A stretch of DNA of 64,000 nucleotides from [Limnothrix rosea] IAM M-220 (GTDB lineage Bacteria > Cyanobacteriota > Cyanobacteriia > Cyanobacteriales > MRBY01). Below are positions 1-64,000 of the stretch, one piece after another (position 1 is the first letter of the stretch; each line of letters begins with the position of its first letter). The notes below the pieces were generated by a model that worked only from the letters and a program-made list of their open reading frames with translations, was not told the DNA's origin and did not search any database. The translations under genes were made by a program, and so were the position numbers. The stretch spans positions 1 to 64,000 of the forward strand of contig NZ_MRBY01000005.1 in assembly GCF_001904615.1 (NCBI RefSeq). Direction: 5' to 3'.

Positions 1-90
1 CTGGGTTAGTAATGGAACCATCGTTTCAACGACATTGCTTTTACTACTTCAGCATACTCATTCCCGGAGAGCCTGATCTTCGGTCAATTC

Positions 91-864
91 CTAAGGCGAT
101 AATTGCGCAACTTTTTCTAGCCAACCGCCTAAATCAACAGCTTCTATCCCGCGAAGCGGTAACCTTTCACCCACCATAAAGCAGTTATATCCCCAAGTGG
201 CTAAAAACAGTTTGACCGCCGTGAGCTCTGGTTCTTTTTGCACTTTACCAAGAGTTTTGAGGCGATCCTCAATAAACCAAAATGTTGATTTGTGTTTCTG
301 TAATAATTGCTTTAAAATTTCGGATTTTGGCTGTTTTGTTTCTTTACCAAAAATATTCGAGCTGGGGAAATTAATATTTTGCTGTTGTAAAAGTTGATGA
401 ACAAACCGAGCTTCTTTCGTTGTAATAATGTAAGTTTCGACGGCATCATCTGCGAGTAATTGCTTTAAACAAGCGGGCATACCATCGTAAAACCGATGTA
501 AGGATAGCCAATGGTCTAACTCGTTAGTAATTTGGCGATCGCGGACAGTATCGAGGGCCAACATCAACCCATCTTGCGTGGTATCCCAGTGACTTAGGCT
601 TTGCGCTAAAATTCTTCGCCAATCTTGCCAAATCACATTGGAATTTTGGCCTTGTAATAAAACATGAATTAATACAACCATTTCCCAGCCTGTTTCGATG
701 ACTGGGCGTAACTCATAAAAAGCTGGACGAAGGGATTCTAAGGTCTTTTGTTCAAGGTTCGTTTGCGTAATTTGCTGGTAGGCGATCGCCGCCGAATGGA
801 AATATTCTGCAAGGCCATCGCAAATGACACCATCAGAATCAAAAGCAATAACTTGAGAAACCAT
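91..864 (-). CDS. HAD-superfamily hydrolase
   Basis: Probable phosphatase of the haloacid dehalogenase superfamily; substrate not predictable. Motif I is FDSDGVICDG near the N-terminus, with the nucleophile and acid/base aspartates in DxD. Motif II is the IITTK stretch around residue 148, a lysine follows in KQPKSEIL, and the acidic FIEDR stretch near residue 197 fits motif III/IV. At about 257 residues it is somewhat longer than the smallest phosphoglycolate-phosphatase-like members, the extra length being a helical cap between motifs I and II. A TTG lies directly upstream, but ATG at 864 is preferred because it shares one base with the stop of the upstream DUF1825 gene (TGATG), which suggests translational coupling. 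The family is clear, the substrate unknown. Confidence 0.85.
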   Translation of the reverse strand: MVSQVIAFDSDGVICDGLAEYFHSAAIAYQQITQTNLEQKTLESLRPAFYELRPVIETGWEMVVLIHVLLQGQNSNVIWQDWRRILAQSLSHWDTTQDGLMLALDTVRDRQITNELDHWLSLHRFYDGMPACLKQLLADDAVETYIITTKEARFVHQLLQQQNINFPSSNIFGKETKQPKSEILKQLLQKHKSTFWFIEDRLKTLGKVQKEPELTAVKLFLATWGYNCFMVGERLPLRGIEAVDLGGWLEKVAQLSP

Positions 865-1181
865 CAATCAGGAATTTGAGACTTCATACGGTCGAGGGTC
901 AGATTCATCTGATCAAACATTTGCTGCGGTGTCATCCCAAATTGACCAAGCTGTGTCTTCATCTGTTCGACAGCCATCTGCGCCATAAAATCATCGGACA
1001 GCTCAAAGCGTTTCATAAAGATCTTGTAGCGATCCATCATCGCCTCCATCTGGTCGATGTACATCTTCTTGCCTTCGCGGTCAAACTTACCGAAATCGCT
1101 ACCTAATTGCACAAGATTTTGATAATCCGTAAACAGACTTTGAGCTTCTTGTTGGACAATCTCTGAATCAAAAAATCCCAT
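864..1181 (-). CDS. DUF1825 family protein
   Basis: A 105-residue, highly charged and probably all-helical protein that matches the cyanobacterial DUF1825 family from its opening MGFFDSEIVQQEAQ through the central KMYIDQMEAMMDRYKIFMKR segment. No biochemical function is established for the family as far as I know. It has no signal peptide or membrane segment, so it should be cytosolic. It is the first gene of a two-gene unit: its stop overlaps the start of the HAD hydrolase. The full length matches the usual family size. Confidence 0.88.
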   Translation of the reverse strand: MGFFDSEIVQQEAQSLFTDYQNLVQLGSDFGKFDREGKKMYIDQMEAMMDRYKIFMKRFELSDDFMAQMAVEQMKTQLGQFGMTPQQMFDQMNLTLDRMKSQIPD

Positions 1182-1323
1182 TTTACTTATCTTTTCCTAA
1201 ATTAAATAACGCGAGAAGTTCACCCGCAGGAGAACGGAAGTTGTGATTTAACGATATTTGATACCATTAATTTTAATTCAGGCGGTTTTACGCCGCAAAG
1301 TATGGTTTTCCGCATTAAGCCCT

Positions 1324-1713
1324 ATGAAACAGGCGATCGCCAAACTCGCTAACCAACCAAAAGACCGCAAGATTGCCATTGGACTTGCCCTAGCGGGTTC
1401 GGTTACGCCCCTCGCTGGTGTCCATAAATTTTACATCGGCCAACCTGTGTGGGGTGTGGTTTACTTACTGCTGTGGTCAACCCCCATACCGCAAATTGCC
1501 TGTGCCATCGAAGCCGTATGGTTTGTACTACAAGATTTCGATTCATTCCAAGAAAAATTTGGCCTTGCTAGCGCCCAAACCAATAAAACCCTCGAAATGG
1601 CAAAAAAAACCGAGGCGATCGCCTCAGCATTGCGAGAACTAGAAAAACTCCGCACAGAAGGTTTAATTACCGAATACGAATTTGAACAAAAACGCCGCGC
1701 TTTACTCGAATAA
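1324..1713 (+). CDS. TM2 and SHOCT-like domain membrane protein
   Basis: Small membrane protein of about 129 residues. A TM2 domain (two hydrophobic hairpin segments separated by a short turn, with GVHKFYIGQPVWG between them) occupies roughly residues 15-70. A C-terminal short helix (ELEKLRTEGLITEYEFEQKR) has the form of a SHOCT domain, an oligomerisation helix. The frame is open upstream from a TTG at 1258, but ATG at 1324 begins a more typical N-terminus. TM2 proteins are widespread; the function of this one is unknown. Confidence 0.75.
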   Translation: MKQAIAKLANQPKDRKIAIGLALAGSVTPLAGVHKFYIGQPVWGVVYLLLWSTPIPQIACAIEAVWFVLQDFDSFQEKFGLASAQTNKTLEMAKKTEAIASALRELEKLRTEGLITEYEFEQKRRALLE

Positions 1714-1910
1714 ACAAAAAATTAAAATTCCATACAGCCATGCCGCATAAACTCTAGAGAATCTCCCATACCCTTCCCTAGGCGGTCAGAGGTTTCAGAA
1801 GGCTACGCTAATTTCCCCTTAAACTCTAGCGAAAAAAGAATTCTATTGCTCATGCGAAACCACCATAACCACCCTATTTCAGCTATTAGCTAAACTGTAC
1901 CACCCAGTGA

Positions 1911-2378
1911 CTATGCAAACTCTTCTATGGAACCCGCAATAATCGGCGTTTGACGAAAATACTTGCTGAGCCGTAATTGATTGCCCCGATGATTCCAATG
2001 GACTTGATCAAAAATGTGGGACAAAAGACACACCCCCCGGCCACATTCCGCTTCTTCCGGTGGCAATAGGTGATCATCTAAATCGCAACAATGCTCACTT
2101 TTATTGAAGCCTGTCCCCTCATCCGTAATAATCCAAGAACACTGTTCGGTATTCATGAAGAAGTGAACCACGACTTTTTTCGTTGGATCAAGGGCATTGC
2201 CATGCTTTGCGGCATTAACAAGGGCTTCCTGTAACCCTAGGCGTAAATCGTACTGCCATTCATCGGGAATACGCTCTAGGAGAATATCTAAAACTGGATA
2301 GAGGTAAAGCGTTGAGGCAAAACTTAAAGTACTCCAATGAGACTTTGGGGGGGGCATGGAAATCGCAATCACAGTCAA
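1911..2378 (-). CDS. Anti-sigma factor-type serine kinase (HATPase_c_2)
   Basis: A 155-residue stand-alone GHKL ATPase domain of the RsbW/SpoIIAB type. The N box is LGLQEALVNAAKHGN at about residues 47-61. The G1-type motif is ITDEGTGF near residue 89, and the glycine-rich lid is CGRGVCLL near residue 113. Such proteins phosphorylate anti-anti-sigma (STAS) partners or bind sigma factors. No STAS gene lies beside it here, so the partner is elsewhere. The TTG start at 2378 is preferred over ATG at 2357 because AAGGAG sits just upstream of the TTG. It is probably a monocistron. Confidence 0.82.
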   Translation of the reverse strand: MTVIAISMPPPKSHWSTLSFASTLYLYPVLDILLERIPDEWQYDLRLGLQEALVNAAKHGNALDPTKKVVVHFFMNTEQCSWIITDEGTGFNKSEHCCDLDDHLLPPEEAECGRGVCLLSHIFDQVHWNHRGNQLRLSKYFRQTPIIAGSIEEFA

Positions 2379-2557
2379 TGCTCCTTGACAAACTAACTTG
2401 CTGAGTATGGTGTCATCGAGAATTAGCCACTGCCTCGTAGAACAGTGTTTTGTTGTGATGCTAATGGCATAAAAGGCTCAAATTGCTCATCATTTAGCGT
2501 AAAGACCGTACTTTCTATGGCGGCTCTTACTGAACTATATTATACAAAAAATTGAAA

Positions 2558-3907
2558 TTACACCATTTTTAAAAGAACGGCGCATTCTACATGGGGCGTT
2601 TGTGGAAAAAAGTCAGCGGGCTGTACCCATTCCACTGTATAGGCTTCAGCTTCGCATAGGATTTTTAAGTCCCTCGCTAGGGTTGCTGGGTTGCAACTAA
2701 TGTAAAGGATTTGTCTAGGTCGGGATTGCCGTAATGTGTCGAGAACGCGGCGATCGCAGCCTTTACGCGGTGGGTCAACTAGTACAATATCGGCGGTGTC
2801 TTCGAGGTTGGGCAATACATCCTCAACTGTCCCGACCAGAAATTTGACATTTTCAATGTGATTATCCGCTGCACTGGCTTGGGCTTGCTGTACAGAGCTG
2901 GGCAAAACTTCAATGCCGATAACTTGTTTTGCCTGCTGAGCTAGGGGTAGTGTAAATGTCCCGACACCACAGTAGGCATCGATGATCGTTTCATTGCCCT
3001 GAAGTTCGAGCTGTCCAAGGATTTTTTCTAGGAGGTGCTCAGCAACGGCGGTATTAATTTGAAAAAAGGTTTCAGGGCGAAGTTTCAGGTTTAGTCCGAC
3101 AAAGGTTTCGTTTACATAGTCGCGTCCGGCGATCGCCCTTGTGTCACGTCCCCAAATCATATTGCCTTTGCGGTCATTGATATTGAGGCAAACACCGACC
3201 AGTGCAGGATATTCAGCCAGCCAACTAGCCGCTTGCTCTTCTAAATTCGGAAAATCGGGCGCTGTCGTAATTAAAGTTAAAAGGATTTCGCCTGTGTGGT
3301 GACCAATGCGAAAAGCCAAATGTCGTAATTTGCCTTGGTGTTTTGCTTCGTTATAAATAGACCAACCATTCGCCGCGATGTCCTGCTTGATATCACTTAA
3401 TAAAGGATTGAGTCGCTGGTCTTGAATCGGACATTGATTGAGATTTACTAGCTGATGACTGCCCTTACGGTAATAGCCCGCCTGCAATTGTCCTGTACTT
3501 GAACGTCCCACTGGATAGGTTGATTTATTCCGATAGCCTAAACCCGATGAACCATGCAAAATTGGCTCAACCTTAAGATCTTCAAAGCCACCAATACGCT
3601 GTAATGCTTGGGTTACTTCTTTTGTTTTGATCTCGAGCTGTAAAGACTCCTCAACCTGTAACCACTGACAACCACCACATTTATCCGCAACAATACAGGG
3701 AGGGCGACGGCGATCGCCAGAAGGCTCAAGCATACGTTGAATTTTTCCTAGGCCATATTGGCGCTTTAGACGCGTAATACGAACCTCAAGGCGATCGCCC
3801 GGTACAGTATCCGGCACAAACACAACTTGATTCCCATATCGACCAACCCCAGACCCCTGACTATTGAGATCATGAATTGTCAATTCAATCAGATCACCCT
3901 GTTGCAT
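2558..3907 (-). CDS. rlmD: 23S rRNA (uracil-5-)-methyltransferase, RlmD/RumA type
   Basis: Class I SAM-dependent RNA m5U methyltransferase of 449 residues, the usual length. An N-terminal TRAM domain (about residues 1-60) binds RNA. An iron-sulphur cluster site is indicated by CGGC around residue 78 with further cysteines at CIVADKC and QCPIQ. The SAM site is IDAYCGVGTFTLPLA near residue 310, the DPPRKG motif lies near 378, and the catalytic cysteine is in ISCNPATLARDL near 405. It could act on 23S U1939 or be a close paralogue. It is divergent from nirA. Confidence 0.88.
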   Translation of the reverse strand: MQQGDLIELTIHDLNSQGSGVGRYGNQVVFVPDTVPGDRLEVRITRLKRQYGLGKIQRMLEPSGDRRRPPCIVADKCGGCQWLQVEESLQLEIKTKEVTQALQRIGGFEDLKVEPILHGSSGLGYRNKSTYPVGRSSTGQLQAGYYRKGSHQLVNLNQCPIQDQRLNPLLSDIKQDIAANGWSIYNEAKHQGKLRHLAFRIGHHTGEILLTLITTAPDFPNLEEQAASWLAEYPALVGVCLNINDRKGNMIWGRDTRAIAGRDYVNETFVGLNLKLRPETFFQINTAVAEHLLEKILGQLELQGNETIIDAYCGVGTFTLPLAQQAKQVIGIEVLPSSVQQAQASAADNHIENVKFLVGTVEDVLPNLEDTADIVLVDPPRKGCDRRVLDTLRQSRPRQILYISCNPATLARDLKILCEAEAYTVEWVQPADFFPQTPHVECAVLLKMV

Positions 3908-4071
3908 CGCCTCTACTCCCTAGCTTGTTCAAATCGGCCATCCACACTCTACCCTGTCTCAGGAAATTTCAACGCCTTTCCCGACCCACCCATAGAAATA
4001 AAAACAAGATCAAAAAGAAATGTCAAAACAGCATTTATATCATTGATTTTCAACAAGGCAACCCGAATAAA

Positions 4072-4113
4072 GTATCAAAAGATACAAGCTAACCCAGTTG
4101 GAATCGATAACTT
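4072..4113 (+). promoter_or_regulatory. NtcA-activated promoter of nirA
   Basis: GTATCAAAAGATAC at 4072-4085 is an exact GTA-N8-TAC NtcA site and nearly a perfect palindrome. Exactly 22 bases later, at 4108-4113, TAACTT fits the TA-N3-T minus-10 box. This spacing is the class II NtcA-activated architecture known from cyanobacterial nitrogen genes, and it lies upstream of the nitrite reductase start at 4187. Binding itself is inferred. Confidence 0.88.
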
Positions 4114-4186
4114 AACGACGTGTCCTGAGAATATTGCCTAACTCCGCACACACCCCATTAATCCAGCCAAAATCGGTTTATCCTCC

Positions 4187-5740
4187 ATGACTGACACACC
4201 CAAAAAAGTCAAACTAACAAAAATTGATCAAGCCAAAATAGCAAAACCCGGCTTAGCGATCAAAGATGAAATTGAACAGTTTGCTCAGGCTGGTTGGGAA
4301 GCATTGGATAAAGATGACCTTATTATTCGTCTCAAATTTTTAGGTCTATTCCACCGTCCTGTAACGCCCGGCAAATTCATGTTGCGGATGCGCACACCCA
4401 ATGGCATCCTAACCAGCGAAAAAATGCATGTCCTCGCCGAAGTCGTCAAGCGCTATGGCGAAGACGGTAGCGCCGACATCACGACCCGCCAAAACCTACA
4501 ACTACGCGGTATTCGCCTTGAAGATGTGCCCGACATGTTCCAAAAATTTAAAGAAGTAGGTTTAACGAGCGTCCAATCCGGCCATGACAACATTCGTAAT
4601 ATCACAGGTTCCCCCGTGGCCGGCATCGATCCAGAAGAATACTTTGATACCCGCGAACTCGCTGAAAAGCTCCAAGACATGATCACTAACGGTGGCGAAG
4701 GCAGCTTTGAGTTTAGCGACTTGCCCCGTAAATTTAATATCTGTGTCGAAGGCGCACCGGATAATTCGTCCCACGTCGAAATCAATGATATTGCCTACGT
4801 TCCAGCATTCAAAGATGGTGAATTTGGGTTCAATATTCTCGTTGGAGGTTACTTCTCTGCCCAGAGAATTGCCGAGGGAATTCCCATCAATGTATGGGTT
4901 CCGCCGACAGAAGAAGCGGTACTCGCAGTTAGTCGTGGCATTATTACACTATATACTCGCTATGGTGCAGAGGAAGGATTGCGAGGTAATAGAGCCAAAG
5001 CCCGTGTTTTGTGGCTCGTAGAGGCTTGGGGCGTTGAAAAATTCCGTGCCAAGCTTGAAGAAGAAACGGCCATGACCTTTGCTGCGGCTGCACCAGAAGA
5101 TGCGTTCACCATGGAAAAACGTGACCATCTTGGCGTGCATCCCCAAAAGCAAGAGGGCTACAGCTATGTTGGTTTGCATGTTCCTGCAGGTCGTCTCACG
5201 GCGGAGGATATGTTTGAGGTGGCTCGTCTCGCTGAAACCTATGGTGTTGGTGAAATTCGCGCTACTGTCGAGGAGAATTTTATTATTCCCTATGTCAAAA
5301 ATGAAAATGTTGACACGCTTCTCAAGGAACCTTTGTTAGAGAAGTTTTCGATTAATCCCTCCCCTTTGGTTCGCTCTTTTGTGTCTTGTACTGGCAATCG
5401 CTACTGCAATTTTGCCCTCATTGAAACGAAGGGACAGGGTTTAGCTTTAGCGAAGGAGCTGGATGCTGAGCTGGATATTCCCCAGCGGGTACGGATGCAC
5501 TGGACTGGTTGCCCCAACTCCTGTGGTCAGGCTCAGGTTGGTGACTTGGGGATGCTTGGTGCGAAGGCGAAAGTCGATGGCAAAATTGTTGAGGCGGTTA
5601 ATCTCTACACTGGTGGCACAGTTGGTAAGGATGCCAGCCTCGGTTCTGTTGTGGAGAAGAAGGTTCCCTGTGGTGAAACGCTCAAGGAAAGGGTTAAGGG
5701 GATTTTAATTGAGCAGTTTGGGGCAACGCCTAAGGCTTAG
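4187..5740 (+). CDS. nirA: Ferredoxin-nitrite reductase NirA
   Basis: Six-electron reduction of nitrite to ammonium with reduced ferredoxin. Two ferredoxin-like half domains alternate with sirohaem/4Fe-4S domains over 517 residues. The cluster and sirohaem ligands are visible as C401 and C407 (CTGNRYC) and C442 and C446 (CPNSC). The length is that of cyanobacterial NirA, without the C-terminal ferredoxin extension seen in some species. In many cyanobacteria nirA leads a nitrate operon with a transporter and narB. Here it stands alone: a terminator follows and the next gene is on the other strand. Regulation by NtcA is supported by the upstream promoter. The start is the first in-frame ATG after the promoter. 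Confidence 0.96.
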   Translation: MTDTPKKVKLTKIDQAKIAKPGLAIKDEIEQFAQAGWEALDKDDLIIRLKFLGLFHRPVTPGKFMLRMRTPNGILTSEKMHVLAEVVKRYGEDGSADITTRQNLQLRGIRLEDVPDMFQKFKEVGLTSVQSGHDNIRNITGSPVAGIDPEEYFDTRELAEKLQDMITNGGEGSFEFSDLPRKFNICVEGAPDNSSHVEINDIAYVPAFKDGEFGFNILVGGYFSAQRIAEGIPINVWVPPTEEAVLAVSRGIITLYTRYGAEEGLRGNRAKARVLWLVEAWGVEKFRAKLEEETAMTFAAAAPEDAFTMEKRDHLGVHPQKQEGYSYVGLHVPAGRLTAEDMFEVARLAETYGVGEIRATVEENFIIPYVKNENVDTLLKEPLLEKFSINPSPLVRSFVSCTGNRYCNFALIETKGQGLALAKELDAELDIPQRVRMHWTGCPNSCGQAQVGDLGMLGAKAKVDGKIVEAVNLYTGGTVGKDASLGSVVEKKVPCGETLKERVKGILIEQFGATPKA

Positions 5741-5779
5741 AGCTTGGTGTCTAAATAAATTTTCATCTCAAGTTGTTTG

Positions 5780-5818
5780 AAATCGGTAAGGCTTATTGGG
5801 CAGTACCGATTTTTTTTG
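5780..5818 (+). terminator. Rho-independent terminator after nirA
   Basis: A nine-base stem AAATCGGTA (5780-5788) pairs with TACCGATTT (5804-5812) around a 15-base loop, followed by a run of T. It sits 40 bases after the nirA stop. Confidence 0.8.
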
Positions 5819-5895
5819 TAATTTGAGTTCTGGTTAAATGAAGTCGGTGGTGGGGCGACGACGACGGAGAAAAGATGTGAGATTGTTGGTGGATA

Positions 5896-5923
5896 AAAAA
5901 CGGTGGCGATCGCCACCGTTTTT
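5896..5923. terminator. HIP1-centred perfect palindrome, likely bidirectional terminator
   Basis: A perfect 28-base palindrome: AAAAACGGTGGCGA followed by its exact reverse complement, centred on the HIP1 octamer GCGATCGC. The strong GC stem is flanked by five A on one side and five T on the other, so it reads as a terminator on either strand. It lies between nirA and the convergent decapeptide-repeat gene, 15 bases after the latter's stop. Confidence 0.75.
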
Positions 5924-5937
5924 ATTTCAAATTAAAT

Positions 5938-6342
5938 TTAGTGAGAATGTTCACCCTCCATATCGGAGTGACCTTCGTGCATAGCTGGATTATCGCCGGA
6001 CTGGGGCATCTCCGTGGGGGTGTTACTATTTTCTTCAATGATTTCTATCGGGTGATGATGGGGTTCCATCAAACTCATATTTTGTCTACCGACGGAAAGT
6101 AATCCCATGGAGACAGCACCGAGGCTAGCGGCTCCCATAGACACTAAACCAACCGAAAATAAACCCATTGCCACAACGCCAATAGAGACAATGCCATGGG
6201 TTGCCACGCCGATCGCCACAATACCGTGGGCAGAAATCCCGATGGCGATCGTGCCGTGGGCGGAAATCCCGATCGACAAAAATTTTGTTTTGCTGAGGGC
6301 TGTTTTGCTGATGCTTGGTTTTTCTGGCGAACTAACAGTCAT
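5938..6342 (-). CDS. Decapeptide-repeat protein with His-rich tail
   Basis: Not a family I can name. The 134-residue product has three parts. Residues 1-20 are a polar Ser/Lys-rich head. Residues 21-90 are seven uninterrupted ten-residue repeats of the form xxSIGxxxxG, for example FLSIGISAHG and TIAIGISAHG, with glycine at positions 5 and 10 of every unit. Residues 91-134 are an acidic, histidine-rich tail (HHHP near residue 95 and HEGHSDMEGEHSH at the end) that could bind metal ions. The repeat block is hydrophobic and could be a beta-solenoid or a membrane-associated stack; I cannot decide. It is 18 bases downstream of the DUF92 gene on the same strand, so probably cotranscribed with it. 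It ends at the HIP1-centred terminator. Confidence 0.75.
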   Translation of the reverse strand: MTVSSPEKPSISKTALSKTKFLSIGISAHGTIAIGISAHGIVAIGVATHGIVSIGVVAMGLFSVGLVSMGAASLGAVSMGLLSVGRQNMSLMEPHHHPIEIIEENSNTPTEMPQSGDNPAMHEGHSDMEGEHSH

Positions 6343-6360
6343 GAAAATAATTTGTCGATG

Positions 6361-7113
6361 TTAAGAAATTGCTAACCAGTATAGCCAAGCTAATAAAATC
6401 GCGACGACTGCCCCAATGAGGGTATTAATGATGTTGACGACTTCATTGGTGAGGAGGTCAAATTTTTCTTGGATGGTTGCGCCAATGACGCTTTCTAGGT
6501 TGGTTGCGACAAAGGCGGCGATCGCACACCACAAAATCCCCCAAATATTAATCATGCCAATGGCGTACCCGACCATGGCGATCGCCACAGAAGCAATCAT
6601 TCCCGCTAATGTCCCTTCTAAACTGACTGCCCCCTCCGTGCCCCTAGGCACAGGTCGAAAGGTTGTAATCAAAAAGGTGCGTTTACCGTAGGCTTTGCCC
6701 ACTTCGCTAGCAGCTGTATCCGATAATTTGGTACTAAAACTGGCAACGTAACCCAAGACCAATAATCCCTGCCAAAAGTCCGGTACAAGTAAAGTTCCTA
6801 AGGCACAGAGAGTGCCAATGAGCGCTGAGCCCCATACATTTTCAGGCCCCCGTAAACCACCGCGGCCTTCGGCAATACCTGCGGCTTCTTTGATGTCTTT
6901 GCCAATTTTTGTGACGCCAACGCCCACCAAAAAGTAAAACATCACCACAATATACCCTTGCCAATGGAGACAGCCCCACACCAGCACACCTAACAGCCAA
7001 GCATTGAGGTAGCCCATTGGGGTCAGGAGCTTTTTCGGGATTATGAGGGCGATCGCCACCAAGACTGTATTGAGGGCGATCGCCACTAGCCAAGGATTTT
7101 CGAAGAGCATCAT
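6361..7113 (-). CDS. DUF92 (TIGR00297) membrane protein, probable phytyl-phosphate kinase
   Basis: Polytopic membrane protein of 250 residues with about six hydrophobic segments. It carries the family signature: FLVGVGVTKIGKD near residue 64, the GGLRGPENVWGSA block near 85-97, and a SFSTKLSDTAASEVGKAYGK stretch near residue 130. The plant homologue VTE6 and the Synechocystis homologue convert phytyl phosphate to phytyl diphosphate for tocopherol or chlorophyll salvage; that activity is known for relatives and inferred here. It is followed closely by the decapeptide-repeat gene. ATG codons at 7113 and 7110 are both possible starts. Confidence 0.82.
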   Translation of the reverse strand: MMLFENPWLVAIALNTVLVAIALIIPKKLLTPMGYLNAWLLGVLVWGCLHWQGYIVVMFYFLVGVGVTKIGKDIKEAAGIAEGRGGLRGPENVWGSALIGTLCALGTLLVPDFWQGLLVLGYVASFSTKLSDTAASEVGKAYGKRTFLITTFRPVPRGTEGAVSLEGTLAGMIASVAIAMVGYAIGMINIWGILWCAIAAFVATNLESVIGATIQEKFDLLTNEVVNIINTLIGAVVAILLAWLYWLAIS

Positions 7114-7150
7114 AGTCGCAGCGGCAAAGATTGATGAAGGAAATTAAAAA

Positions 7151-7756
7151 TTAAGATTTGGCATAACTGCGGAACGGTTGCCCCCAGTATCGCCAACATT
7201 CTTTATTAAACGGCGATCGCCACCGGAGAATCAAATCCCGCTCTAGGGCTAACCTTTGGGTACGGTCGCTGGGGACAGAAACATTAAAGGCCATATTAAC
7301 CGCGAAATCCATTCCATACTTCCGGTGTAGGCTCACATAGGCATCAATATAATCCTTACAATCATGTACCCCTTTCCACCGCTGTTTAATAGATAATTTC
7401 GTTTCACCCACATACAGCAGCAATGGCACTGAATGGTCTAACACAAAATAAATATTGGCTTGCCCTTCACTAAGGGGATCGGGGCGATCGCGATAAAAAT
7501 CCCAAGGCTTACGGGGCAACTCAAACGGATCCAGCTTCTCCGCATCCCAGTGAGCAGGCTTGGTGTCTAGCTCAAATAAAAGACTCGTTTGTCCCGCGGC
7601 TGAATTTTGGCGAGCTTGCGCTTGAAAGTTAGCAATACGGCTTTTCCAAGCCATTAGCGCCGACGAACTCATCTCCAAAGTTGGTCGCCTTTGCACCTTA
7701 TAGGGATTAGTCACCGTATCGGCAACAGAAAATAAATTAAGCTGTTCGTCAGGCAT
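7151..7756 (-). CDS. GIY-YIG nuclease family protein
   Basis: About 201 residues. A GIY-YIG-type core is visible in the middle: NIYFVLD followed by LLLYVGET and then KQRWKGVHDCKDY, which fits the beta-hairpin and following helix of the fold. The first tyrosine of the classical GIY motif is in IYF. No DNA-binding partner domain is evident. The open frame extends ten codons upstream, but ATG at 7756 (MPDEQLNLF) is the likely start. Substrate and role are unknown. Confidence 0.7.
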   Translation of the reverse strand: MPDEQLNLFSVADTVTNPYKVQRRPTLEMSSSALMAWKSRIANFQAQARQNSAAGQTSLLFELDTKPAHWDAEKLDPFELPRKPWDFYRDRPDPLSEGQANIYFVLDHSVPLLLYVGETKLSIKQRWKGVHDCKDYIDAYVSLHRKYGMDFAVNMAFNVSVPSDRTQRLALERDLILRWRSPFNKECWRYWGQPFRSYAKS

Positions 7757-7811
7757 AAAAGTCGAGAAAATTGTAGCGAAAATCAAAGGATTGTCTTTAG
7801 TTTAATAAAAC

Positions 7812-8225
7812 CTAAGTGCGCTCCCCTTGCCATCGAAGAAATTCTAAAGGCAAACCATCCGGATCGGCTAGGAACATCACTTCATAAATGCGATCGCCGA
7901 TCATTTGCTGTTGGGGATTGAGCAATATTTTGAGCGGCTCAGACGCTTTTGCTTGGAGCCTTGCCAGCCAGCTGGGCAAACTCGGCGTTAGTGCTGTCAG
8001 ATCAAACGAGACATGGTAATAACCCACATAATGCTCATCACCAAAGGCATCGGGCGCAGGTTTGGGCTGGGGAATTTGGATCAGCTCGATCCGCCCAAGC
8101 TCTCCCCGGAGCCAACAGGCAAGGGTAAAGCCCGTTGTAAATTGCACCTCCGTCGTGAAACCGAGTAAACCATAAAAGGCGATCGCCCGGTGAATATCAG
8201 CAGTACGAATAGAAATGTGGTGCAT
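7812..8225 (-). CDS. VOC (glyoxalase/bleomycin-resistance) family protein
   Basis: A 137-residue protein with two beta-alpha-beta-beta-beta modules. It opens with MHHISIRTADIHRAIAFY, where the first metal-ligand histidine would lie, and ends with MFLADPDGLPLEFLRW, which holds the C-terminal glutamate ligand. HVSFDL in the middle supplies another candidate ligand. Family members act as metal-dependent lyases, dioxygenases or isomerases; the substrate is not predictable. The start is at the edge of the spacer that holds the first inverted-repeat element. Confidence 0.8.
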   Translation of the reverse strand: MHHISIRTADIHRAIAFYGLLGFTTEVQFTTGFTLACWLRGELGRIELIQIPQPKPAPDAFGDEHYVGYYHVSFDLTALTPSLPSWLARLQAKASEPLKILLNPQQQMIGDRIYEVMFLADPDGLPLEFLRWQGERT

Positions 8226-8310
8226 AAAACAACAGGAAAAAATTAAGAGAGAGGACTAAAAAACAGGTAAATCTCCAGCAATACTTATCAGCTTTAACCA
8301 GTTTCGGTGT

Positions 8311-8517
8311 AATTCAACCTGAGTTCGGTTTAAGCATGGTCTGGAATGATGACGCGGCGAAAGGGAGAGCGAGGGATGGGGCGATTTTTCATTCAAACAA
8401 TTCTAATGCGGGTGTCCGTTGATGTCCCGTGTCTCCCCCTCTCCGTGTCTCCCTATCCCAATGTCCCCATGTCTTCAAGGTATTCAGATAACTCCTTAAC
8501 CCGAACTGACGTTAATT
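8311..8517 (+). mobile_element. MITE-like element, copy A
   Basis: About 207 bp bounded by imperfect terminal inverted repeats. The left end contains TGAGTTCGGTTTAAG (8320-8334). The right end contains CTTAACCCGAACTGA (8495-8509), whose reverse complement differs at two positions; pairing extends outward to AATT on each side. The interior has a purine-rich GGGAGAGCGAGGGATGGGG block and a later C/T-rich block that can pair imperfectly with it. No transposase is encoded. Related copies lie near 29.8, 32.8 and 42.0 kb. Confidence 0.72.
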
Positions 8518-8915
8518 CAGTTTCATCGGCTACGACCGCCCCTTCGATCACTTCATGGCGCACCTCCTCTGATAGCTCCCATGGCCTCTTTATTCCAACA
8601 AAGCTTCCTTGGCTTTTTCAGCCCACGGGTAGCAATCTCATTTTGGAGCATCACCAACTCACCCGGCGTTAATTTGGCCATCAGATCAATGCCTTTCTCC
8701 TCGAGCAGCCCCAACAATATCGCCTTTTTCTGCAATGCATTGTGAAGGACTTTTTCTAGCTTGCCATATATTGTCTTGGTAAATAGAGTTGGTTTCTGGC
8801 ATGGGGCTACCCAGCATTTGTTAATCCATACGCCATTCTCGCATCGAATTTCTGGGGCACAACAGCTGAGTTGACAAACTTCAATATCCCTAGCAACTAT
8901 AGCCAAGGCCATCAA
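8518..8915 (-). pseudogene. Frameshifted hypothetical gene next to MITE copy A
   Basis: An open frame at 8553-8915 encodes about 120 residues that I do not recognise. It has several cysteines in its first third (QLSCCAPEIRC, NKCWVAPC) and a helical, charged second half (LEEKGIDLMAKLTPGELVML). Near 8570 the sensible reading moves to another frame, which continues as ELSEEVRHEVIEGAVVADET and runs straight into the inverted-repeat element. The simplest reading is a gene broken by a frameshift and by the element. No better start than TTG 8915 or ATG 8912 is visible, so a 5' loss is also possible. It could instead be a chance ORF. Confidence 0.4.
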
Positions 8916-8990
8916 AGTTAAGACACCTAGCTCTGCCGGCCATGACTATAGGGTAAGTTTTTAAGGATTCAATCTTATTTTTCTAAACCG

Positions 8991-9314
8991 ATGGCTCGCA
9001 AGAAAATTGTCTATCAAGAATTTGGTTCCGCACCAGAAATAGAAGCACCAGAAGTTGTGGATTTACCGCCAAATCAACAAAATGTCCGTATCCAAGCAAC
9101 ACGCTCTGGTCGCAAGGGTAAAACGGTGACGGTGATCACTGGCTTTCAACATGCCCCTGCCACGTTAGCGAAACTCACGAAACAGCTAAAAAATAAGTGT
9201 GGTGCTGGTGGCACCCTCAAGGATGGTGTGGTCGAAATTCAGGGCGATCGCCGACAACAACTCTTAGAGATACTCACCCAACAGGGCTATAAAGCAAAAA
9301 TTAGCGGCGGTTAG
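8991..9314 (+). CDS. SUI1/eIF1-type translation factor (YciH)
   Basis: A 107-residue SUI1 domain protein. The basic segment VRIQATRSGRKGKTVTVITGF and the GGTLKDGVVEIQGDRRQQLLEIL block are the hallmark of the family. Bacterial members bind the small ribosomal subunit and influence start-codon fidelity; the physiological role in cyanobacteria is not settled. It has no signal peptide. The last 14 bases overlap the end of the convergent gene at 9301. Confidence 0.92.
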   Translation: MARKKIVYQEFGSAPEIEAPEVVDLPPNQQNVRIQATRSGRKGKTVTVITGFQHAPATLAKLTKQLKNKCGAGGTLKDGVVEIQGDRRQQLLEILTQQGYKAKISGG

Positions 9315-9795
9315 CTTGATACTCTTCCTCTAATAGCCAGCGAATCTGCTTTGAAAACTGCTGCAAAGACTTAAACGGATAGATGCGCACAAACTGGGGT
9401 TTGAGGTCACGGAAAAGACTATAGTAGCTATTTTTTTCGTCTTCAAACCGATAAGTCAAAATCGCCTGTTCGGCGATCGCCTCAGGTAATGTCCGCCAAC
9501 TGTTTACCTCAAAGGAGACAGTAAAGCCATATTCCAAACGGGCAGGAAAACGGAGAGGATTATGCTCAGCAGCAGACACAGACTTCGCTGTAAAACTTAA
9601 ATTGTGCAACAGCCCTAGCCATTTCTCACGGTAGAAAAACCAGCCATTGTGGCTATACACTCGCTGGGGGTAAATGCGGTCGAAGGGATTTGCCGCATGG
9701 GGCTGAATGAGTTTATCCGTGGGTATAGCTAGTACGATATTGCCAAAGTCAGCGATCGCCACTTCCCGATAGGGACGCTCTAAAAATAATTCCAT
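9301..9795 (-). CDS. Conserved hypothetical protein
   Basis: A 164-residue soluble protein that I cannot assign to a named family. It is rich in aromatic residues (NGWFFYREKWLGLLHNL near residue 50, SYYSLFRDLKPQFVRIYPF near 120) and ends with a basic helix (QIRWLLEEEYQANRR). No signal peptide or membrane segment is visible. Base composition and HIP1 content match the neighbours, so it looks native. Its 3' end overlaps the SUI1 gene by 14 bases, tail to tail. Confidence 0.7.
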   Translation of the reverse strand: MELFLERPYREVAIADFGNIVLAIPTDKLIQPHAANPFDRIYPQRVYSHNGWFFYREKWLGLLHNLSFTAKSVSAAEHNPLRFPARLEYGFTVSFEVNSWRTLPEAIAEQAILTYRFEDEKNSYYSLFRDLKPQFVRIYPFKSLQQFSKQIRWLLEEEYQANRR

Positions 9796-10084
9796 TTCAA
9801 TTTACCTTCGCCTCAGCAAAAAAATACCCGACAGTTTTTTCCACCACCTTGGGGCGATCGCCCCCCGTGCTCGATTTTGCCTAGTCACCATCAGCCCCGA
9901 AGAACTCGACCTAACACAAAGCAACAGAAAAACGGCTATTGGTATCAAAAGTAACAATATTGCCGATATCCCCCACAAACTCGTTAGGTAAATTCACAGA
10001 ACCGTTACAAAGCTGTACAAACCCTAGAAGTAAGTTGCAATAAAATACAAAATCTCTACATATCTTGAGGCAATAAAACTTGTC

Positions 10085-11008
10085 ATGGCTCAACTGACCG
10101 CTGCAGAAGTTCTCTCCAAGCTCCAAGCCGACGAATCCCTTGCCAATAGCGAACTTAGTGGTCTCGACCTCAGCGGTAAAACCCTTGATTGTGGCAACTT
10201 TTCCAGAGCCTATCTACGCCGTACAAATCTCACATCAGCGTCCTGCATTGGCGTAAACTTTTCTAAAGCAACGCTCATTTTGGCACAACTCAAGTCCTGC
10301 AACCTGACCAAAGCGAATCTTCACCACAGCACCTTTACCCAAGCCGATCTGACCGCAGCCAATCTACAACAAGTTAAGGCAGCCCACGTTAATCTACAGG
10401 GCACAAACTTGTCCCAATGCTTAGGTCGGGGCGGTAATTTTGAAGAAGCAAACTTTAATGAAGCACAAGTCCTCAGGGCCCACCTTGAACGGGCAAATTT
10501 TGTCAAGATTCAAGCCAAACAAGCCGATTTTACAAATGCAAATTTAAACCAAAGCGACCTTAGCCGTAGTCATTGCCAAGGCGCTAATTTTACCGAGGCG
10601 ACCCTGATATCAGCCGACTTAGAACAGGGGGATTTCACCGCGGCGAATTTTACTAAAGCGAATCTCTCTCAGATTAATGCCATTAATACAGTCTTCCATG
10701 AAGGCACTTTTACGGAGACTTGTTTTGATAATGCCCAGCTGGAGTTGGCAAATTTTTCGCAGTCGACGATTTCTGGTGCGACTTTCCGTAATGCATCGCT
10801 GTTTAGTGCATCCCTTGAATATGCCCAGTTGATCAATGTTGATTTTAGGGGCGCGGATTTACGGAGCGCGGTCTTTTTTAAATCAAACCTTGGAGGCTCT
10901 TGTTTTGACCATTGTCGTTTAGAGGGAGCGATATTTGGGGCTGTGACGGGTTTAACTGATGCCCAGCAAGCATTTCTGAAGGACAATGGCGCACTTAATG
11001 TGACTTAA
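10085..11008 (+). CDS. Pentapeptide-repeat protein
   Basis: A 307-residue protein made almost entirely of pentapeptide repeats, A(N/D)LXX, running from about residue 25 to 290 (for example ANLHHSTFTQADLTAANLQQ). Such proteins form right-handed quadrilateral beta-helices. Cyanobacteria have many, mostly of unknown role. The first 20 residues are a short helix, and the tail LTDAQQAFLKDNG is the common cap. There is no signal peptide, so it should be cytosolic. The stop overlaps the convergent ChaN-like gene by four bases. Confidence 0.9.
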   Translation: MAQLTAAEVLSKLQADESLANSELSGLDLSGKTLDCGNFSRAYLRRTNLTSASCIGVNFSKATLILAQLKSCNLTKANLHHSTFTQADLTAANLQQVKAAHVNLQGTNLSQCLGRGGNFEEANFNEAQVLRAHLERANFVKIQAKQADFTNANLNQSDLSRSHCQGANFTEATLISADLEQGDFTAANFTKANLSQINAINTVFHEGTFTETCFDNAQLELANFSQSTISGATFRNASLFSASLEYAQLINVDFRGADLRSAVFFKSNLGGSCFDHCRLEGAIFGAVTGLTDAQQAFLKDNGALNVT

Positions 11009-11901
11009 TTTGTTTCTTTTTTCAGCGCCTCTTCGGACTTCTGGCTCCACCAAAACATATCGGCGATCGCCGAACCATAGACAGTAAATTCTGGCACAGG
11101 GTTAAGGAGTACGATTTGAGTTTCTAAATCCGGCCCCAAACGACGCTCAACGCGATCGGGAATACCATAACCGTAGATCACATGTCCTTGTCCCGCTAAA
11201 ACAACCACTTGTCTCTCAGGATTGAGGATGCGGAAATCGGCGATCGTTGCCGCCATGGTTTCATCCCAAATCACCTGTGCCGTAAAAAAATTATCAAAAT
11301 TAAAATTGCCATGGGCGCTGTGGGCACCGAATGCTCCCTGCACAAAATTACGATAATTATTATTGCTCAAATCCAGTTCACTAACAGGCGGAATATGCAC
11401 CATATCCTCTGCTGTGAGGGCTTCTACCCCGCCACGGGCAACGCGACTCACTGTCTCGCCGGGGGCATTGAGCGCTAAAACGGGGATCTTATTTTCCCGG
11501 GCAAATCGCATAATCGGCGCGTAGAGCTCCCAAGGGAAACCCCATAGTTTTTCATATTCACTTTGTTCAACGAATTCAGCCTCCGTAATCTCGCCCGCAA
11601 TATAACTATCTAAAACGGCTTGGTATGGACGCTGGAACATTTCCATCCCGATCACCAAATCAGGGTTTCTCGCGTATAGCTCTTGAATAATCTGTAACTG
11701 AGCAGCATGGTCGCGCTCGCTATCATGCAATTCCCCAAGGAAGACTACATCCGCTGTGGCCAAAGGTTCGATGGATTGCTCCGGCATCGGCGGCAAATCT
11801 GGTATTTCCTGAGAATCTGTACCTTGTAATGCACATCCGGCTGGGGCGATCGCCAACAAACCACTGAGGGCAATGAAACCAATTTGCGGCCTAATCTTCA
11901 T
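11005..11901 (-). CDS. ChaN-family lipoprotein
   Basis: A 298-residue exported protein with a type II signal peptide. The lipobox is APAGC, placing the lipidated cysteine near residue 23. The mature part has the ChaN/DUF399 signature: VVFLGELHDSERDH near residue 55, VIGMEMFQRPYQ near 80 and VVLAGQGHVIYGYGIPDRV near 235. Known ChaN dimers bind haem; whether this one does is inference. A plant chloroplast relative is RETICULATA-unrelated but shares the fold. The 13-bp tandem repeats at 11946-11996 lie directly upstream and may form part of its promoter region. Confidence 0.85.
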   Translation of the reverse strand: MKIRPQIGFIALSGLLAIAPAGCALQGTDSQEIPDLPPMPEQSIEPLATADVVFLGELHDSERDHAAQLQIIQELYARNPDLVIGMEMFQRPYQAVLDSYIAGEITEAEFVEQSEYEKLWGFPWELYAPIMRFARENKIPVLALNAPGETVSRVARGGVEALTAEDMVHIPPVSELDLSNNNYRNFVQGAFGAHSAHGNFNFDNFFTAQVIWDETMAATIADFRILNPERQVVVLAGQGHVIYGYGIPDRVERRLGPDLETQIVLLNPVPEFTVYGSAIADMFWWSQKSEEALKKETN

Positions 11902-11945
11902 AGATTTCTTGGGAAAGAGTAAAAGCTCTAGTTTAAAGCCTTAAC

Positions 11946-11996
11946 TTTAAAATTTGGATTTGAAATCTGGATTTGAAATCTGGATTTAAAATTCGG
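11946..11996. repeat. Four 13-bp direct repeats
   Basis: Four consecutive units at 13-base spacing: TTTAAAATTTGG, TTTGAAATCTGG twice, and TTTAAAATTCGG, each separated by A. The array fills the spacer between the ChaN-like gene start and the end of the next minus-strand gene. It could be a regulator-binding array or simple slippage. Confidence 0.8.
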
Positions 11997-11997
11997 C

Positions 11998-12234
11998 CTA
12001 AAAATTAGGTCGATTGGAAGCTGTATGGAAAGTCAATGTGATCACTAGCGCTAAGACGACGGAGTTGGCCGTGTCACATCCCAAGAGCATGAGACTCTCA
12101 TAGCTCGTTAAACAAACCATTGCAGCTAAACCAATGGGAGTGCTCAGTAGCTCTAGAAATTCACCGACTTGACCCATAAACTCCAAAATCTGGAGAAAAT
12201 ATTTCAGAATAGCCATTGCACTAGCGTGTCTCAT
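11998..12234 (-). CDS. Small hypothetical membrane protein
   Basis: A 78-residue ORF with two hydrophobic stretches: IGLAAMVCLTSYESLMLLG around residues 34-52 and SVVLALVITLTF around 58-69. GAGGAA lies eight bases before the ATG, which supports translation. I recognise no family. It lies between the thioredoxin gene and the ChaN-like gene on the same strand. It may be genuine but could also be a chance ORF. Confidence 0.45.
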   Translation of the reverse strand: MRHASAMAILKYFLQILEFMGQVGEFLELLSTPIGLAAMVCLTSYESLMLLGCDTANSVVLALVITLTFHTASNRPNF

Positions 12235-12280
12235 CTTGTTTCCTCAGGACGAATAAAACTCTTCAATAAAATCAATATGC

Positions 12281-12778
12281 TTAGCCCACAAGGCTACTCA
12301 GGCGTTCGGAGAGTATCTGAAAGGGGACTTTACCAATGAATGTGTCAACCGCCACCTGCTCCTCCTCCAGTAATACGAAATGGGGTACACCCGTTACTTT
12401 ATAGGTTGCAACCGTTGACTGCCACTGGGGATCATCAATGTTTAACATGACAAAATTGATGGCCGCGCCAAAACGCTCATGTGCTTTTGCTAACGTCGGA
12501 GCCATGGCCTGACAGGTCATGCACCAATCAGCGTAGAACTCAATAAACGCTGGCTTACCATTGGCGATCGCCTCACCATAGGGAACAGATTGGGCAGCTA
12601 TGGCCGGTAAAGTCATTAGGTCAGCGACCGTAGAGGTTTGTGCTCCCTGGACTGGACGAGTCAACACAAAGGTTCCCCCCAGAAAGAAAATAACTAAAGC
12701 AACGGCGATCGCCCCAATATTCCGACTCACTCTGTTTTTTGGCAAAATGCATAACCCCCACCTCAAGGCATGTAACAA
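12281..12778 (-). CDS. Membrane-anchored thioredoxin-like protein (TxlA/HCF164 type)
   Basis: A 165-residue protein with an N-terminal transmembrane anchor (IGAIAVALVIFFLGGTFVL, residues 21-39) and a thioredoxin domain. The active site is WCMTC at residues 85-89, followed by the cis-proline segment VTGVPHFVLL near 130. HCF164 and TxlA face the thylakoid lumen or periplasm and pass electrons to apocytochromes during cytochrome c and b6f assembly. That role is inferred, and is strengthened by the divergent CcsA-like gene starting at 13164. It begins three bases after the stop of a 47-residue membrane ORF, so it is likely the last gene of a three-gene unit. Confidence 0.85.
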   Translation of the reverse strand: MLHALRWGLCILPKNRVSRNIGAIAVALVIFFLGGTFVLTRPVQGAQTSTVADLMTLPAIAAQSVPYGEAIANGKPAFIEFYADWCMTCQAMAPTLAKAHERFGAAINFVMLNIDDPQWQSTVATYKVTGVPHFVLLEEEQVAVDTFIGKVPFQILSERLSSLVG

Positions 12779-12781
12779 ATC

Positions 12782-12925
12782 TTAACCTAATTGTTGATAG
12801 TAATAAACCAAGGCGATGGGCATCACTAACATGACGAAGAAAATTGCCACAAAAAAGAGGTGACTGGTCAGCCAAACTGCCCGTAACTTGTGAATTAATA
12901 ACCCCTTACTAAAAACAGACTGCAT
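12782..12925 (-). CDS. 47-residue single-span membrane protein
   Basis: Small ORF found by reading the spacer. It starts MQSVFSKGLLIHK, continues with a basic segment and one long hydrophobic helix (SHLFFVAIFFVMLVMPIALV, residues 21-40), and ends YYYQQLG. It begins nine bases after the stop of the 45-residue ORF and ends three bases before the thioredoxin start. Tight packing between genes and the clear positive-inside layout argue that it is real. The family is not recognised. It may assist the thioredoxin or the cytochrome assembly machinery. Confidence 0.65.
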   Translation of the reverse strand: MQSVFSKGLLIHKLRAVWLTSHLFFVAIFFVMLVMPIALVYYYQQLG

Positions 12926-12934
12926 CCAAGGGAG

Positions 12935-13072
12935 CTAGGCAAACTGCCGTCGCGGCGATTCTAAGACGCCAGTCCCAGCAACAACACCGACAACCGCCGT
13001 TAACGTCACCGCAAAAAAGACCCAGAGAAAAACAGCATTAAAATTTAAACCCTTTTTTTGATGCCCTAACAT
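12935..13072 (-). CDS. 45-residue single-span membrane protein
   Basis: Small ORF at the head of the thioredoxin unit. A polar, basic N-terminus (MLGHQKKGLNFN) precedes one hydrophobic helix (AVFLWVFFAVTLTAVVGVVA, residues 13-32), and the tail is GTGVLESPRRQFA. The stop lies nine bases before the next start. The size and arrangement resemble small assembly or stabilising subunits of membrane complexes. I recognise no family. It is divergent from the CcsA-like gene, with 91 bases between the two starts. Confidence 0.62.
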   Translation of the reverse strand: MLGHQKKGLNFNAVFLWVFFAVTLTAVVGVVAGTGVLESPRRQFA

Positions 13073-13163
13073 TAAAAAAATTATCCTAAACGCGGCGATC
13101 GCCAAATAATAGAACTATCCAGATTTATTCCCCCATACAGTCCACCCACGAATCGGTTAAACC

Positions 13164-14876
13164 ATGAAAGCCCCAAACGCGATCAAATTCATCATTGGTC
13201 TATGCCTCGGCTGTATGCTGCTGTTCTTTCCCTTTACGCAGTTTCAGCCCGACGGACTGGAGTCATTACGGACTTTAACAGTGCAGCTCGACGGTCGTAA
13301 AAAGCCCCTCGATACCGTTGCCAAAGAAACCGTCGCCAAGATTCACGGTTCGACCAGTTACCAAACCGTCAACGGCGAAAAAGAGGATTACCTCAGCACC
13401 TATCTGGAAATATGGTTTAACACCCGCAATTGGAATGAAGAGCCCTTTGTGCTGGTTAGCTATCGCCCGCTGAAGGAATTGACCGATCTGGACTTGGAGC
13501 AAAAACATTTTGCCTTCCAAGAGCTGATGACCAATAAAAAATTGGCGGCAGTGGTGAATATTGCCCACGAAAAGCAATTTAACGAGCAGGACTTAAACCG
13601 TGACGAGCGCGAAGCCCTAACCATCGAAGAGCGCTTAAATCTCCTTTACCATTCCGTCGGCGACCAAAGCCTACCGATTGTGCCCCACCCTACGGATATC
13701 AAAGGGAAATGGGTAGGTTTTAATCATGCAACTGCACTGTACGACGTTGAAGAATTTGCGCCCCTCGTCGCCAATTTTGCGATGATTCAGCAAACTGTTT
13801 TTAATGGCGGTCTAGATCATCTCGCGGCGTTATCGGACATCACGGATAGCTTAAAAGCTGGTTTACGGAGTCTCAGTCCAGAGATTTATCCCAGCGATTT
13901 TGTCCTGGCGCGGGAAACTCATTTTAATCATTTTCACCCCTTTGCAAAGGCTTGGCAGCTTTATGGTTTAGCTTTTATCGCCATGCTCATTAGCCTCTGG
14001 GTAAAACCTTGGAATATTTATTGGAGTGCCATGGGTTTGTTTAGTGCGGGCATTGCTGTCCAAACCTATGGTTTTTTCCTCCGCATGCAAATCGCGGGTC
14101 GCCCTCCCGTCACCAATATGTATGAGTCGGTGGTTTGGGTGGGTTTCGGTATTGCGGCGATCGCCCTGACCTTTGAGCTGATTACCCGCAACCGTTATTA
14201 CATTTTGGCAGCAGCGCCTTTATCAGTGATGTGTTTACTGTTGGCCGCTAGCTTGCCTGCAGTTCTTGACCCCAGTATTTCGCCCCTTGTGCCTGTTCTC
14301 CGCGATAATTTCTGGCTGAGTATCCATGTTCCGACGATCGCCCTTGGTTATGCCAGTTTTGCCCTTGCAATGGGATTAGGCCATGTTGCCCTTGGGAATT
14401 ATCTTTTTACCCCCAATGCGAAGCCGCGTCTCAAAATGCTTTCCCAGCTCAATTACCATGTGTTGCAAGTGGGTGTCCTGTTACTCACTGCCGGCATTAT
14501 TCTCGGTGGCATCTGGGCGCACCTCTCTTGGGGACGTTTCTGGGGGTGGGATCCCAAAGAAACTTGGGCACTCATTGCGCTGCTCTGTTACCTTGCGCCG
14601 CTCTATGGCCGTCTGGTGGGCTGGATCGGTGATTTTGGCGTTCATATGGCCAGTATTGTTTCTTTTAATGCAGTGTTGATGGCTTGGTATGGCGTGAACT
14701 TTGTTCTAGGCACTGGTTTACATAGCTATGGCTTTGGGACTGGTGGGTCTGAATTGCTAATTGCTGGGGTTGTGGGGCTAGACCTTTTACTCGTTCTAAT
14801 TACGGCAACGAAGCACAAAGGTTGGTTCAAATCTTCTGAAACGGAACCTTTAACCACCGTCGAAAATCCCAACTAA
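13164..14876 (+). CDS. Long CcsA-like cytochrome c assembly protein
   Basis: A 570-residue membrane protein. The C-terminal half (about residues 265-550) has eight or so membrane spans and the tryptophan-rich haem-handling motif WGRFWGWDPKETW at residues 456-468, diagnostic of the CcsA/CcmF/ResC group. The N-terminal half has one membrane span (residues 8-27), then a soluble domain of about 230 residues. That domain begins with LTVQLDGRKKPLDTVAKET, a motif I associate with the long CcsA proteins of Bacteroidetes and planctomycetes. Typical cyanobacterial CcsA is about 330 residues and lacks this domain. It is therefore either a second, atypical CcsA or an acquired one. The divergent thioredoxin unit points to haem attachment or thiol chemistry on the lumen or periplasm side. 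Confidence 0.8.
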   Translation: MKAPNAIKFIIGLCLGCMLLFFPFTQFQPDGLESLRTLTVQLDGRKKPLDTVAKETVAKIHGSTSYQTVNGEKEDYLSTYLEIWFNTRNWNEEPFVLVSYRPLKELTDLDLEQKHFAFQELMTNKKLAAVVNIAHEKQFNEQDLNRDEREALTIEERLNLLYHSVGDQSLPIVPHPTDIKGKWVGFNHATALYDVEEFAPLVANFAMIQQTVFNGGLDHLAALSDITDSLKAGLRSLSPEIYPSDFVLARETHFNHFHPFAKAWQLYGLAFIAMLISLWVKPWNIYWSAMGLFSAGIAVQTYGFFLRMQIAGRPPVTNMYESVVWVGFGIAAIALTFELITRNRYYILAAAPLSVMCLLLAASLPAVLDPSISPLVPVLRDNFWLSIHVPTIALGYASFALAMGLGHVALGNYLFTPNAKPRLKMLSQLNYHVLQVGVLLLTAGIILGGIWAHLSWGRFWGWDPKETWALIALLCYLAPLYGRLVGWIGDFGVHMASIVSFNAVLMAWYGVNFVLGTGLHSYGFGTGGSELLIAGVVGLDLLLVLITATKHKGWFKSSETEPLTTVENPN

Positions 14877-14960
14877 CTCACCTTGATCTCCCATTGAGTT
14901 TTGTGATGGGGGTGCAGTTATGTATTCCTTTTTGATATTCCATATCCACACATCTACCAT

Positions 14961-14988
14961 GTAGGGGTTTAACATGTTAAACCCCTAC
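14961..14988. repeat. Perfect 28-bp palindrome
   Basis: GTAGGGGTTTAACA followed by its exact reverse complement, in the spacer between the CcsA-like gene and convergent glcF. There is no adjoining T run, so it is not a standard terminator. Similar palindromes occur as dispersed repeats in cyanobacteria, but no second copy was noticed in this window. Confidence 0.8.
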
Positions 14989-15014
14989 CAACTTGGGCTA
15001 CGTGGTTAAAAATA

Positions 15015-16337
15015 TCAGTCAAGTTTGATGCCACGAATCGAAAAATCCAGTAGCTCCATGGGATGCCAGAGTTGAATCTCTTCACCTTGCTGTTGCAGGT
15101 GTTTTTTTATTTGGAGACTACAACCCGGATTCGCTGAAATAATCACCTTTGCACCAGTTTTTGATAGATTCTTAGCTTTGCGATCGCCGAGCTCATCGGC
15201 AATATCTGGTTGCAACAGATTAAAAACACCAGCGCTGCCACAACATAAAGTATGGTCTGCCGCTTCGCGCAGTTGGACATGGGGAATAGAACGGAGTAAC
15301 TGACGGGGTTGCTCCGAGATTTTTTGGCCGTGGAGTAGATGGCACGCATCTTGGTAGGCAACGGGTAACGGTGCGTCAGTTACCGGAGACAACTCAGCAG
15401 TTAAGCCCACTTCAGCCAGAAATTCTTGTACATCCCGTACTTTTGCCGCAAACTCTACAGCTTTTTCTGCATAGTCGGGATCGTCTTTTAAAATTCGGCC
15501 ATATTCCTTGAGGGTATGTCCACAGCCGGCGGCGTTAATCATAATAAAATCAACATTTTGGTCGGCAAAACTATCAATCATTTGACGGGCGATCGCCTGA
15601 GCCTGCCCATCTTGACCTTGGTGAGCCGGTAAAGCGCCGCAACATCCTTGGCTTGTGGGAATGACAACTTCACAGCCGTTGGCCGTTAAAATCCTTGCCG
15701 TCGCTTCATTGACTGGCGAGAAAAAGAGCCGTTGCACACAGCCTAAAAGCATCCCCACCCGATATCTTTGTTCACCTTTTGCTGCAATCACTGTGGGCAA
15801 ATTTTGTTTGGCTTGGGCAAGATTAACCCTAGGCAAAATCATTTCCATGGCCTCTAGCCTTGCCGAAATTTTTAAGATTCCCAACTTACGCACAAGCCAC
15901 TGCAAACCAGAATTTTGGTAGAACCACAGCAACGGCAATAATAATCTCAACCTTGCCGGGTAGGGAAATAAATTAAAAATCAGCCAACGAAAGAGGCGAT
16001 CGCCCAACGGTCTTTGATAATTTCGTTCAATTTGGGATCGCATGGAAGTTAAAAGTTCGTCATAACTCACCCCCGACGGACAAGCCGAAGTACAGGCCAG
16101 ACAACCCAAACAGCTATCAAAATGCTTTACTGTCGCTGCATTAATTTCCGCCTCACCCTTGGCGATCGCATCCATTAGATAAATACGACCGCGGGGAGAA
16201 TCCATCTCTGAACCTAAAACCCTATAGCTTGGACAAGTATCCAAACAAAACCCACAGTGCACACAGCTGTCGATCTCCTTTTGCTCTGGCGGATTGGCCG
16301 CATCAAAACTATTTATTTGAGGTTCAGAAAGAGTCAT
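15015..16337 (-). CDS. glcF: Glycolate oxidase/dehydrogenase iron-sulphur subunit GlcF
   Basis: A 440-residue electron-transfer subunit that works with the flavin subunit GlcD to oxidise glycolate from photorespiration. Two 4Fe-4S motifs are visible: CVHCGFCLDTCPS near residue 25 and CLGCLACTSACPSG near residue 76. Two cysteine-rich CCG modules follow: GCCGALPAH near 230 and CCGSAGVFN near 355. The length and layout match GlcF, though other members of the family serve lactate or anaerobic glycerol-3-phosphate oxidation. No glcD is adjacent, which is usual when the subunits are unlinked in cyanobacteria. Confidence 0.85.
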   Translation of the reverse strand: MTLSEPQINSFDAANPPEQKEIDSCVHCGFCLDTCPSYRVLGSEMDSPRGRIYLMDAIAKGEAEINAATVKHFDSCLGCLACTSACPSGVSYDELLTSMRSQIERNYQRPLGDRLFRWLIFNLFPYPARLRLLLPLLWFYQNSGLQWLVRKLGILKISARLEAMEMILPRVNLAQAKQNLPTVIAAKGEQRYRVGMLLGCVQRLFFSPVNEATARILTANGCEVVIPTSQGCCGALPAHQGQDGQAQAIARQMIDSFADQNVDFIMINAAGCGHTLKEYGRILKDDPDYAEKAVEFAAKVRDVQEFLAEVGLTAELSPVTDAPLPVAYQDACHLLHGQKISEQPRQLLRSIPHVQLREAADHTLCCGSAGVFNLLQPDIADELGDRKAKNLSKTGAKVIISANPGCSLQIKKHLQQQGEEIQLWHPMELLDFSIRGIKLD

Positions 16338-16768
16338 AGTTCATAACCATAGGTCTTGAGTCACTATACCAAGGGAAAAGGGTATCAAAATACACACCCT
16401 AGGGGTTTACACCACAACACTTTATTCACTTGATAGGCTGCACGACTTTTACCAAGGCTTTGGGTGTTACCCATTCAAACTGGTTAAATCCATGGAGATT
16501 ACGCGATTCGTCGCGGAACAGATCATCAAGAGAACAACTTTTCAAGGGGGTTCTGATGTTTTAGAAGTTTTAATGTTGAAGTCTGAAAATCTGCGTACAG
16601 TAGAACTCCACGCAGTTGCAGAGTCTTTGCAGTTGAGTTCGAAGGATTCAGTCCCCCTAAATCCCCCTTACAACGGGAGATTGGCATTTTCCAGTTGTTT
16701 CACTGTTTTTTGAAATGATTATAACTCTCAATTTTTGCCTACATTTCTTGGGTAAAAAAAAGTCGCCC
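16338..16768. other. Spacer without a convincing gene
   Basis: A 431-base stretch between glcF and the secreted-protein gene. A 73-codon plus-strand frame at 16492 has no ribosome binding site and includes a C-rich CCCCCTAAATCCCCC block near 16652, typical of cyanobacterial intergenic repeats. The glcF promoter must lie in 16338-16480. Nothing else was identified. Confidence 0.6.
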
Positions 16769-17110
16769 TTACTCTGCTTCTGTGGTGCTAGTGTTGGGAT
16801 CTCTTAAACCAAAGCGAATTTTAAAGCCAGAATTGTGGGATTCACTTTGTGGTGCGTCGGCTGTCGCTTCGTCTTGTACTGGACGAAATTCAACATCTAT
16901 TTTTTCGTCGTCAGATAGGGTCAGTGCCTGCACATCTGCATAGGGATTTGAGGTAAATCTGATGGGGGTGAATTCGTTGGTAATTTGTGTTGGCCACATG
17001 ATTGTCTCTGTCTTTTGGGCGATCGCCTCAGAAGGGGACAAAGAAAAGACCATACCTGTGGCGAAGAGGGTAGTTACTAGCCAAAATTTCGGAGCTGCTT
17101 GAATAATCAT
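16769..17110 (-). CDS. Secreted hypothetical protein
   Basis: A 113-residue protein with a clear signal peptide (basic-hydrophobic segment to about residue 30, likely cleavage after EAIA). The mature part is acidic and polar (SDDEKIDVEFRPVQDEATAD) and ends with GFKIRFGLRDPNTSTTEAE. I recognise no family. It is predicted to be periplasmic or lumenal. It stands alone, with its promoter in the short spacer before 17215. Confidence 0.65.
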   Translation of the reverse strand: MIIQAAPKFWLVTTLFATGMVFSLSPSEAIAQKTETIMWPTQITNEFTPIRFTSNPYADVQALTLSDDEKIDVEFRPVQDEATADAPQSESHNSGFKIRFGLRDPNTSTTEAE

Positions 17111-17214
17111 GGGTGTTGTGGGGGGTAACGGCTTGTTATGGGCGTAGCGCTTATGTTCATGTTACCCAGAAGCTTTGGGGGATCTGCTCGTTACCGGCGG
17201 GATTATCAGTAAAT

Positions 17215-17925
17215 CTAAAGAATCAACCAAAAAGCCATCCCAAAAAACGGAATAAATCTAGCACTTTGCCAAATACTATCCTTGGGATTAAGGTCGCCCA
17301 GCAAAAAAATCTGGAACAGCCAAAAACAAATTAGATCGATGATAAAGGCAATACTTAATCGACTGTCGGTCATTTGCTGAAGGAAATATTGCAGGCGATC
17401 GCCCCCATCACCAAATTCTGGGCGAGCTAAACCAAACCAACCAAAGGCGACCATCCCAACCACTAAAGCGACAAAGGCAAAACCTCTAGCAATTAATTTT
17501 TGCTGCGGTACAAACGGTTTGGGTGAAATCTGCCTGCGTAAAGCCATATAGGGAATCAAAAAAACATTGGTCAAAAACATCCCCAAGGACCACAAAACAG
17601 TCCGCGGTAAATGCTCCCCCCGGCGATCGCACCACAGCACTGGAAGAAACATAAACATCCAAGCCACCGCAACATTAAACAACGCCTCATCAACCGGATT
17701 CAGTACAGGCGCAAGCATCATTTCCATGCCAAATCGGTTTAACAACGGCAACACAAAAAAGAAATTAAGGGACTCCGCTTTGATTTCCTGCCATGTTTCC
17801 GGCTGAATTTGCCAAACAGGTTCACCACCAAACGGCATTCCCGACGGCGCAAAAAGTAACGCGCCAACATACACCACCCACAAAAGCCACAGCCAATTGC
17901 GATTTCCCATCACCACTCTCCCCAA
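17215..17925 (-). CDS. Conserved hypothetical polytopic membrane protein
   Basis: A 236-residue protein with about six hydrophobic helices and many aromatic residues (NWLWLLWVVYVGALLF at the start). A conserved-looking central segment reads LGMFLTNVFLIPYMALRR, and the protein ends with a hydrophobic FFGMAFWLIL. I suspect a cyanobacterial family of unknown function. The product should lie in the plasma or thylakoid membrane. It is about 65 bases downstream of the mechanosensitive channel gene on the same strand and may share its transcript. Confidence 0.7.
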   Translation of the reverse strand: MGRVVMGNRNWLWLLWVVYVGALLFAPSGMPFGGEPVWQIQPETWQEIKAESLNFFFVLPLLNRFGMEMMLAPVLNPVDEALFNVAVAWMFMFLPVLWCDRRGEHLPRTVLWSLGMFLTNVFLIPYMALRRQISPKPFVPQQKLIARGFAFVALVVGMVAFGWFGLARPEFGDGGDRLQYFLQQMTDSRLSIAFIIDLICFWLFQIFLLGDLNPKDSIWQSARFIPFFGMAFWLIL

Positions 17926-17990
17926 CGCTATTCCTTAATATCCAATGTTCCGAACCTTTAGCGGCGATCGCCACCTTCAAAAAAATCAAA

Positions 17991-19484
17991 TTAAAGACTA
18001 AACAGCGTTTTTAAACGATGCCGCACCCAATTCACAATATTGACTTCCTGCTCATCCGACGGCAAACAACCTTTTTCCTGCATTTCCCGTTTCCGCCGAA
18101 TCAACTCCTCTTGATGATTACTCAGCTCCTCAACCAAAGCCTCATGGAAATCCGGATGCTTTTGGAGCAACACTTTAAAATTTTGATTCGTAATAGCAAA
18201 CAACAAAGTATTTTCTAAAGCCTTTGCCGTTGCCGTTCGAGGGACACCCAGCATTAAAGACATTTCCCCAAAAAAATTGCCCGCCTCTAAAATCGCCAAC
18301 TGTTTTTTTAGGGTTTCTGCATACACCTCGATGCGACCCGACAAAATAATATAAAACGCATCACCGGGGTCATTTTCCCGAAATAAAACCTCTCTATCCT
18401 TAAGGGGTTTTAATCTGCCAATCTCAATGATTTGTCGTAGCCTAAACTCACTCAGATGACTAAAATAAACCACCTTTTTTAGCGCTGCACGAATCGAGAT
18501 CTGCGGCTCACTAATCGAAGTATGCTTAACCGCAGAAATCGTTTTTTTCTCCGGCAAATTTGTCTCTGGCACATGATCCGCTACATTTGATTTAAAAGCC
18601 GAAAAATTAATATTATGCAACCATAATTCTCGCTGGGGGAAAGGAATTTTAATCTGATTTTCTCGAAATTTATATTCAATTGTAAAATGGAGCGAACTGG
18701 TGATTTCTTCCTTAAAACCCATCTGATCACTTTCAATCCAAACCCATAATTCAAAGCATAGGGCATTATCTCCAAAGCCAACAAAAACAACCTGGGGAGA
18801 AGGAATTTGTAAAATACTTTGATCCAAATATGCCGCTACCAATAAGACTTCAGTGACTAAAGTTGTGTCGCTGTCATAGGCAACGGTTACAGGAATTTTG
18901 AGGCGAACATGGTCAGTTTCATAGTGAAAGTTAATAATTTGATTTTCGACAAAATGACTATTGGGAATAACGACAGAAGAGCCATCTTTTTTCTTTAGCA
19001 CGATCGCCCTTGTTGAAATCTCTTGGACAAAGCCACATAAATCACCAAGTTTGACATAGTCTCCGGTTTTTATTTTCCGCTCTGTGAGTAATGTTAATCC
19101 ACTGACAAAGTTCTTGGTGAAGTCCTGGAAACCCAAGCCAATACCAATGCCGAGACCACCGCCAATGACTGCCAAAATAGATACATCAAAGCCCGTTGTT
19201 TGTAGAATAACAAGGAGCAAAAAGAAACCAATACCATAACTAATAAAGTTTGAGATAATATAGCGGCTACCTTTATCAACAATTACTTTTTTTAGCCCTC
19301 GATCCTTTAGGAAGCGGCTCAGGTAACTGGCGAGAATAAAGGTGATAATAATGAAGAAAAAAAGCTGTACAATTTCAATTAGTGAAACCGTAGAACGTCC
19401 GACTTGAAATTCGATTGTTTGGACGAGGTTAAGCAGTTTGCCGACAAAATTCCACATGGATGATCCGCTAATGTTTTGGGTCAC
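17991..19484 (-). CDS. MscS-type channel with cyclic-nucleotide-binding domain
   Basis: A 497-residue bCNG-type channel. Three membrane helices lead into the MscS pore-lining and beta domain (IGGGLGIGIGLGFQDFTKNF near residue 110 and VVIPNSHFVENQIINF near 170), ending near residue 290. A linker of about 60 residues leads to a cNMP-binding domain (about 340-450) with GEMSLMLGVPRTATAKA, which contains the phosphate-binding arginine. Such proteins open in response to cAMP or cGMP rather than strongly to membrane tension; this is known for relatives such as Synechocystis bCNG and inferred here. The tail is strongly charged. Confidence 0.88.
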   Translation of the reverse strand: MTQNISGSSMWNFVGKLLNLVQTIEFQVGRSTVSLIEIVQLFFFIIITFILASYLSRFLKDRGLKKVIVDKGSRYIISNFISYGIGFFLLLVILQTTGFDVSILAVIGGGLGIGIGLGFQDFTKNFVSGLTLLTERKIKTGDYVKLGDLCGFVQEISTRAIVLKKKDGSSVVIPNSHFVENQIINFHYETDHVRLKIPVTVAYDSDTTLVTEVLLVAAYLDQSILQIPSPQVVFVGFGDNALCFELWVWIESDQMGFKEEITSSLHFTIEYKFRENQIKIPFPQRELWLHNINFSAFKSNVADHVPETNLPEKKTISAVKHTSISEPQISIRAALKKVVYFSHLSEFRLRQIIEIGRLKPLKDREVLFRENDPGDAFYIILSGRIEVYAETLKKQLAILEAGNFFGEMSLMLGVPRTATAKALENTLLFAITNQNFKVLLQKHPDFHEALVEELSNHQEELIRRKREMQEKGCLPSDEQEVNIVNWVRHRLKTLFSL

Positions 19485-19602
19485 TACTTTGTATTTTCGC
19501 TGATTTCTTGGTTATTCTGGGGATTTCCCGTGGCCGTGGGTCGCCATGATGTCGCAATAATTTTTACAAAAAATGTCTGGCGATCGCCCCTTTGTTTTAA
19601 GA

Positions 19603-19617
19603 TGAGAATGATTATCA
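19603..19617 (+). promoter_or_regulatory. Zur box upstream of znuA
   Basis: TGAGAATGATTATCA matches the cyanobacterial Zur palindrome TGANAATNATTNTCA at every specified position. It ends 18 bases before the znuA ATG at 19636. Repression of the whole znuA-znuC-znuB-zur unit by Zur with zinc, and hence autoregulation, is inferred. Confidence 0.88.
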
Positions 19618-19635
19618 CTTTTGAAAGAATTAACA

Positions 19636-20622
19636 ATGCTAGTTCGACAAAAAATCATTTTGTCTGGTGTTTTGGTAGGCCTCAGCTTCGGTGCCGTGGC
19701 CTGTGGCGGTGAAGTAGTGCAAGCACCCCAAGAAGCGGTGGTCGAGGAGGAGCAACAGGAAGAGGAGCGCCTTAATGTGATGGTGAGTATTTTGCCACAG
19801 CAATATTTTGTGGAAAAAATCGGGGGCGATCGCGTAAATGTGCAGGTAATGGTGCCGGCGGGGACGGAGGCCGAAACCTATGAGCCAAAGCCGCAACAGT
19901 TGACCGATTTAAGTCAGGCGGATGCCTACATTGCGACGGGTATTTTCTTTGAGGAGATTTGGGCAGAACGAATTAAAACGGCAAATTCGGAGATGGTGCT
20001 CATCGATAGCTCTGCGGGCATCGAAAAAATGACAATGGTGGCCCATAGCCACGCCCACCATGACCACGGTGAGGGAGAACATTCTGACCATAACCATGGC
20101 CATGGAGAGGAACATGCAGCCCACGGCGATGACTTAAAAGATCCCCACACGTGGCTCTCACCAAAATTAGCGAAGGTTCACGCTCAAAATATTTATGATG
20201 TTCTGGTAGAGCTAGAGCCTGCTTCTGAGGCCTTCTTTAAAGAAAATTTAGAGGCTCTCCTTGTGGAAATTGATGAGTTGAATCAGGCGATCGCCGCCGC
20301 ATTAGACAATCTATCCAGCCGTAAATTTTTAGTCTTTCACCCAGCGTGGGGATACTTTGCGGAAGACTATGACCTAGAGCAGATTCCCATTGAAGTGGAA
20401 GGTCAGGAGCCGAGTGCAGCGGAGTTGGCAGAATTAATCAAGGTGGCTCAGGCTGAAAATATCCGAGTTATTTTTGCCCAATACCAATTTAATTCCCAAT
20501 CTGCCCAAACCATTGCTGATGAAATTGGGGGCGAAGTTGTTTTTATTGATCCGCTTTCCCCCGACTGGGCTAATAACCTCAAGGCGATCGCCGCAGAAAT
20601 TGTCGCCGCGAATGCCAACTAG
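19636..20622 (+). CDS. znuA: Zinc ABC transporter substrate-binding lipoprotein ZnuA
   Basis: About 328 residues. It is a periplasmic zinc-binding lipoprotein with lipobox GAVAC followed by an acidic linker. It has the cluster A-I fold: MVSILPQQYFVEKIGGD at the start of the mature domain, DPHTWLSPK, FHPAWGYFAEDY and FIDPLSPDWANNL. A histidine/acidic loop near residues 135-165 (for example HAHHDHGEGEHSDHNHGHGE) is typical of zinc rather than manganese binders. The TTG at 19621 is also in frame, but ATG at 19636 starts a better signal peptide. Confidence 0.95.
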   Translation: MLVRQKIILSGVLVGLSFGAVACGGEVVQAPQEAVVEEEQQEEERLNVMVSILPQQYFVEKIGGDRVNVQVMVPAGTEAETYEPKPQQLTDLSQADAYIATGIFFEEIWAERIKTANSEMVLIDSSAGIEKMTMVAHSHAHHDHGEGEHSDHNHGHGEEHAAHGDDLKDPHTWLSPKLAKVHAQNIYDVLVELEPASEAFFKENLEALLVEIDELNQAIAAALDNLSSRKFLVFHPAWGYFAEDYDLEQIPIEVEGQEPSAAELAELIKVAQAENIRVIFAQYQFNSQSAQTIADEIGGEVVFIDPLSPDWANNLKAIAAEIVAANAN

Positions 20623-20656
20623 TTTTTTTACCATTTGATTGTCTTACATACCCAAC

Positions 20657-21460
20657 ATGACAAGTGTAATTTCCCTCGAAAATGTCACGGCAGGCTACCC
20701 CCAAACCCCGGTGCTCGAAAATATTAATTTAACCATTAACCATTTGGATTTTATGGGCATAATCGGCCCCAACGGTGGCGGTAAAACAACCTTACTTAAG
20801 GTATTACTCGGTCTCCTTAAACCCCAGCGAGGCAGCGTCAAAATCCTTGATAAGTCCGTAGAACAGGGACGCAGATATATTGGCTATGTACCGCAACTGC
20901 TCGAACTGGATCATACTTTCCCCATCAAGGTCAAAGATGTGGTGAGTATGGGTCGCCTCGGTAAACGGAGACTCTTCCGGCGTTACAACAAAAAAGACCA
21001 TGACATTGTGCGGCGATCGCTCGATCAAGTCGGTATGGCCGATAAGGGCGATCGCCCCATTGGCGAGTTGTCCGGGGGAGAACGGCAGCGGGTTTATGTG
21101 GCGCGGGCTTTAGCCTCAGAACCCCAAATTTTATTACTAGACGAACCGACGGCAAATGTAGACTCGCGGATACAAGCCAGCATTTATGAATTGCTCAAAC
21201 ATTTAAATCAGTACATGACCATCATCATGATTTCCCACGACCTTGGGGCTGTGTCGTCCTATGTGAAAACGGTGGGCTGTCTCAATAAAACTCTCCATTA
21301 CCACCACAATAAAGTGATTACGCCCCAGATGATCGAGGCGACCTATCAATGTCCCGTTGATCTGATTGCCCATGGTGTCCCCCACCGCGTTTTCCCTGAC
21401 CACAATGGCGATGTTGATGCGCCTCCCTCTGTTCATTCCCACGATTGCAACCATGTTTGA
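20657..21460 (+). CDS. znuC: Zinc ABC transporter ATPase ZnuC
   Basis: A 267-residue ATP-binding subunit with all motifs: Walker A GPNGGGKTT, signature LSGGERQRV, Walker B ILLLDEPTANVD and switch histidine ISHD. The C-terminal extension ends with a histidine-rich tail (HSHDCNHV), consistent with metal transport. A TTG upstream at 20639 is possible, but ATG at 20657 fits the family. Its last eight bases overlap znuB, indicating coupled translation. Confidence 0.95.
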   Translation: MTSVISLENVTAGYPQTPVLENINLTINHLDFMGIIGPNGGGKTTLLKVLLGLLKPQRGSVKILDKSVEQGRRYIGYVPQLLELDHTFPIKVKDVVSMGRLGKRRLFRRYNKKDHDIVRRSLDQVGMADKGDRPIGELSGGERQRVYVARALASEPQILLLDEPTANVDSRIQASIYELLKHLNQYMTIIMISHDLGAVSSYVKTVGCLNKTLHYHHNKVITPQMIEATYQCPVDLIAHGVPHRVFPDHNGDVDAPPSVHSHDCNHV

Positions 21461-22268
21461 AGCGCTCCAGTTTGAATTTATGCAAAATGCCCTGATGGCT
21501 GGGGTTTTGGTGAGCATCGCCTGTGGCATTGTTGGTACTTTTGTGGTGGTTAACCGCATTGTTTTTATTAGTGGCGGCATTGCCCATGCGGCCTATGGTG
21601 GTATTGGTCTTGGCTATTTTTTCAAGTTCAATCCCGTTTGGGGGGCGATCGCCTTTGCTCTAGTGTCAGCAATGGGGATGGGCTGGGTTGAACAAAAAAC
21701 CAAACAACGTAGCGATACTCTGATCGGTGTCATGTGGGCGATCGGTATGGCGATCGGTATTATTCTCATCGACCTCACCGACGGCTATAAAGCCGGTTTA
21801 GAAAGCTATCTCTTTGGGAGTTTGCTCGCTGTACCCCGCCAAGATTTATGGTTAATGTTGGGTCTTGATATTCTGATCATCGGCATTGTCACCTTGCTCT
21901 ACAAAGAATTTCTCGCCATCTCCTTTGACTGTACCTATGCCATTACCCGTAACTTGCCTACCGATATACTTTATCTATTGCTGGTGGGCTTAATTGCTCT
22001 CACTGTCGTGATGGTGATGCAAATCGTCGGACTGATTATGGTGATTGCTCTCCTGACAATCCCCGCGGCGATCGCCGGACAATGGCGCACCGAAATCAAA
22101 GAAATAATGATGTTTTCCAGTTTATTGGGGATGCTCTTCACGACTATGGGATTATGGATGTCTTATCGCTTTAATCTCACCTCAGGCGCGACGATTATTC
22201 TAATTTGCGGTGTCAGTTACCTGATCAGCCTAAGCCTTAAAACTTGCCGTAACCAGCAATGGACGTAA
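21453..22268 (+). CDS. znuB: Zinc ABC transporter permease ZnuB
   Basis: A 271-residue membrane permease of the ABC-3 family with about eight helices. It includes GGIAHAAYGGIGLGYFF near residue 45 and the coupling-helix region. ATG at 21453 overlaps the znuC stop (ATGTTTGA). The frame extends further upstream inside znuC, but that part lacks membrane character and codes in an alternative frame of znuC. It is followed by zur after 21 bases. Confidence 0.93.
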   Translation: MFEALQFEFMQNALMAGVLVSIACGIVGTFVVVNRIVFISGGIAHAAYGGIGLGYFFKFNPVWGAIAFALVSAMGMGWVEQKTKQRSDTLIGVMWAIGMAIGIILIDLTDGYKAGLESYLFGSLLAVPRQDLWLMLGLDILIIGIVTLLYKEFLAISFDCTYAITRNLPTDILYLLLVGLIALTVVMVMQIVGLIMVIALLTIPAAIAGQWRTEIKEIMMFSSLLGMLFTTMGLWMSYRFNLTSGATIILICGVSYLISLSLKTCRNQQWT

Positions 22269-22289
22269 TGCCCCTGTGGACTACATTTT

Positions 22290-22712
22290 ATGCCTAAAAA
22301 ACTCACAAAAAATCAACAAAAAATTTTAGCGCTAATTACCACATTAAAGGGTGAAGTCAGTGCCCAAGATCTTCATTTTCAGATTAAGCAGCAAGGTCTT
22401 CGCATTGGTCTAGCAACCGTGTATCGCACCCTCAAACTCCTCAAAATTGAAGGGAAAATTCAAGAGCGCGTTACCCCCGACGGCGAATCTTTTTACAGCA
22501 CCATCAACGCCGTTGACCACCATCACCACCATCTAAATTGCGTCAATTGCGGTGAATCCTACCCCATGGACAGTTGCCCCCTCAGCCACAAAATTAGTGA
22601 GTGGTGTAGCGAACAAAAATTCAAAGTTTACTACCACACCCTAGAGTTCTTTGGGCTATGTGAAACTTGCCAGCAAAATTACGATGAAGCCGAGTGTTTA
22701 AGCGCCAATTGA
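22290..22712 (+). CDS. zur: Zinc uptake regulator Zur (Fur family)
   Basis: A 140-residue Fur-family repressor. The winged helix (about residues 1-85) includes the recognition helix GLATVYRTLKLL. The metal-binding part has a run of five histidines (DHHHHHLNC) and two CxxC pairs (CVNC and CETC) that hold the structural zinc. Position at the end of the znu unit and the upstream Zur box identify it as Zur rather than Fur or PerR. The last 34 bases overlap the convergent carbonic-anhydrase-like gene. Confidence 0.93.
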   Translation: MPKKLTKNQQKILALITTLKGEVSAQDLHFQIKQQGLRIGLATVYRTLKLLKIEGKIQERVTPDGESFYSTINAVDHHHHHLNCVNCGESYPMDSCPLSHKISEWCSEQKFKVYYHTLEFFGLCETCQQNYDEAECLSAN

Positions 22713-23197
22713 TAATATTGCTCCGCATGGTGAATTAAACTCTGAGCCTTAATATCGTCAATATCTTTAATCCGTTTTGCCGGAACGCCCACCATCAGCG
22801 ATCGCCGTGGTACATCCTTCGTCACCACACAGCCCGCGCCAATAATACTACCCGCGCCAACCCGCACCCCATCCAGCACGATCGCCCCAATCCCGATCAG
22901 CGAACCTCGTTCAATATGGGCACTATGAATCACAGCTTTATGACCCACTGTCACATAGTCTTCAAGCACCGTTAATTTTCCCGGATCGCCGTGCAATACC
23001 GCCCCATCCTGCACATTACTAAACTTACCGATCTCAATCCCTTCTAAATCGCCCCGCACAATTGCCCCATACCAAATACTTGCCCCCTCGGCGATCGCCA
23101 CATTACCCAGCACCGTCGCATTTTTTGCCACAAAAGCCGCCCGACTGAGATCCGGTTTACCGAGAGATACATTCGACCAAGAGCGATCAGACATCAC
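22679..23197 (-). CDS. Gamma-carbonic-anhydrase-like hexapeptide-repeat protein
   Basis: A 172-residue left-handed beta-helix protein of the YrdA/PaaY/gamma-CA group. Hexapeptide repeats run from about residue 20 to 140. The histidine ligands are suggested by VLHGDP and by VGHKAVIHSAHI with H-x4-H spacing. The helix GVPAKRIKDI caps the solenoid. Relatives bind zinc and form trimers, and some are active carbonic anhydrases; activity here is not assured. It overlaps zur by 34 bases tail to tail. Confidence 0.88.
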   Translation of the reverse strand: MMSDRSWSNVSLGKPDLSRAAFVAKNATVLGNVAIAEGASIWYGAIVRGDLEGIEIGKFSNVQDGAVLHGDPGKLTVLEDYVTVGHKAVIHSAHIERGSLIGIGAIVLDGVRVGAGSIIGAGCVVTKDVPRRSLMVGVPAKRIKDIDDIKAQSLIHHAEQYYQLALKHSASS

Positions 23198-23266
23198 ATC
23201 AATCCCAATACCAACAGAAGTTTCCGTATCTTATTATGAAATTCCCCGTTTCCTAAGTCCTAAAAA

Positions 23267-23686
23267 ATGAAGCAGTACCAACAAGCCCTCCGCGTCCGCA
23301 CCCAAGGTAAATCTCTACATATGATTACCTCAAAAATCAATACCTACGTCGCCGAATCAGGCATCACCACAGGACTATGCGTTGTTTTCGTCCGCCACAC
23401 ATCCGCCTCTTTGATCATCCAAGAAAATGCCGATCCCGATGTCCTCACTGATCTCGAAAACTTTATGACAAAACTTGTCCCCGAAGACGGTCGCTCCTAC
23501 ATCCACAGCGCCGAAGGCCCCGACGATATGCCCGCCCACATTCGCTCTATCCTCACCAAAACCTCCGAGCAAATTCCCGTTGCTGGTGGTCGTTTAGTGC
23601 TTGGGACTTGGCAGGGCATTTATCTCTGGGAACATCGCCAACGCAACCACAACCGCGAAATTGTCGTCCACATTTCCGGCGAGTAG
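23267..23686 (+). CDS. YjbQ family protein (UPF0047)
   Basis: A 139-residue protein of the YjbQ family, small beta-barrel trimers. The signature RHTSASLIIQENADPDV is at about residues 43-59, and the histidines in SYIHSAEGPDDMPAHI and LWEHRQRNHNREI are conserved. Some members have weak thiamine-phosphate synthase activity; the true role is unclear. It is divergent from the carbonic-anhydrase-like gene with a 69-base spacer. Confidence 0.9.
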   Translation: MKQYQQALRVRTQGKSLHMITSKINTYVAESGITTGLCVVFVRHTSASLIIQENADPDVLTDLENFMTKLVPEDGRSYIHSAEGPDDMPAHIRSILTKTSEQIPVAGGRLVLGTWQGIYLWEHRQRNHNREIVVHISGE

Positions 23687-23704
23687 CCTGCGAGCCTTTT
23701 GCCA

Positions 23705-25090
23705 TTAGCGCATCGGTATGTTGTCAATAGGTAGCCACACAGAAAAAGTACTCCCAACGCCCATTTCTGACTGTAACTCTAAACGGCCATGGTGTTTTTT
23801 CGTAATAATTTCGTGGCTAATCGAAAGACCGAGACCCGTACCTTTTTCGCGTGGCTTTGTTGTAAAAAAATCATCGAAAATATGTTGTTTTATTGTTTCG
23901 GCAATACCATTAGCATTGTCACTGATTTGTACGCAAATAAAATCCTTTTGCTCTTCTAAACTATTAGCTTCAGAATCATGAAATTGGGTAAAAATTCGCA
24001 GCCTAATACTGGGCTGCCAATCTATTTCTGATTGAATTTTTCCAGCCTTTTGTTTGTCTTCGAGAGCATCTAAGGCATTGGCAAGGAGGTTAATAAAGAC
24101 CTGACTCAACTGACCTGAATAACCCAAAATATCAGGCAAGTTGGCTTCGTAATTTTTTGTAACCATAACCCCATTTTTCTTTAAGCGATTATTTAGGATT
24201 AGTAATGTACTATCAAGGCATTCTGGTAGTTTGATAAGTTGCTGTTTTGTTTCATCAATACGGGAAAAATTACGCAGACTTGCAACGATTTCTGTCATGC
24301 GAACGGCACTAATTTCAACGCTCTGTAAAATTTTTGGTAGGTCTTCCTGGAGAAACTCAATATCCGCTTTTTGTCGTCGCTCGGCGATCGCCTTAGATGG
24401 ATGGGGCATTTCATTTTGATAAGCCTGAACAAGGGCGAGCAAATCATCGAAGTACCGTTGCAAAAAGCTGATATTGCCATGGACACAGTTCACTGGATTT
24501 CGAATTTCATGGGCGATACCCGCAACCATCCGCCCTAAACTCGCCATTTTTTCCGTTTGTACCATGTGAGCGTGGGTTTGCTCGGTGAGAAGTTGACTCG
24601 TTAGTTTATGAATATGAGCTTGGGCGTAGAAAACTAATGGCACATCGATCAATGCATAGTCCCCATTTTGTCGCTCCACCACGATCGGTTCATACATTTG
24701 GCTACCTTCACGCTCTAGGGCAAACTGTGCAGCTTCCACCACTAAAGTCGATTCAGGCAAGATATTTACTGGGAAATTTTCAACGTTATACAGAGTACTT
24801 AAAGGGCGCTGGAGAAAAATTTCTAACGCATAGGGACGACTCATGCGCTTTAAAAAGCGTCGCCGCGAAATCATGCCATAAAAACGATTATTTTGAGTAA
24901 GGATAATACCGGGAATTATGGTGTCTGCTTCAAAGAGCTGTACTACATTTTTTGTGATATTTTTAGCATCGACGATAGTGTCATATAGCGTTAAATCACT
25001 TAAGGTAGATTCGATAGTTAGGTTTGCTAAACTTTCGGCATAGGTCGTTGAAAGATTACGTGTAGGTTGGGAAACCATCGGATGTGTCAA
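23705..25090 (-). CDS. Sensor histidine kinase with N-terminal CBS-like pair
   Basis: A 461-residue soluble kinase. Residues 25-165 look like a CBS-domain pair (TIIPGIILTQNNRFYGMIS and MYEPIVVERQNGDYALID), which in relatives binds adenine nucleotides. The dimerisation helix carries H194 in AHEIRNP. The ATPase domain has an N box (NLLANALDA), a G1 motif altered to DNANGI instead of DNGxGI, an F box (FFTTKP) and a G2 motif (GTGLGLS). There is no membrane span. No response regulator is adjacent, so it is an orphan kinase. Confidence 0.86.
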   Translation of the reverse strand: MTHPMVSQPTRNLSTTYAESLANLTIESTLSDLTLYDTIVDAKNITKNVVQLFEADTIIPGIILTQNNRFYGMISRRRFLKRMSRPYALEIFLQRPLSTLYNVENFPVNILPESTLVVEAAQFALEREGSQMYEPIVVERQNGDYALIDVPLVFYAQAHIHKLTSQLLTEQTHAHMVQTEKMASLGRMVAGIAHEIRNPVNCVHGNISFLQRYFDDLLALVQAYQNEMPHPSKAIAERRQKADIEFLQEDLPKILQSVEISAVRMTEIVASLRNFSRIDETKQQLIKLPECLDSTLLILNNRLKKNGVMVTKNYEANLPDILGYSGQLSQVFINLLANALDALEDKQKAGKIQSEIDWQPSIRLRIFTQFHDSEANSLEEQKDFICVQISDNANGIAETIKQHIFDDFFTTKPREKGTGLGLSISHEIITKKHHGRLELQSEMGVGSTFSVWLPIDNIPMR

Positions 25091-25300
25091 TAATATTCAC
25101 TCAACAGATTTTTAGAATAATGGCAACATGTAATTTTGGTAGAAAGCCTGAAGGAAATATCGTTTCAGTATCTCAATTTAACGCTTCAGGTTTGTGAAAA
25201 GGTTATCTTTAAACTGTCAATTTTTAAGCAATTCTTAATCTGAGAGTCCCCGATTTCAAATAGTATTTTGCACGTATTATCGATCAGAAAAAATAAAATA

Positions 25301-26980
25301 TTAGCGACGATATTGGTAGACAATTTGCAGGAAAATAATAATTAAATAGAGCGGTAATAACCAATTACCAAAGGCGACATAGGGATTTTTTGTTTGTTTT
25401 AAGTAAATGTCTGTGGCGTAAGTAACGGTGTCGTTTAGTTGGGATTTCCAAATTGTTTCGCCATTGGGTTTAATTACGCCAGAAATACCTGTATTGCTGG
25501 CTCGAACTGTCCATCGATCATTGGCGATCGCCTGCATGATATCGAGGGCATGGTGTTGGGCGGGCATCGTCGGGCTGTAATGGGCATCATTGGAGGAGAC
25601 GATAATATATTCACCGCCTGCGGCTGTTTGGCGACGGAAATGTTCGGGGTAGGCGGACTCGTAACAAATGGCGGCGATCGCCTGACCGATAGGTGTAAAG
25701 AGAGTTGGTGGATTTTGTCCCCGTACTAGATGGGCATCGAGGGGCGATAAACGATCAATAAATTTGCCAAGAATCGACTCAAAGGGAATGTACTCACCCA
25801 GCGGTACAAGCTGCTGTTTGTTGTAGCGACTAATCACCTCGGTTTGGGCACTAATGGTAAATAAACTATTGGTAAAATTTTTGCCTTCTGCACCAAATGC
25901 CCCAAGAATTATAGGCACTCTCTCCCACCTCATGGCGCGGGAAAATTCTGTGCCCCCTAAAACCTGCTCGATGCTAAAGGGTAATGCTGTTTCTGGTGTA
26001 ATGATTAGATCGACATTCTGTTTCGCTAGCTCACGATAGCCCTTGGTATAGTTGGCGATCGCCCGTGAAGTGCCGTCTTCGTAGAGCTTAATTTCGTTGG
26101 GAATATTACCTTGAATAATCCCGATTTTGGCAGAGCGATTGGTGACCAGTTCTGCATTACTAAAAAGATACCAGCCCCATACATGACTACTGGCTAAAAG
26201 TATTAAGCTAAAACCAATTAATGATGAAGTAATAAAAAATTTTCTTTTCTGTTGTAAAAAACTAAATATACTTTCTGCGAATAAAGCATTTGTGGCAACA
26301 ATAATGGTCGTAACAGTTGTAAATCCTGAGAAACGAGTTAACTGCAATAAAAATAGATTATGGGGACTTTGGCTAAAGGCAAGAAAATGCCAAAACAAAT
26401 CACTTTGACTGAGAAAATATTCTGCAATACACCACAGCGCTGTGCCAAATAAAACTCGATTACAACGCCCAGCAAGACCCAGAGGTTTAACCGTAGCAAG
26501 GTCTTGGAAAATCAGCATTCCCACCGCCCAGAAAAACGGAATACAAATGCCCCAAAAAGTAATAATGAGCCAACAAATTGCCGCAATACACAGGCTCCAA
26601 AACCATGGCACACCCATCCAAGTCATGGGATGAATACCCGTAATCCAAAACAGCGTTAAACCCTGATAACCCAGACCCCAAGCTACGGCACAGGTGAGTT
26701 TTAGTTTGTGGCGATCGCCAAACGATTTGATTTTTTTCCAAAGGGTTAATTTCCTGTGGGGTTCATAATCCCTCGAAACCCCTTCCGCCTCCGGCACTTT
26801 CCCCAAGGAAGAATATGAGGTAAATACGATTTTTTCTTGGGAGCTACGATGATTGGGCGTAATGATAATTAGCCATAGCGGAATAACGGCCACCCATGCC
26901 AGATACCATGCCTCCAAGGGGGCAGAGGTGAGACCCATCCCAATACCGCTCCCAAAGGCAAAGAGAATTTTACGCATCAT
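25301..26980 (-). CDS. lnt: Apolipoprotein N-acyltransferase Lnt
   Basis: About 559 residues. It adds the third acyl chain to lipoproteins in the plasma membrane. Several N-terminal membrane helices precede a nitrilase-type domain. The catalytic set is visible as Glu in ITPETALPF, Lys in [13 protein letters not shown] and Cys in [11 protein letters not shown]. The stretch after residue 35 contains an unusually polar loop ([15 protein letters not shown]...). The start is one of two adjacent ATGs (26980 or 26977) that overlap the panB stop (ATGATGCGTAA); the longer open frame upstream lies inside panB. Confidence 0.93.
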
Positions 26981-27755
26981 TCGCTGGAAATTCACCCTGT
27001 CGTACGTCATCACTGTAGGTTTTGATGGCATCGGTAATCAGCTCTGCAAGGTTGAGATATTGCTTTGCAAAAGGCGGTGATTTTGGCGATAAACCCAACA
27101 GATCAGCCGTCACTAAAACCTGTCCGTCACAAACTGCACCCGCGCCGATACCAATGGTGGGAATTGATAATTTCTGGGTAATTGTCTGCGCTAAGCTCGT
27201 CGGAATATGCTCCAACACCACGGCAAAAGCCCCCGCCTGCTCTAGGGCGATCGCCTCATTCATGACCCGTTCCGCGTCCGTCGCATTTTTACCCTGTTGC
27301 CGATAACCGAGGGTATGCACCGATTGGGGCGTTAAACCCACATGACCCATGACTGGCACACCGAGCATTGTGAGACGGTCTACCGTTTCGGCGATCGCCG
27401 GATGTCCCCCTTCGAGTTTGATCGCTTGGGCAGAGGTTTCCTTTAAAATACGGCCAGCAGTGTGAATCGCTTGGGAAATACTTTCCTGGTAGGTCAAAAA
27501 CGGCAAATCACTCACAACTAGGGCATTATGAACACCGCGACACACCGCTTGGGTATGATGAATCATGGCATCAAGGCTAATGGGCAAGGTATTTTCATAG
27601 CCCAACGCAACCATCGCTAAAGAATCACCCACCAAGATGACATCCACCCCCGCTAAATCCACAAGACGGGCGATCGCATAATCCCATGCCGTTAACGTCA
27701 CAATCGGACGCGCTTCCTGTTTATATCGTTTTAAAGTTCTCGGTGTGACCCGCAT
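26970..27755 (-). CDS. panB: 3-methyl-2-oxobutanoate hydroxymethyltransferase PanB
   Basis: First committed enzyme of pantothenate synthesis: it transfers a hydroxymethyl group from 5,10-methylene-THF to ketoisovalerate. A 261-residue TIM barrel of usual length. The metal-binding aspartate is in [13 protein letters not shown], the family block is [15 protein letters not shown], and [15 protein letters not shown] follows near residue 195. A strong AGGGGAT binding site overlaps the stop of the upstream propeller gene, and its own stop overlaps the lnt start. The three genes should be one transcript. Confidence 0.96.
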
Positions 27756-27764
27756 GGATATCCC

Positions 27765-28802
27765 CTAAGGCTGAACAAAACCATAGTGGGGACGAGTTAA
27801 ACCCGTTGTCAAACTAACCCAAGCTAAACCTTGGTACGTACCAACCCATAATTTATTCCCCACATCCGGCGCAACAGTCAAAACCTGTCGAGACGGCAAC
27901 TGACCCACCTCACCCAAAACAAAACCACTATCAGCCTTCAAGCGCACAACACCTTCATCCGTGCCCGCCCAAACCGTATTATCAGACCCGAAGCGCACAC
28001 TCGTCACACTCTTACCACGCATCGATGTCACATTGCGCAAGATCTCCCCCGTCACCGGATCAATCACCAATAGCCCATCTAACGTGCCAGCCCACAACAA
28101 ACCATCCGGAGCCGTTGTCAAACTATTCACCACACCGCCAGTAATATTGCGCACAGACTGCATCGGGAAAGCACTAGCCGTATTGATTTGCACCAAGCCC
28201 AACAGCGTACCAACCCAGAGATTACCACCCTGGTCGAGGGTCATGGCGTTCGGGCGTAAACCCGGTAATTGTTTAAGGGTCGTCATCACCAAACCCTGAT
28301 CTGGACTAACCAGTACCAAACCCTGATCTGTCCCCACCCAGAGATAGCCCCGCTGATCAACCAAAAGCGAAACGATGCGATTAGAAGGCAATAAAATATT
28401 GTGTTCCGTGACTTCATTACTGCGGGAATCAACGCGCAACAATCCTTGAGTTGTCCCGACCCAAATTCTGCCGACACGATCCATCGCAAGGGCTTCAACG
28501 TTGTAGTTGGTAAGATCAATACGATTTAAAATTGCGCCTGTATTCGGATCAATGCGCGTTAAACCTTGCCATGAGCCGACCCACAAATCACCATTCCAAT
28601 TTTCTAGGAGCGAAGTCACCCGGAGATTTTCGTTACGGAGGTCAAATTCTGGCTCAATACTCGCGGGCGGTGGGGGAGCTGTTTCATAGATGGGCGAGAC
28701 AAACTCCGCAACTTCGGCGATCGCCTGAGGAGCGAGAAAAAAGCTAGAGCACAAGCTCACTCCAGCTAACAAAAAGGAGCAAGAAGAAGAAATACGTCCC
28801 AT
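27765..28802 (-). CDS. Secreted beta-propeller protein (reg_prop repeats)
   Basis: A 345-residue exported protein with a signal peptide ending near EVAE or AIAE (about residue 29). A Pro-rich segment (ETAPPPPASI) precedes six to seven repeats carrying LWVGTxxGL, for example GDLWVGSWQGLTRID and GYLWVGTDQGLVLVS. These are two-component-regulator propeller blades, normally the sensor part of hybrid kinases. Here the propeller stands alone with no kinase domain. It heads the panB-lnt operon; the link with these genes is not obvious. Confidence 0.82.
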   Translation of the reverse strand: MGRISSSCSFLLAGVSLCSSFFLAPQAIAEVAEFVSPIYETAPPPPASIEPEFDLRNENLRVTSLLENWNGDLWVGSWQGLTRIDPNTGAILNRIDLTNYNVEALAMDRVGRIWVGTTQGLLRVDSRSNEVTEHNILLPSNRIVSLLVDQRGYLWVGTDQGLVLVSPDQGLVMTTLKQLPGLRPNAMTLDQGGNLWVGTLLGLVQINTASAFPMQSVRNITGGVVNSLTTAPDGLLWAGTLDGLLVIDPVTGEILRNVTSMRGKSVTSVRFGSDNTVWAGTDEGVVRLKADSGFVLGEVGQLPSRQVLTVAPDVGNKLWVGTYQGLAWVSLTTGLTRPHYGFVQP

Positions 28803-29180
28803 AGGATTACGCTATTGTCGCCACGGAGATTCGCTGCCTATTGTATCGGATTTTTTCGGGCATTCCTGAAACGAAGATAATCCGCAATATCTACCCCAAT
28901 ATCGACAAACAAAAAAACTCAAAATAAGGTCATCCACAGACTCTTAACAAAATCATCAAAATAGGCTTTTGTAACCGCTCACTTCACTCGCTTTTTTCAT
29001 GACTCCACCCACACCTCCCACCTCAACAAGAAAACACTAAATACACAAAACCCTCCGCCTTGACTTGTCCCAAAGAAACATTAAGAAAACAAGAAAGTTG
29101 CTAAACTTGCTAGGATGAATAATTCCTTAAGTAACATTAAGGTTTGCTAAAAAATAGTACGGAGGTTAAATCATTGAATC
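28803..29180. other. Divergent promoter spacer
   Basis: A 378-base AT-rich spacer between the divergent propeller and NYN genes. It must hold both promoters. TTGCTA and TAGGAT motifs near 29098-29115 might belong to the plus-strand promoter, but spacing is not canonical. CGGAGG at 29160-29165 is a strong ribosome-binding sequence, though it lies 15 bases before the NYN start. No gene or repeat was found. Confidence 0.5.
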
Positions 29181-29723
29181 ATGAAATCCCTACCCGCCAG
29201 CGCTCTTGTCTTGGTCGACGGCTACAACGTCATCGGAGCTTGGCATGAACTAAAAGAAACCCGCGATCGCCACGGACTAGAAATGGCAAGAGATGAACTC
29301 ATCGAAGTTCTGGTCAACTACGCATCCCACAATACCTACAAGACAAAAATCGTTTTCGATGCCCAGTATCAGAAAACACCCAGCCACGAAGAAGACTATA
29401 CCCAGCTCCTATCCGTCTGCTACACCGCATTTTCCGAAACTGCCGACACATACATTGAACGAACCTGCGCCAATTTTCGCCGCACCTACACCATCCCCAA
29501 CCGCATCATTGTCGTCACCTCAGACCAAGCCCAACGCCACACAGTAGTCGGCTATGGTGCAGAGTGGATGTCCTCCCTAAAACTACAAACCGCTGTCCTC
29601 GCAGCCAATCGAAAATCCCGTTACCACCACAAAACTCGCCAGTCGAAACGGGGGCGACACCTCCTCAATAGCCTCGACCCCAAAACCCAGCAAATGCTTC
29701 GACAACTCCGTCACGGACTTTAG
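29181..29723 (+). CDS. NYN domain (YacP/Rae1-like) ribonuclease
   Basis: A 180-residue PIN-like NYN domain protein. The first acidic motif is VLVDGYNVIG near residue 11. Conserved acidic residues follow in IVFDAQYQ, ETADTYIERT and VVTSDQAQRH, which fit the metal-binding quartet of the fold. The basic C-terminal tail (KSRYHHKTRQSKRGRHLL) suggests RNA or ribosome contact. Bacillus Rae1 cleaves mRNA on the ribosome; a similar role here is inference. Confidence 0.87.
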   Translation: MKSLPASALVLVDGYNVIGAWHELKETRDRHGLEMARDELIEVLVNYASHNTYKTKIVFDAQYQKTPSHEEDYTQLLSVCYTAFSETADTYIERTCANFRRTYTIPNRIIVVTSDQAQRHTVVGYGAEWMSSLKLQTAVLAANRKSRYHHKTRQSKRGRHLLNSLDPKTQQMLRQLRHGL

Positions 29724-29821
29724 CGCTCCAGGTTTCTTGATTTATCAAGATTGAGACAAGAACAAACCATAGGCAATCAAACGCAGACGGTATCAAACCA
29801 CGAGTGCACAAGGTTGATAAC

Positions 29822-30016
29822 GTGAATCTTGCTTCAGCATGCTCGGAAGTACGACGCGGTGAATGGGAGAGCGAGAGATCGGGAGATATTTCTATGCAAA
29901 CAATCCTACTAGCTTTCAAAAAATGCAAATTTTCGTTGCTTCCCCGTGTCTTTACCTCTCCGTGTCTCTTTTTCTCTAGAGAATTTTGGCTACATGCTTA
30001 TCCATAACTGACGTTA
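29822..30016 (+). mobile_element. MITE-like element, copy B (diverged)
   Basis: About 195 bp that aligns with copies A and C along its length: CTCGGAAGTACGACGCGGTG near 29842, GGGAGAGCGAGAGATC near 29865, TCAAAAAATGCAAA near 29915, CCCCGTGTCTTTACCTCTCC near 29942 and AACTGACGTTA at 30006-30016. The ends have lost much of the inverted repeat. It is the most diverged copy and sits between the NYN gene and pilD. Confidence 0.6.
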
Positions 30017-30096
30017 CAGATAGATGAATTTTGATTTAGTTTGGTAGGTGCATTAATGATGGTTAATGTGCCTATTTTTTTGTTTTTTGTGGGGCT

Positions 30097-30912
30097 ATGG
30101 ATATTCTTTTTTGGGCGATCGCCGCGAGTTTTTTCTTTATTGTGGGATCTTGCTTTGGCAGTTTCCTGAATGTTGTGGTGTATCGATTGCCAGAAGGACT
30201 GTCTCTAATTTATCCGCCGTCCCGTTGTCCGAAATGTGGTCACGGTTTGGGGGCGCGGGAAAATATTCCGGTGTTTGGCTGGATAACGCTTTTGGGGAAA
30301 TGTCGTTGGTGTAAAACGTCCATTTCTGTGCGTTACCCCCTTGTTGAAGCTTTTGTGGGGCTATTATTTGTTGCGGTATTTTTTCGGTTTGGTTTGGGTC
30401 TGGAGGCGATCGCCGCCGCTGTTTTACTATTCTGGCTAACCTCCCTCGCCCTAATCGATTTTGATACTTTTACCCTGCCCAATAGTTTGACCCAATCGGG
30501 CTTGGTTTTAGGCTTGATTTTTCAGTTAGTACTGGGTTTTCAAGCGAATGGGTTGACGGGGGCGATTGCTTATTTTGTGGGTGGCATTGGCGCGATGGTT
30601 TTAGGGATTTGGTTACTCGATCTCGTGGGTTTCCTCGGCACTCTTGCCCTTAAACAACAGGCGATGGGCGGCGGCGATCCGAAATTACTCGCGATGATTG
30701 GCGCTTGGCTCGGTTGGCAAAATGTGGTGCTCACTATTTTTCTCGCTTGTGCCCTAGGGACAGCCATTATCGGGACAGCGATGCAGCTTGGTAAACATCA
30801 GAAAAAACAGCACCTACCCTTTGGTCCTTTTTTGGCGCTGGGGGCGATGGTGAGTTTATTTTTTGGCGATCGCCTGATCGAATTTTATTTAAATTCGTTT
30901 TTAGGTTTTTAG
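30097..30912 (+). CDS. pilD: Prepilin peptidase / N-methyltransferase PilD
   Basis: A 271-residue bifunctional membrane aspartyl protease that processes type IV pilins and methylates their N-terminal residue. The N-terminal domain has FGSFLNVVVYRLPEG and the zinc-binding CPKC and CRWC pairs near residues 47 and 72. The catalytic aspartates lie in LIDFDTFTLPN and GGGDPKL, the GxGD motif. About eight membrane helices. It fits functionally with the pil chemotaxis operon 3 kb downstream. Confidence 0.94.
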   Translation: MDILFWAIAASFFFIVGSCFGSFLNVVVYRLPEGLSLIYPPSRCPKCGHGLGARENIPVFGWITLLGKCRWCKTSISVRYPLVEAFVGLLFVAVFFRFGLGLEAIAAAVLLFWLTSLALIDFDTFTLPNSLTQSGLVLGLIFQLVLGFQANGLTGAIAYFVGGIGAMVLGIWLLDLVGFLGTLALKQQAMGGGDPKLLAMIGAWLGWQNVVLTIFLACALGTAIIGTAMQLGKHQKKQHLPFGPFLALGAMVSLFFGDRLIEFYLNSFLGF

Positions 30913-30940
30913 TGAGCCCTTTCTGTATGATGGTTTGTGA

Positions 30941-32623
30941 TTGAGAAAATCTTTATTTGCGTCTTTGAAACCCCCTCGCTGGCAACGTAAAAAAATCAAT
31001 TTATGGCAGCGGCAATTAGAGATTTTTGCCGTCGCTTCCCAGTTTTTTGCCCGCCTTGGGAAAGATCGGTTTTTTGGTGGCGATATATCCCGGACTCGTC
31101 GGCGACAGGCACGGTGGCTCGTGAACCGTCTCCTCGATTTGGGGCCAACTTTTATTAAAATCGGTCAGGCCATGTCCACCCGCCCTGATCTGTTTCCCGT
31201 TGAATATATCGAAGAGCTAAGTCAGCTTCAAGATCGTGTACCGCCGTTCCATAGCGCCGAGGCGATCGCCGTAGTCGAGCAAGAATTTGATAAATCCCTC
31301 TACGCCGTTTTTAAAGAATTTGAGTCGGAACCCCTCGCCTCTGCCAGCCTTGGTCAAGTCCACAAAGCCATTCTCTACACAGGTGAAGAAGTTGCCGTAA
31401 AGGTGCAGCGCCCCGGTCTGGAAAATTTATTTCGCGTTGATATCCAAGTCATTGAAAGACTATTGGCGATCGCCGGACGCTTTGCCAAAGACCTGAATAA
31501 ATATAATCTCACCCAAATTTGCCGCGAATTTTTTGATCTGCTGTACCAAGAAATTGATTACATCCACGAAGGCAAAAACGGCGACCATTTCCGCAGTAAC
31601 TTCGCCAGCCAAAACCATATCCTCGTCCCAAAAGTTTACTGGCAATACACCACCCGCCGCGTTTTAACCCTCGAATACTTACCCGGCATTAAAATCGATG
31701 ACCGCGCTGCCCTCGAAGCCGTCAACATTGAACCCGATAACGTTATTAGCCTCGGCATTTCCGCTTATCTAAAGCAACTGCTCCAAGACGGTTTTTTCCA
31801 GTCCGACCCCCACCCCGGCAATATGGCCGTCGATGAAAATGGCAAACTGATTTTTTACGACTTTGGCACCATGACCGAAGTCAAATCCATGGAAAAGACG
31901 CAGATGATGCGCACCTTTTTCGCCATCCTCCGCAAGGATACCGACGAAGTGGTAGATACGCTCGTCTATATGGGTCTGATCGAGCCGATGGCAGACATGA
32001 CCCCCATTAAACGGATGGTTGCGTTTCTCTTAGATAAATTCCGCGATCGCCCCGTGGACTTAAAAGAATTTGAGGCCATTAGCGGCGAAGTGTATTTAAT
32101 GTTTGAGCAGCAACCCTTCCGTCTGCCGCCCCAGATGACCTTTATTATCAAGGCGATCACAACCCTCGACGGCATTGCCCGGGCCCTAGATCCCCAGTAC
32201 AACCTCCTCGCCGCCGCCCAGCCTTTCGTGCGCAGTATGGCTGTCAGCAAAGAAGACAATGAAAGTCGCATCACCTCCCTAGCCAAACAAGCCAAAGAAT
32301 TCGTCCTGTACCAAATCCAAAAGCCGACCCGCACCGAGATGGCCATTAAGCGCCTCGAATCGCGTATTGAGCTGGGTGAGCTACAGTTTCGCGTTAAATC
32401 CCTAGAGAGCGATCGCCAACTGCGTCGTATTTATCTCGCCGTTAAAACGATTATGTACGGGACGCTTTGCGGTTTTGCAACCATTGTCGGAGTTTTGCTA
32501 CTGCCCTACCCCAATTACGCCATTGTTGTCTTTGGCGGCGCACTATTCCTCGCCTTTGTCACTGGGCGATCGCTGATTAAACTCATGATCCAAGAACGCC
32601 TTGATCGCCTAGTCCGTAAATAG
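30941..32623 (+). CDS. ABC1/UbiB-family atypical kinase
   Basis: A 560-residue protein kinase-like ATPase of the AarF/UbiB/ADCK family. The family hallmark KIGQ is in TFIKIGQAMSTRPDLF near residue 72, and the VAVKVQRPGL lysine strand is near 148. The DPHPGN catalytic loop and the metal-binding YDFGTM follow near residues 288 and 307. Two membrane helices close the C-terminus, before a basic tail. Relatives support quinone synthesis or lipid homeostasis at chloroplast and thylakoid membranes. The start is TTG; no better ATG is available in frame. It is 28 bases after pilD, possibly cotranscribed. Confidence 0.9.
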   Translation: MRKSLFASLKPPRWQRKKINLWQRQLEIFAVASQFFARLGKDRFFGGDISRTRRRQARWLVNRLLDLGPTFIKIGQAMSTRPDLFPVEYIEELSQLQDRVPPFHSAEAIAVVEQEFDKSLYAVFKEFESEPLASASLGQVHKAILYTGEEVAVKVQRPGLENLFRVDIQVIERLLAIAGRFAKDLNKYNLTQICREFFDLLYQEIDYIHEGKNGDHFRSNFASQNHILVPKVYWQYTTRRVLTLEYLPGIKIDDRAALEAVNIEPDNVISLGISAYLKQLLQDGFFQSDPHPGNMAVDENGKLIFYDFGTMTEVKSMEKTQMMRTFFAILRKDTDEVVDTLVYMGLIEPMADMTPIKRMVAFLLDKFRDRPVDLKEFEAISGEVYLMFEQQPFRLPPQMTFIIKAITTLDGIARALDPQYNLLAAAQPFVRSMAVSKEDNESRITSLAKQAKEFVLYQIQKPTRTEMAIKRLESRIELGELQFRVKSLESDRQLRRIYLAVKTIMYGTLCGFATIVGVLLLPYPNYAIVVFGGALFLAFVTGRSLIKLMIQERLDRLVRK

Positions 32624-32668
32624 GGCGATCGCCATTGTGTGGGACAAAACATTTCACCTTGCCTCTAA

Positions 32669-32785
32669 TGTAACCAAAAGCCACAAACTAAAAAAGAAAA
32701 CAAGACCTATATCGACGATAGTAAAGCGACCCAAAGAATCATCAAACCCATCCTTGAAACCAGCAGCGATGCAGTCATGAGTCTC
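32669..32785 (+). pseudogene. Relic of a PatA/CheY-type receiver domain
   Basis: After a stop at 32666, the plus frame reads ...YIDDSKATQRIIKPILETSSD..., matching CIDDSKATQRIVKLTLEASG in PilG, 14 of 19 residues over the core. At the DNA level 43 of 54 bases match the pilG segment starting near 34745 by hand alignment. The similarity fades after about 32765, and the half inverted-repeat element follows. It is the buried start of a receiver domain from a duplicated or decayed pilG-like gene. Confidence 0.65.
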
Positions 32786-32848
32786 ACTCACTCTCCCCTT
32801 CGCCGCATCATCATTCCGAACCTTTCTTAAACCGAACTCAGGTTCAAA
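32780..32848 (-). mobile_element. MITE-like element, half copy D
   Basis: The minus strand reads ACCTGAGTTCGGTTTAAG, then a stretch ending AATGATGATGCGGCGAAGGG and AGAGTGAGTGAG. This matches the left 60-70 bases of copy A in inverted orientation. The right half is missing; the receiver-domain relic abuts it. Confidence 0.65.
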
Positions 32849-32901
32849 TACTAACTTCCATGCATCGATATCCCCATTAAAAATTGCTTGAGACGAAAAG
32901 A

Positions 32902-32943
32902 CTGTCAGAATAAAACTGTAAAAATAAAACTGTAAAAATAAAA
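32902..32943. repeat. Three 14-bp tandem repeats
   Basis: CTGTCAGAATAAAA followed by two identical units CTGTAAAAATAAAA. It looks like a small slippage array in AT-rich spacer DNA. Confidence 0.8.
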
Positions 32944-33986
32944 CCTTTAAGCATATTCCCAAAGTAAACCAGAGCAATACCCATTGATCCCCTGATACCC
33001 CAACTTAAATTAAGTCATATCTGAGAAAACCGCAAAAAAAAGATGGATTATGCAATTTTTTTCTAGATGTGATGTGCTTGCCCTAGATACTTTAATATTC
33101 TGATTGAATTACTCCTTGCAATCAGACGATTTAAAATCAAGTTAATGCACGTTTCTTAACAACTAGTAAATATGTTGATTTACCTACGCAATCCTCGTCA
33201 AAAAAAATAAAAAACACCCCGTGTCTTTACTGAATTCATTGCTGTTAAATGTCGAATGCATATTTTAGATGACAATTTAGTTAGATGATTTCTAATTTTG
33301 TAATATTGTTCATCAGGCGATCTCAGTAAACAATTAGAATCTCTAGGGAACAAGACAAAAGGCATGGGTGTTTCGTCAAACTTTAATCTGTGCTGAAGTT
33401 CCTAAAAGATATATGCCATGAATTATAAGTCTGTCGTCCTGAAACTTAATGCCGCGATGTAGCAAATACCGGCTAATCTTCTCCTAGACTTGATTTGAAG
33501 TAAATTAAAGCGCCTTCTCTATGTCGCTAAATGCGGTTTCTAGAAGCCTAGTCACACTGGATAATATTGATAGTTTAAACTGCTTTGATGTTAAAAATTC
33601 TTAACACTAGATTTAACCTAGTAGCCGAGGAATATTCTGCGGAAGCTATCTAAAAACTGTAAAAAAAGATACAAGGTAAAGTCGTGTTTGCCACATTCTT
33701 ATTTAATATTGTCACAGTCAAGCAAAATTTTATTTTCATTAATCTAAGTCGGCGATCGCCGAACTGTCTCCTCGCAAACTTAAATAGGTAGTTCTACTAT
33801 TTTAGTGTGGCTTTATAAAGATTATTTTGAGCTGAAAAATTCCCAATAAAATGACCGGATAACAAAAAAGAAGTATTGAATAAAGGAAACAATAACTGAA
33901 ATAGATAGATTTGCTTACTTCCTTTGCCTTGGAAAAATATTTGATCATTTCCTATCCATATCATCGCTAAACCTGAATGTAGTTTT

Positions 33987-35117
33987 ATGGAAGTGCAGGA
34001 TGCTGCGACAAGAAAAGTTGTGATTCCGGGTAAGGCTTTACAAAGTCTCATTATCAAAAAAGCCTCTGGAATTATTATTGTTTTCGATCCTTCAGATGAG
34101 TCTGTCTTTTGGCAACTGCATCTGGGCGGCGGAAAACTCCATTACGCCACTAGTGGTGTGGGGAAAAGAGAGCGCCTAGCCTATTTGCTGAAGCAGCTGT
34201 TTCCGAAGACCCAATTTCCCTTACCAGATCCATTGACTGACGATTATGGTTACATTTGCAAAATCTGGAAGATGGGGAAACTTTCCCTCAAGCAGGTGCG
34301 ACAGATACTGTTTTTTTTAACTCAAGAGGCCGTTGCTCAAGTGTTGGCGTTGCCTCGGGCAGCCGTGAAGTTCGAAAAGACTCCTATTGGCCTTGATCCC
34401 CTGCTCCTTTCCTTATCTCTGAAGCAAATGGTGCGGCCTCTACAATCTCAAATTCGAGATAACGTGCAGATGCGATCGCAGATTAGTTCGCCATTTCGGC
34501 GTTTGTATTTAGCGGATGTTGATCGGATGGTGAATCCATCTTGGTTAGAGGTTGGAGACTACAAATTTGTTGATGATATTGTCAAACTTTTACACAACAA
34601 ACTCACACTATACGAAATCAGTGCGGCAGCAGCACAAACGACAAATAAGCTAGGTGTTTTATTACGACCGTTGATTCAGACCGACGGCCTTAAGGTGTTG
34701 CCTTACAAGCAAACTGAAGTAGTGAATAAATCTTTAGTTGCTTGTATTGACGATAGTAAGGCAACCCAACGTATCGTCAAGCTCACCCTTGAAGCGAGTG
34801 GTTTGAAGGTTGTCGGGGTTATGGAGCCAGCCCAGGCTCTGAGTCTTTTTGCCCGGCAACGCCCTGAGGTGATTTTGATGGATATTAATATGCCGGAAAT
34901 TGACGGCTATGAGCTATGTCGGATGTTTAATCAGTCCAGTGTATTGAAAGGTATTCCAGTCATTATGCTGACTGGTCGGGATGGTTTGCTTGATCGCATT
35001 CGTGCCCGCATGGTTGGTGCTTCGGACTATATTGCGAAGCCCTTCGACCCCGAGGAGTTGATCCGGTTGGTGCATTCCTACCTGAGTTCAAGTCTTCCTG
35101 AGTCAAGCTTGTCTTGA
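33987..35117 (+). CDS. pilG: PatA-type response regulator PilG
   Basis: A 376-residue protein. The N-terminal DUF4388/PatA domain (about residues 1-130) and a linking helical region precede a C-terminal CheY-like receiver (about 250-370). The receiver has the acidic pair CIDDSK, the phosphoacceptor in VILMDINMPEIDG, the Thr in VIMLTGRDG, and the Lys in YIAKPFDP. It is first in the order pilG-pilH-pilI-pilJ-pilL, matching the Synechocystis Tax3/Pil system, which governs type IV pilus function. The start is the first in-frame ATG after a long AT-rich leader. Confidence 0.88.
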   Translation: MEVQDAATRKVVIPGKALQSLIIKKASGIIIVFDPSDESVFWQLHLGGGKLHYATSGVGKRERLAYLLKQLFPKTQFPLPDPLTDDYGYICKIWKMGKLSLKQVRQILFFLTQEAVAQVLALPRAAVKFEKTPIGLDPLLLSLSLKQMVRPLQSQIRDNVQMRSQISSPFRRLYLADVDRMVNPSWLEVGDYKFVDDIVKLLHNKLTLYEISAAAAQTTNKLGVLLRPLIQTDGLKVLPYKQTEVVNKSLVACIDDSKATQRIVKLTLEASGLKVVGVMEPAQALSLFARQRPEVILMDINMPEIDGYELCRMFNQSSVLKGIPVIMLTGRDGLLDRIRARMVGASDYIAKPFDPEELIRLVHSYLSSSLPESSLS

Positions 35118-35159
35118 TTGTTATTGACCCTTTAACCCTAGGAATTTAGGACAAAAATC

Positions 35160-35522
35160 ATGAAAAAGGCATTGGTGGTAGATGATTCGAAGTCTGAACA
35201 AAAGTTAGTTCAGGCTTTGCTCGAAAAAATGTCGGTTAATGTTGATCTTGCTGACAATGGCGAAGAGGCTTTGAGGTGGCTGCAAAGTAATGACCAGCCG
35301 GATTTGATCATGTTGGATATTGTGATGCCTGACATGAACGGCCTAGATTTGTGTCGCGAAATTCGCGAAACCCTTGGCTATGGGGATGTCCCGATTATTT
35401 TTTGTTCGAATAAATCCCAAGAGTTTGACCGGTTTTGGGCGCTGCGTCAGGGGGGGAATGCTTATTTGACGAAGCCCTATAGCCCTATGGATTTTATTAA
35501 GACTGTTAAGGAGCATCTCTAG
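35160..35522 (+). CDS. pilH: CheY-like response regulator PilH
   Basis: A 120-residue single-domain receiver. VVDDSK near residue 6, phosphoacceptor Asp in LIMLDIVMPDMNG near residue 53, Ser in IIFCSNKS and Lys in YLTKPYSP are all present, so it should be phosphorylatable, probably by PilL. It lies 42 bases after pilG and eight bases before the frame of the CheW gene. Confidence 0.92.
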   Translation: MKKALVVDDSKSEQKLVQALLEKMSVNVDLADNGEEALRWLQSNDQPDLIMLDIVMPDMNGLDLCREIRETLGYGDVPIIFCSNKSQEFDRFWALRQGGNAYLTKPYSPMDFIKTVKEHL

Positions 35523-35568
35523 GTTTGTTTTGGTTTGCGATGAATCGGCAACGTTAGGTTACGTATTG

Positions 35569-36072
35569 ATGATGTCAGTGACTCTTCCGATAATGACGAC
35601 TGATTATTTCCAAGTACGGCTTTATCCCCGTGGTGCTGCGCCGGGGTTGGGGCGATCGCGGTTATTGATTCCTTTGGGTGATATTGCGGAGATTGTCACG
35701 GTGCAACAGCAGGAAATCTGTGCATTACCCGGTGTGCCCCAAGGGGTGACTGGTGTTTTTAATCTCCGGGGTCAGTTGATTTGGACGATGGATTTGCGTC
35801 AGATGAATCGGACTTGGGTGTCTGAGTCGCGGCTGAATCCCCAAGGGAAGGTGATGTTGGTTTTGGTGACTTCTTCCCAAGGGCAAGTGGGTTGTATTGC
35901 CCAGGAGCTATTTGGTATTGCAACTTGTGATTCTGCGGCGATGGTGGGCATTACGCCAGATTTGCGTCGGGCCTATGTGTTTTGCGATCGCCAAATTGAG
36001 CAGGACAGAAATACAACGGGGGTGGTCATTGATACGGGACAGTTGTTTCGTCATTTGTCTCTGATGGCATAG
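35569..36072 (+). CDS. pilI: CheW-like adaptor PilI
   Basis: A CheW-domain protein of about 167 residues linking receptor PilJ and kinase PilL. The domain is seen in LIPLGDIAEIVTVQQQEIC, then GVTGVFNLRGQLIWTMDL (the conserved RG loop) and VLVTSSQGQVGCIAQELFG. The frame is open from a TTG at 35530. ATG at 35569, 35572 or 35593 are alternatives, and no ribosome binding site settles the matter. Confidence 0.88.
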   Translation: MMSVTLPIMTTDYFQVRLYPRGAAPGLGRSRLLIPLGDIAEIVTVQQQEICALPGVPQGVTGVFNLRGQLIWTMDLRQMNRTWVSESRLNPQGKVMLVLVTSSQGQVGCIAQELFGIATCDSAAMVGITPDLRRAYVFCDRQIEQDRNTTGVVIDTGQLFRHLSLMA

Positions 36073-36175
36073 TCCGGTAGCGAATGGTTTATTGACTAGC
36101 CTCTTTTTTGTTTGGATTTACGCTTTTACTCATTTCTTTCTGCATTTTATTAGCTCAATCACCTTAAGGATTTTT

Positions 36176-39115
36176 ATGACGGCTACTACTAATATGCTCA
36201 ATAATCAGCCTAATTACTCTCCGACAATTAAGTCTTTACAGGCGGCGATCGCCGTTGATCCGACGGATATTGTGACGAAGCTGAATCTCGCGAGTCAACT
36301 GGAAGAAGAAGGGTTTAAGCAAGATGCGGCTGTTGTGTATCAAGACATTATTGATAGTGATAAAGACGGCGTATTTGCGGCTAGTGCGGAGCAGGCGATC
36401 TTAGCGTTGGGGATTGACCCGACAGCAAAGGATGGGAACATCTCTGCGTCTCCAGAACCGATAACTGCCATAGCGAATCCTCAGATTTCCTATTCGGATG
36501 AAGTGCGGGGCTTAAAGCGTGAGGTCGCGGCCGATCCCACCGATATGATTGCCCAGATCAGTTTGGCGAGTGCCCTAGAAAATGAAGGCCATGATGGGGA
36601 AGCTGCCGATGTTTATCGCTATATTATTGCTAACGATGCGGACGGTGTATTTTCAGCGAGTGCCGAAAAAGCCTTGGAAAACCTAGAGGGGGCGATCGCC
36701 GCTCCAGCGCCCATTATTGAGCAGCCACCTCAGCCAGAAATTACGGTTGTTCCTGAAGTTAAGCCCGCCAAGAAAACAAAATCTATTATCCAGCGACCAC
36801 AACCTAGTCGCTCTAGCAGTAATGGTGTTTTGGGTCGCCTGCGGGATCTGCCCATTGCCCAAAAGCAGTTTGCGGGGATGCTCCTTTCTAGTTTAGTTAC
36901 CCTAACGGGCGTGGTCGGTGCAGGTATTTTGATTACGACAGCCTCTGGACGAGCACAGTTACGAGAACAAGCCATTTCAGAGCTAGCTGTCAACGAAATT
37001 CAATACGACATTAAAATCAACCAAATGGGCTTCGGTTTCCGGGGTCAGTCCGATAACGCTGCGGTCATTGAAGCCGCAACCCAGTACACTCAAACGGGGC
37101 AGGTTTCCCCAGATGTACGGGCTCTAGTAGACGGCATTCTCCAAAACGAGATTACAGCGCGGGAAATTGAATTTGCCACTTTGGTGGGAGCCGATAAACG
37201 TATCATTGTTAACGCTAATGCTGACCGGACTGGCGAACTCTTTGATCCCAATGGTTTGGTGACACAAGTCTTGGCAAATCCATCTCAGATTAAAACGAGT
37301 GAACTCATACCTTGGGAGCAAATCTCCGCCGAGCAACCCCCTCTCCCTGAAGGAACTCCCCAAGAAGCACAGGCTCTTGTTCGCTACACCGTGACTCCGG
37401 TGACAAGTGCCTCTGGTCAGGTGGTTGGAGCTTTGATTTCCGGTGATCTGGTGATTGAAGGCAAAGTTGCAATTCCGAGAGAAACGGTAAAAGCGTTTGA
37501 CTCTGGCTACAGTGCGGTTTATCACATCAACAGTGATGGCTCTTTTAATCTATCGGCGGCGGCATCGGAAGTGCTTGAGGATACTGGCAGTGGCTCAGAG
37601 GAGTTGGTTATTCACACCAGTATTGACGAAGCGGATACATTGGCTCTACCAAACGACGATTTGCTGGTTGCTGCAGTGGCAGCCAATGGCGAGATTGTGA
37701 CAGAGACGAAAAATGTCGGTGGACAGACTTATACGTTGGCAGCGGTGAGTGTCAGTAACAATGCGGGTCAACCGATCGCCGTGATGGTGCGGGGAACGCC
37801 TGTGGATAATTTGAATGCTCTACTTCGTAATAACCTAACTTTGCAGGTGAGTGTGGGTTTAGTGGCGATCGCCCTGTCGGCATTATTGGCAAGCTTACTC
37901 GGACGAGCCATTAGTCAACCGATTAAGGAGCTACAGGATACAGCAGAAGAATTTGGTCAAGGTAATTTAACAGCCCGAGCAGAAGCGGCATCGAAAGATG
38001 AGGTCGGTCTACTGGCTGAAACCTTTAATACGATGGCCGATGATATTTTGGCTTCTACCGAGGCGATTGCCAAACAGTCGGAAGCGAACGAGAAGGAGGC
38101 AGAATTCCAACGCTTAGAACGGGAACGCCTACAAGAGGGTGTAATTCGTTTACTGCTACAAATTGAAGAAGCCCGCCGTGGTGATTTGAGCGTCCAAGCA
38201 AAGGTAGATGAAGGGGAAGTTGGCTCCATTGCTGACGCCTTTAACGCCACGATCCGCAGTCTACGATTGCTAGTATCTCAGGTACAAAGCTCGGCAAACC
38301 AGGTCCATGACTCGGCGATCGCCAACAACGACTTGATTACCCAGTTGGCGAACGAAGCAACAGTCCAAGAAAAAGCAATCCAGTCCGCTGAACGTTCTGT
38401 TAGAGGCATTGCCCAATCGATTCAGTCCGTAGCAAAATCCGCCCAAGTGGCTGCAAAAATTGCCCGCCGCTCCCGTGTGGCCGCGCAGCAGGGTCAAGAA
38501 ACCATGGACGAAACGGTAGAAAATATCGATAACATTCGGGCATCGGTAGCTGACACCTCGAAAAAAGCGAAGCGCTTAGCGGAATCCTCCCAAGAGATTT
38601 CTAAGATTGTCAATATCATTTCCGACATCTCCGAAAAAACGAACCTACTGGCATTTAACGCATCCATCGAGGCGACCCGTGCCGGGGAAAACGGTCAAGG
38701 TTTCCGCGTGGTTGCAGACGAAGTTCGTCGCCTAGCGGAGCAGGTCACCACGTCTGCCCAAGAGATTGAGCAACTCATTGGCGGTATTCAGGAAGAGACG
38801 GTGGACATGATGAAAATGATGGAAGAAAGTACTTCCCAAGTTGTCACCGGAACAGAACTGGTACGCAAAACAAAAACCACCCTCCAAAATGTAGCGCGCA
38901 TTAGCCAAGAAATTGACAAAGTCTTGAACTCCATTTCAAAGGCGACAGTCTCCCAGCGAGATGCCTCCACGAAGGTGACAAAAACCATGCAATCGGTTGC
39001 CTCCGTTGCCCAAAAAACCGCATCGGAATCCCAGTCGATGTCTGAGCAGTTAAAGTCCCTCACCAACGTGGCGATCGCCCTTCAAGAATCCTCTTCCCGA
39101 TTTAAGGTTGACTAA
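36176..39115 (+). CDS. pilJ: Methyl-accepting chemotaxis receptor PilJ with duplicated N-terminal module
   Basis: A 979-residue receptor. ATG at 36176 follows TAAGGA and is preferred over the upstream frame. Residues 19-78 and 111-170 are two copies of a TPR-like module (compare AVDPTDIVTKLNLASQLEEE with AADPTDMIAQISLASALENE). A basic linker leads to TM1 (about 233-256), then a periplasmic sensory domain of about 290 residues, TM2 (about 553-575), a HAMP domain, a second HAMP-like segment near 680, and the signalling domain with EKTNLLAFNASIEATRAGE. No GAF or bilin domain is present, so it is the PilJ rather than the PixJ type. The cytoplasmic N-terminal repeats could dock other proteins. Confidence 0.92.
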   Translation: MTATTNMLNNQPNYSPTIKSLQAAIAVDPTDIVTKLNLASQLEEEGFKQDAAVVYQDIIDSDKDGVFAASAEQAILALGIDPTAKDGNISASPEPITAIANPQISYSDEVRGLKREVAADPTDMIAQISLASALENEGHDGEAADVYRYIIANDADGVFSASAEKALENLEGAIAAPAPIIEQPPQPEITVVPEVKPAKKTKSIIQRPQPSRSSSNGVLGRLRDLPIAQKQFAGMLLSSLVTLTGVVGAGILITTASGRAQLREQAISELAVNEIQYDIKINQMGFGFRGQSDNAAVIEAATQYTQTGQVSPDVRALVDGILQNEITAREIEFATLVGADKRIIVNANADRTGELFDPNGLVTQVLANPSQIKTSELIPWEQISAEQPPLPEGTPQEAQALVRYTVTPVTSASGQVVGALISGDLVIEGKVAIPRETVKAFDSGYSAVYHINSDGSFNLSAAASEVLEDTGSGSEELVIHTSIDEADTLALPNDDLLVAAVAANGEIVTETKNVGGQTYTLAAVSVSNNAGQPIAVMVRGTPVDNLNALLRNNLTLQVSVGLVAIALSALLASLLGRAISQPIKELQDTAEEFGQGNLTARAEAASKDEVGLLAETFNTMADDILASTEAIAKQSEANEKEAEFQRLERERLQEGVIRLLLQIEEARRGDLSVQAKVDEGEVGSIADAFNATIRSLRLLVSQVQSSANQVHDSAIANNDLITQLANEATVQEKAIQSAERSVRGIAQSIQSVAKSAQVAAKIARRSRVAAQQGQETMDETVENIDNIRASVADTSKKAKRLAESSQEISKIVNIISDISEKTNLLAFNASIEATRAGENGQGFRVVADEVRRLAEQVTTSAQEIEQLIGGIQEETVDMMKMMEESTSQVVTGTELVRKTKTTLQNVARISQEIDKVLNSISKATVSQRDASTKVTKTMQSVASVAQKTASESQSMSEQLKSLTNVAIALQESSSRFKVD

Positions 39116-39194
39116 TTTTTGTTGCGTCGTTTGCTTGAATTTTGCTAATTACGACCTGCCATTGTCCTAGACACCACCCCAATTATTTGCTGCC

Positions 39195-41999
39195 ATGTTG
39201 GATGCCGCCAGTTTAAAAGCGATCGCCCTTGAAGCCCGCCATTGTTTTCTCTTGGAAGATGCGCCGGACTTTATCACTCTGTTTTACGGGAGCATCAAAC
39301 AACTCAAAAATGAACTGGCTCAGCCTACTGGCGCAAATATTGGGGGCTTATATAAAGATCTCGTGCGTTCTGCCCACTCCATTAAAGGTGGTGCGGGTTT
39401 AGCGGAGTTGACCCCCCTAAATCAGCTCGCCCACAAAATGGAAGATCTCCTTGAGGCCATGGCAGAGGGGCGGGTTCAAGACCAAACAACGGGTTTAGAA
39501 CTGGTCACCTTAGCGATGGAGGAGGTGCAAAATTGCGTTGATCTCGCGGCCTCTAGTGACGATAATCCGGGGATGTCCAGTGGCGTAACGGAGCTGACAA
39601 AAGCGCTGGAGGAATTTATCGAAGCCTCGGTGGCACCAGAAACGTCGCCGGATATGGCGATCGGCAGCTCTACGCCCAGTCAATTTATCATCACTTCCCT
39701 CAGGGTAGATCTCGAAGCTTGTGTCAAACGTTTAGAAGATCTATTGGTGAATCGGCCGACAGCCCAACGCCTTAAGTCTCACCTAACAACCTTGGCAGAG
39801 GAATGTCAGCTCTTAGGGGAAGCGCTCAGTTTGCCATGGCTACAGGATATTTCGCTTGTCATCACTCAAATGACCGCGAAGCCGATCATGCCTCTTCCAG
39901 AATTTGCCGCTTTGGCGATCGCCGAAATTCGAGCGGTCAGTCAAGCCTATTTACAAGACGTAGAGAATACGGACTTATCGCCTACCTTTAAACAATTTCA
40001 AGAAGCACCAAAAGTCACCGCTCCTCCCGAACCACCAACTGCCCCCGTGCCTGCACCCGTTGCAACAACCGCCCCAACCACGACCGCAACGACCCAGAAA
40101 AAAACATCAACCCTACAGGTGCGTATGCCCATCACCCAGCTCAACCGCATGGGTAATGCCGTCGGAGAATTGTTTATCGGCTACGAACAGCTTTCCCGTC
40201 ACCAGCAGCAACTGCTCCAAGCGAGCCGTAATCTGAAACAACGAACCCAGCAGCTTAACCCCATTCGCGACGAAGTGGTAACTCTCTACGACCAACTGGC
40301 GATCGCCTCCCCAAAAATCACAACACCCAACGGCAATGGTCACAATCAAAACACAAGCCCAGAAGCAGCCGCCATCCTTGGAGAAGCCTCCCCTGACTCA
40401 GAATTTGACAGTCTCCACTTCGACCAATACACCCAAGCCCATTCCAACCTGCAGCAGTTTCAAGAGCTCATGGTGCAAGTCCAAGAAATCCGCGAAGATA
40501 TCGAACTCATTCGTTGGGAATTTCAAAACTCCCTCGACAGCATGCGGCAGCAATTGGAATACCTCAACCAAGACCTCACCCAGTCCCGTCTAGTGCCCTT
40601 CGGCAAATTAGCACGGCGCTTTATTCAGTCCCTTGAAACCCTGAGCCAACGCTATCCCCAGTCAGCCCAGCTCAAGATTGTCGGTGAAGATGTCCTCGTT
40701 GACCAAGCGATTTTAGAACAATTACGCACACCGCTAACCCATCTCATCCGTAATGCCTTTGACCATGGCATCGAACCGCCAGTCCAGCGCCGCCAAGGGG
40801 ACAAGCCTGAAACCGGAACAATCACCCTCTCCGCAAAGCTCCTCGGTAATATCGTCGAAATTGAAGTTAGTGACGATGGTAAAGGGGTCAGTGTTGATCG
40901 GGTTTGGGAAAAAGCCGTTGCCGTTGGGTTACACAGCCCAACAGAGCGCGATCGCCTCAGCGAGAACCAAATTTTAGACTTTATTTTTGCCCCCGGATTT
41001 TCGACCCGACAAAAAGTGAGTGACCTCTCCGGGCGAGGCATGGGTTTAGACATTGTCCGCCTCGAACTTGACCAGCTTAACGGCACAGTATCCGTGGATA
41101 GTCGTGAGGGGCAGGGGACAAAATTTACGATTCGAATTCCCCTAAGTTTTAATATTTTGCCGTTACTGCTGTGTCGCTGCCAACAACAGGTTTTAGCGCT
41201 CCCTTCGGTGAATATTTCAGGTGTGGTTGCCCTCGTGGGTAAAAATGCCACCGCAGAGCCACCCGATCATCTTGATTGGCAAGGCTCTCCCCTAAAGCTT
41301 CATCCCCTTGACGAGCTATTGCCCTATACCCAAAGCAATGTTTTCCTCCCCCCAGACCAACGCCCAAAACCCACGATCGCCGTGGTTGTCCGCCAAGGAG
41401 ATCAGCCCCTAGCCATTACCGTTGACGAGATTATCGGGGAGCGGGAGCTGGTTCTAAAAGCCCTTGACCGGACAGTGACCTATCCCCCTTATATTGCGGG
41501 CTGTACGGTGTTGGGTACAGGGGAAGTAGTACCTGTATTAATTCCTGATGCCTTCGACCACTTGCTCAATGCACCAAAACTCGACAAGCTCACAACCCCA
41601 CCGCCAACGGTGGCGCAAAATGTCCAACGGCAACCCTCTATTTTGATCATTGATGATTCTGTGGCCGTCCGTCGTACGTTAAATAAAATGCTGACCCAAT
41701 GTGGTTATCAAGTGCATCAATGCCGCGATGGTAAAGAAGCTTGGAATTTTCTCAACCGTTCGAATCAGACCTTTGATCTGGCCATTTGTGATCTGGAAAT
41801 GCCGGGTTATGACGGTTTTACCTTGCTTCAGATGGTGCGGGGACAGCAGCAATGGGATAGCTTGCCTTTCGTGATGTTGACATCCCGTGATAATGATCTA
41901 CACCGTCAAAGAGCGGAAAGACTAGGAGCCAGCAATTATTTCACGAAACCCTTTAACCCTATCCAGTTTTTGCAGGCGATCGCCGAATATGTTGACTAA
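39195..41999 (+). CDS. pilL: Hybrid chemotaxis histidine kinase PilL (CheA with receiver)
   Basis: A 934-residue CheA. An HPt domain with phosphorylatable H61 (RSAHSIKGGAG) is followed by a helical region. A Pro/Thr/Ala-rich linker lies at about 275-310, then the dimerisation and HATPase domains (about 320-650, N box LIRNAFDHGIE, G box GRGMGLDIV), a CheW-like domain and a receiver (about 815-934). The receiver phosphoacceptor is D866 in LAICDLEMPGYDG, with Lys in YFTKPFNP. Only one HPt is present. It is the last gene of the operon, and copy C of the repeat element begins immediately after its stop. Confidence 0.94.
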   Translation: MLDAASLKAIALEARHCFLLEDAPDFITLFYGSIKQLKNELAQPTGANIGGLYKDLVRSAHSIKGGAGLAELTPLNQLAHKMEDLLEAMAEGRVQDQTTGLELVTLAMEEVQNCVDLAASSDDNPGMSSGVTELTKALEEFIEASVAPETSPDMAIGSSTPSQFIITSLRVDLEACVKRLEDLLVNRPTAQRLKSHLTTLAEECQLLGEALSLPWLQDISLVITQMTAKPIMPLPEFAALAIAEIRAVSQAYLQDVENTDLSPTFKQFQEAPKVTAPPEPPTAPVPAPVATTAPTTTATTQKKTSTLQVRMPITQLNRMGNAVGELFIGYEQLSRHQQQLLQASRNLKQRTQQLNPIRDEVVTLYDQLAIASPKITTPNGNGHNQNTSPEAAAILGEASPDSEFDSLHFDQYTQAHSNLQQFQELMVQVQEIREDIELIRWEFQNSLDSMRQQLEYLNQDLTQSRLVPFGKLARRFIQSLETLSQRYPQSAQLKIVGEDVLVDQAILEQLRTPLTHLIRNAFDHGIEPPVQRRQGDKPETGTITLSAKLLGNIVEIEVSDDGKGVSVDRVWEKAVAVGLHSPTERDRLSENQILDFIFAPGFSTRQKVSDLSGRGMGLDIVRLELDQLNGTVSVDSREGQGTKFTIRIPLSFNILPLLLCRCQQQVLALPSVNISGVVALVGKNATAEPPDHLDWQGSPLKLHPLDELLPYTQSNVFLPPDQRPKPTIAVVVRQGDQPLAITVDEIIGERELVLKALDRTVTYPPYIAGCTVLGTGEVVPVLIPDAFDHLLNAPKLDKLTTPPPTVAQNVQRQPSILIIDDSVAVRRTLNKMLTQCGYQVHQCRDGKEAWNFLNRSNQTFDLAICDLEMPGYDGFTLLQMVRGQQQWDSLPFVMLTSRDNDLHRQRAERLGASNYFTKPFNPIQFLQAIAEYVD

Positions 42000-42000
42000 T

Positions 42001-42198
42001 CTGAGTTTTGCTGAAGAATACTCGGAAATGCGACGTGGCGAAAGGGAGAGCGAGGGATGGGGCGATTGTTCATTCAAACAATTCTAGGAGTCAAAAAATG
42101 CGAGTTGCCGTTGATGTCCCGTGTCTCCTCCTCTCCATGTCTCCCCATCCCAATGTCCCCATGTCAAGGCATTGAGATAACTCTTTAACCCGAACTGA
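42001..42198 (+). mobile_element. MITE-like element, copy C
   Basis: About 198 bp, starting two bases after the pilL stop with CTGAGTTTTGCTGAAG and ending TTTAACCCGAACTGA at 42184-42198. The interior matches copy A closely: GGCGAAAGGGAGAGCGAGGG near 42038, CATTCAAACAATTCTA near 42071, and the CCCGTGTCTCC and CCCAATGTCCCCATGTC blocks at 42118-42165. The right inverted repeat is well kept; the left one is weaker. It encodes no protein. Confidence 0.72.
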
Positions 42199-42307
42199 AA
42201 AAAAAAGATTTTTGTGCGGCCTTGTCTTTGCGTCTTCCTTGCTTGGCATCGCTTTAACGGTATCTTCCTCTGGCAATAAGATAAATCTTGAACAAGTTTT
42301 GCGTCGG

Positions 42308-42862
42308 CTAAACCGCAGAAACTTTAATCTTGGCGATCGCCCGTTCCACCTGTTGCCGTAGCCTCACATTACAGGGATCAGCTAGAAGCGCTTTACGAAA
42401 ATAAGTGCGCGCTTGGTGGTCTTTGCCTTGGCGCAACAGTAGCGATCCCCACGACAAATAAATAATCCCCTGCCATTGCCGTACCTCCACATCATGGGGT
42501 AGACGATTAGCTAAACCATCCGTCAGGGCGATCGCCCGCGCAAATTTTTCTTTACGTAGACAAGCCTGAAGGGATTGATAAGTTTGCCATTTAAGGCGGT
42601 GTTCTAGTGCTGTTAATTCGTGGAGAACACTGGCTCTTGGTCGTTCAACTTGTTCTGCTTCTCCTAAAGCCGCGTTCGGAAAAACACGCATTAGTTCTCG
42701 ATAGGCACGATTAATCTCAATAAACTTTTCCTGAGCTTGGCGATCGCCCCCATTGACATCAGGATGGAACCGCCTTGCCAAACGCCGATAGGAAGCCTTA
42801 ATCGTCGAAAGTTCAGCATCAACCCGTAGCCCTAAAATTTCATAGCAATAGAGGAGATTCAT
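42308..42862 (-). CDS. DnaJ-domain protein with C-terminal TPR-like helices
   Basis: About 184 residues. An N-terminal J domain (residues 1-65) contains RFHPDVNGG, with the HPD tripeptide that stimulates Hsp70. The remaining 110 residues are helical, and the last 60 ([26 protein letters not shown]) form a TPR-like pair. It is a co-chaperone with a possible client- or complex-binding tail. ATG at 42862 gives the usual J-domain start; 42871 is an alternative. Confidence 0.88.
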
Positions 42863-43038
42863 AAAATACATTTAAGCGGCTCTGACCTAAGAATACAGCA
42901 AAAAAATCGCCTCGAAATAATTCAAAATCATGATTTCTCCCATAGATTCATCCATTAGACAGCACTAACTAACCAGAAATTTCTGTCTGGGTGCTGAAGC
43001 CCGCAAAATCTCAAGATCGATAGGATACAAATATCAAA

Positions 43039-43272
43039 ATGCACCACTCACCATCCTCTGCCATGTCCTCCCCTGCCAACCCTTCAGCTTCAGTGACAAA
43101 AATCCTGACAGAAGTGCGTGAGTCAAAACATTTGATCACTTCAAATCGCCATAGCCTAATGGCAGCAATCTTTGACGAGACTCTCCCAGAACAAGACCGC
43201 CAAGAAATCACTCACATTATTCACAACACAATGCACGGAAACATTCAAGTGGCACAACCCAAAGGCATTTAA
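43039..43272 (+). CDS. Small hypothetical protein
   Basis: A 77-residue hydrophilic protein, possibly starting at the second Met (43063). After a Ser/Pro-rich head it is helical: VTKILTEVRESKHLITSNRH and EQDRQEITHIIHNTMHGNI. Codon use looks native and there is no membrane segment. I recognise no family. It stands between the DnaJ gene and moaD. Confidence 0.55.
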   Translation: MHHSPSSAMSSPANPSASVTKILTEVRESKHLITSNRHSLMAAIFDETLPEQDRQEITHIIHNTMHGNIQVAQPKGI

Positions 43273-43445
43273 CATTTTCCTCACCCCCTAACGCTCTGTT
43301 CCCACGGCTAGATCTTCATTCATGGCTTAAAGTAAATCCCATCAAATCCTTAGTGACAAAAAGTCGTCAGCATTAGCCATTTCGCGAAGCTCGACCCAAA
43401 AACCAGTTATATTCGTTGCTGTAGATCGCTGTTCCCATAAAACCG

Positions 43446-43694
43446 TTGATTAATATTTCCGTTAAACTTTTCGCTATTTACCAAGAAACCTACCAGCAAG
43501 ACCAGCTCGAGTTGCAATTGGAAGATCAAGCAACAGTAAAAACCTTGGCGGATCATATTTTTAGTGAGCACCCAGAATTGCAAGAATGGCGCAACGTTAC
43601 TCGCTACGGTGTGAATATGGCATTTGTTGACGAAAATACTGTCCTAAAAGATGGTGATGAAATTGTCTTCATTCCCCCCGTTAGCGGCGGCTAA
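43446..43694 (+). CDS. moaD: MoaD-like sulphur carrier (molybdopterin synthase small subunit)
   Basis: An 82-residue beta-grasp protein ending in the diagnostic LKDGDEIVFIPPVSGG. The terminal Gly-Gly is thiocarboxylated and donates sulphur to precursor Z together with MoaE. The match is closer to MoaD than to ThiS. The start is TTG. No other moa genes are near. Molybdopterin is needed for nitrate reductase, which fits the nitrate-assimilating lifestyle implied by nirA. Confidence 0.85.
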   Translation: MINISVKLFAIYQETYQQDQLELQLEDQATVKTLADHIFSEHPELQEWRNVTRYGVNMAFVDENTVLKDGDEIVFIPPVSGG

Positions 43695-43771
43695 ACTAAA
43701 AAGATCATGAATTCTATGGTTAATGACGCAGGTGAGAAAAAATTATCGAAACTATAGGTCACATCTAGATT

Positions 43772-44551
43772 ATGAGCCAACCGATTACGATTCTCTTTTA
43801 TCCAGAGATGCCAGAGCCAGAATCGACGGCCTATCAACTCTGCACATATTTAGGCTATCGGCTCACTAATAACCCGACTCAAGCTTTTGATGTTGCTTTT
43901 AAATATTTTGATGCAACTTTTTTTAGTGCTGATTTATTAGATGTTTTTGATGATATTCACGATGATGTGATTAATGGCCACAGTTTGGATATCAGTAAAA
44001 ATAGAGTCGGCGAAGTCTTTCAATCGGTGTTTGGCTATGACATCAATATTAATCCTGTGTCAGATAGGGGTCTAGGGTTTCAAAAGTCTGATATTAATCG
44101 TTGGCGAGATGGGGAAATGGTGCAGTTACCGTTGGCTGCTGATGTTGTAGATCAAGATGTGGTCTATCAAAAGTTTGTTGATACTGAAACTGACGGTGAA
44201 TATGTGGATATTTCTGTGCCGATTTATGATGGTGTCATTCCTTGTGTTGTTCTCCAAGCTCGTTCCCATGTCAAGCTCACGGATGCTGCAAAGACTGTGT
44301 TAACAGTTAAAGAAACTGTCTCGATTTTTTCTGAAGCTGAAATTCAACAATTGACGAGATGTGCCCAGGGGCTGCGGTTGGACTATGGTGAGTTTGATGT
44401 GTTGCGCGATCGCCATGATGGCAAAATTTATATTGTTGATGTGAATAATACGCCCTGTGAGTTTCCCCAGGGGCTGACTGCAATGGAACGGGAATTATTG
44501 CTAGAAAAGCTAAGTAATGCCTTTGTTCCTCTCATTGCAAAGCGACTGTAG
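43772..44551 (+). CDS. ATP-grasp-like protein of unknown function
   Basis: A 259-residue soluble protein. The C-terminal half looks like the second lobe of an ATP-grasp fold: VVYQKFVDTETDGEYVDIS, then LRLDYGEFDVLRDRHDGKIY and VDVNNTP, with Glu and Asn where metal ligands normally lie. The N-terminal half is less typical (VINGHSLDISKNRVGEVF). ATP-grasp enzymes ligate a carboxylate to an amine or thiol; the substrate here is unknown. It begins 77 bases after the moaD gene on the same strand. The nucleotide-binding lysine positions cannot be assigned confidently. Confidence 0.65.
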   Translation: MSQPITILFYPEMPEPESTAYQLCTYLGYRLTNNPTQAFDVAFKYFDATFFSADLLDVFDDIHDDVINGHSLDISKNRVGEVFQSVFGYDININPVSDRGLGFQKSDINRWRDGEMVQLPLAADVVDQDVVYQKFVDTETDGEYVDISVPIYDGVIPCVVLQARSHVKLTDAAKTVLTVKETVSIFSEAEIQQLTRCAQGLRLDYGEFDVLRDRHDGKIYIVDVNNTPCEFPQGLTAMERELLLEKLSNAFVPLIAKRL

Positions 44552-44623
44552 GACAGTGGGTTGTGGAATTTTTGGTTTTATTTTTAATGTTTTAAATCGG
44601 TGTTCGCTCGTGGGGAGATAAGT

Positions 44624-47600
44624 TTAGTCTTGTGGAGCAAGCCACTGGTAGAGAACTGCTCGTAAGGTTTTGGCTTTGATGGGTTTACTTAGGTAATCAT
44701 TCATGCCTGCTGCTAAACATTTTTCGCGATCGCCTTTCATCGCATTGGCGGTGAGGGCAACAATGGGAATATTGCGATAATGTTCACCGGTTTCGCCGTT
44801 GCGAATGCGTTCAGTTGTTTCGTAGCCATTCATTTCGGGCATGAGGCAATCCATCAAAATTAGGCGGTAGGGTTGGTCTAGGGGAGACTCCCGTAGTTGT
44901 CGGAGGGCTTCGTAGCCTTGGGTGGCAATGTCGGAGGTGAGTCCCATTTTCTTGAGGGAACTTTGAATCACGAGTTGATTGACGCGATTGTCTTCAACGA
45001 CTAGAAGTTTGGTGTGCTCTGGCCATTTAGGTGGTGTAGTCGGTGGGGGGTTGACGGTTTGGTTTGGCTCTAAAGGGGTGGGTGTTGTATTTTTTGCCGT
45101 GGTTAGTTTGTCAAGATTGCTTAGGGTTTGGGCGAGTTCTAGGGGGAGTATCGGTTTGGTGAGATAAGTATCTGCTGCTGAGCTGCTAATGGCTTGATCG
45201 GCGGTGAGATTGGCGATCGCCGTCATCACAATAATGGCAAAATTTGGATTGGTCGGCTGCACCATGTCTTTGAGTGTTCGACAAAATTGCTCCCGGTCGC
45301 AGTCTGCAATGGTGTGGTTGATCAGGGCAACATTAAAGGGAGTGGTATTGCTGCGTTCTGTCACTGCGGCGATCGCCTCCACACTACTAGCAACAGCCGT
45401 CACTTTGATATCCCACGCCTCTAATTGCGATGACAAAATTTCACACAGTACAGGATTTCCTTCTACCAGTAAAACCTCTAAAGGGAGTCCCTTGGGAGTC
45501 TGGGATTGCCCAGAACCCTTACTTTGCTGAACTTTGACACGAAACTCAAAACAACTACCTTGCTTCGGCTCACTCCGTGCAGTGATGTCGCCGTCCATTA
45601 GCTCACAGATTTTTTTGGTGATGGTGAGACCCAGCCCCGTGCCGCCATATTTCCGGGTCGTACTAGCATCGAGCTGGGTAAACGGGTGAAATAAGGCCTG
45701 CAATTTATCAGCGGTAATGCCAATACCTTGATCCGTGACACTGCCCACAAGCCATAGTCCCCTGGTATCTTCGACGAGGTGACTGGTCAGAATAATATTG
45801 CCCCGCTCCGTAAATTTCACAGCGTTACTCAAAAGATTAGTGAAAATCTGTTGAATGCGACTAGGGTCACCATTAATGACGGAATTGTCGAGCCTGCGCA
45901 AATCAACAATCAGCTCTAGACCCTTTTCTTGGGCTTTGAGGGCAGTCGTTTTCACAATATTTTTAATGAGATGATGTAATTCAAAATCAATGTGCTCAAG
46001 GTCAAGTTTGCCTGCCTCTACCTTCGAAAAATCTAAAATGTCGTTAATCAAAGAAAGTAAAGATTCTGCACTAGACTGGGCGATCGCCAGGTGAGATCGC
46101 TGCTGTTCTGTCAGGGGTGAGTCATGGAGTAGTTCGAGCATCCCGACCACGCCATTCATGGGAGTCCGGATTTCGTGGCTCATATTCGCCAGGAAAAGAC
46201 TTTTTGTTTGAGCCGCACTTTCCGCCACTTGTTTTGCCTGAAGTAATTCCGCTTCGGTGGTTTTATAAGCTGTAATATCAAAATTCACCCCCAGAACACG
46301 AGTGGCAGACCCCTCTTCATCTCGTAGGACAATGGCATTTCCTTTGAGGTAACGCGTCTCACCGTCAGGGAGGATAATGCGGAATTCTGATTCTAGTTCG
46401 TTAATATTTTTCCCCTGAAAAGCGCGCGTAAATAATCGACACATCCGGGGGAGATCCTCAGGGTGAACCCGGTCTGTCCAGTCTTTGACCCTCCCTTTGA
46501 AATCTGCAGGACTAACGCCATAAAACTTGTACTGTTGCGCATCCCAAATGAGGCGATCCTTGGTGACATCGTAATCCCACAAACCGATTTTCGCGCCACG
46601 GGTGGCGAGGGAAAGTCGATAGCTTGCTTCTTGGAACTGTAGCTCGGCATATTTGCGATCGCTGACATTGCGCGCAATCCAAAGGACTTGGTTGTCATTG
46701 AGAACGGAACAACTGGCACTAAACCAAGTTTCTTGTCCACGAATATCGATGGCATATTCACAGGTTTGGGTTTTGCCCAGCCTTAGGGTTGTTTGAATGC
46801 AGTCTATAAAGAATTTGACTTTTTCTGGTGGAAAAAATTCGGTCAAATTATGTCCGAGAAGGTCTGTCTGGGGACGAATTAATTGCTCGACTTTGGTTGA
46901 AATAACTTTGCGGTAGTTGCCTTGGGCATCAAAGACTAGGACGATATCATCCATAGCAGCAAATAAACTTTTAAATTCTGCTTCCGATGTTTGTAAGGTT
47001 ATTTTGGCGTTGTGGTAGTCGGTGATATCGCGGGCGACCCACAGTAGGTGACGATCTGGCAAGATTGAACAAGTGGCGGAAAAGCGTTTTTCGGTGCCAT
47101 TGATCGGCAGTGAATATTCAAATTGCTGTGAACTGCCAGCGGCCATGGTGCGTTGGAGGCAATCGATAAAATATTGTGATAGTTCTTGCGGAAAAATCTC
47201 GTCAATTCTTTGTTCGATAATTTCTGTACTTGGACGGTATAAATTGTCTGAGTTTTTTGAAATAATCTTGAGCTGGGCTGTGTCGAAATTTATTAAAAAA
47301 ACAGCGTCGTCCATGGCTTCAAAGAGTGTCTGGAGTTCGGCTTTTGATGTTTGTAGTTCTTGTTCTATGCGATGGCGATCGCTAATATCTGTAATCAGGA
47401 GATAGCATCCTTTTACTTGGTTTTCCTCGCCAAAGTCAGGCACAAAAGTTGCGGTGATATGACGTGTTTCTCGATCTTCATAGTTGATTTCGGTTTCCCA
47501 GTTGGCGGTTTTGCCTGCTAGGACTTGTTTGATGTGGGGTAAACATTGGTCATATTTATCCTGCCCAAAGGCTTCAAGTATTGTGTGGCCGATAATTGTT

Positions 47601-49084
47601 TTTAAAGGTTGTTGAAACCACTGACAATATGTTTGGTTGACAAATTGGTAGCGTTCTGAAGCATCGAAATAGGCGATCGCCCCAGGAATTGAGTCAGTGA
47701 TCAGTTGTAGTTGTTTTTGACTGGCGGCTAATTGTTCAGTACGCTCTGCTACTTTTTTCTCTAGGGTTGCGGTGAATGCTTGCAACGCTTCATCGGTACG
47801 TTTGCGTAAAAGCTCTGCCCCAGCCCGAGCCGCAAAGACTTCTAAAACATGGCGAATCATCTGAGCTGTGCTTGGCTCTAGGGGTTTGGTATCCATGACG
47901 CAGATATGACCAAGTGGCTGACCCTCTGCATCCTGAAGGGCAATCCCAATATAACTTTCAGCCGCCATTGTGATCAGGTCATCATCCTCTGGAAAAGCGC
48001 TGGCAACCGCAGTTAAACATTGGAAAAAACGATCGCGCAAAACAAATTCGCAGGGGGTATCGGCGAGTGGGTAGGGAGCCATTGCTTTGATACTGCCCTG
48101 TTCCCAGTATGCAAGATTCTTTAATCGGTCTTGGTTTTCTAATTCGGTAACGAAAACATAGGCCATCCCTGTGGCTTCACCGAGGTGGTGTACAAGGGCA
48201 TTAAAAAAATCATGGCCGGTGACTGTGGCTGTACCGTCAAGAATATGGGCTAAAACGGTTTCAAAGGTTTTTCGCTGTTGAATATCGGTAATGGAGCCGA
48301 CGTAACCAACCACATTGTTATTTTGGTCTGTTTCGGCTGCGACGGAGCGACCATGAACCCATGTTTCGGAGCCATCGGCTTTTTGAAAGCGATATTCCAA
48401 ATCAAAGGGACGATTTTCGGCGGCGGCGGCGTACCATTCTGCTGCAACTTTCTCGCGGTCATCGGGATGTAGGGCTTGACTCCAGCCATCGCCAAGGGCG
48501 CGATCGCCGGGTAGACCGGTAATGTCCGACCATCGGGAATTCACAAAGGTGCAAAAACCATTGGCATCGGTTTGAAAAATGCCCATGGGCGATGAATTGA
48601 CGAGGAGATGATAGAGCTGAGCATCATGCTCAATGTCGCTTTGTTGGTCATTAAGTTGACTGGTGTTCTGGGGAAGTGAGCTGAGATAAGCCAATAAATT
48701 CTTTTCTGTCAAAAGACCGATAAAATTTTGGTCCACATCCAGCAGTGGCAAATGGGAAATTTTTTCTTCTTCAAAAAGTTTTTGTAGCGCTAAGCCATTG
48801 ATCATCCCGTCAACGGTATGGGTGATGACAGGGGCGCTCATCACCTCGGCGATCGCCAATTGCCCAACGTTTTGGCACACTAAAACATGGTTGACAATAT
48901 CCCGGCGCGTCACAATGCCAACTAATTTTTCTGCCTGGAAAACGAGCAAACAAGACGGTTGTTGCTGTTGTTGAAAAAGGGCGATCGCCTCAGAAAAAAC
49001 AGCCCCAAGCATTAACCTGAGAGGTTTTTTGATCAGCTTTAAATTTTGTGGAATCCAGCGAAAATCGTAGGTGTCAGCAGGCAT
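44624..49084 (-). CDS. Multi-domain hybrid histidine kinase (CBS-PAS-GAF-PAS-HK-REC-REC)
   Basis: A 1486-residue soluble kinase. Order: CBS pair (about 1-135), PAS (about 156-275), GAF (about 285-430), a coiled segment, then four PAS domains (near 456, 582, 707 and 835). The HisKA domain follows with H about 969 in MSHEIRTPMNG, and HATPase at about 1080-1190. The first receiver (about 1205-1320) lacks the phosphoacceptor: the expected Asp region reads VALINHTIADC. The second receiver (about 1355-1480) is intact with LILMDCLMPEMNGYE. Similarity among the later PAS copies (FFPPEKVKFFIDCIQTTL and IFPQELSQYFIDCLQRTM) suggests internal duplication. No membrane spans. Confidence 0.92.
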   Translation of the reverse strand: MPADTYDFRWIPQNLKLIKKPLRLMLGAVFSEAIALFQQQQQPSCLLVFQAEKLVGIVTRRDIVNHVLVCQNVGQLAIAEVMSAPVITHTVDGMINGLALQKLFEEEKISHLPLLDVDQNFIGLLTEKNLLAYLSSLPQNTSQLNDQQSDIEHDAQLYHLLVNSSPMGIFQTDANGFCTFVNSRWSDITGLPGDRALGDGWSQALHPDDREKVAAEWYAAAAENRPFDLEYRFQKADGSETWVHGRSVAAETDQNNNVVGYVGSITDIQQRKTFETVLAHILDGTATVTGHDFFNALVHHLGEATGMAYVFVTELENQDRLKNLAYWEQGSIKAMAPYPLADTPCEFVLRDRFFQCLTAVASAFPEDDDLITMAAESYIGIALQDAEGQPLGHICVMDTKPLEPSTAQMIRHVLEVFAARAGAELLRKRTDEALQAFTATLEKKVAERTEQLAASQKQLQLITDSIPGAIAYFDASERYQFVNQTYCQWFQQPLKTIIGHTILEAFGQDKYDQCLPHIKQVLAGKTANWETEINYEDRETRHITATFVPDFGEENQVKGCYLLITDISDRHRIEQELQTSKAELQTLFEAMDDAVFLINFDTAQLKIISKNSDNLYRPSTEIIEQRIDEIFPQELSQYFIDCLQRTMAAGSSQQFEYSLPINGTEKRFSATCSILPDRHLLWVARDITDYHNAKITLQTSEAEFKSLFAAMDDIVLVFDAQGNYRKVISTKVEQLIRPQTDLLGHNLTEFFPPEKVKFFIDCIQTTLRLGKTQTCEYAIDIRGQETWFSASCSVLNDNQVLWIARNVSDRKYAELQFQEASYRLSLATRGAKIGLWDYDVTKDRLIWDAQQYKFYGVSPADFKGRVKDWTDRVHPEDLPRMCRLFTRAFQGKNINELESEFRIILPDGETRYLKGNAIVLRDEEGSATRVLGVNFDITAYKTTEAELLQAKQVAESAAQTKSLFLANMSHEIRTPMNGVVGMLELLHDSPLTEQQRSHLAIAQSSAESLLSLINDILDFSKVEAGKLDLEHIDFELHHLIKNIVKTTALKAQEKGLELIVDLRRLDNSVINGDPSRIQQIFTNLLSNAVKFTERGNIILTSHLVEDTRGLWLVGSVTDQGIGITADKLQALFHPFTQLDASTTRKYGGTGLGLTITKKICELMDGDITARSEPKQGSCFEFRVKVQQSKGSGQSQTPKGLPLEVLLVEGNPVLCEILSSQLEAWDIKVTAVASSVEAIAAVTERSNTTPFNVALINHTIADCDREQFCRTLKDMVQPTNPNFAIIVMTAIANLTADQAISSSAADTYLTKPILPLELAQTLSNLDKLTTAKNTTPTPLEPNQTVNPPPTTPPKWPEHTKLLVVEDNRVNQLVIQSSLKKMGLTSDIATQGYEALRQLRESPLDQPYRLILMDCLMPEMNGYETTERIRNGETGEHYRNIPIVALTANAMKGDREKCLAAGMNDYLSKPIKAKTLRAVLYQWLAPQD

Positions 49085-49308
49085 TTGCGACAGGGTTTAA
49101 TAGAGATAGACGGAAAAAAGAAAAATGTATGACCAGCGCCTAACTGAACTATCAACTATTTGATTTATAAAAGACTTCAGGCCTTACCTAATCTGTAATT
49201 ATCTTACCTTTGATTAATCTAAGAGGATAATGTCGTGGTCGCTATCAGTTCATCATTTGAACTATCTATGGACACAATAACTATCACCATCCCTAGGGTG
49301 AAAAATAA

Positions 49309-49350
49309 AAAAGAGACCTTAACCTTATGGCGTAACGTTAGATCTCTTTT
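49309..49350 (-). terminator. Probable terminator after the radical SAM gene
   Basis: AAAAGAGA (49309-49316) pairs with TCTCTTTT (49343-49350) across a loop that itself contains TAACGTTA. It lies just downstream of the minus-strand radical SAM gene, with A-rich plus-strand sequence giving a U run in the transcript. Confidence 0.55.
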
Positions 49351-49381
49351 GATGAACTTTCTGCAATTTTTTAGAGTTTTT

Positions 49382-50989
49382 TTAGCTGGCGATCGCCTCC
49401 GGTGTTGCTTGTTTTAGGCGCTCACGAGTTTCCATTTGCTCCTGATAGTTTGCCAACTGTTGTTCAATCTCAGCCTTAACAATTTCACGGTACTCAAGGA
49501 AATGCTCAATCTGCGCACAAACCGTGAGATAGCTGGGGATACCACGGCGGTTGTGAATGAACATCTGCGCCAAATAATACCAAAAACTAAATCTAGTTTC
49601 ACGGACAATCCCTTGCCGCCAACAGATAATCGCTAACGCCCGTAGCATCGACCACTCAAAGGGCTTTTTCGTCTTTTTCTGACGCTTTTTCGGATACTTA
49701 TGGCAAGGTGCCTCACCCAAAATGCGGTAGTGCTGGTAAGTGCGATCCAAATATTTTTGTGGATCGTAAAGGGCATAAAATCCCCGGACAAACTCTTCCG
49801 CAATCTCTTCCACAGGACGAGTGGGAATAAAATTCATCAACGTGGTTTGGTTAATATCGCCGGAGCCAGAATCTTCCAGAAGCCGACCTTCTTTATTCAG
49901 ACGATGCCACAAACCAGTATCTGGCAATACCTGCAACATGCTAAAAATCGCAGTGGGAATGGTACTTTGTTGCACAAACTCCACAACGCGATCGCCGGCT
50001 CCTTTCTTTTCCCCATCAAATCCCACAATAAAGCCCGCCATTACCCGCAGACCAGAACTAATAATCTTATTAACCGATTCACTCAATGGATCACGGGTAT
50101 TTTGGAATTTCTTAGTCACCTCCAAACTATCCTCATCGGGAGTTTCAATGCCCAAAAAGACTGTCCCGAAATTACAAGCCGTCATCATATCCATCAACTC
50201 TTGGTCACTAGCCAAGTCGACAGATGCTTCTGTTGCGAAGGAAAAAGGATAACCATTTTCCTCCATCCAAGGTTGCAACTCCTTTAATAACAATTTCACA
50301 TTACGCTTGTTACCGATAAAGTTGTCATCCACAAGGAAGATAGTGCGTCGCCAACCAAGATCATAGAGACATTTCAGCTCAGCGATCAGTTGCTGGGGCG
50401 TTTTCGTGCGGGGCTTGCGGCCATAGAGCACAATGATGTCGCAAAATTCACACTGGTAAGGACAACCCCGCGAAAATTGCACTGACATCTCAGAGTAAGC
50501 AGCCAGCTCTAGGAGATCGTAGCGGGGAATTGGTGTTGTGGAAATGTCGGGCTTTTCTGTCGCGCGAAAAATGCCAGACTCTTCACTATTGTTAATAGCC
50601 TCAACAAACATGGGAATGGTTATTTCCCCTTCGTCCAGAACAAGATAATCGACTTCGCCTTTTAATTCTTTGGAAAATGCCGTTGCATAGGGGCCACCGA
50701 TCGCCACTTTTAGACCCCGTTTTTTTGCCTCTGCGATTTGATCAGCAATGTCATATTTTTGTACAATCATGCCCGACATAATCACAATGTCCGCCCATTC
50801 CCACTCTGCTTCGGTCACGGCGCGAATATTGCGGTCGACAAGTTTGAATTCCCACTCTTGGGGGAGAATTGCCGCGACGGTAATCAAACCCAAAGGAGGC
50901 AACAACGCTTTGCGCCCAATTAGTTCGATGGCCTTTTCGAAAGACCAAAAGCTCTTTGGAAAAACTGGATAAATCAGTAAAGCGCGCAT
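49382..50989 (-). CDS. B12-binding-type radical SAM protein with DUF4070 tail
   Basis: A 535-residue enzyme. The N-terminal cobalamin-type domain (about 1-135) has GRKALLPPLGLITVAAILP but no DxHxxG base-off motif. The radical SAM core carries CPYQCEFC near residue 172, the 4Fe-4S CxxxCxxC site. A C-terminal region from about residue 375 fits DUF4070. Relatives include hopanoid methylase HpnP and several unassigned cyanobacterial enzymes, so the substrate is uncertain. AGGGAGA lies just upstream of the ATG. It is monocistronic, followed by a terminator. Confidence 0.88.
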   Translation of the reverse strand: MRALLIYPVFPKSFWSFEKAIELIGRKALLPPLGLITVAAILPQEWEFKLVDRNIRAVTEAEWEWADIVIMSGMIVQKYDIADQIAEAKKRGLKVAIGGPYATAFSKELKGEVDYLVLDEGEITIPMFVEAINNSEESGIFRATEKPDISTTPIPRYDLLELAAYSEMSVQFSRGCPYQCEFCDIIVLYGRKPRTKTPQQLIAELKCLYDLGWRRTIFLVDDNFIGNKRNVKLLLKELQPWMEENGYPFSFATEASVDLASDQELMDMMTACNFGTVFLGIETPDEDSLEVTKKFQNTRDPLSESVNKIISSGLRVMAGFIVGFDGEKKGAGDRVVEFVQQSTIPTAIFSMLQVLPDTGLWHRLNKEGRLLEDSGSGDINQTTLMNFIPTRPVEEIAEEFVRGFYALYDPQKYLDRTYQHYRILGEAPCHKYPKKRQKKTKKPFEWSMLRALAIICWRQGIVRETRFSFWYYLAQMFIHNRRGIPSYLTVCAQIEHFLEYREIVKAEIEQQLANYQEQMETRERLKQATPEAIAS

Positions 50990-51309
50990 GCCGTCTCCCT
51001 TTTTAGAACGATTTTCGCTAAAAGAATTTTCTTATGTAATCAGTCTTAGCACAGTTCTTTTTGTTTGAAATGACATCCAAGGATGATTTGAAGCAGAGAA
51101 TCAGTCACTAATTAATATCTTTAATATTATCGACCCTGATGTTTAGCGGCGGCCTTATTCAGTGGGCGATCGCCATTACATTTCTCCCTGAGGTCGGGAA
51201 CTCCGCCGGATCGAAGAAAATAACGGTCAAGGCGAAGAAATTGTCATCACTCCATGAATTTGAAATCATTCAAATCTGATGATCCTTTTGGGGCGATCGC
51301 CGCCGGCTC
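50990..51309. other. Spacer with a possible gene relic
   Basis: A 320-base spacer upstream of the radical SAM gene. On the plus strand an open frame from ATG 51139 (MFSGGLIQWAIAITFLPE) can be joined by a frameshift near 51192 to GRELRRIEENNGQGEEIVIT, which ends at a stop at 51257. This has the look of a protein C-terminus but is too short to assign. The rest holds HIP1 sites and nothing else recognised. Confidence 0.35.
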
Positions 51310-52392
51310 TTAAGAAGAATAATCCTTAATCGAGACCAAGCTATCCGATTGGGCATCCCACAACACAAACTCAGAACAACGCATGATATCCCCTAAACGA
51401 ACCTTGGTCACACGACCTAACAGATGGGCATTTTTCTCATGGCAAGCCCGGAGATTGTAATTGGGGATTTTTTCAGAAAGATGGTGAATATTGTGATAGC
51501 TAATATCTGCGGTAAACCATTTCAAAATGGGTGGTATATCTAGATAGCTACTTCCTTCTACAGCCCCTAGTAAATAATTCCAGTCGGCAGTTTTGTGAGC
51601 ATAAGCACCATCAAAGTTATGTTGCACGAAAAAGACAGCAATCAAACTAGCCGCTGACAGTGCCAGCACCACAGAATAAGTCCCGAGAAAGAAGGCTGTT
51701 CCCAAGGTCTGGCAACACAAAATCCACCCACCCACTACGCAAAAACCGTTGAGTAACAAATCCCAAAATTCAGCGGTTGACCCCCAGTGCTTCGGGCGGT
51801 GACTGGCGATCGCCTCCGAAAACTTGATTGAAGGATTTTGCTTGAAAGACCGGTATACATCTCCCACAAAATCAACCATGCCGAGCAAGAGGACTAATCT
51901 TGGTTTAAACGCCAGATAGAAAAATCCGCCGGGAAGCACCATACGGGGATGGCGCGTAAAATCATAGACTTTTTTGTCAAATGTGCTTAAGCCGTCATAT
52001 TCGTCGAGAGACAGAAAGTCCCCTATGCCCCGATATCGTTCCCAATCGCCATTCGTTTTGTGATGATAGGCATGATCCCGAGACCACCAGTATTGGGGCA
52101 TCGCTGTGAGCACCCCAAAAATAAAGCCGACAATGCGATTGGCGGCCTTCGAGGTGAAGAGTGAGTAATGGCCGCAGTCATGCATCAGAGAAAAAATGCG
52201 TAGGGAAAACAGCACAATTAGCACAATGATTGGCGGCAACAGAAAGATAGAAATCGCTGAGGCTTTGACGGCGAGAAACCAGAGCAAAAAGTAAGGGATC
52301 AGCGTATTTAAAACCTGATAGGTGGCCCGGAAATTATTACTTTTCATATAGGGCAACAGTACGAAGTCAGATTTTTTTAGGGTGTTGTTCAT
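51310..52392 (-). CDS. Membrane fatty acid desaturase
   Basis: A 360-residue di-iron membrane desaturase with the three histidine boxes HDCGH (near residue 90), HAYHH (near 126) and HNIHH (near 320). Two long hydrophobic hairpins lie between them. An extra HNFDGAYAH motif lies before the third box. Box spacing fits acyl-lipid desaturases. Whether it acts at Delta12, Delta15 or on another lipid or carotenoid substrate cannot be told from sequence alone. The start is ATG at 52392 and it has its own promoter region. Confidence 0.87.
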   Translation of the reverse strand: MNNTLKKSDFVLLPYMKSNNFRATYQVLNTLIPYFLLWFLAVKASAISIFLLPPIIVLIVLFSLRIFSLMHDCGHYSLFTSKAANRIVGFIFGVLTAMPQYWWSRDHAYHHKTNGDWERYRGIGDFLSLDEYDGLSTFDKKVYDFTRHPRMVLPGGFFYLAFKPRLVLLLGMVDFVGDVYRSFKQNPSIKFSEAIASHRPKHWGSTAEFWDLLLNGFCVVGGWILCCQTLGTAFFLGTYSVVLALSAASLIAVFFVQHNFDGAYAHKTADWNYLLGAVEGSSYLDIPPILKWFTADISYHNIHHLSEKIPNYNLRACHEKNAHLLGRVTKVRLGDIMRCSEFVLWDAQSDSLVSIKDYSS

Positions 52393-52653
52393 GCAGGAAA
52401 GCAGTCATCGTGGCTTGAGGGAGTGAAGACTGATTGTGACACAATTACACCGGGTTGACTTTTCTAGAAGCGACTGAAAATAGGTGAATATGCTGAAGTG
52501 CGGGCGATCGCCACAATATTCAGTTAAGTTTAGGTTGATTTTTTTGAATCTTGATCATTTGACTCTGCTGAAATCCTGACAAGTTTACTGTGGCGATCGC
52601 CTATTTTTCTTTTTCTAAATTTGAAGGATTAGACAGTTTGTCAATAACTAGAA

Positions 52654-53808
52654 CTAGAGGCGACGATAACGCATCCCCGGCAACTGACTGATCAAACCCT
52701 CTAGCTCCCACTGCAAAAGCGTCGCAGATACCCGATCGGCGCTCATCCCCGACTGCACCACAATTAAGTCAAACGGTGTCGCTTCTGGTGAAATAGCCTG
52801 CCAAAGCGGCAGTAAGGGTTTCGGAATTTGAGAATAATCCGGCGGACGAACAATGTCTGGTGCCGGCTTAAGGGCAGCCCCTTCTGGCGGCAATAGCGAC
52901 AATTGCATAGAGGATTCATCAAGCTGAGGCAAACCACCGAGATCTTCGATCAAACCTTTTTCGCTAAGAATCATACTCGCTCCCCGACGAATCAAATCTA
53001 AACAGCCACTAGACTGCTGCTGTTCGGGAGAATTAGGCAAGGTATAAACATCGCGATTAAATTCATTGGCATAGCGGGATGTAATTAAAGAACCAGAACG
53101 AGTCGGCGCTTCTATCACCAATGTGGCACGGGTTAACCCGGCAATAATTCGGTTGCGCGCTGGAAAATTGCTGCGATCCGGTTTAGTCCCTGCGGGATAC
53201 TCACTGACGATTAAGCCCTTCGCAGTAATCTTGTCGTACAGTTGGCGGTGATTCGCCGGATAAACCACATCGAGCCCAGTTCCTAAGACTGCAATGGTGC
53301 GACCAGCAACCTCTAGGCAAGCCGTGTGAGCAATGCCATCAATACCCTTTGCCATGCCAGAGACAACGGTAAAACCGGACTGACCTAAGACCCGACCAAG
53401 TTTCGCTGTCCAACGTTTGCCATGTTCTGTGGGATGTCTTGTACCTACCATGGCGATCGCCGGAATCTTGCCCTGATTTTCCAACCCATTGACCCGGCCG
53501 CGATAATACAACAGGGGTGGCGGGCTGGGAATTTCTAACAGTAATTTTGGATAATCAGCATCCGCAGGAGTCCAAAACTGTGGATTTTTCTTCAGGTGCT
53601 GTTCATAAACTTGCTCCGGATTCAGGGGCGATCGCCCAGCCATGACCTTGTCAATTAACTTGCCACCTAAACCCTCAACCTCCCCCAGAACCTCCCGAGG
53701 AGCTTGCCATGCCACCTCCAGAGAACCGAAATGCTGCCAAATTCGCTTCAATAAAACAGGACCAATACCTTTTATTTGCGACCACCCAACCCAGTAATAG
53801 CGCTCCAT
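52654..53808 (-). CDS. dprA: DNA processing protein DprA
   Basis: About 384 residues. DprA loads RecA on incoming single-stranded DNA during natural transformation. A helix-hairpin-helix N-terminus (IKGIGPVLLKRI) precedes the Rossmann core with MVGTRHPTEHGKRW, VVSGMAKGIDGIAH, GTGLDVVYPANHRQLY and SGSLITSRYANEF. A C-terminal winged helix follows (about residues 320-384). ATG at 53808 has AGGTGG four bases upstream, so it is chosen over the GTG at 53814. It is divergent from futA. The gene implies competence, which is known in related picocyanobacteria-like strains. Confidence 0.94.
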   Translation of the reverse strand: MERYYWVGWSQIKGIGPVLLKRIWQHFGSLEVAWQAPREVLGEVEGLGGKLIDKVMAGRSPLNPEQVYEQHLKKNPQFWTPADADYPKLLLEIPSPPPLLYYRGRVNGLENQGKIPAIAMVGTRHPTEHGKRWTAKLGRVLGQSGFTVVSGMAKGIDGIAHTACLEVAGRTIAVLGTGLDVVYPANHRQLYDKITAKGLIVSEYPAGTKPDRSNFPARNRIIAGLTRATLVIEAPTRSGSLITSRYANEFNRDVYTLPNSPEQQQSSGCLDLIRRGASMILSEKGLIEDLGGLPQLDESSMQLSLLPPEGAALKPAPDIVRPPDYSQIPKPLLPLWQAISPEATPFDLIVVQSGMSADRVSATLLQWELEGLISQLPGMRYRRL

Positions 53809-53843
53809 TACCACCTATTCGAACCACAAAAACTTATCTTACT

Positions 53844-53882
53844 TGAAATAATTTCAGATTTTATTTGAGAATAACTTGCATT
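53844..53882 (+). promoter_or_regulatory. Candidate Fur-type operator upstream of futA
   Basis: TGAAATAATTTCA (53844-53856) is a perfect palindrome with a one-base centre, and TTGAGAATAACTTGCA follows at 53866-53881. Together they resemble overlapping Fur-like sites, but neither matches the 7-1-7 consensus exactly. Position before an iron-binding lipoprotein gene is the main support. Confidence 0.4.
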
Positions 53883-53939
53883 AGCTGCTACAATTGCGCA
53901 AGTCCTGCAAAAAATTAGCATTATTACTTTACGGTTTAT

Positions 53940-55037
53940 ATGAAAATTCGTTTTTCTGCTCTTTGCAGTGTCGCCGCTAGTGTGGCATTGTTTACAGCGG
54001 GCTGTACTCCGGAAACCCCTACCACAACAGAAGAAACCCCAACAACTTCTGCTGAAACCGAAGCAACTGACACCGACACAGAAGCTGGTGAACTCAACCT
54101 TTATTCGTCCCGTCACTACGACACTGATGCCGAACTATATGAGAAGTTTTCTCAAGCAACAGGCATTGAAGTCAACTTGATTGAAGGTAAAGATGACGAA
54201 TTATTAGAGCGCATCAAAACAGAAGGTGAAAATAGCCCTGCCGATGTCTTAATTACCGTTGATGTTGCCCGTTTATGGCGCGCTCAAGATGATGGGTTGC
54301 TACAACCAGTCGATTCCGAAGTTTTAGTCAGTGCAATTCCGGAAAACCTGCGTAGTGCAGATAATACTTGGTTTGGTTTGACGAAGCGAGCGCGCGTAAT
54401 CGTCTATAACCCAGAAACAGTAGACGAATCCGAGTTGTCAACCTACGAAGATCTCGCCGATCCAAAGTGGGCAGGGCGTTTTTGCGTGCGTAGCTCTAGC
54501 AATACCTACAATCAGTCTCTCGTTGCCGAAAAAATTGTCGAACTCGGTGAACCAGCAACGGAAGAGTGGGCAAAAGGCCTCGTTAGTAATTTTGCCCGTG
54601 AGCCAGAAGGTAATGATACCGCTCAAATTAAGGCTGTGGCGGCTGGTGAGTGTGACCTTACCCTTGTCAATAGCTATTATGTCGGACGTTTGCGCAATTC
54701 TGAGGATCCCCAAGATCAAGAAATTGGCAACAGTATCGGCCTCTTTTTCCCGAATCAAGAGGGTAGCGGTACCCACATCAACGTTAGTGGCGCTGGTATT
54801 TTAGCCAATGCTCCAAACCCAGAGCAGGCAAAGGAATTTCTTGAGTTTATGGTCACGCCTGAAGCACAGGAGATTTTTGCAAACAACAATAACGAATATC
54901 CTGCTGTCGATGGCATTGAACCGAATACAGTTGTAGCTGCGTTTGGTGAGTGGAAAGCTTCGCAGCTTCCCCTCGAAAGTTTTGGCGAAAATAATGCTAA
55001 TGCCGTAAAACTCATGGATCGGGCTGGCTGGAAATAG
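53940..55037 (+). CDS. futA: Iron(III)-binding lipoprotein FutA/IdiA
   Basis: A 365-residue periplasmic ferric-iron binding protein of the FutA family. The signal peptide ends in a lipobox FTAGC (C22), then a Thr/Glu-rich tether. The mature domain starts LNLYSSRHYDTDAELYEKF and carries candidate iron-binding tyrosines in SSRHYD, in SNTYNQS and in the pair NSYYVG. The conserved AGRFCVRSSSN and INVSGAGILANAPN blocks place it in this group. The futB and futC transporter genes are not adjacent. A strong terminator follows. Confidence 0.93.
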   Translation: MKIRFSALCSVAASVALFTAGCTPETPTTTEETPTTSAETEATDTDTEAGELNLYSSRHYDTDAELYEKFSQATGIEVNLIEGKDDELLERIKTEGENSPADVLITVDVARLWRAQDDGLLQPVDSEVLVSAIPENLRSADNTWFGLTKRARVIVYNPETVDESELSTYEDLADPKWAGRFCVRSSSNTYNQSLVAEKIVELGEPATEEWAKGLVSNFAREPEGNDTAQIKAVAAGECDLTLVNSYYVGRLRNSEDPQDQEIGNSIGLFFPNQEGSGTHINVSGAGILANAPNPEQAKEFLEFMVTPEAQEIFANNNNEYPAVDGIEPNTVVAAFGEWKASQLPLESFGENNANAVKLMDRAGWK

Positions 55038-55085
55038 TCCCCACGTTACGGCGATCGCCCTTCAAGTTTCCTCAAGTGTGTTTGA

Positions 55086-55124
55086 GATATCTTCTACGTT
55101 AATTCGGAAGGTATCTTTTTTTTT
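55086..55124 (+). terminator. Rho-independent terminator after futA
   Basis: GATATCTTC (55086-55094) pairs with GAAGGTATC (55107-55115), with one G-U pair, followed by nine T. It lies about 50 bases downstream of the futA stop. Confidence 0.85.
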
Positions 55125-55163
55125 GCCACGACAAAACTATGTAGTTTTCAGGGCGATCGCCAT

Positions 55164-55343
55164 CTATTGAGCCGACAACAATAGAATTTCACCAGCCTCA
55201 ATTTTACGAACAAGCTCCCTGAGACTTCTTTTTTCCTGAGATGTCAAATTGCGAGTTTTGACAGTTTTCGTTAGAAATTTTTCCATTTGCGGGGTCACAA
55301 TCTTTTCAGCATAAATAGCAGCAAGGGCAGAATTAAGCGACAT
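55164..55343 (-). CDS. Small hypothetical protein
   Basis: A 59-residue helical protein (SLNSALAAIYAEKIVTPQME, then TSQEKRSLRELVRKIEAGE). ATG at 55343 is preceded by AAGGA at about ten bases, which supports it over the 77-codon frame that starts upstream. It resembles the many small cyanobacterial proteins of unknown role; no family was recognised. It lies between futA and the polymerase operon on the minus strand. Confidence 0.55.
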   Translation of the reverse strand: MSLNSALAAIYAEKIVTPQMEKFLTKTVKTRNLTSQEKRSLRELVRKIEAGEILLLSAQ

Positions 55344-55597
55344 GGGTAGGTGGTTCCTTAAAATCAAAGATGCTTTTGTGTCTATATCAAGTATCAACCG
55401 AATTTACTTTTGTCTCCGTGACCTTAATACAGCAGAATCATGTACGTAGTCTGGCACATTTGTGTCGCTGCCCCTGTGAAAATACGGTGTAGATCCAAGA
55501 CCATTGTGATTTACATCATGTCGCGCTCCCACCCACAAGACCCGAACTGGGGCTGCCGGCACCAGACCATTCCCAGTATTGCTCGTACTCAACCCAA

Positions 55598-55635
55598 TAA
55601 AAATAAAAAAAGTGGACTAACTTCATTAGCCCACT
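55598..55635 (-). terminator. Rho-independent terminator of the rpoB-rpoC1-rpoC2 operon
   Basis: On the minus strand AGTGGGCTAA pairs with TTAGTCCACT around a five-base loop, with a single G-U pair, directly followed by a T-rich tail. On the plus strand it spans 55611-55635 with A run at 55601-55610. It lies 56 bases beyond the rpoC2 stop. Confidence 0.88.
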
Positions 55636-55691
55636 CTTCTAGTAATATTTTGACGATCCTTAGAGCCCCTTAAAAAGAGACTATTTATGTT

Positions 55692-58600
55692 TTATTGACC
55701 TTTCAACCAGTTGTCGTCGATCATTGCATCATCATTAATAATGGGAGACTTTTCCTTAACATCAACCGGAATAGGAGTGTCATCAGAAATCAATTCATCA
55801 CCCGTGATAATTGCAGGGTCAGCCGCACTAGGGGTCGTAAAAGCACGAGCCGTTTGATCATCGAGGATTTCGCTACCATCTAAATCCTTGTACGAGCGGT
55901 GGGACAAAACATTTCCACTACTCTCAGAACCGCTGGCAACAACATTGTGGTAACCCGTTGCTGTATTGCGATTTGTACCGAGATCATCCGCCGAATCATC
56001 TTGATTATTAAAGCCGGTACCCGCAGGAATTAAGCGACCAATAATCACGTTTTCCTTGAGACCCCGTAGCCAGTCAGATTTTCCTTCAATGGCCGCCTCA
56101 GTGAGAACACGGGTGGTTTCTTGGAAGGATGCGGCAGAGATGAAACTATCGGTATTCAAAGAAGCCTTAGTGATACCGAGAAGCACAGGCGTATAACGGG
56201 CAGGAGCACCACCAGTAATGGACATTGCTTCATTGACTTGTTCAACTTGACGAAGCTCGATCAACTCGCCGGGTAGCATGATGGTGTCACCACCATCGTC
56301 GATACGAACTTTTGCCGTCATTTGACGCACGATTACTTCAATGTGTTTGTCTGAAATATCAATGCCTTGGGATTGATAAACGGCTTGTACTTGTTCGACA
56401 AGGAAGCGTTGGGATTCTCGCAAACCAATTAATGCTGCATCGTAAATCCCTTTGCTTTCTGCGTAATACTCAAAGAAAATTTCGAGGATCTCATGGGGGT
56501 TATTTAAACCGTCTGTGAGGGGTTCTGCGGGACCCACTTGTTGACCGTCAATGACCATAACGCTTTGGTTAATATTAACGGGATAGTCTGTTACGACACC
56601 GTCGTCTTCGATGACTTTTACGTCAACGCTTTCATCATCTTCGTACACAACTTGACAGGTTCCCGGACGACGCGCCAAGATGGCTGCTTCTTTGGGTTTA
56701 CGTGCTTCAAGGAGTTCTTCAATACGCGGTAGACCCTGAATGATGTCCCCTGTTTTTGCCCGCTCGAAGACGAGTAGGACAAGGTTGTCGCCCCGCTGTA
56801 CAAGATCGCCTTCGTCAATGTGCAGAATCGCGCCACCGGATACACGGTATGGACGCGCGTGACGCACGGTAATTTCGGTATCGCTCACTTCAAGAATCTG
56901 ACCAGATTCTTCAATCATGATGCCTTCGGCAATTTCGGTGCCGGATACAATGAGATCTTCGGGGCTAACTTTGGGCTTGCCGTTGATCTTAATGGTGTGG
57001 CGATCGCTGTCCCGGACGAGCAGTAAGCGACGAATAGCCTCTTCGCCACTGCGAATACCGCGAACTTCACCCGCTTCCTTACACTGAATTTCCGTACGAG
57101 CAACCACAGCGCCCGGTTCTAATTCATCGCCATCTTTTACCATTAAGCGGGTTTTAATTTGACCGCCTAAGGGATCACTGTCAGAATCCCGACGTAGAAT
57201 TAAAGATTCAAGGATGACGAGTTGTAGTCGTTGAATATCAGCATCGGTGGGATCTTCTTGGAGCTCAATATCAGCGTAAAGATTTGCCAGAACATCTTCG
57301 TCTTCACCCTCTAAAGGCTCAATTTCAATAATGAGCTGGGTGCTTAGGAGTGAGACACCATCAACGGACTTAACGCGATCGCCGTCCTTATGAAACAGGC
57401 GTTGTACGGCATGGAGATTGATGTTACGGCCAGACTCTTGCTCGTTCATCGAACCTTGGGAAGGCTCAATGGGCTTATCGTTAACTTGATATTCCTCTAC
57501 AGGACGGATTAATAATGCTGTACCTTCTGTGCTAACGACTTTTTCGCCGTAGCTTAGTGATTCGAGGGTTACTCCTTCAATGATCTCCGTGCCGGGTTGA
57601 ATCAATTGCTCGTGGTACTGGTCGGCGATCGCCTCATCAGTCAGGTGCAATTCACCCGGCTTGATAATCACTTCCCGTAGAATATCGTTCTTTTCAATCA
57701 CTTCAACGACACCAGCAGATTGCGAGAAGATATCTTTGACAACCTCAGTACCCGCCTCAATATATTGACCATTTTCGACAATCCGAAGAGAACTGTCCTT
57801 ATTAACCTCGTGGCTTTCCTCAGGAATCCAGAGTAAAGTACCACCCTTCGTCACTTCATAACCTTGCTTTTTCGTTCCCTTAGCAACTTCAACACCCGCG
57901 TACTTGAGAATACCGCCAGTTTGAGTTTGATAACGGCTATCAATTAGCTCCGCAATATTGGTATGGTTTTGAACCTTAGTCCCCGGCGCTGTCTTCAAGA
58001 GGAATTGGTCACCACGAGAGGTTTCGATGATGTACTGCTCAGAACCACCACCACTTTCGAGGAGCACCTTTGCCTCATCAAGTAATACCGATGCCGTGAC
58101 AATTTCAATTTCTCGGCTATCCGGGATCAAGCGCACCACACCACCAGACAGGGAGACAAGCTTGGTCTCAGCTAGGACATCTCCCGGCTTCACATGGGTA
58201 TTGTTTTCCACTACTGCCTCAGCACCAGCTGGGAGATTATACACATCACCCGCAAGTACCCACATCAAACCACTTCTTTGGGCAGAGCGAGTCGTATTGC
58301 CTTGGCGGTCAGTTTTCTCTTCAGCCACCAAATTATCAAAGAGGACTTCACCAGCTAGATCAGTAGAAACATCTTTCGTTGCCTTTTCCGTGGATTTTTG
58401 AGTTTTCTTCGCAGAAGCTGCCTCAACCAGTAAGTCTCCTTTTTTCACAGAAGAGCCTTCTGATGCCCAAACCAAAGAACCCGTGGGCAAAGGATGAGTA
58501 ATCATTTTGCCGTTATCGCTAGGCTTAATCACGAGATTACCCGCAACTTCGACTTGCTCTACCTCATCACCGTGGCTTGTACGAACGCGACGCGTGCTGA

Positions 58601-59702
58601 GGCCATCTTTAAACTGGATAATGCCGGCTTTCGATGCCCGAATTTTCTTCGCTGCTTCTTTTGTAAATACACCACCCGTGTGGAATGTCCGCATTGTGAG
58701 CTGTGTACCCGGTTCACCAATCGACTGGGCTGCAATAATACCAACAGCTTCACCCATATCAACCATATGGCCATGGGCTAAGCTCCAGCCATAGCACTTC
58801 CGACAAACAGAACGTGCAGCTTCACAAGTGAGCGGCGATCGCACTTCGGCTTCTTCTACTGTTTCAGCAATTTTCCTCGCTAAATCAGCATCAATATCTT
58901 GATTGCGAACAGCAATAACCTCACCTGTTTTCGGATCCGTGACATCCGCATTTAGTACCCGGCCGAATAGACGATCCTCAAGGGGAATCTGAATACGCTC
59001 ACCGTCAGTCATTGATCTGAGCTTCAGACCACGGGCTGTGCCGCAATCTTCTTCACGGACAATCACATCCTGAGAAACGTCTACTAAACGGCGGGTTAAA
59101 TAACCAGAGTCAGCAGTTCGTAGTGCCGTATCCACAAGACCTTTCCGTGCACCGTAGGACGAAATAATGTACTCAGTAACCGTTAGACCTTCGCGGAAAT
59201 TTGTCTTAATGGGTAAATCAATAATTTCCCCTTGGGGATCTGCCATCAAGCCCCGCATACCAACGAGTTGACGAACCTGAGATAAATTACCCCGTGCTCC
59301 ACTAAAGGCCATCATGTAGACGGAGTTGAGTGGATCGGTATCGCGGAAGTTTTTGACGACCTCTTCTTTCAAAGCTTCAGAGGTACTATTCCAAGTATCA
59401 ATTACCTTTTGGAAACGTTCGACCTCAGTAATTTCTCCTCGGGAGTAGCGAGCTTCCGTTATACGAATTTCTTGTTCGGCACTGTCAAGCATTTGACGCT
59501 TTACAGGCGGCACTTGTAAGTCATCGACACTAATCGAAACACCTGCTTGGGTTGCGTAGCGAAAACCCATCGTCTTGAGGTCATCTGCCATAGTTGCACA
59601 GTGGGCAGACCCATACTCTCTATAGGCCCAAGACATTAGCTTTTTAAGGCGTCCCTTGTCGATAATACGGTTATAAAAAACGGCTGGCTTTTCCTTTGTC
59701 AT
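55692..59702 (-). CDS. rpoC2: DNA-directed RNA polymerase subunit beta-prime (RpoC2)
   Basis: A 1336-residue C-terminal half of split beta-prime, as in all cyanobacteria and plastids. The N-terminus ([17 protein letters not shown]) and [20 protein letters not shown] near residue 130 contain the bridge-helix region. Zinc-type cysteines are in [14 protein letters not shown] near residue 300. The large cyanobacterial insertion follows with repetitive SBHM-like segments. The trigger-loop region includes [21 protein letters not shown]. The last 80 residues are acidic and divergent. It is 105 bases downstream of rpoC1, and the terminator follows the stop. Confidence 0.98.
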
Positions 59703-59807
59703 TTTTTTAGCGTTGGGATGATGGGCAGAAGAAAAATAAGAGGGATCGCTGGGATGAGCTTGACAGATACTGAGTGGTTCAAAGTCAATTCATCCCAAAA
59801 ATCACGT

Positions 59808-61715
59808 TTAGATGGCGACAGTTTCTAAGTTGGCATTGGGATTAAGACCAAGGGCATCTTGAATTGTTTTGTTGTAAATGATGCGTCCAGGAGTGGTCTT
59901 AATATATTGGCTCAGTAGCTCACCATCCGCCGATTCTCTGACTTTACGTTCACGGTAGATCTTTGAGACCGAACCATCTTCATGGGTTTCGCTCTCTAAA
60001 ACCTTGTCGTCAGCTTCGCTAGTATCTACGTCTCCGAGGTAGCGGAGCCAGACATAGGCATGTAAATCGACATCGCCGGTTTCATAGGCACGGACTGCAT
60101 CTTCCATGTTGCCGAAGTAGCGACCTGCGCCTCTTTGTGCACTGGGATTATCAGCTGTGAGGTAGTAACACCCTAAGACCATATCTTGTGATGGGGCAAC
60201 GATTGGTTTACCTGTGGCCGGGGACAGGATATTGTGACAAGCCAACATCAGTAGTCGAGCTTCTGCTTGTGCTTCTAAGGACAGCGGCACGTGCACAGCC
60301 ATTTGATCACCGTCAAAGTCTGCGTTAAATGCTGGACAAACGAGGGGGTGCAGTTGGATGGCTCGTCCTTCTACCAAGATTGGTTCGAAGGCTTGGATGC
60401 CAAGACGGTGGAGTGTGGGAGCGCGGTTAAGCATGACCGGGTGACCCGTAATTACGTCGGACAATACGTCCCAAACGCTTTCGTCGCCTCGTTGAATCAG
60501 CTTTTTCGCTGCTTTGATGTTGTTCACCATACCGCTCTTGATCAAACGGTGAATGACGAAGGGTTGGAACAATTCGATCGCCATCTCACGGGGCAACCCG
60601 CATTGGTAAATTTTGAGTTTAGGACCGACAACGATTACGGAACGACCGGAGTAGTCAACACGTTTACCCAGTAGGTTTTGGCGGAAACGACCTTGTTTAC
60701 CTTCAATAATGTCCGAGAGGGATTTGAGGGGACGGTTATTTGCTCCTACAACAGTCCGGCCACGACGACCATTGTCAATGAGGGCATCGACGGCTTCTTG
60801 GAGCATCCGTTTTTCGTTACGGACGATAATTTCAGGGGCAAGAATTTCTTGAAGACGTGCTAAACGATTGTTCCGGTTAATAACTCGACGATACAAATCG
60901 TTTAGGTCAGAGGTGGCAAAGCGTCCACCGTCAAGCTGTACCATCGGGCGTAAGTCCGGTGGAATCACGGGAATGCTATTGAGTACCATCCATTCTGGGC
61001 GGGCCCCTGTGGCAATGAAGTTATCGATTACCCGTAAGCGCTTAATGAGTTTGGCGCGCTTTTGTCCTTTGGAGCCGGCGATCGCCTCACGGAGTTCTTC
61101 GGCAATTTCTTCCAGTTCGAGTTCTTGGAGTAAACGTTCAACCGCTTCAGCACCAATGCCAACTTCCACGTCTTCAAGCTGAGAATCTTCACTGTAAAGT
61201 TGATCCTCAATTTCAAGCCATTGATCTTCAGTGAGCAGTTGCTTATAGCTGAGATTCGTAGCATTACCGGGGTCAAGGACAACATAGGCGTTGAAGTATA
61301 CAACCTGCTCAACGTCGCGGAGTGCCATATCGAGCAAAATACTCAAATAGCTCGGAATCCCTTTGAGATACCAGACATGGGTTACGGCGGCGGCGAGCTT
61401 AATGTAGCCCATGCGGTGGCGACGAACGCGAGATTCAGTAACCTCTACACCACAACGCTCACAGACGATGCCGCGATGGCGAACCCGCTTGTATTTACCA
61501 CAGTGACATTCCCAATCCTTGGCCGGCCCAAAAATCCGCTCACAAAATAGACCATCCATTTCCGGCTTTAATGTCCGGTAATTAATCGTCTCTGGCTTTG
61601 TGACTTCACCAACGGTTTGACCATTGGGCAGAGTTCTTTCCCCCCACTGTCTTACCCGCTCAGGGGAAGCGATACCGATTTTTACGTAATCAAAATGTTG
61701 TTCTTGTTGGTGTTT
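59808..61715 (-). CDS. rpoC1: DNA-directed RNA polymerase subunit gamma (RpoC1)
   Basis: About 635 residues, the N-terminal half of beta-prime. The catalytic magnesium motif is NADFDGDQM near residue 465. The zinc-ribbon cysteines are in [13 protein letters not shown] and [11 protein letters not shown] at 61715 (MKHQQEQHF) is the start; the frame extends upstream from a TTG at 61748 and neither is decided by a strong ribosome binding site. It follows rpoB after about 100 bases. Confidence 0.98.
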
Positions 61716-61817
61716 CATGTCCGTGGCTGTTGCTCGCTCTCTACTCAATAAAACTGCGCGATGTTTTTAATTCATGAAAGTAAAGGGCGATCGCCACCCC
61801 TTACTTTACCGACGACG

Positions 61818-64000
61818 TTATTCAGATGCCTCTACCGGAGCCCCTGATTGCTCTTCATTAGAAATAGATTCATAGGTAGGGCGATTAGGCGCACGACGTT
61901 GATTGTCCATCATCAAATCAACCTCGACATCCCGACTCGTTCCATCCTCCGCGGCCTCCACCTTATGAACAGCAATATCAAGACCTAAAGATTGCAGCTC
62001 ACGCATCAAGACCTTAAAGGACTCAGGCGTACCCGGCCGTGGAATCGGTTTACCCTTGACAATCGCATTCAGCGCCTCATTGCGGCCTTGCATATCGTCC
62101 GATTTCACAGTTAAGAGCTCCTGGAGAGTATAGGCAGCACCATAAGCTTCTAATGCCCACACTTCCATTTCACCGAAACGCTGACCACCCTGTTGAGCTT
62201 TACCACCCAGAGGCTGCTGCGTGACAAGAGAATAAGGACCTGTAGAACGAGCGTGGATCTTATCGTCCACTAGGTGCACTAGCTTCAGCATATAAGCTTT
62301 CCCAACGGTTACCGCACGGTCAAAAGGCTCACCAGTTCTACCATCATAAACCTGGATTTTTCCGGGATCATCCTCATTAAAAATCCAGTCGCGGTTAGGC
62401 TTTTTCGAAGCCTCACGAATCTTGCCATGAACCGTTTCACGGGAGGCTTCAGCACCATGCATCTCGTCGAATGGCATCATCTTAAAGCGAGCATTGAGGT
62501 GCTCACCCGCCCAGCCTAGCAGACACTCAAACACCTGACCCACATTCATACGAGAAGGTACACCAAGAGGATTAAGGACAATGTCAATCGGGCTACCATC
62601 GGGCAAATAGGGCATATCTTCAATCGGTAAAATTCGAGAAATAATGCCCTTATTACCGTGACGACCTGCCATCTTATCGCCGACTTGAATCTTGCGTTTT
62701 TGAGCCACATAAACACGGACAACCATGTTTGCGCCCGGCGGTAACTCATCACCTTGCTCACGGGTGAAGACACGTACATCAACAACACGGCCTTTTTCAC
62801 CGTTAGGGACTTTTAGGGAGTTGTCACGAACATCACGGGCTTTTTCCCCAAAAATTGCACGGAGTAACTTTTCTTCCGGAGGCTGATCCGACTCACCTTT
62901 TGGCGTTACCTTACCAACAAGAATGTCACCCGATTCGACCCATGCGCCGATACGAATAATGCCCTGCTCATCAAGATTACGCAATGAATCTTCACCAACA
63001 TTCGGAATTTCGCGGGTAATTTCCTCAGGGCCAAGCTTCGTTTGACGTGCTTCGATTTCAAACTTTTCAATGTGAATGCTGGTGTAAACATCGTCGTATA
63101 CCAGACGTTCACTAATGAGAATTGCATCCTCGTAGTTGTAGCCTTCCCATGGCATGTAGGCGATCGTCACATTTTGACCAAGGGCAATTTCACCGCCCTC
63201 TGTGGCAGAACCATCTGCCAATACTTGACCCGCCACAACATCTTCCCCGATGTCAACGAGAGGACGTTGATTTAGGCAAGTGTCTTGGTTAGAGCGTTGA
63301 TACTTTTGCAATTGATAAACAATTTCACGCGCATTATCTTGCCCTTCGCCTGTCGGTTTGACGCGAATCACTGTTGCATCGACAAAGGTGACTACGCCGT
63401 CTCCGCGGGAGACAATCACCATACCAGAGTCACGGGCTGCTTGTGCCTCTAGGCCTGTACCAACAAGGGGACGCTCTGGACGCAAAAGAGGTACAGCTTG
63501 ACGTTGCATGTTTGAACCCATAAGAGCACGGTTTGCATCGTCATGCTCAAGGAAAGGAATGAGTGAGGTTGCAACAGAAACAATCTGAAGTGGTGAAACT
63601 GCGACGTAGTCTACCTGTTCTGGGGTCGTGGTAGAGAATTCTCGGCGATAACGTACAGGTACTGTCTCCCCAAGGATATTTCCTTCTTCATCACGGGGGA
63701 CATCACCCGGTGCAACGCGCATATCGTCTTCTTCGCCAGCTGTTAGGTAAACAGAACCTTGATCAAACTGGATTTTGCCATTTTCAACGCGATAGTAAGG
63801 TGTCTCAATGAAACCATACTCATTCACTCTGGCATAAGTCGCTAGCGAACCAATCAAACCGGCATTCGGTCCTTCAGGAGTTTCGACAGGACAAATACGA
63901 CCATACTGAGTCGGGTGAATATCACGGACAGCAAAGCCTGCTCGTTCACGGGTTAAACCACCAGGACCGAGGGCTGACAAACGACGCTTGTGGGTCAGTT
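61818..64000 (-). CDS. rpoB: DNA-directed RNA polymerase subunit beta (RpoB), partial
   Basis: C-terminal part, about 727 codons, running off the right edge. It contains [16 protein letters not shown], the region just after the rifampicin-binding cluster, the [12 protein letters not shown] and [16 protein letters not shown] blocks with catalytic-site residues, and the [19 protein letters not shown] motif near the C-terminus. The last 40 residues are acidic and short. The N-terminal third lies outside the window. Confidence 0.98.

Follow-up and report, generated by a model that had tools for sequence, protein, structure and literature searches.

A probable scar of a deleted multihaem cytochrome cluster, with an orphaned long CcsA, in [Limnothrix rosea] IAM M-220

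Cyanobacterial c-type cytochromes are usually regarded as photosynthetic or respiratory mono-haem proteins. Two kinds of cytochrome c synthase come closest to the locus described here: the standard cyanobacterial CcsA-Ccs1 pair (System II), and CcsBA fusions such as that of H. hepaticus (7s9y) and 25vk, in which a CcsB half and a CcsA half form one protein. According to published work on the fusions, synthase function needs all four CcsBA histidines (PMC11322641, PMC6299221); H858 of the H. hepaticus protein is given as TM-His1 (PMC11322641, Table 1), and TM-His2 is reported to reside in CcsB (PMC10663686). Additional CcsBA isoenzymes are reported for Wolinella succinogenes, in which NrfI (CXXCK) and CcsA1 (CX15CH) serve multihaem cytochromes with unusual haem sites (PMC12285233, PMC6976685). 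A further described family, the Tll0287/DUF3365 haem Cache proteins, includes relatives reported to bind NO, and other members are reported to have an NO-sensing or redox function (PMC12889525).

The locus lies in a stretch of 64,000 nucleotides (positions 1 to 64,000 of contig NZ_MRBY01000005.1, hereafter the window) of the draft genome of [Limnothrix rosea] IAM M-220 (4.07 Mb, 92 contigs, completeness 100). The original prediction had described a thioredoxin with a WCMTC motif, preceded by ORFs of 45 and 47 codons with 3- and 9-base gaps, and a divergent ORF of 570 residues encoding a CcsA-like protein. An ORF check of the window finds all of these at the coordinates given for them. The features of the locus are listed below; G004 and G005 are genomes of the same genus, and the 49 module loci are cyanobacterial loci that carry the related, larger gene cluster (the module).

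10085..11008, plus strand: pentapeptide-repeat protein (PF00805), a frequent module neighbour (family in 32/49 loci)
11005..11901, minus strand: ChaN-like haem-binding lipoprotein (PF04187, E 4.2e-71), a module neighbour (same position in G005 and G004; 7/49 loci)
11998..12234, minus strand: small conserved hydrophobic ORF of 78 aa at the module flank (85% identity in G005; present in 14/49 module loci)
12281..12778, minus strand: thioredoxin-like protein with an N-terminal hydrophobic stretch and WCMTC (PF00085, E 2.8e-17; 70% identity to the module thioredoxin of G005)
12782..12925, minus strand: 47-codon ORF, the C-terminal part of the remnant, with the conserved last His changed to Pro (ORF list, tblastn, alignment)
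12791..13057, minus strand: 3' remnant of a four-His membrane (b-type cytochrome-like) gene, holding both micro-ORFs (tblastn, E 9e-31)
12935..12937, minus strand: in-frame TAG that separates the 45-codon from the 47-codon ORF within the remnant (tblastn, codon reading)
12935..13072, minus strand: 45-codon ATG ORF, a chimera whose start and first codons are antisense to the ccsB 3' end and whose remainder is remnant (ORF list, blastn, junction sequences)
13052..13056, strand not applicable: deletion junction at a T-run, with the membrane-gene remnant on one side and the ccsB 3' end on the other (blastn to G005, junction sequences)
13057..13089, plus strand: last 10 codons and stop of a dedicated ccsB that is otherwise deleted (DNA alignment to the G005 ccsB 3' end)
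13164..14876, plus strand: orphan long CcsA of 570 aa, a periplasmic domain followed by a Cytochrom_C_asm/WWD domain (PF01578, E 1.3e-31; phmmer 25vk/7s9y)
14604..14606, plus strand: codon 481, TAT (Tyr), replacing the TM-His1 haem-ligand His (alignment of long homologues)

The two micro-ORFs were originally taken for overlooked membrane proteins. Together they make up the C-terminal third, cut in two by a stop, of a membrane protein of about 200-237 residues with four conserved histidines: residues 152-237 of the intact 237-residue protein of G005 match the window from 13051 to 12794 on the minus strand in one frame, interrupted by one stop, with 75.6% identity and an E value of 9e-31 (tblastn), which marks the frame as more than chance. 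The 9-base gap between the micro-ORFs consists of three in-frame codons, and both ORFs lie in one frame that is broken by the TAG at 12937-12935. Throughout the strain's genome, the membrane gene is found solely as this fragment (88/237 residues, 1 TAG). Three of the four invariant histidines are missing from the remnant, two by deletion and one by change to Pro, and an invariant Glu has become Gly. The 45-codon ORF can be read from the ATG at 13072 on the minus strand, which lies within antisense ccsB sequence; the ORF list gives it 56 aa, starting with a TTG at 13105. Neither micro-ORF has a Pfam or NCBIfam match above cut-off; that they represent new families was considered and rejected, since homology to the G005 membrane protein explains both. 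The micro-proteins are thus an artefact of gene decay.

Similarity to G005 DNA falls into two blocks, the left one ending at 13051 and the right one starting at 13055 in the last ccsB codons, and the two block ends are ~6.2 kb apart in G005 (blastn). Relative to this genome of the same genus, a deletion of ~6.2 kb has taken out the genes for a globin, a pentahaem and a hexahaem cytochrome and a Tll0287-type haem lipoprotein, along with the larger part of the membrane gene and almost the whole of ccsB. Since the substitution ratios of the remnant (pN/pS 0.21-0.26) resemble those between intact copies (0.19), the deletion in this strain is probably recent. As for the neighbouring thioredoxin, 28 of 34 counterparts in relatives carry WCTTC instead of WCMTC (motif count), and the G004 gene is frameshifted in its assembly.

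The distribution of these genes was followed in 60 genomes, the strain's own and 59 relatives. The long CcsA is present in nine of them (G000, G004, G005, G017, G021, G038, G046, G048 and G056). The view that it is the usual CcsA of the clade was rejected on this count, and the original prediction was right to set it apart: a standard CcsA of 348 aa, in which the N-terminal periplasmic domain is missing, and a standard Ccs1/ResB are encoded elsewhere in the same genome. In relatives, the long CcsA mostly stands between a dedicated ResB-type CcsB, which comes first, and a Rieske protein. This block usually adjoins a row consisting, in this order, of the globin, the two multihaem cytochromes (the pentahaem cyt1 and the hexahaem cyt2), the Tll0287-type lipoprotein, the membrane protein and the thioredoxin; G048 and G056 have the cytochrome row on a separate contig, and in G056 this applies to CcsB as well. 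The dedicated CcsB occurs in 8/60 genomes, i.e., in every genome with a long CcsA except the strain's own, and the intact membrane protein in 7/60, in addition to the fragment described above. Six genomes encode cyt1, and the same six encode cyt2; all six cyt1 genomes have the long CcsA (hypergeometric 1.7e-6, a value that ignores kinship).

Scanning 84,980 species genomes with an alignment of the membrane protein yielded 49 loci, all cyanobacterial by title, with matches that span most of the larger gene. Many of these loci are cut by contig ends, and the counts are to be read with this in mind: Tll0287 is found in 48, cyt2 in 47, cyt1 in 44, globin in 41, thioredoxin in 36, CcsB and long CcsA in 26 each and Rieske in 21. 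The original prediction had itself tied the micro-proteins to conservation in relatives, and no relative with the micro-ORFs was found among the 60 genomes and 49 loci; the larger gene is present instead. By contrast, the suggestion of a distinct haem-attachment module holds for the relatives, in which a dedicated locus exists, and fails for the window, where a remnant without CcsB, cytochromes and Rieske is left. Indeed, no contig of the strain's genome has a match for cyt1, cyt2 or the dedicated CcsB, and the cluster-type Rieske was not found there either, the best match being a paralogue with 37% identity. Three other genes of this genome were considered as displaced module members and rejected: a globin at C18 shares only 26-29% identity with that of the module, and Tll0287 copies at C38 and C36 were judged paralogous from similar copies in module-free genomes.

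The 570-residue protein is CcsA-like, as originally proposed. Residues 295-523 fall into the CcsA/CcsB(ResC) superfamily (Pfam, NCBIfam), the score of 151.4 bits being below the curated cut-off of 187.6 of the TIGR03144 CcsB equivalog. A phmmer search of the PDB matches residues 36-548 to the part of CcsBA that comprises the second periplasmic domain plus the CcsA half (25vk, E 1e-47; 7s9y, E 7.8e-46); the CcsB half is matched by the dedicated CcsB found in relatives. Because the soluble N-terminal part matches the same structures on its own (residues 41-194 with 25vk, E 2.8e-7; residues 36-184 with 7s9y, E 8.5e-6), it can be assigned to the known periplasmic domain of CcsBA fusions. Unlike the fusions, these cyanobacteria use two separate genes, of which ccsB is deleted in the window. 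Compared with the standard CcsA-Ccs1 pair, the superfamily and chemistry are the same, with PF01578 and PF05140 domains. The long CcsA is a real, accessory and orphaned member of what is a larger haem-protein cluster in relatives.

In the 570-residue protein, the WWD region is kept (WGRFWGWD), and H388 and H520 align, by hand count from the phmmer alignment, to H761 (P-His1) and H897 (P-His2) of 7s9y (roles as given in PMC11322641). Position 481, counted in the same way, aligns to H858 of the H. hepaticus protein, i.e., to TM-His1. It is Tyr in the window only: all 31 long homologues that have the column carry His (32 rows, one being a fragment without the column; 28 distinct after dropping 3 same-contig duplicates), and the G005 codon is CAC. 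For lack of TM-His1, the protein was filed as a CcsA/CcsBA derivative, not as a working synthase. The dedicated CcsB is absent from the strain's genome, in which only the standard Ccs1 is found. However, decay is invisible in the substitution rates against G005 and G004, to which the long CcsA is 94% and 89% identical, respectively: the ORF is intact, dN/dS is 0.036 against G005, and codon changes polarised with G004 give 6 nonsynonymous and 48 synonymous for the window branch, and 5 and 79 for the G005 branch. The two branches have similar numbers of replacements (16 window-specific and 13 G005-specific residues), and the three departures from invariant columns are not extreme, as other homologues have up to five. 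It is thus likely that the long CcsA is inactive as a synthase in this strain, the low dN/dS being a reason for caution.

The opposite reading has to be weighed, in which the orphan CcsA still works by pairing with the standard Ccs1 as the source of TM-His2, with Tyr481 as a ligand or with the loss of His tolerated. The intact ORF under low dN/dS, the retained WWD region and periplasmic-side histidines and the presence of Ccs1 speak for it. Nevertheless, it appears unlikely: TM-His1 is His in 31/31 homologues and is reported as required in the CcsBA proteins tested (PMC11322641, PMC6299221), the genome holds no dedicated CcsB, and the likely clients are gone. Moreover, the rates of the remnant suggest a recent event, so that the low dN/dS may reflect the time before the deletion.

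The two remaining alternatives concern the other side of the locus. Two genuine single-span micro-proteins could form a thiol or haem module with the thioredoxin and the CcsA-like protein, which would agree with their tight packing and the single hydrophobic stretch of each. This is extremely improbable, as the two make up a single frame belonging to a larger protein, the first of them begins in DNA antisense to ccsB, and the larger gene is found in 7 other genomes of the 60, with a fragment in the strain's own genome only, and over most of its length in the 49 loci. That the deletion and the stop are assembly or sequencing errors, and that the true genome carries the whole cluster, is also very improbable: the genome is a draft of 92 contigs, but its completeness is 100, the missing genes are on no contig, and the changes of H to P and E to G, the TAG and H481Y in CcsA, which affect invariant residues independently of one another, would all need to be errors.

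The preferred reading, to which we give a probability of roughly 0.87, takes the locus for the scar left by the loss of a multihaem cytochrome cluster, with the micro-ORFs as debris and CcsA as an orphan. The ~6.2-kb deletion joined the final third of the membrane gene to the last 10 ccsB codons, and the leftover frame, split by a stop, gives the two micro-ORFs. As both its partner CcsB and the TM-haem ligand are lost, the remaining CcsA has most likely ceased to be a cytochrome c synthase, and housekeeping falls to the standard CcsA and Ccs1, the genes for which are found elsewhere in the genome and the role of which is established.

Several proteins of the intact module carry conserved putative haem-binding patterns. 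Among length-filtered ORFs, cyt2 has six CXXCH motifs in 42/42, and cyt1 has four CXXCH and one CX4CH in 41/41 proteins. The Tll0287-type lipoprotein has one CXXCH in 48/48 and matches PF11845; in this it resembles the haem Cache proteins, from which it differs by its place within a fixed multihaem cluster. In the membrane protein, four histidines are conserved in 35/35 aligned sequences (of 44 length-filtered ORFs), forming two pairs with a 14-residue spacing, and each pair falls in a single predicted helix. Four paired histidines are suggestive of two b haems, as in b-type cytochromes, and the arrangement suggests a dihaem b-type cytochrome. Pfam hits of the membrane protein are below cut-off, and a fold search with its model (mean pLDDT 72.7) gave no significant Foldseek match (best E 1.1); superoxide oxidase (5oc0: Z 8.1, 132 residues aligned at rmsd 4.1) and FdnI (1kqf: Z 7.5, 131 residues aligned at rmsd 4.8) rank among unrelated helical bundles. 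For cyt2, whose AlphaFold model has a mean pLDDT of 48.7, a search of PDB profiles gave weak matches to nitrite- and hydroxylamine-type multihaem enzymes (best E 2e-8); the same search yielded nothing useful for cyt1 or the membrane protein.

In the intact system, the putative dihaem b-type protein may draw electrons from the quinone pool and pass them on to the membrane-anchored pentahaem and then to the hexahaem cytochrome. Nitrogen oxides are a lead for its function, based on the weak profile likeness of the hexahaem protein and on the NO binding reported for some Tll0287 relatives (PMC12889525). The clients of the dedicated CcsB-CcsA pair would be the module cytochromes, including the pentahaem protein with its CX4CH site, a link predicted from gene neighbourhood and co-occurrence in the 60 genomes and 49 loci. 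Like NrfI and CcsA1 as reported for Wolinella, the cyanobacterial long CcsBA is an additional isoenzyme beside multihaem cytochromes; unlike there, the unusual site would be CX4CH in a pentahaem protein, the hosts are oxygenic phototrophs, and client specificity is predicted by analogy.

The long CcsBA is not dedicated exclusively to the module: the long pair is kept in G021, where module cytochromes are absent. In G021 and G048, two genomes of one genus and both ~98% complete, the standard CcsA/Ccs1 was not found and only the long pair is present (searches for PF01578 in 11 genomes and for PF05140 in 4). It is therefore probable that this pair is able to mature ordinary CXXCH cytochromes too. 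A search of literature titles and abstract beginnings found no description of the module or of a second cyanobacterial CcsBA, which does not establish their absence from print. The broader proposal has about even odds: that diverse cyanobacteria hold an undescribed membrane redox module of ~14 haems, borne by the penta- and hexahaem c-type cytochromes, the Tll0287-type lipoprotein and a dihaem b-type membrane protein, together with a single or tandem globin and its own split CcsBA capable of loading the CX4CH site, and that in one genus this second synthase has replaced standard CcsA-Ccs1 and can serve photosynthetic cytochromes.

With two false micro-proteins removed, the intact cluster of the relatives is the part worth following. 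Some cyanobacteria have a second, structurally different System II synthase that is tied to a multihaem electron-transfer cluster. The strain studied here is a natural deletion of this cluster, and in G021 and G048 the standard synthase would have been replaced naturally, which makes the client specificity of haem lyases testable in a phototroph.

Compared with the corresponding locus of G004, a strain of the same genus (L036), the block running from ChaN to CcsA within window positions 8991-14876 is inverted and lies beside the SUI1-pentapeptide genes. The Rieske gene is absent from this region, its place after CcsA being taken by a GlcF-like gene. The features concerned, together with a globin of the second congener, G005, are as follows:

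10085-11008, + strand: member of a pentapeptide-repeat protein family
11998-12234, - strand: conserved hydrophobic ORF of 78 aa
15015-16337: glycolate oxidase GlcF-like gene
L035 (G005), 12062-13081: module globin, doubled in tandem and carrying a hydrophobic tail at its C terminus

The pentapeptide-repeat family is represented in 32 of the 49 loci that carry the multihaem cytochrome cluster (the module), and across these loci the globin ORF varies in length between single and double forms. Irregularities in the clusters of two relatives, namely an in-frame TAA in the long CcsA of G017 (L040), and an interrupted CcsB and a frameshifted thioredoxin in G004 (L036), are further signs of decay or of assembly errors. 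In G021 (L038) and G048 (L037), which belong to one genus, the long CcsB-CcsA was the sole pair detected: neither standard CcsA nor Ccs1 was found in these genomes, nor were the module cytochromes in G021.

Adjoining the deletion junction, window positions 13055-13213 share approximately 95% identity with G005 DNA, including the intergenic part, whereas the bulk of the ccsA gene reaches only 81-90%. This stretch is possibly a recombination patch or a conserved regulatory element.

The original prediction singled out the 45- and 47-codon micro-ORFs as overlooked membrane proteins. The 78-aa ORF, which returned no match in a Pfam search, is 85% identical to its G005 copy, belongs to a family found in 14 of the 49 module loci, and is the better small-protein candidate.
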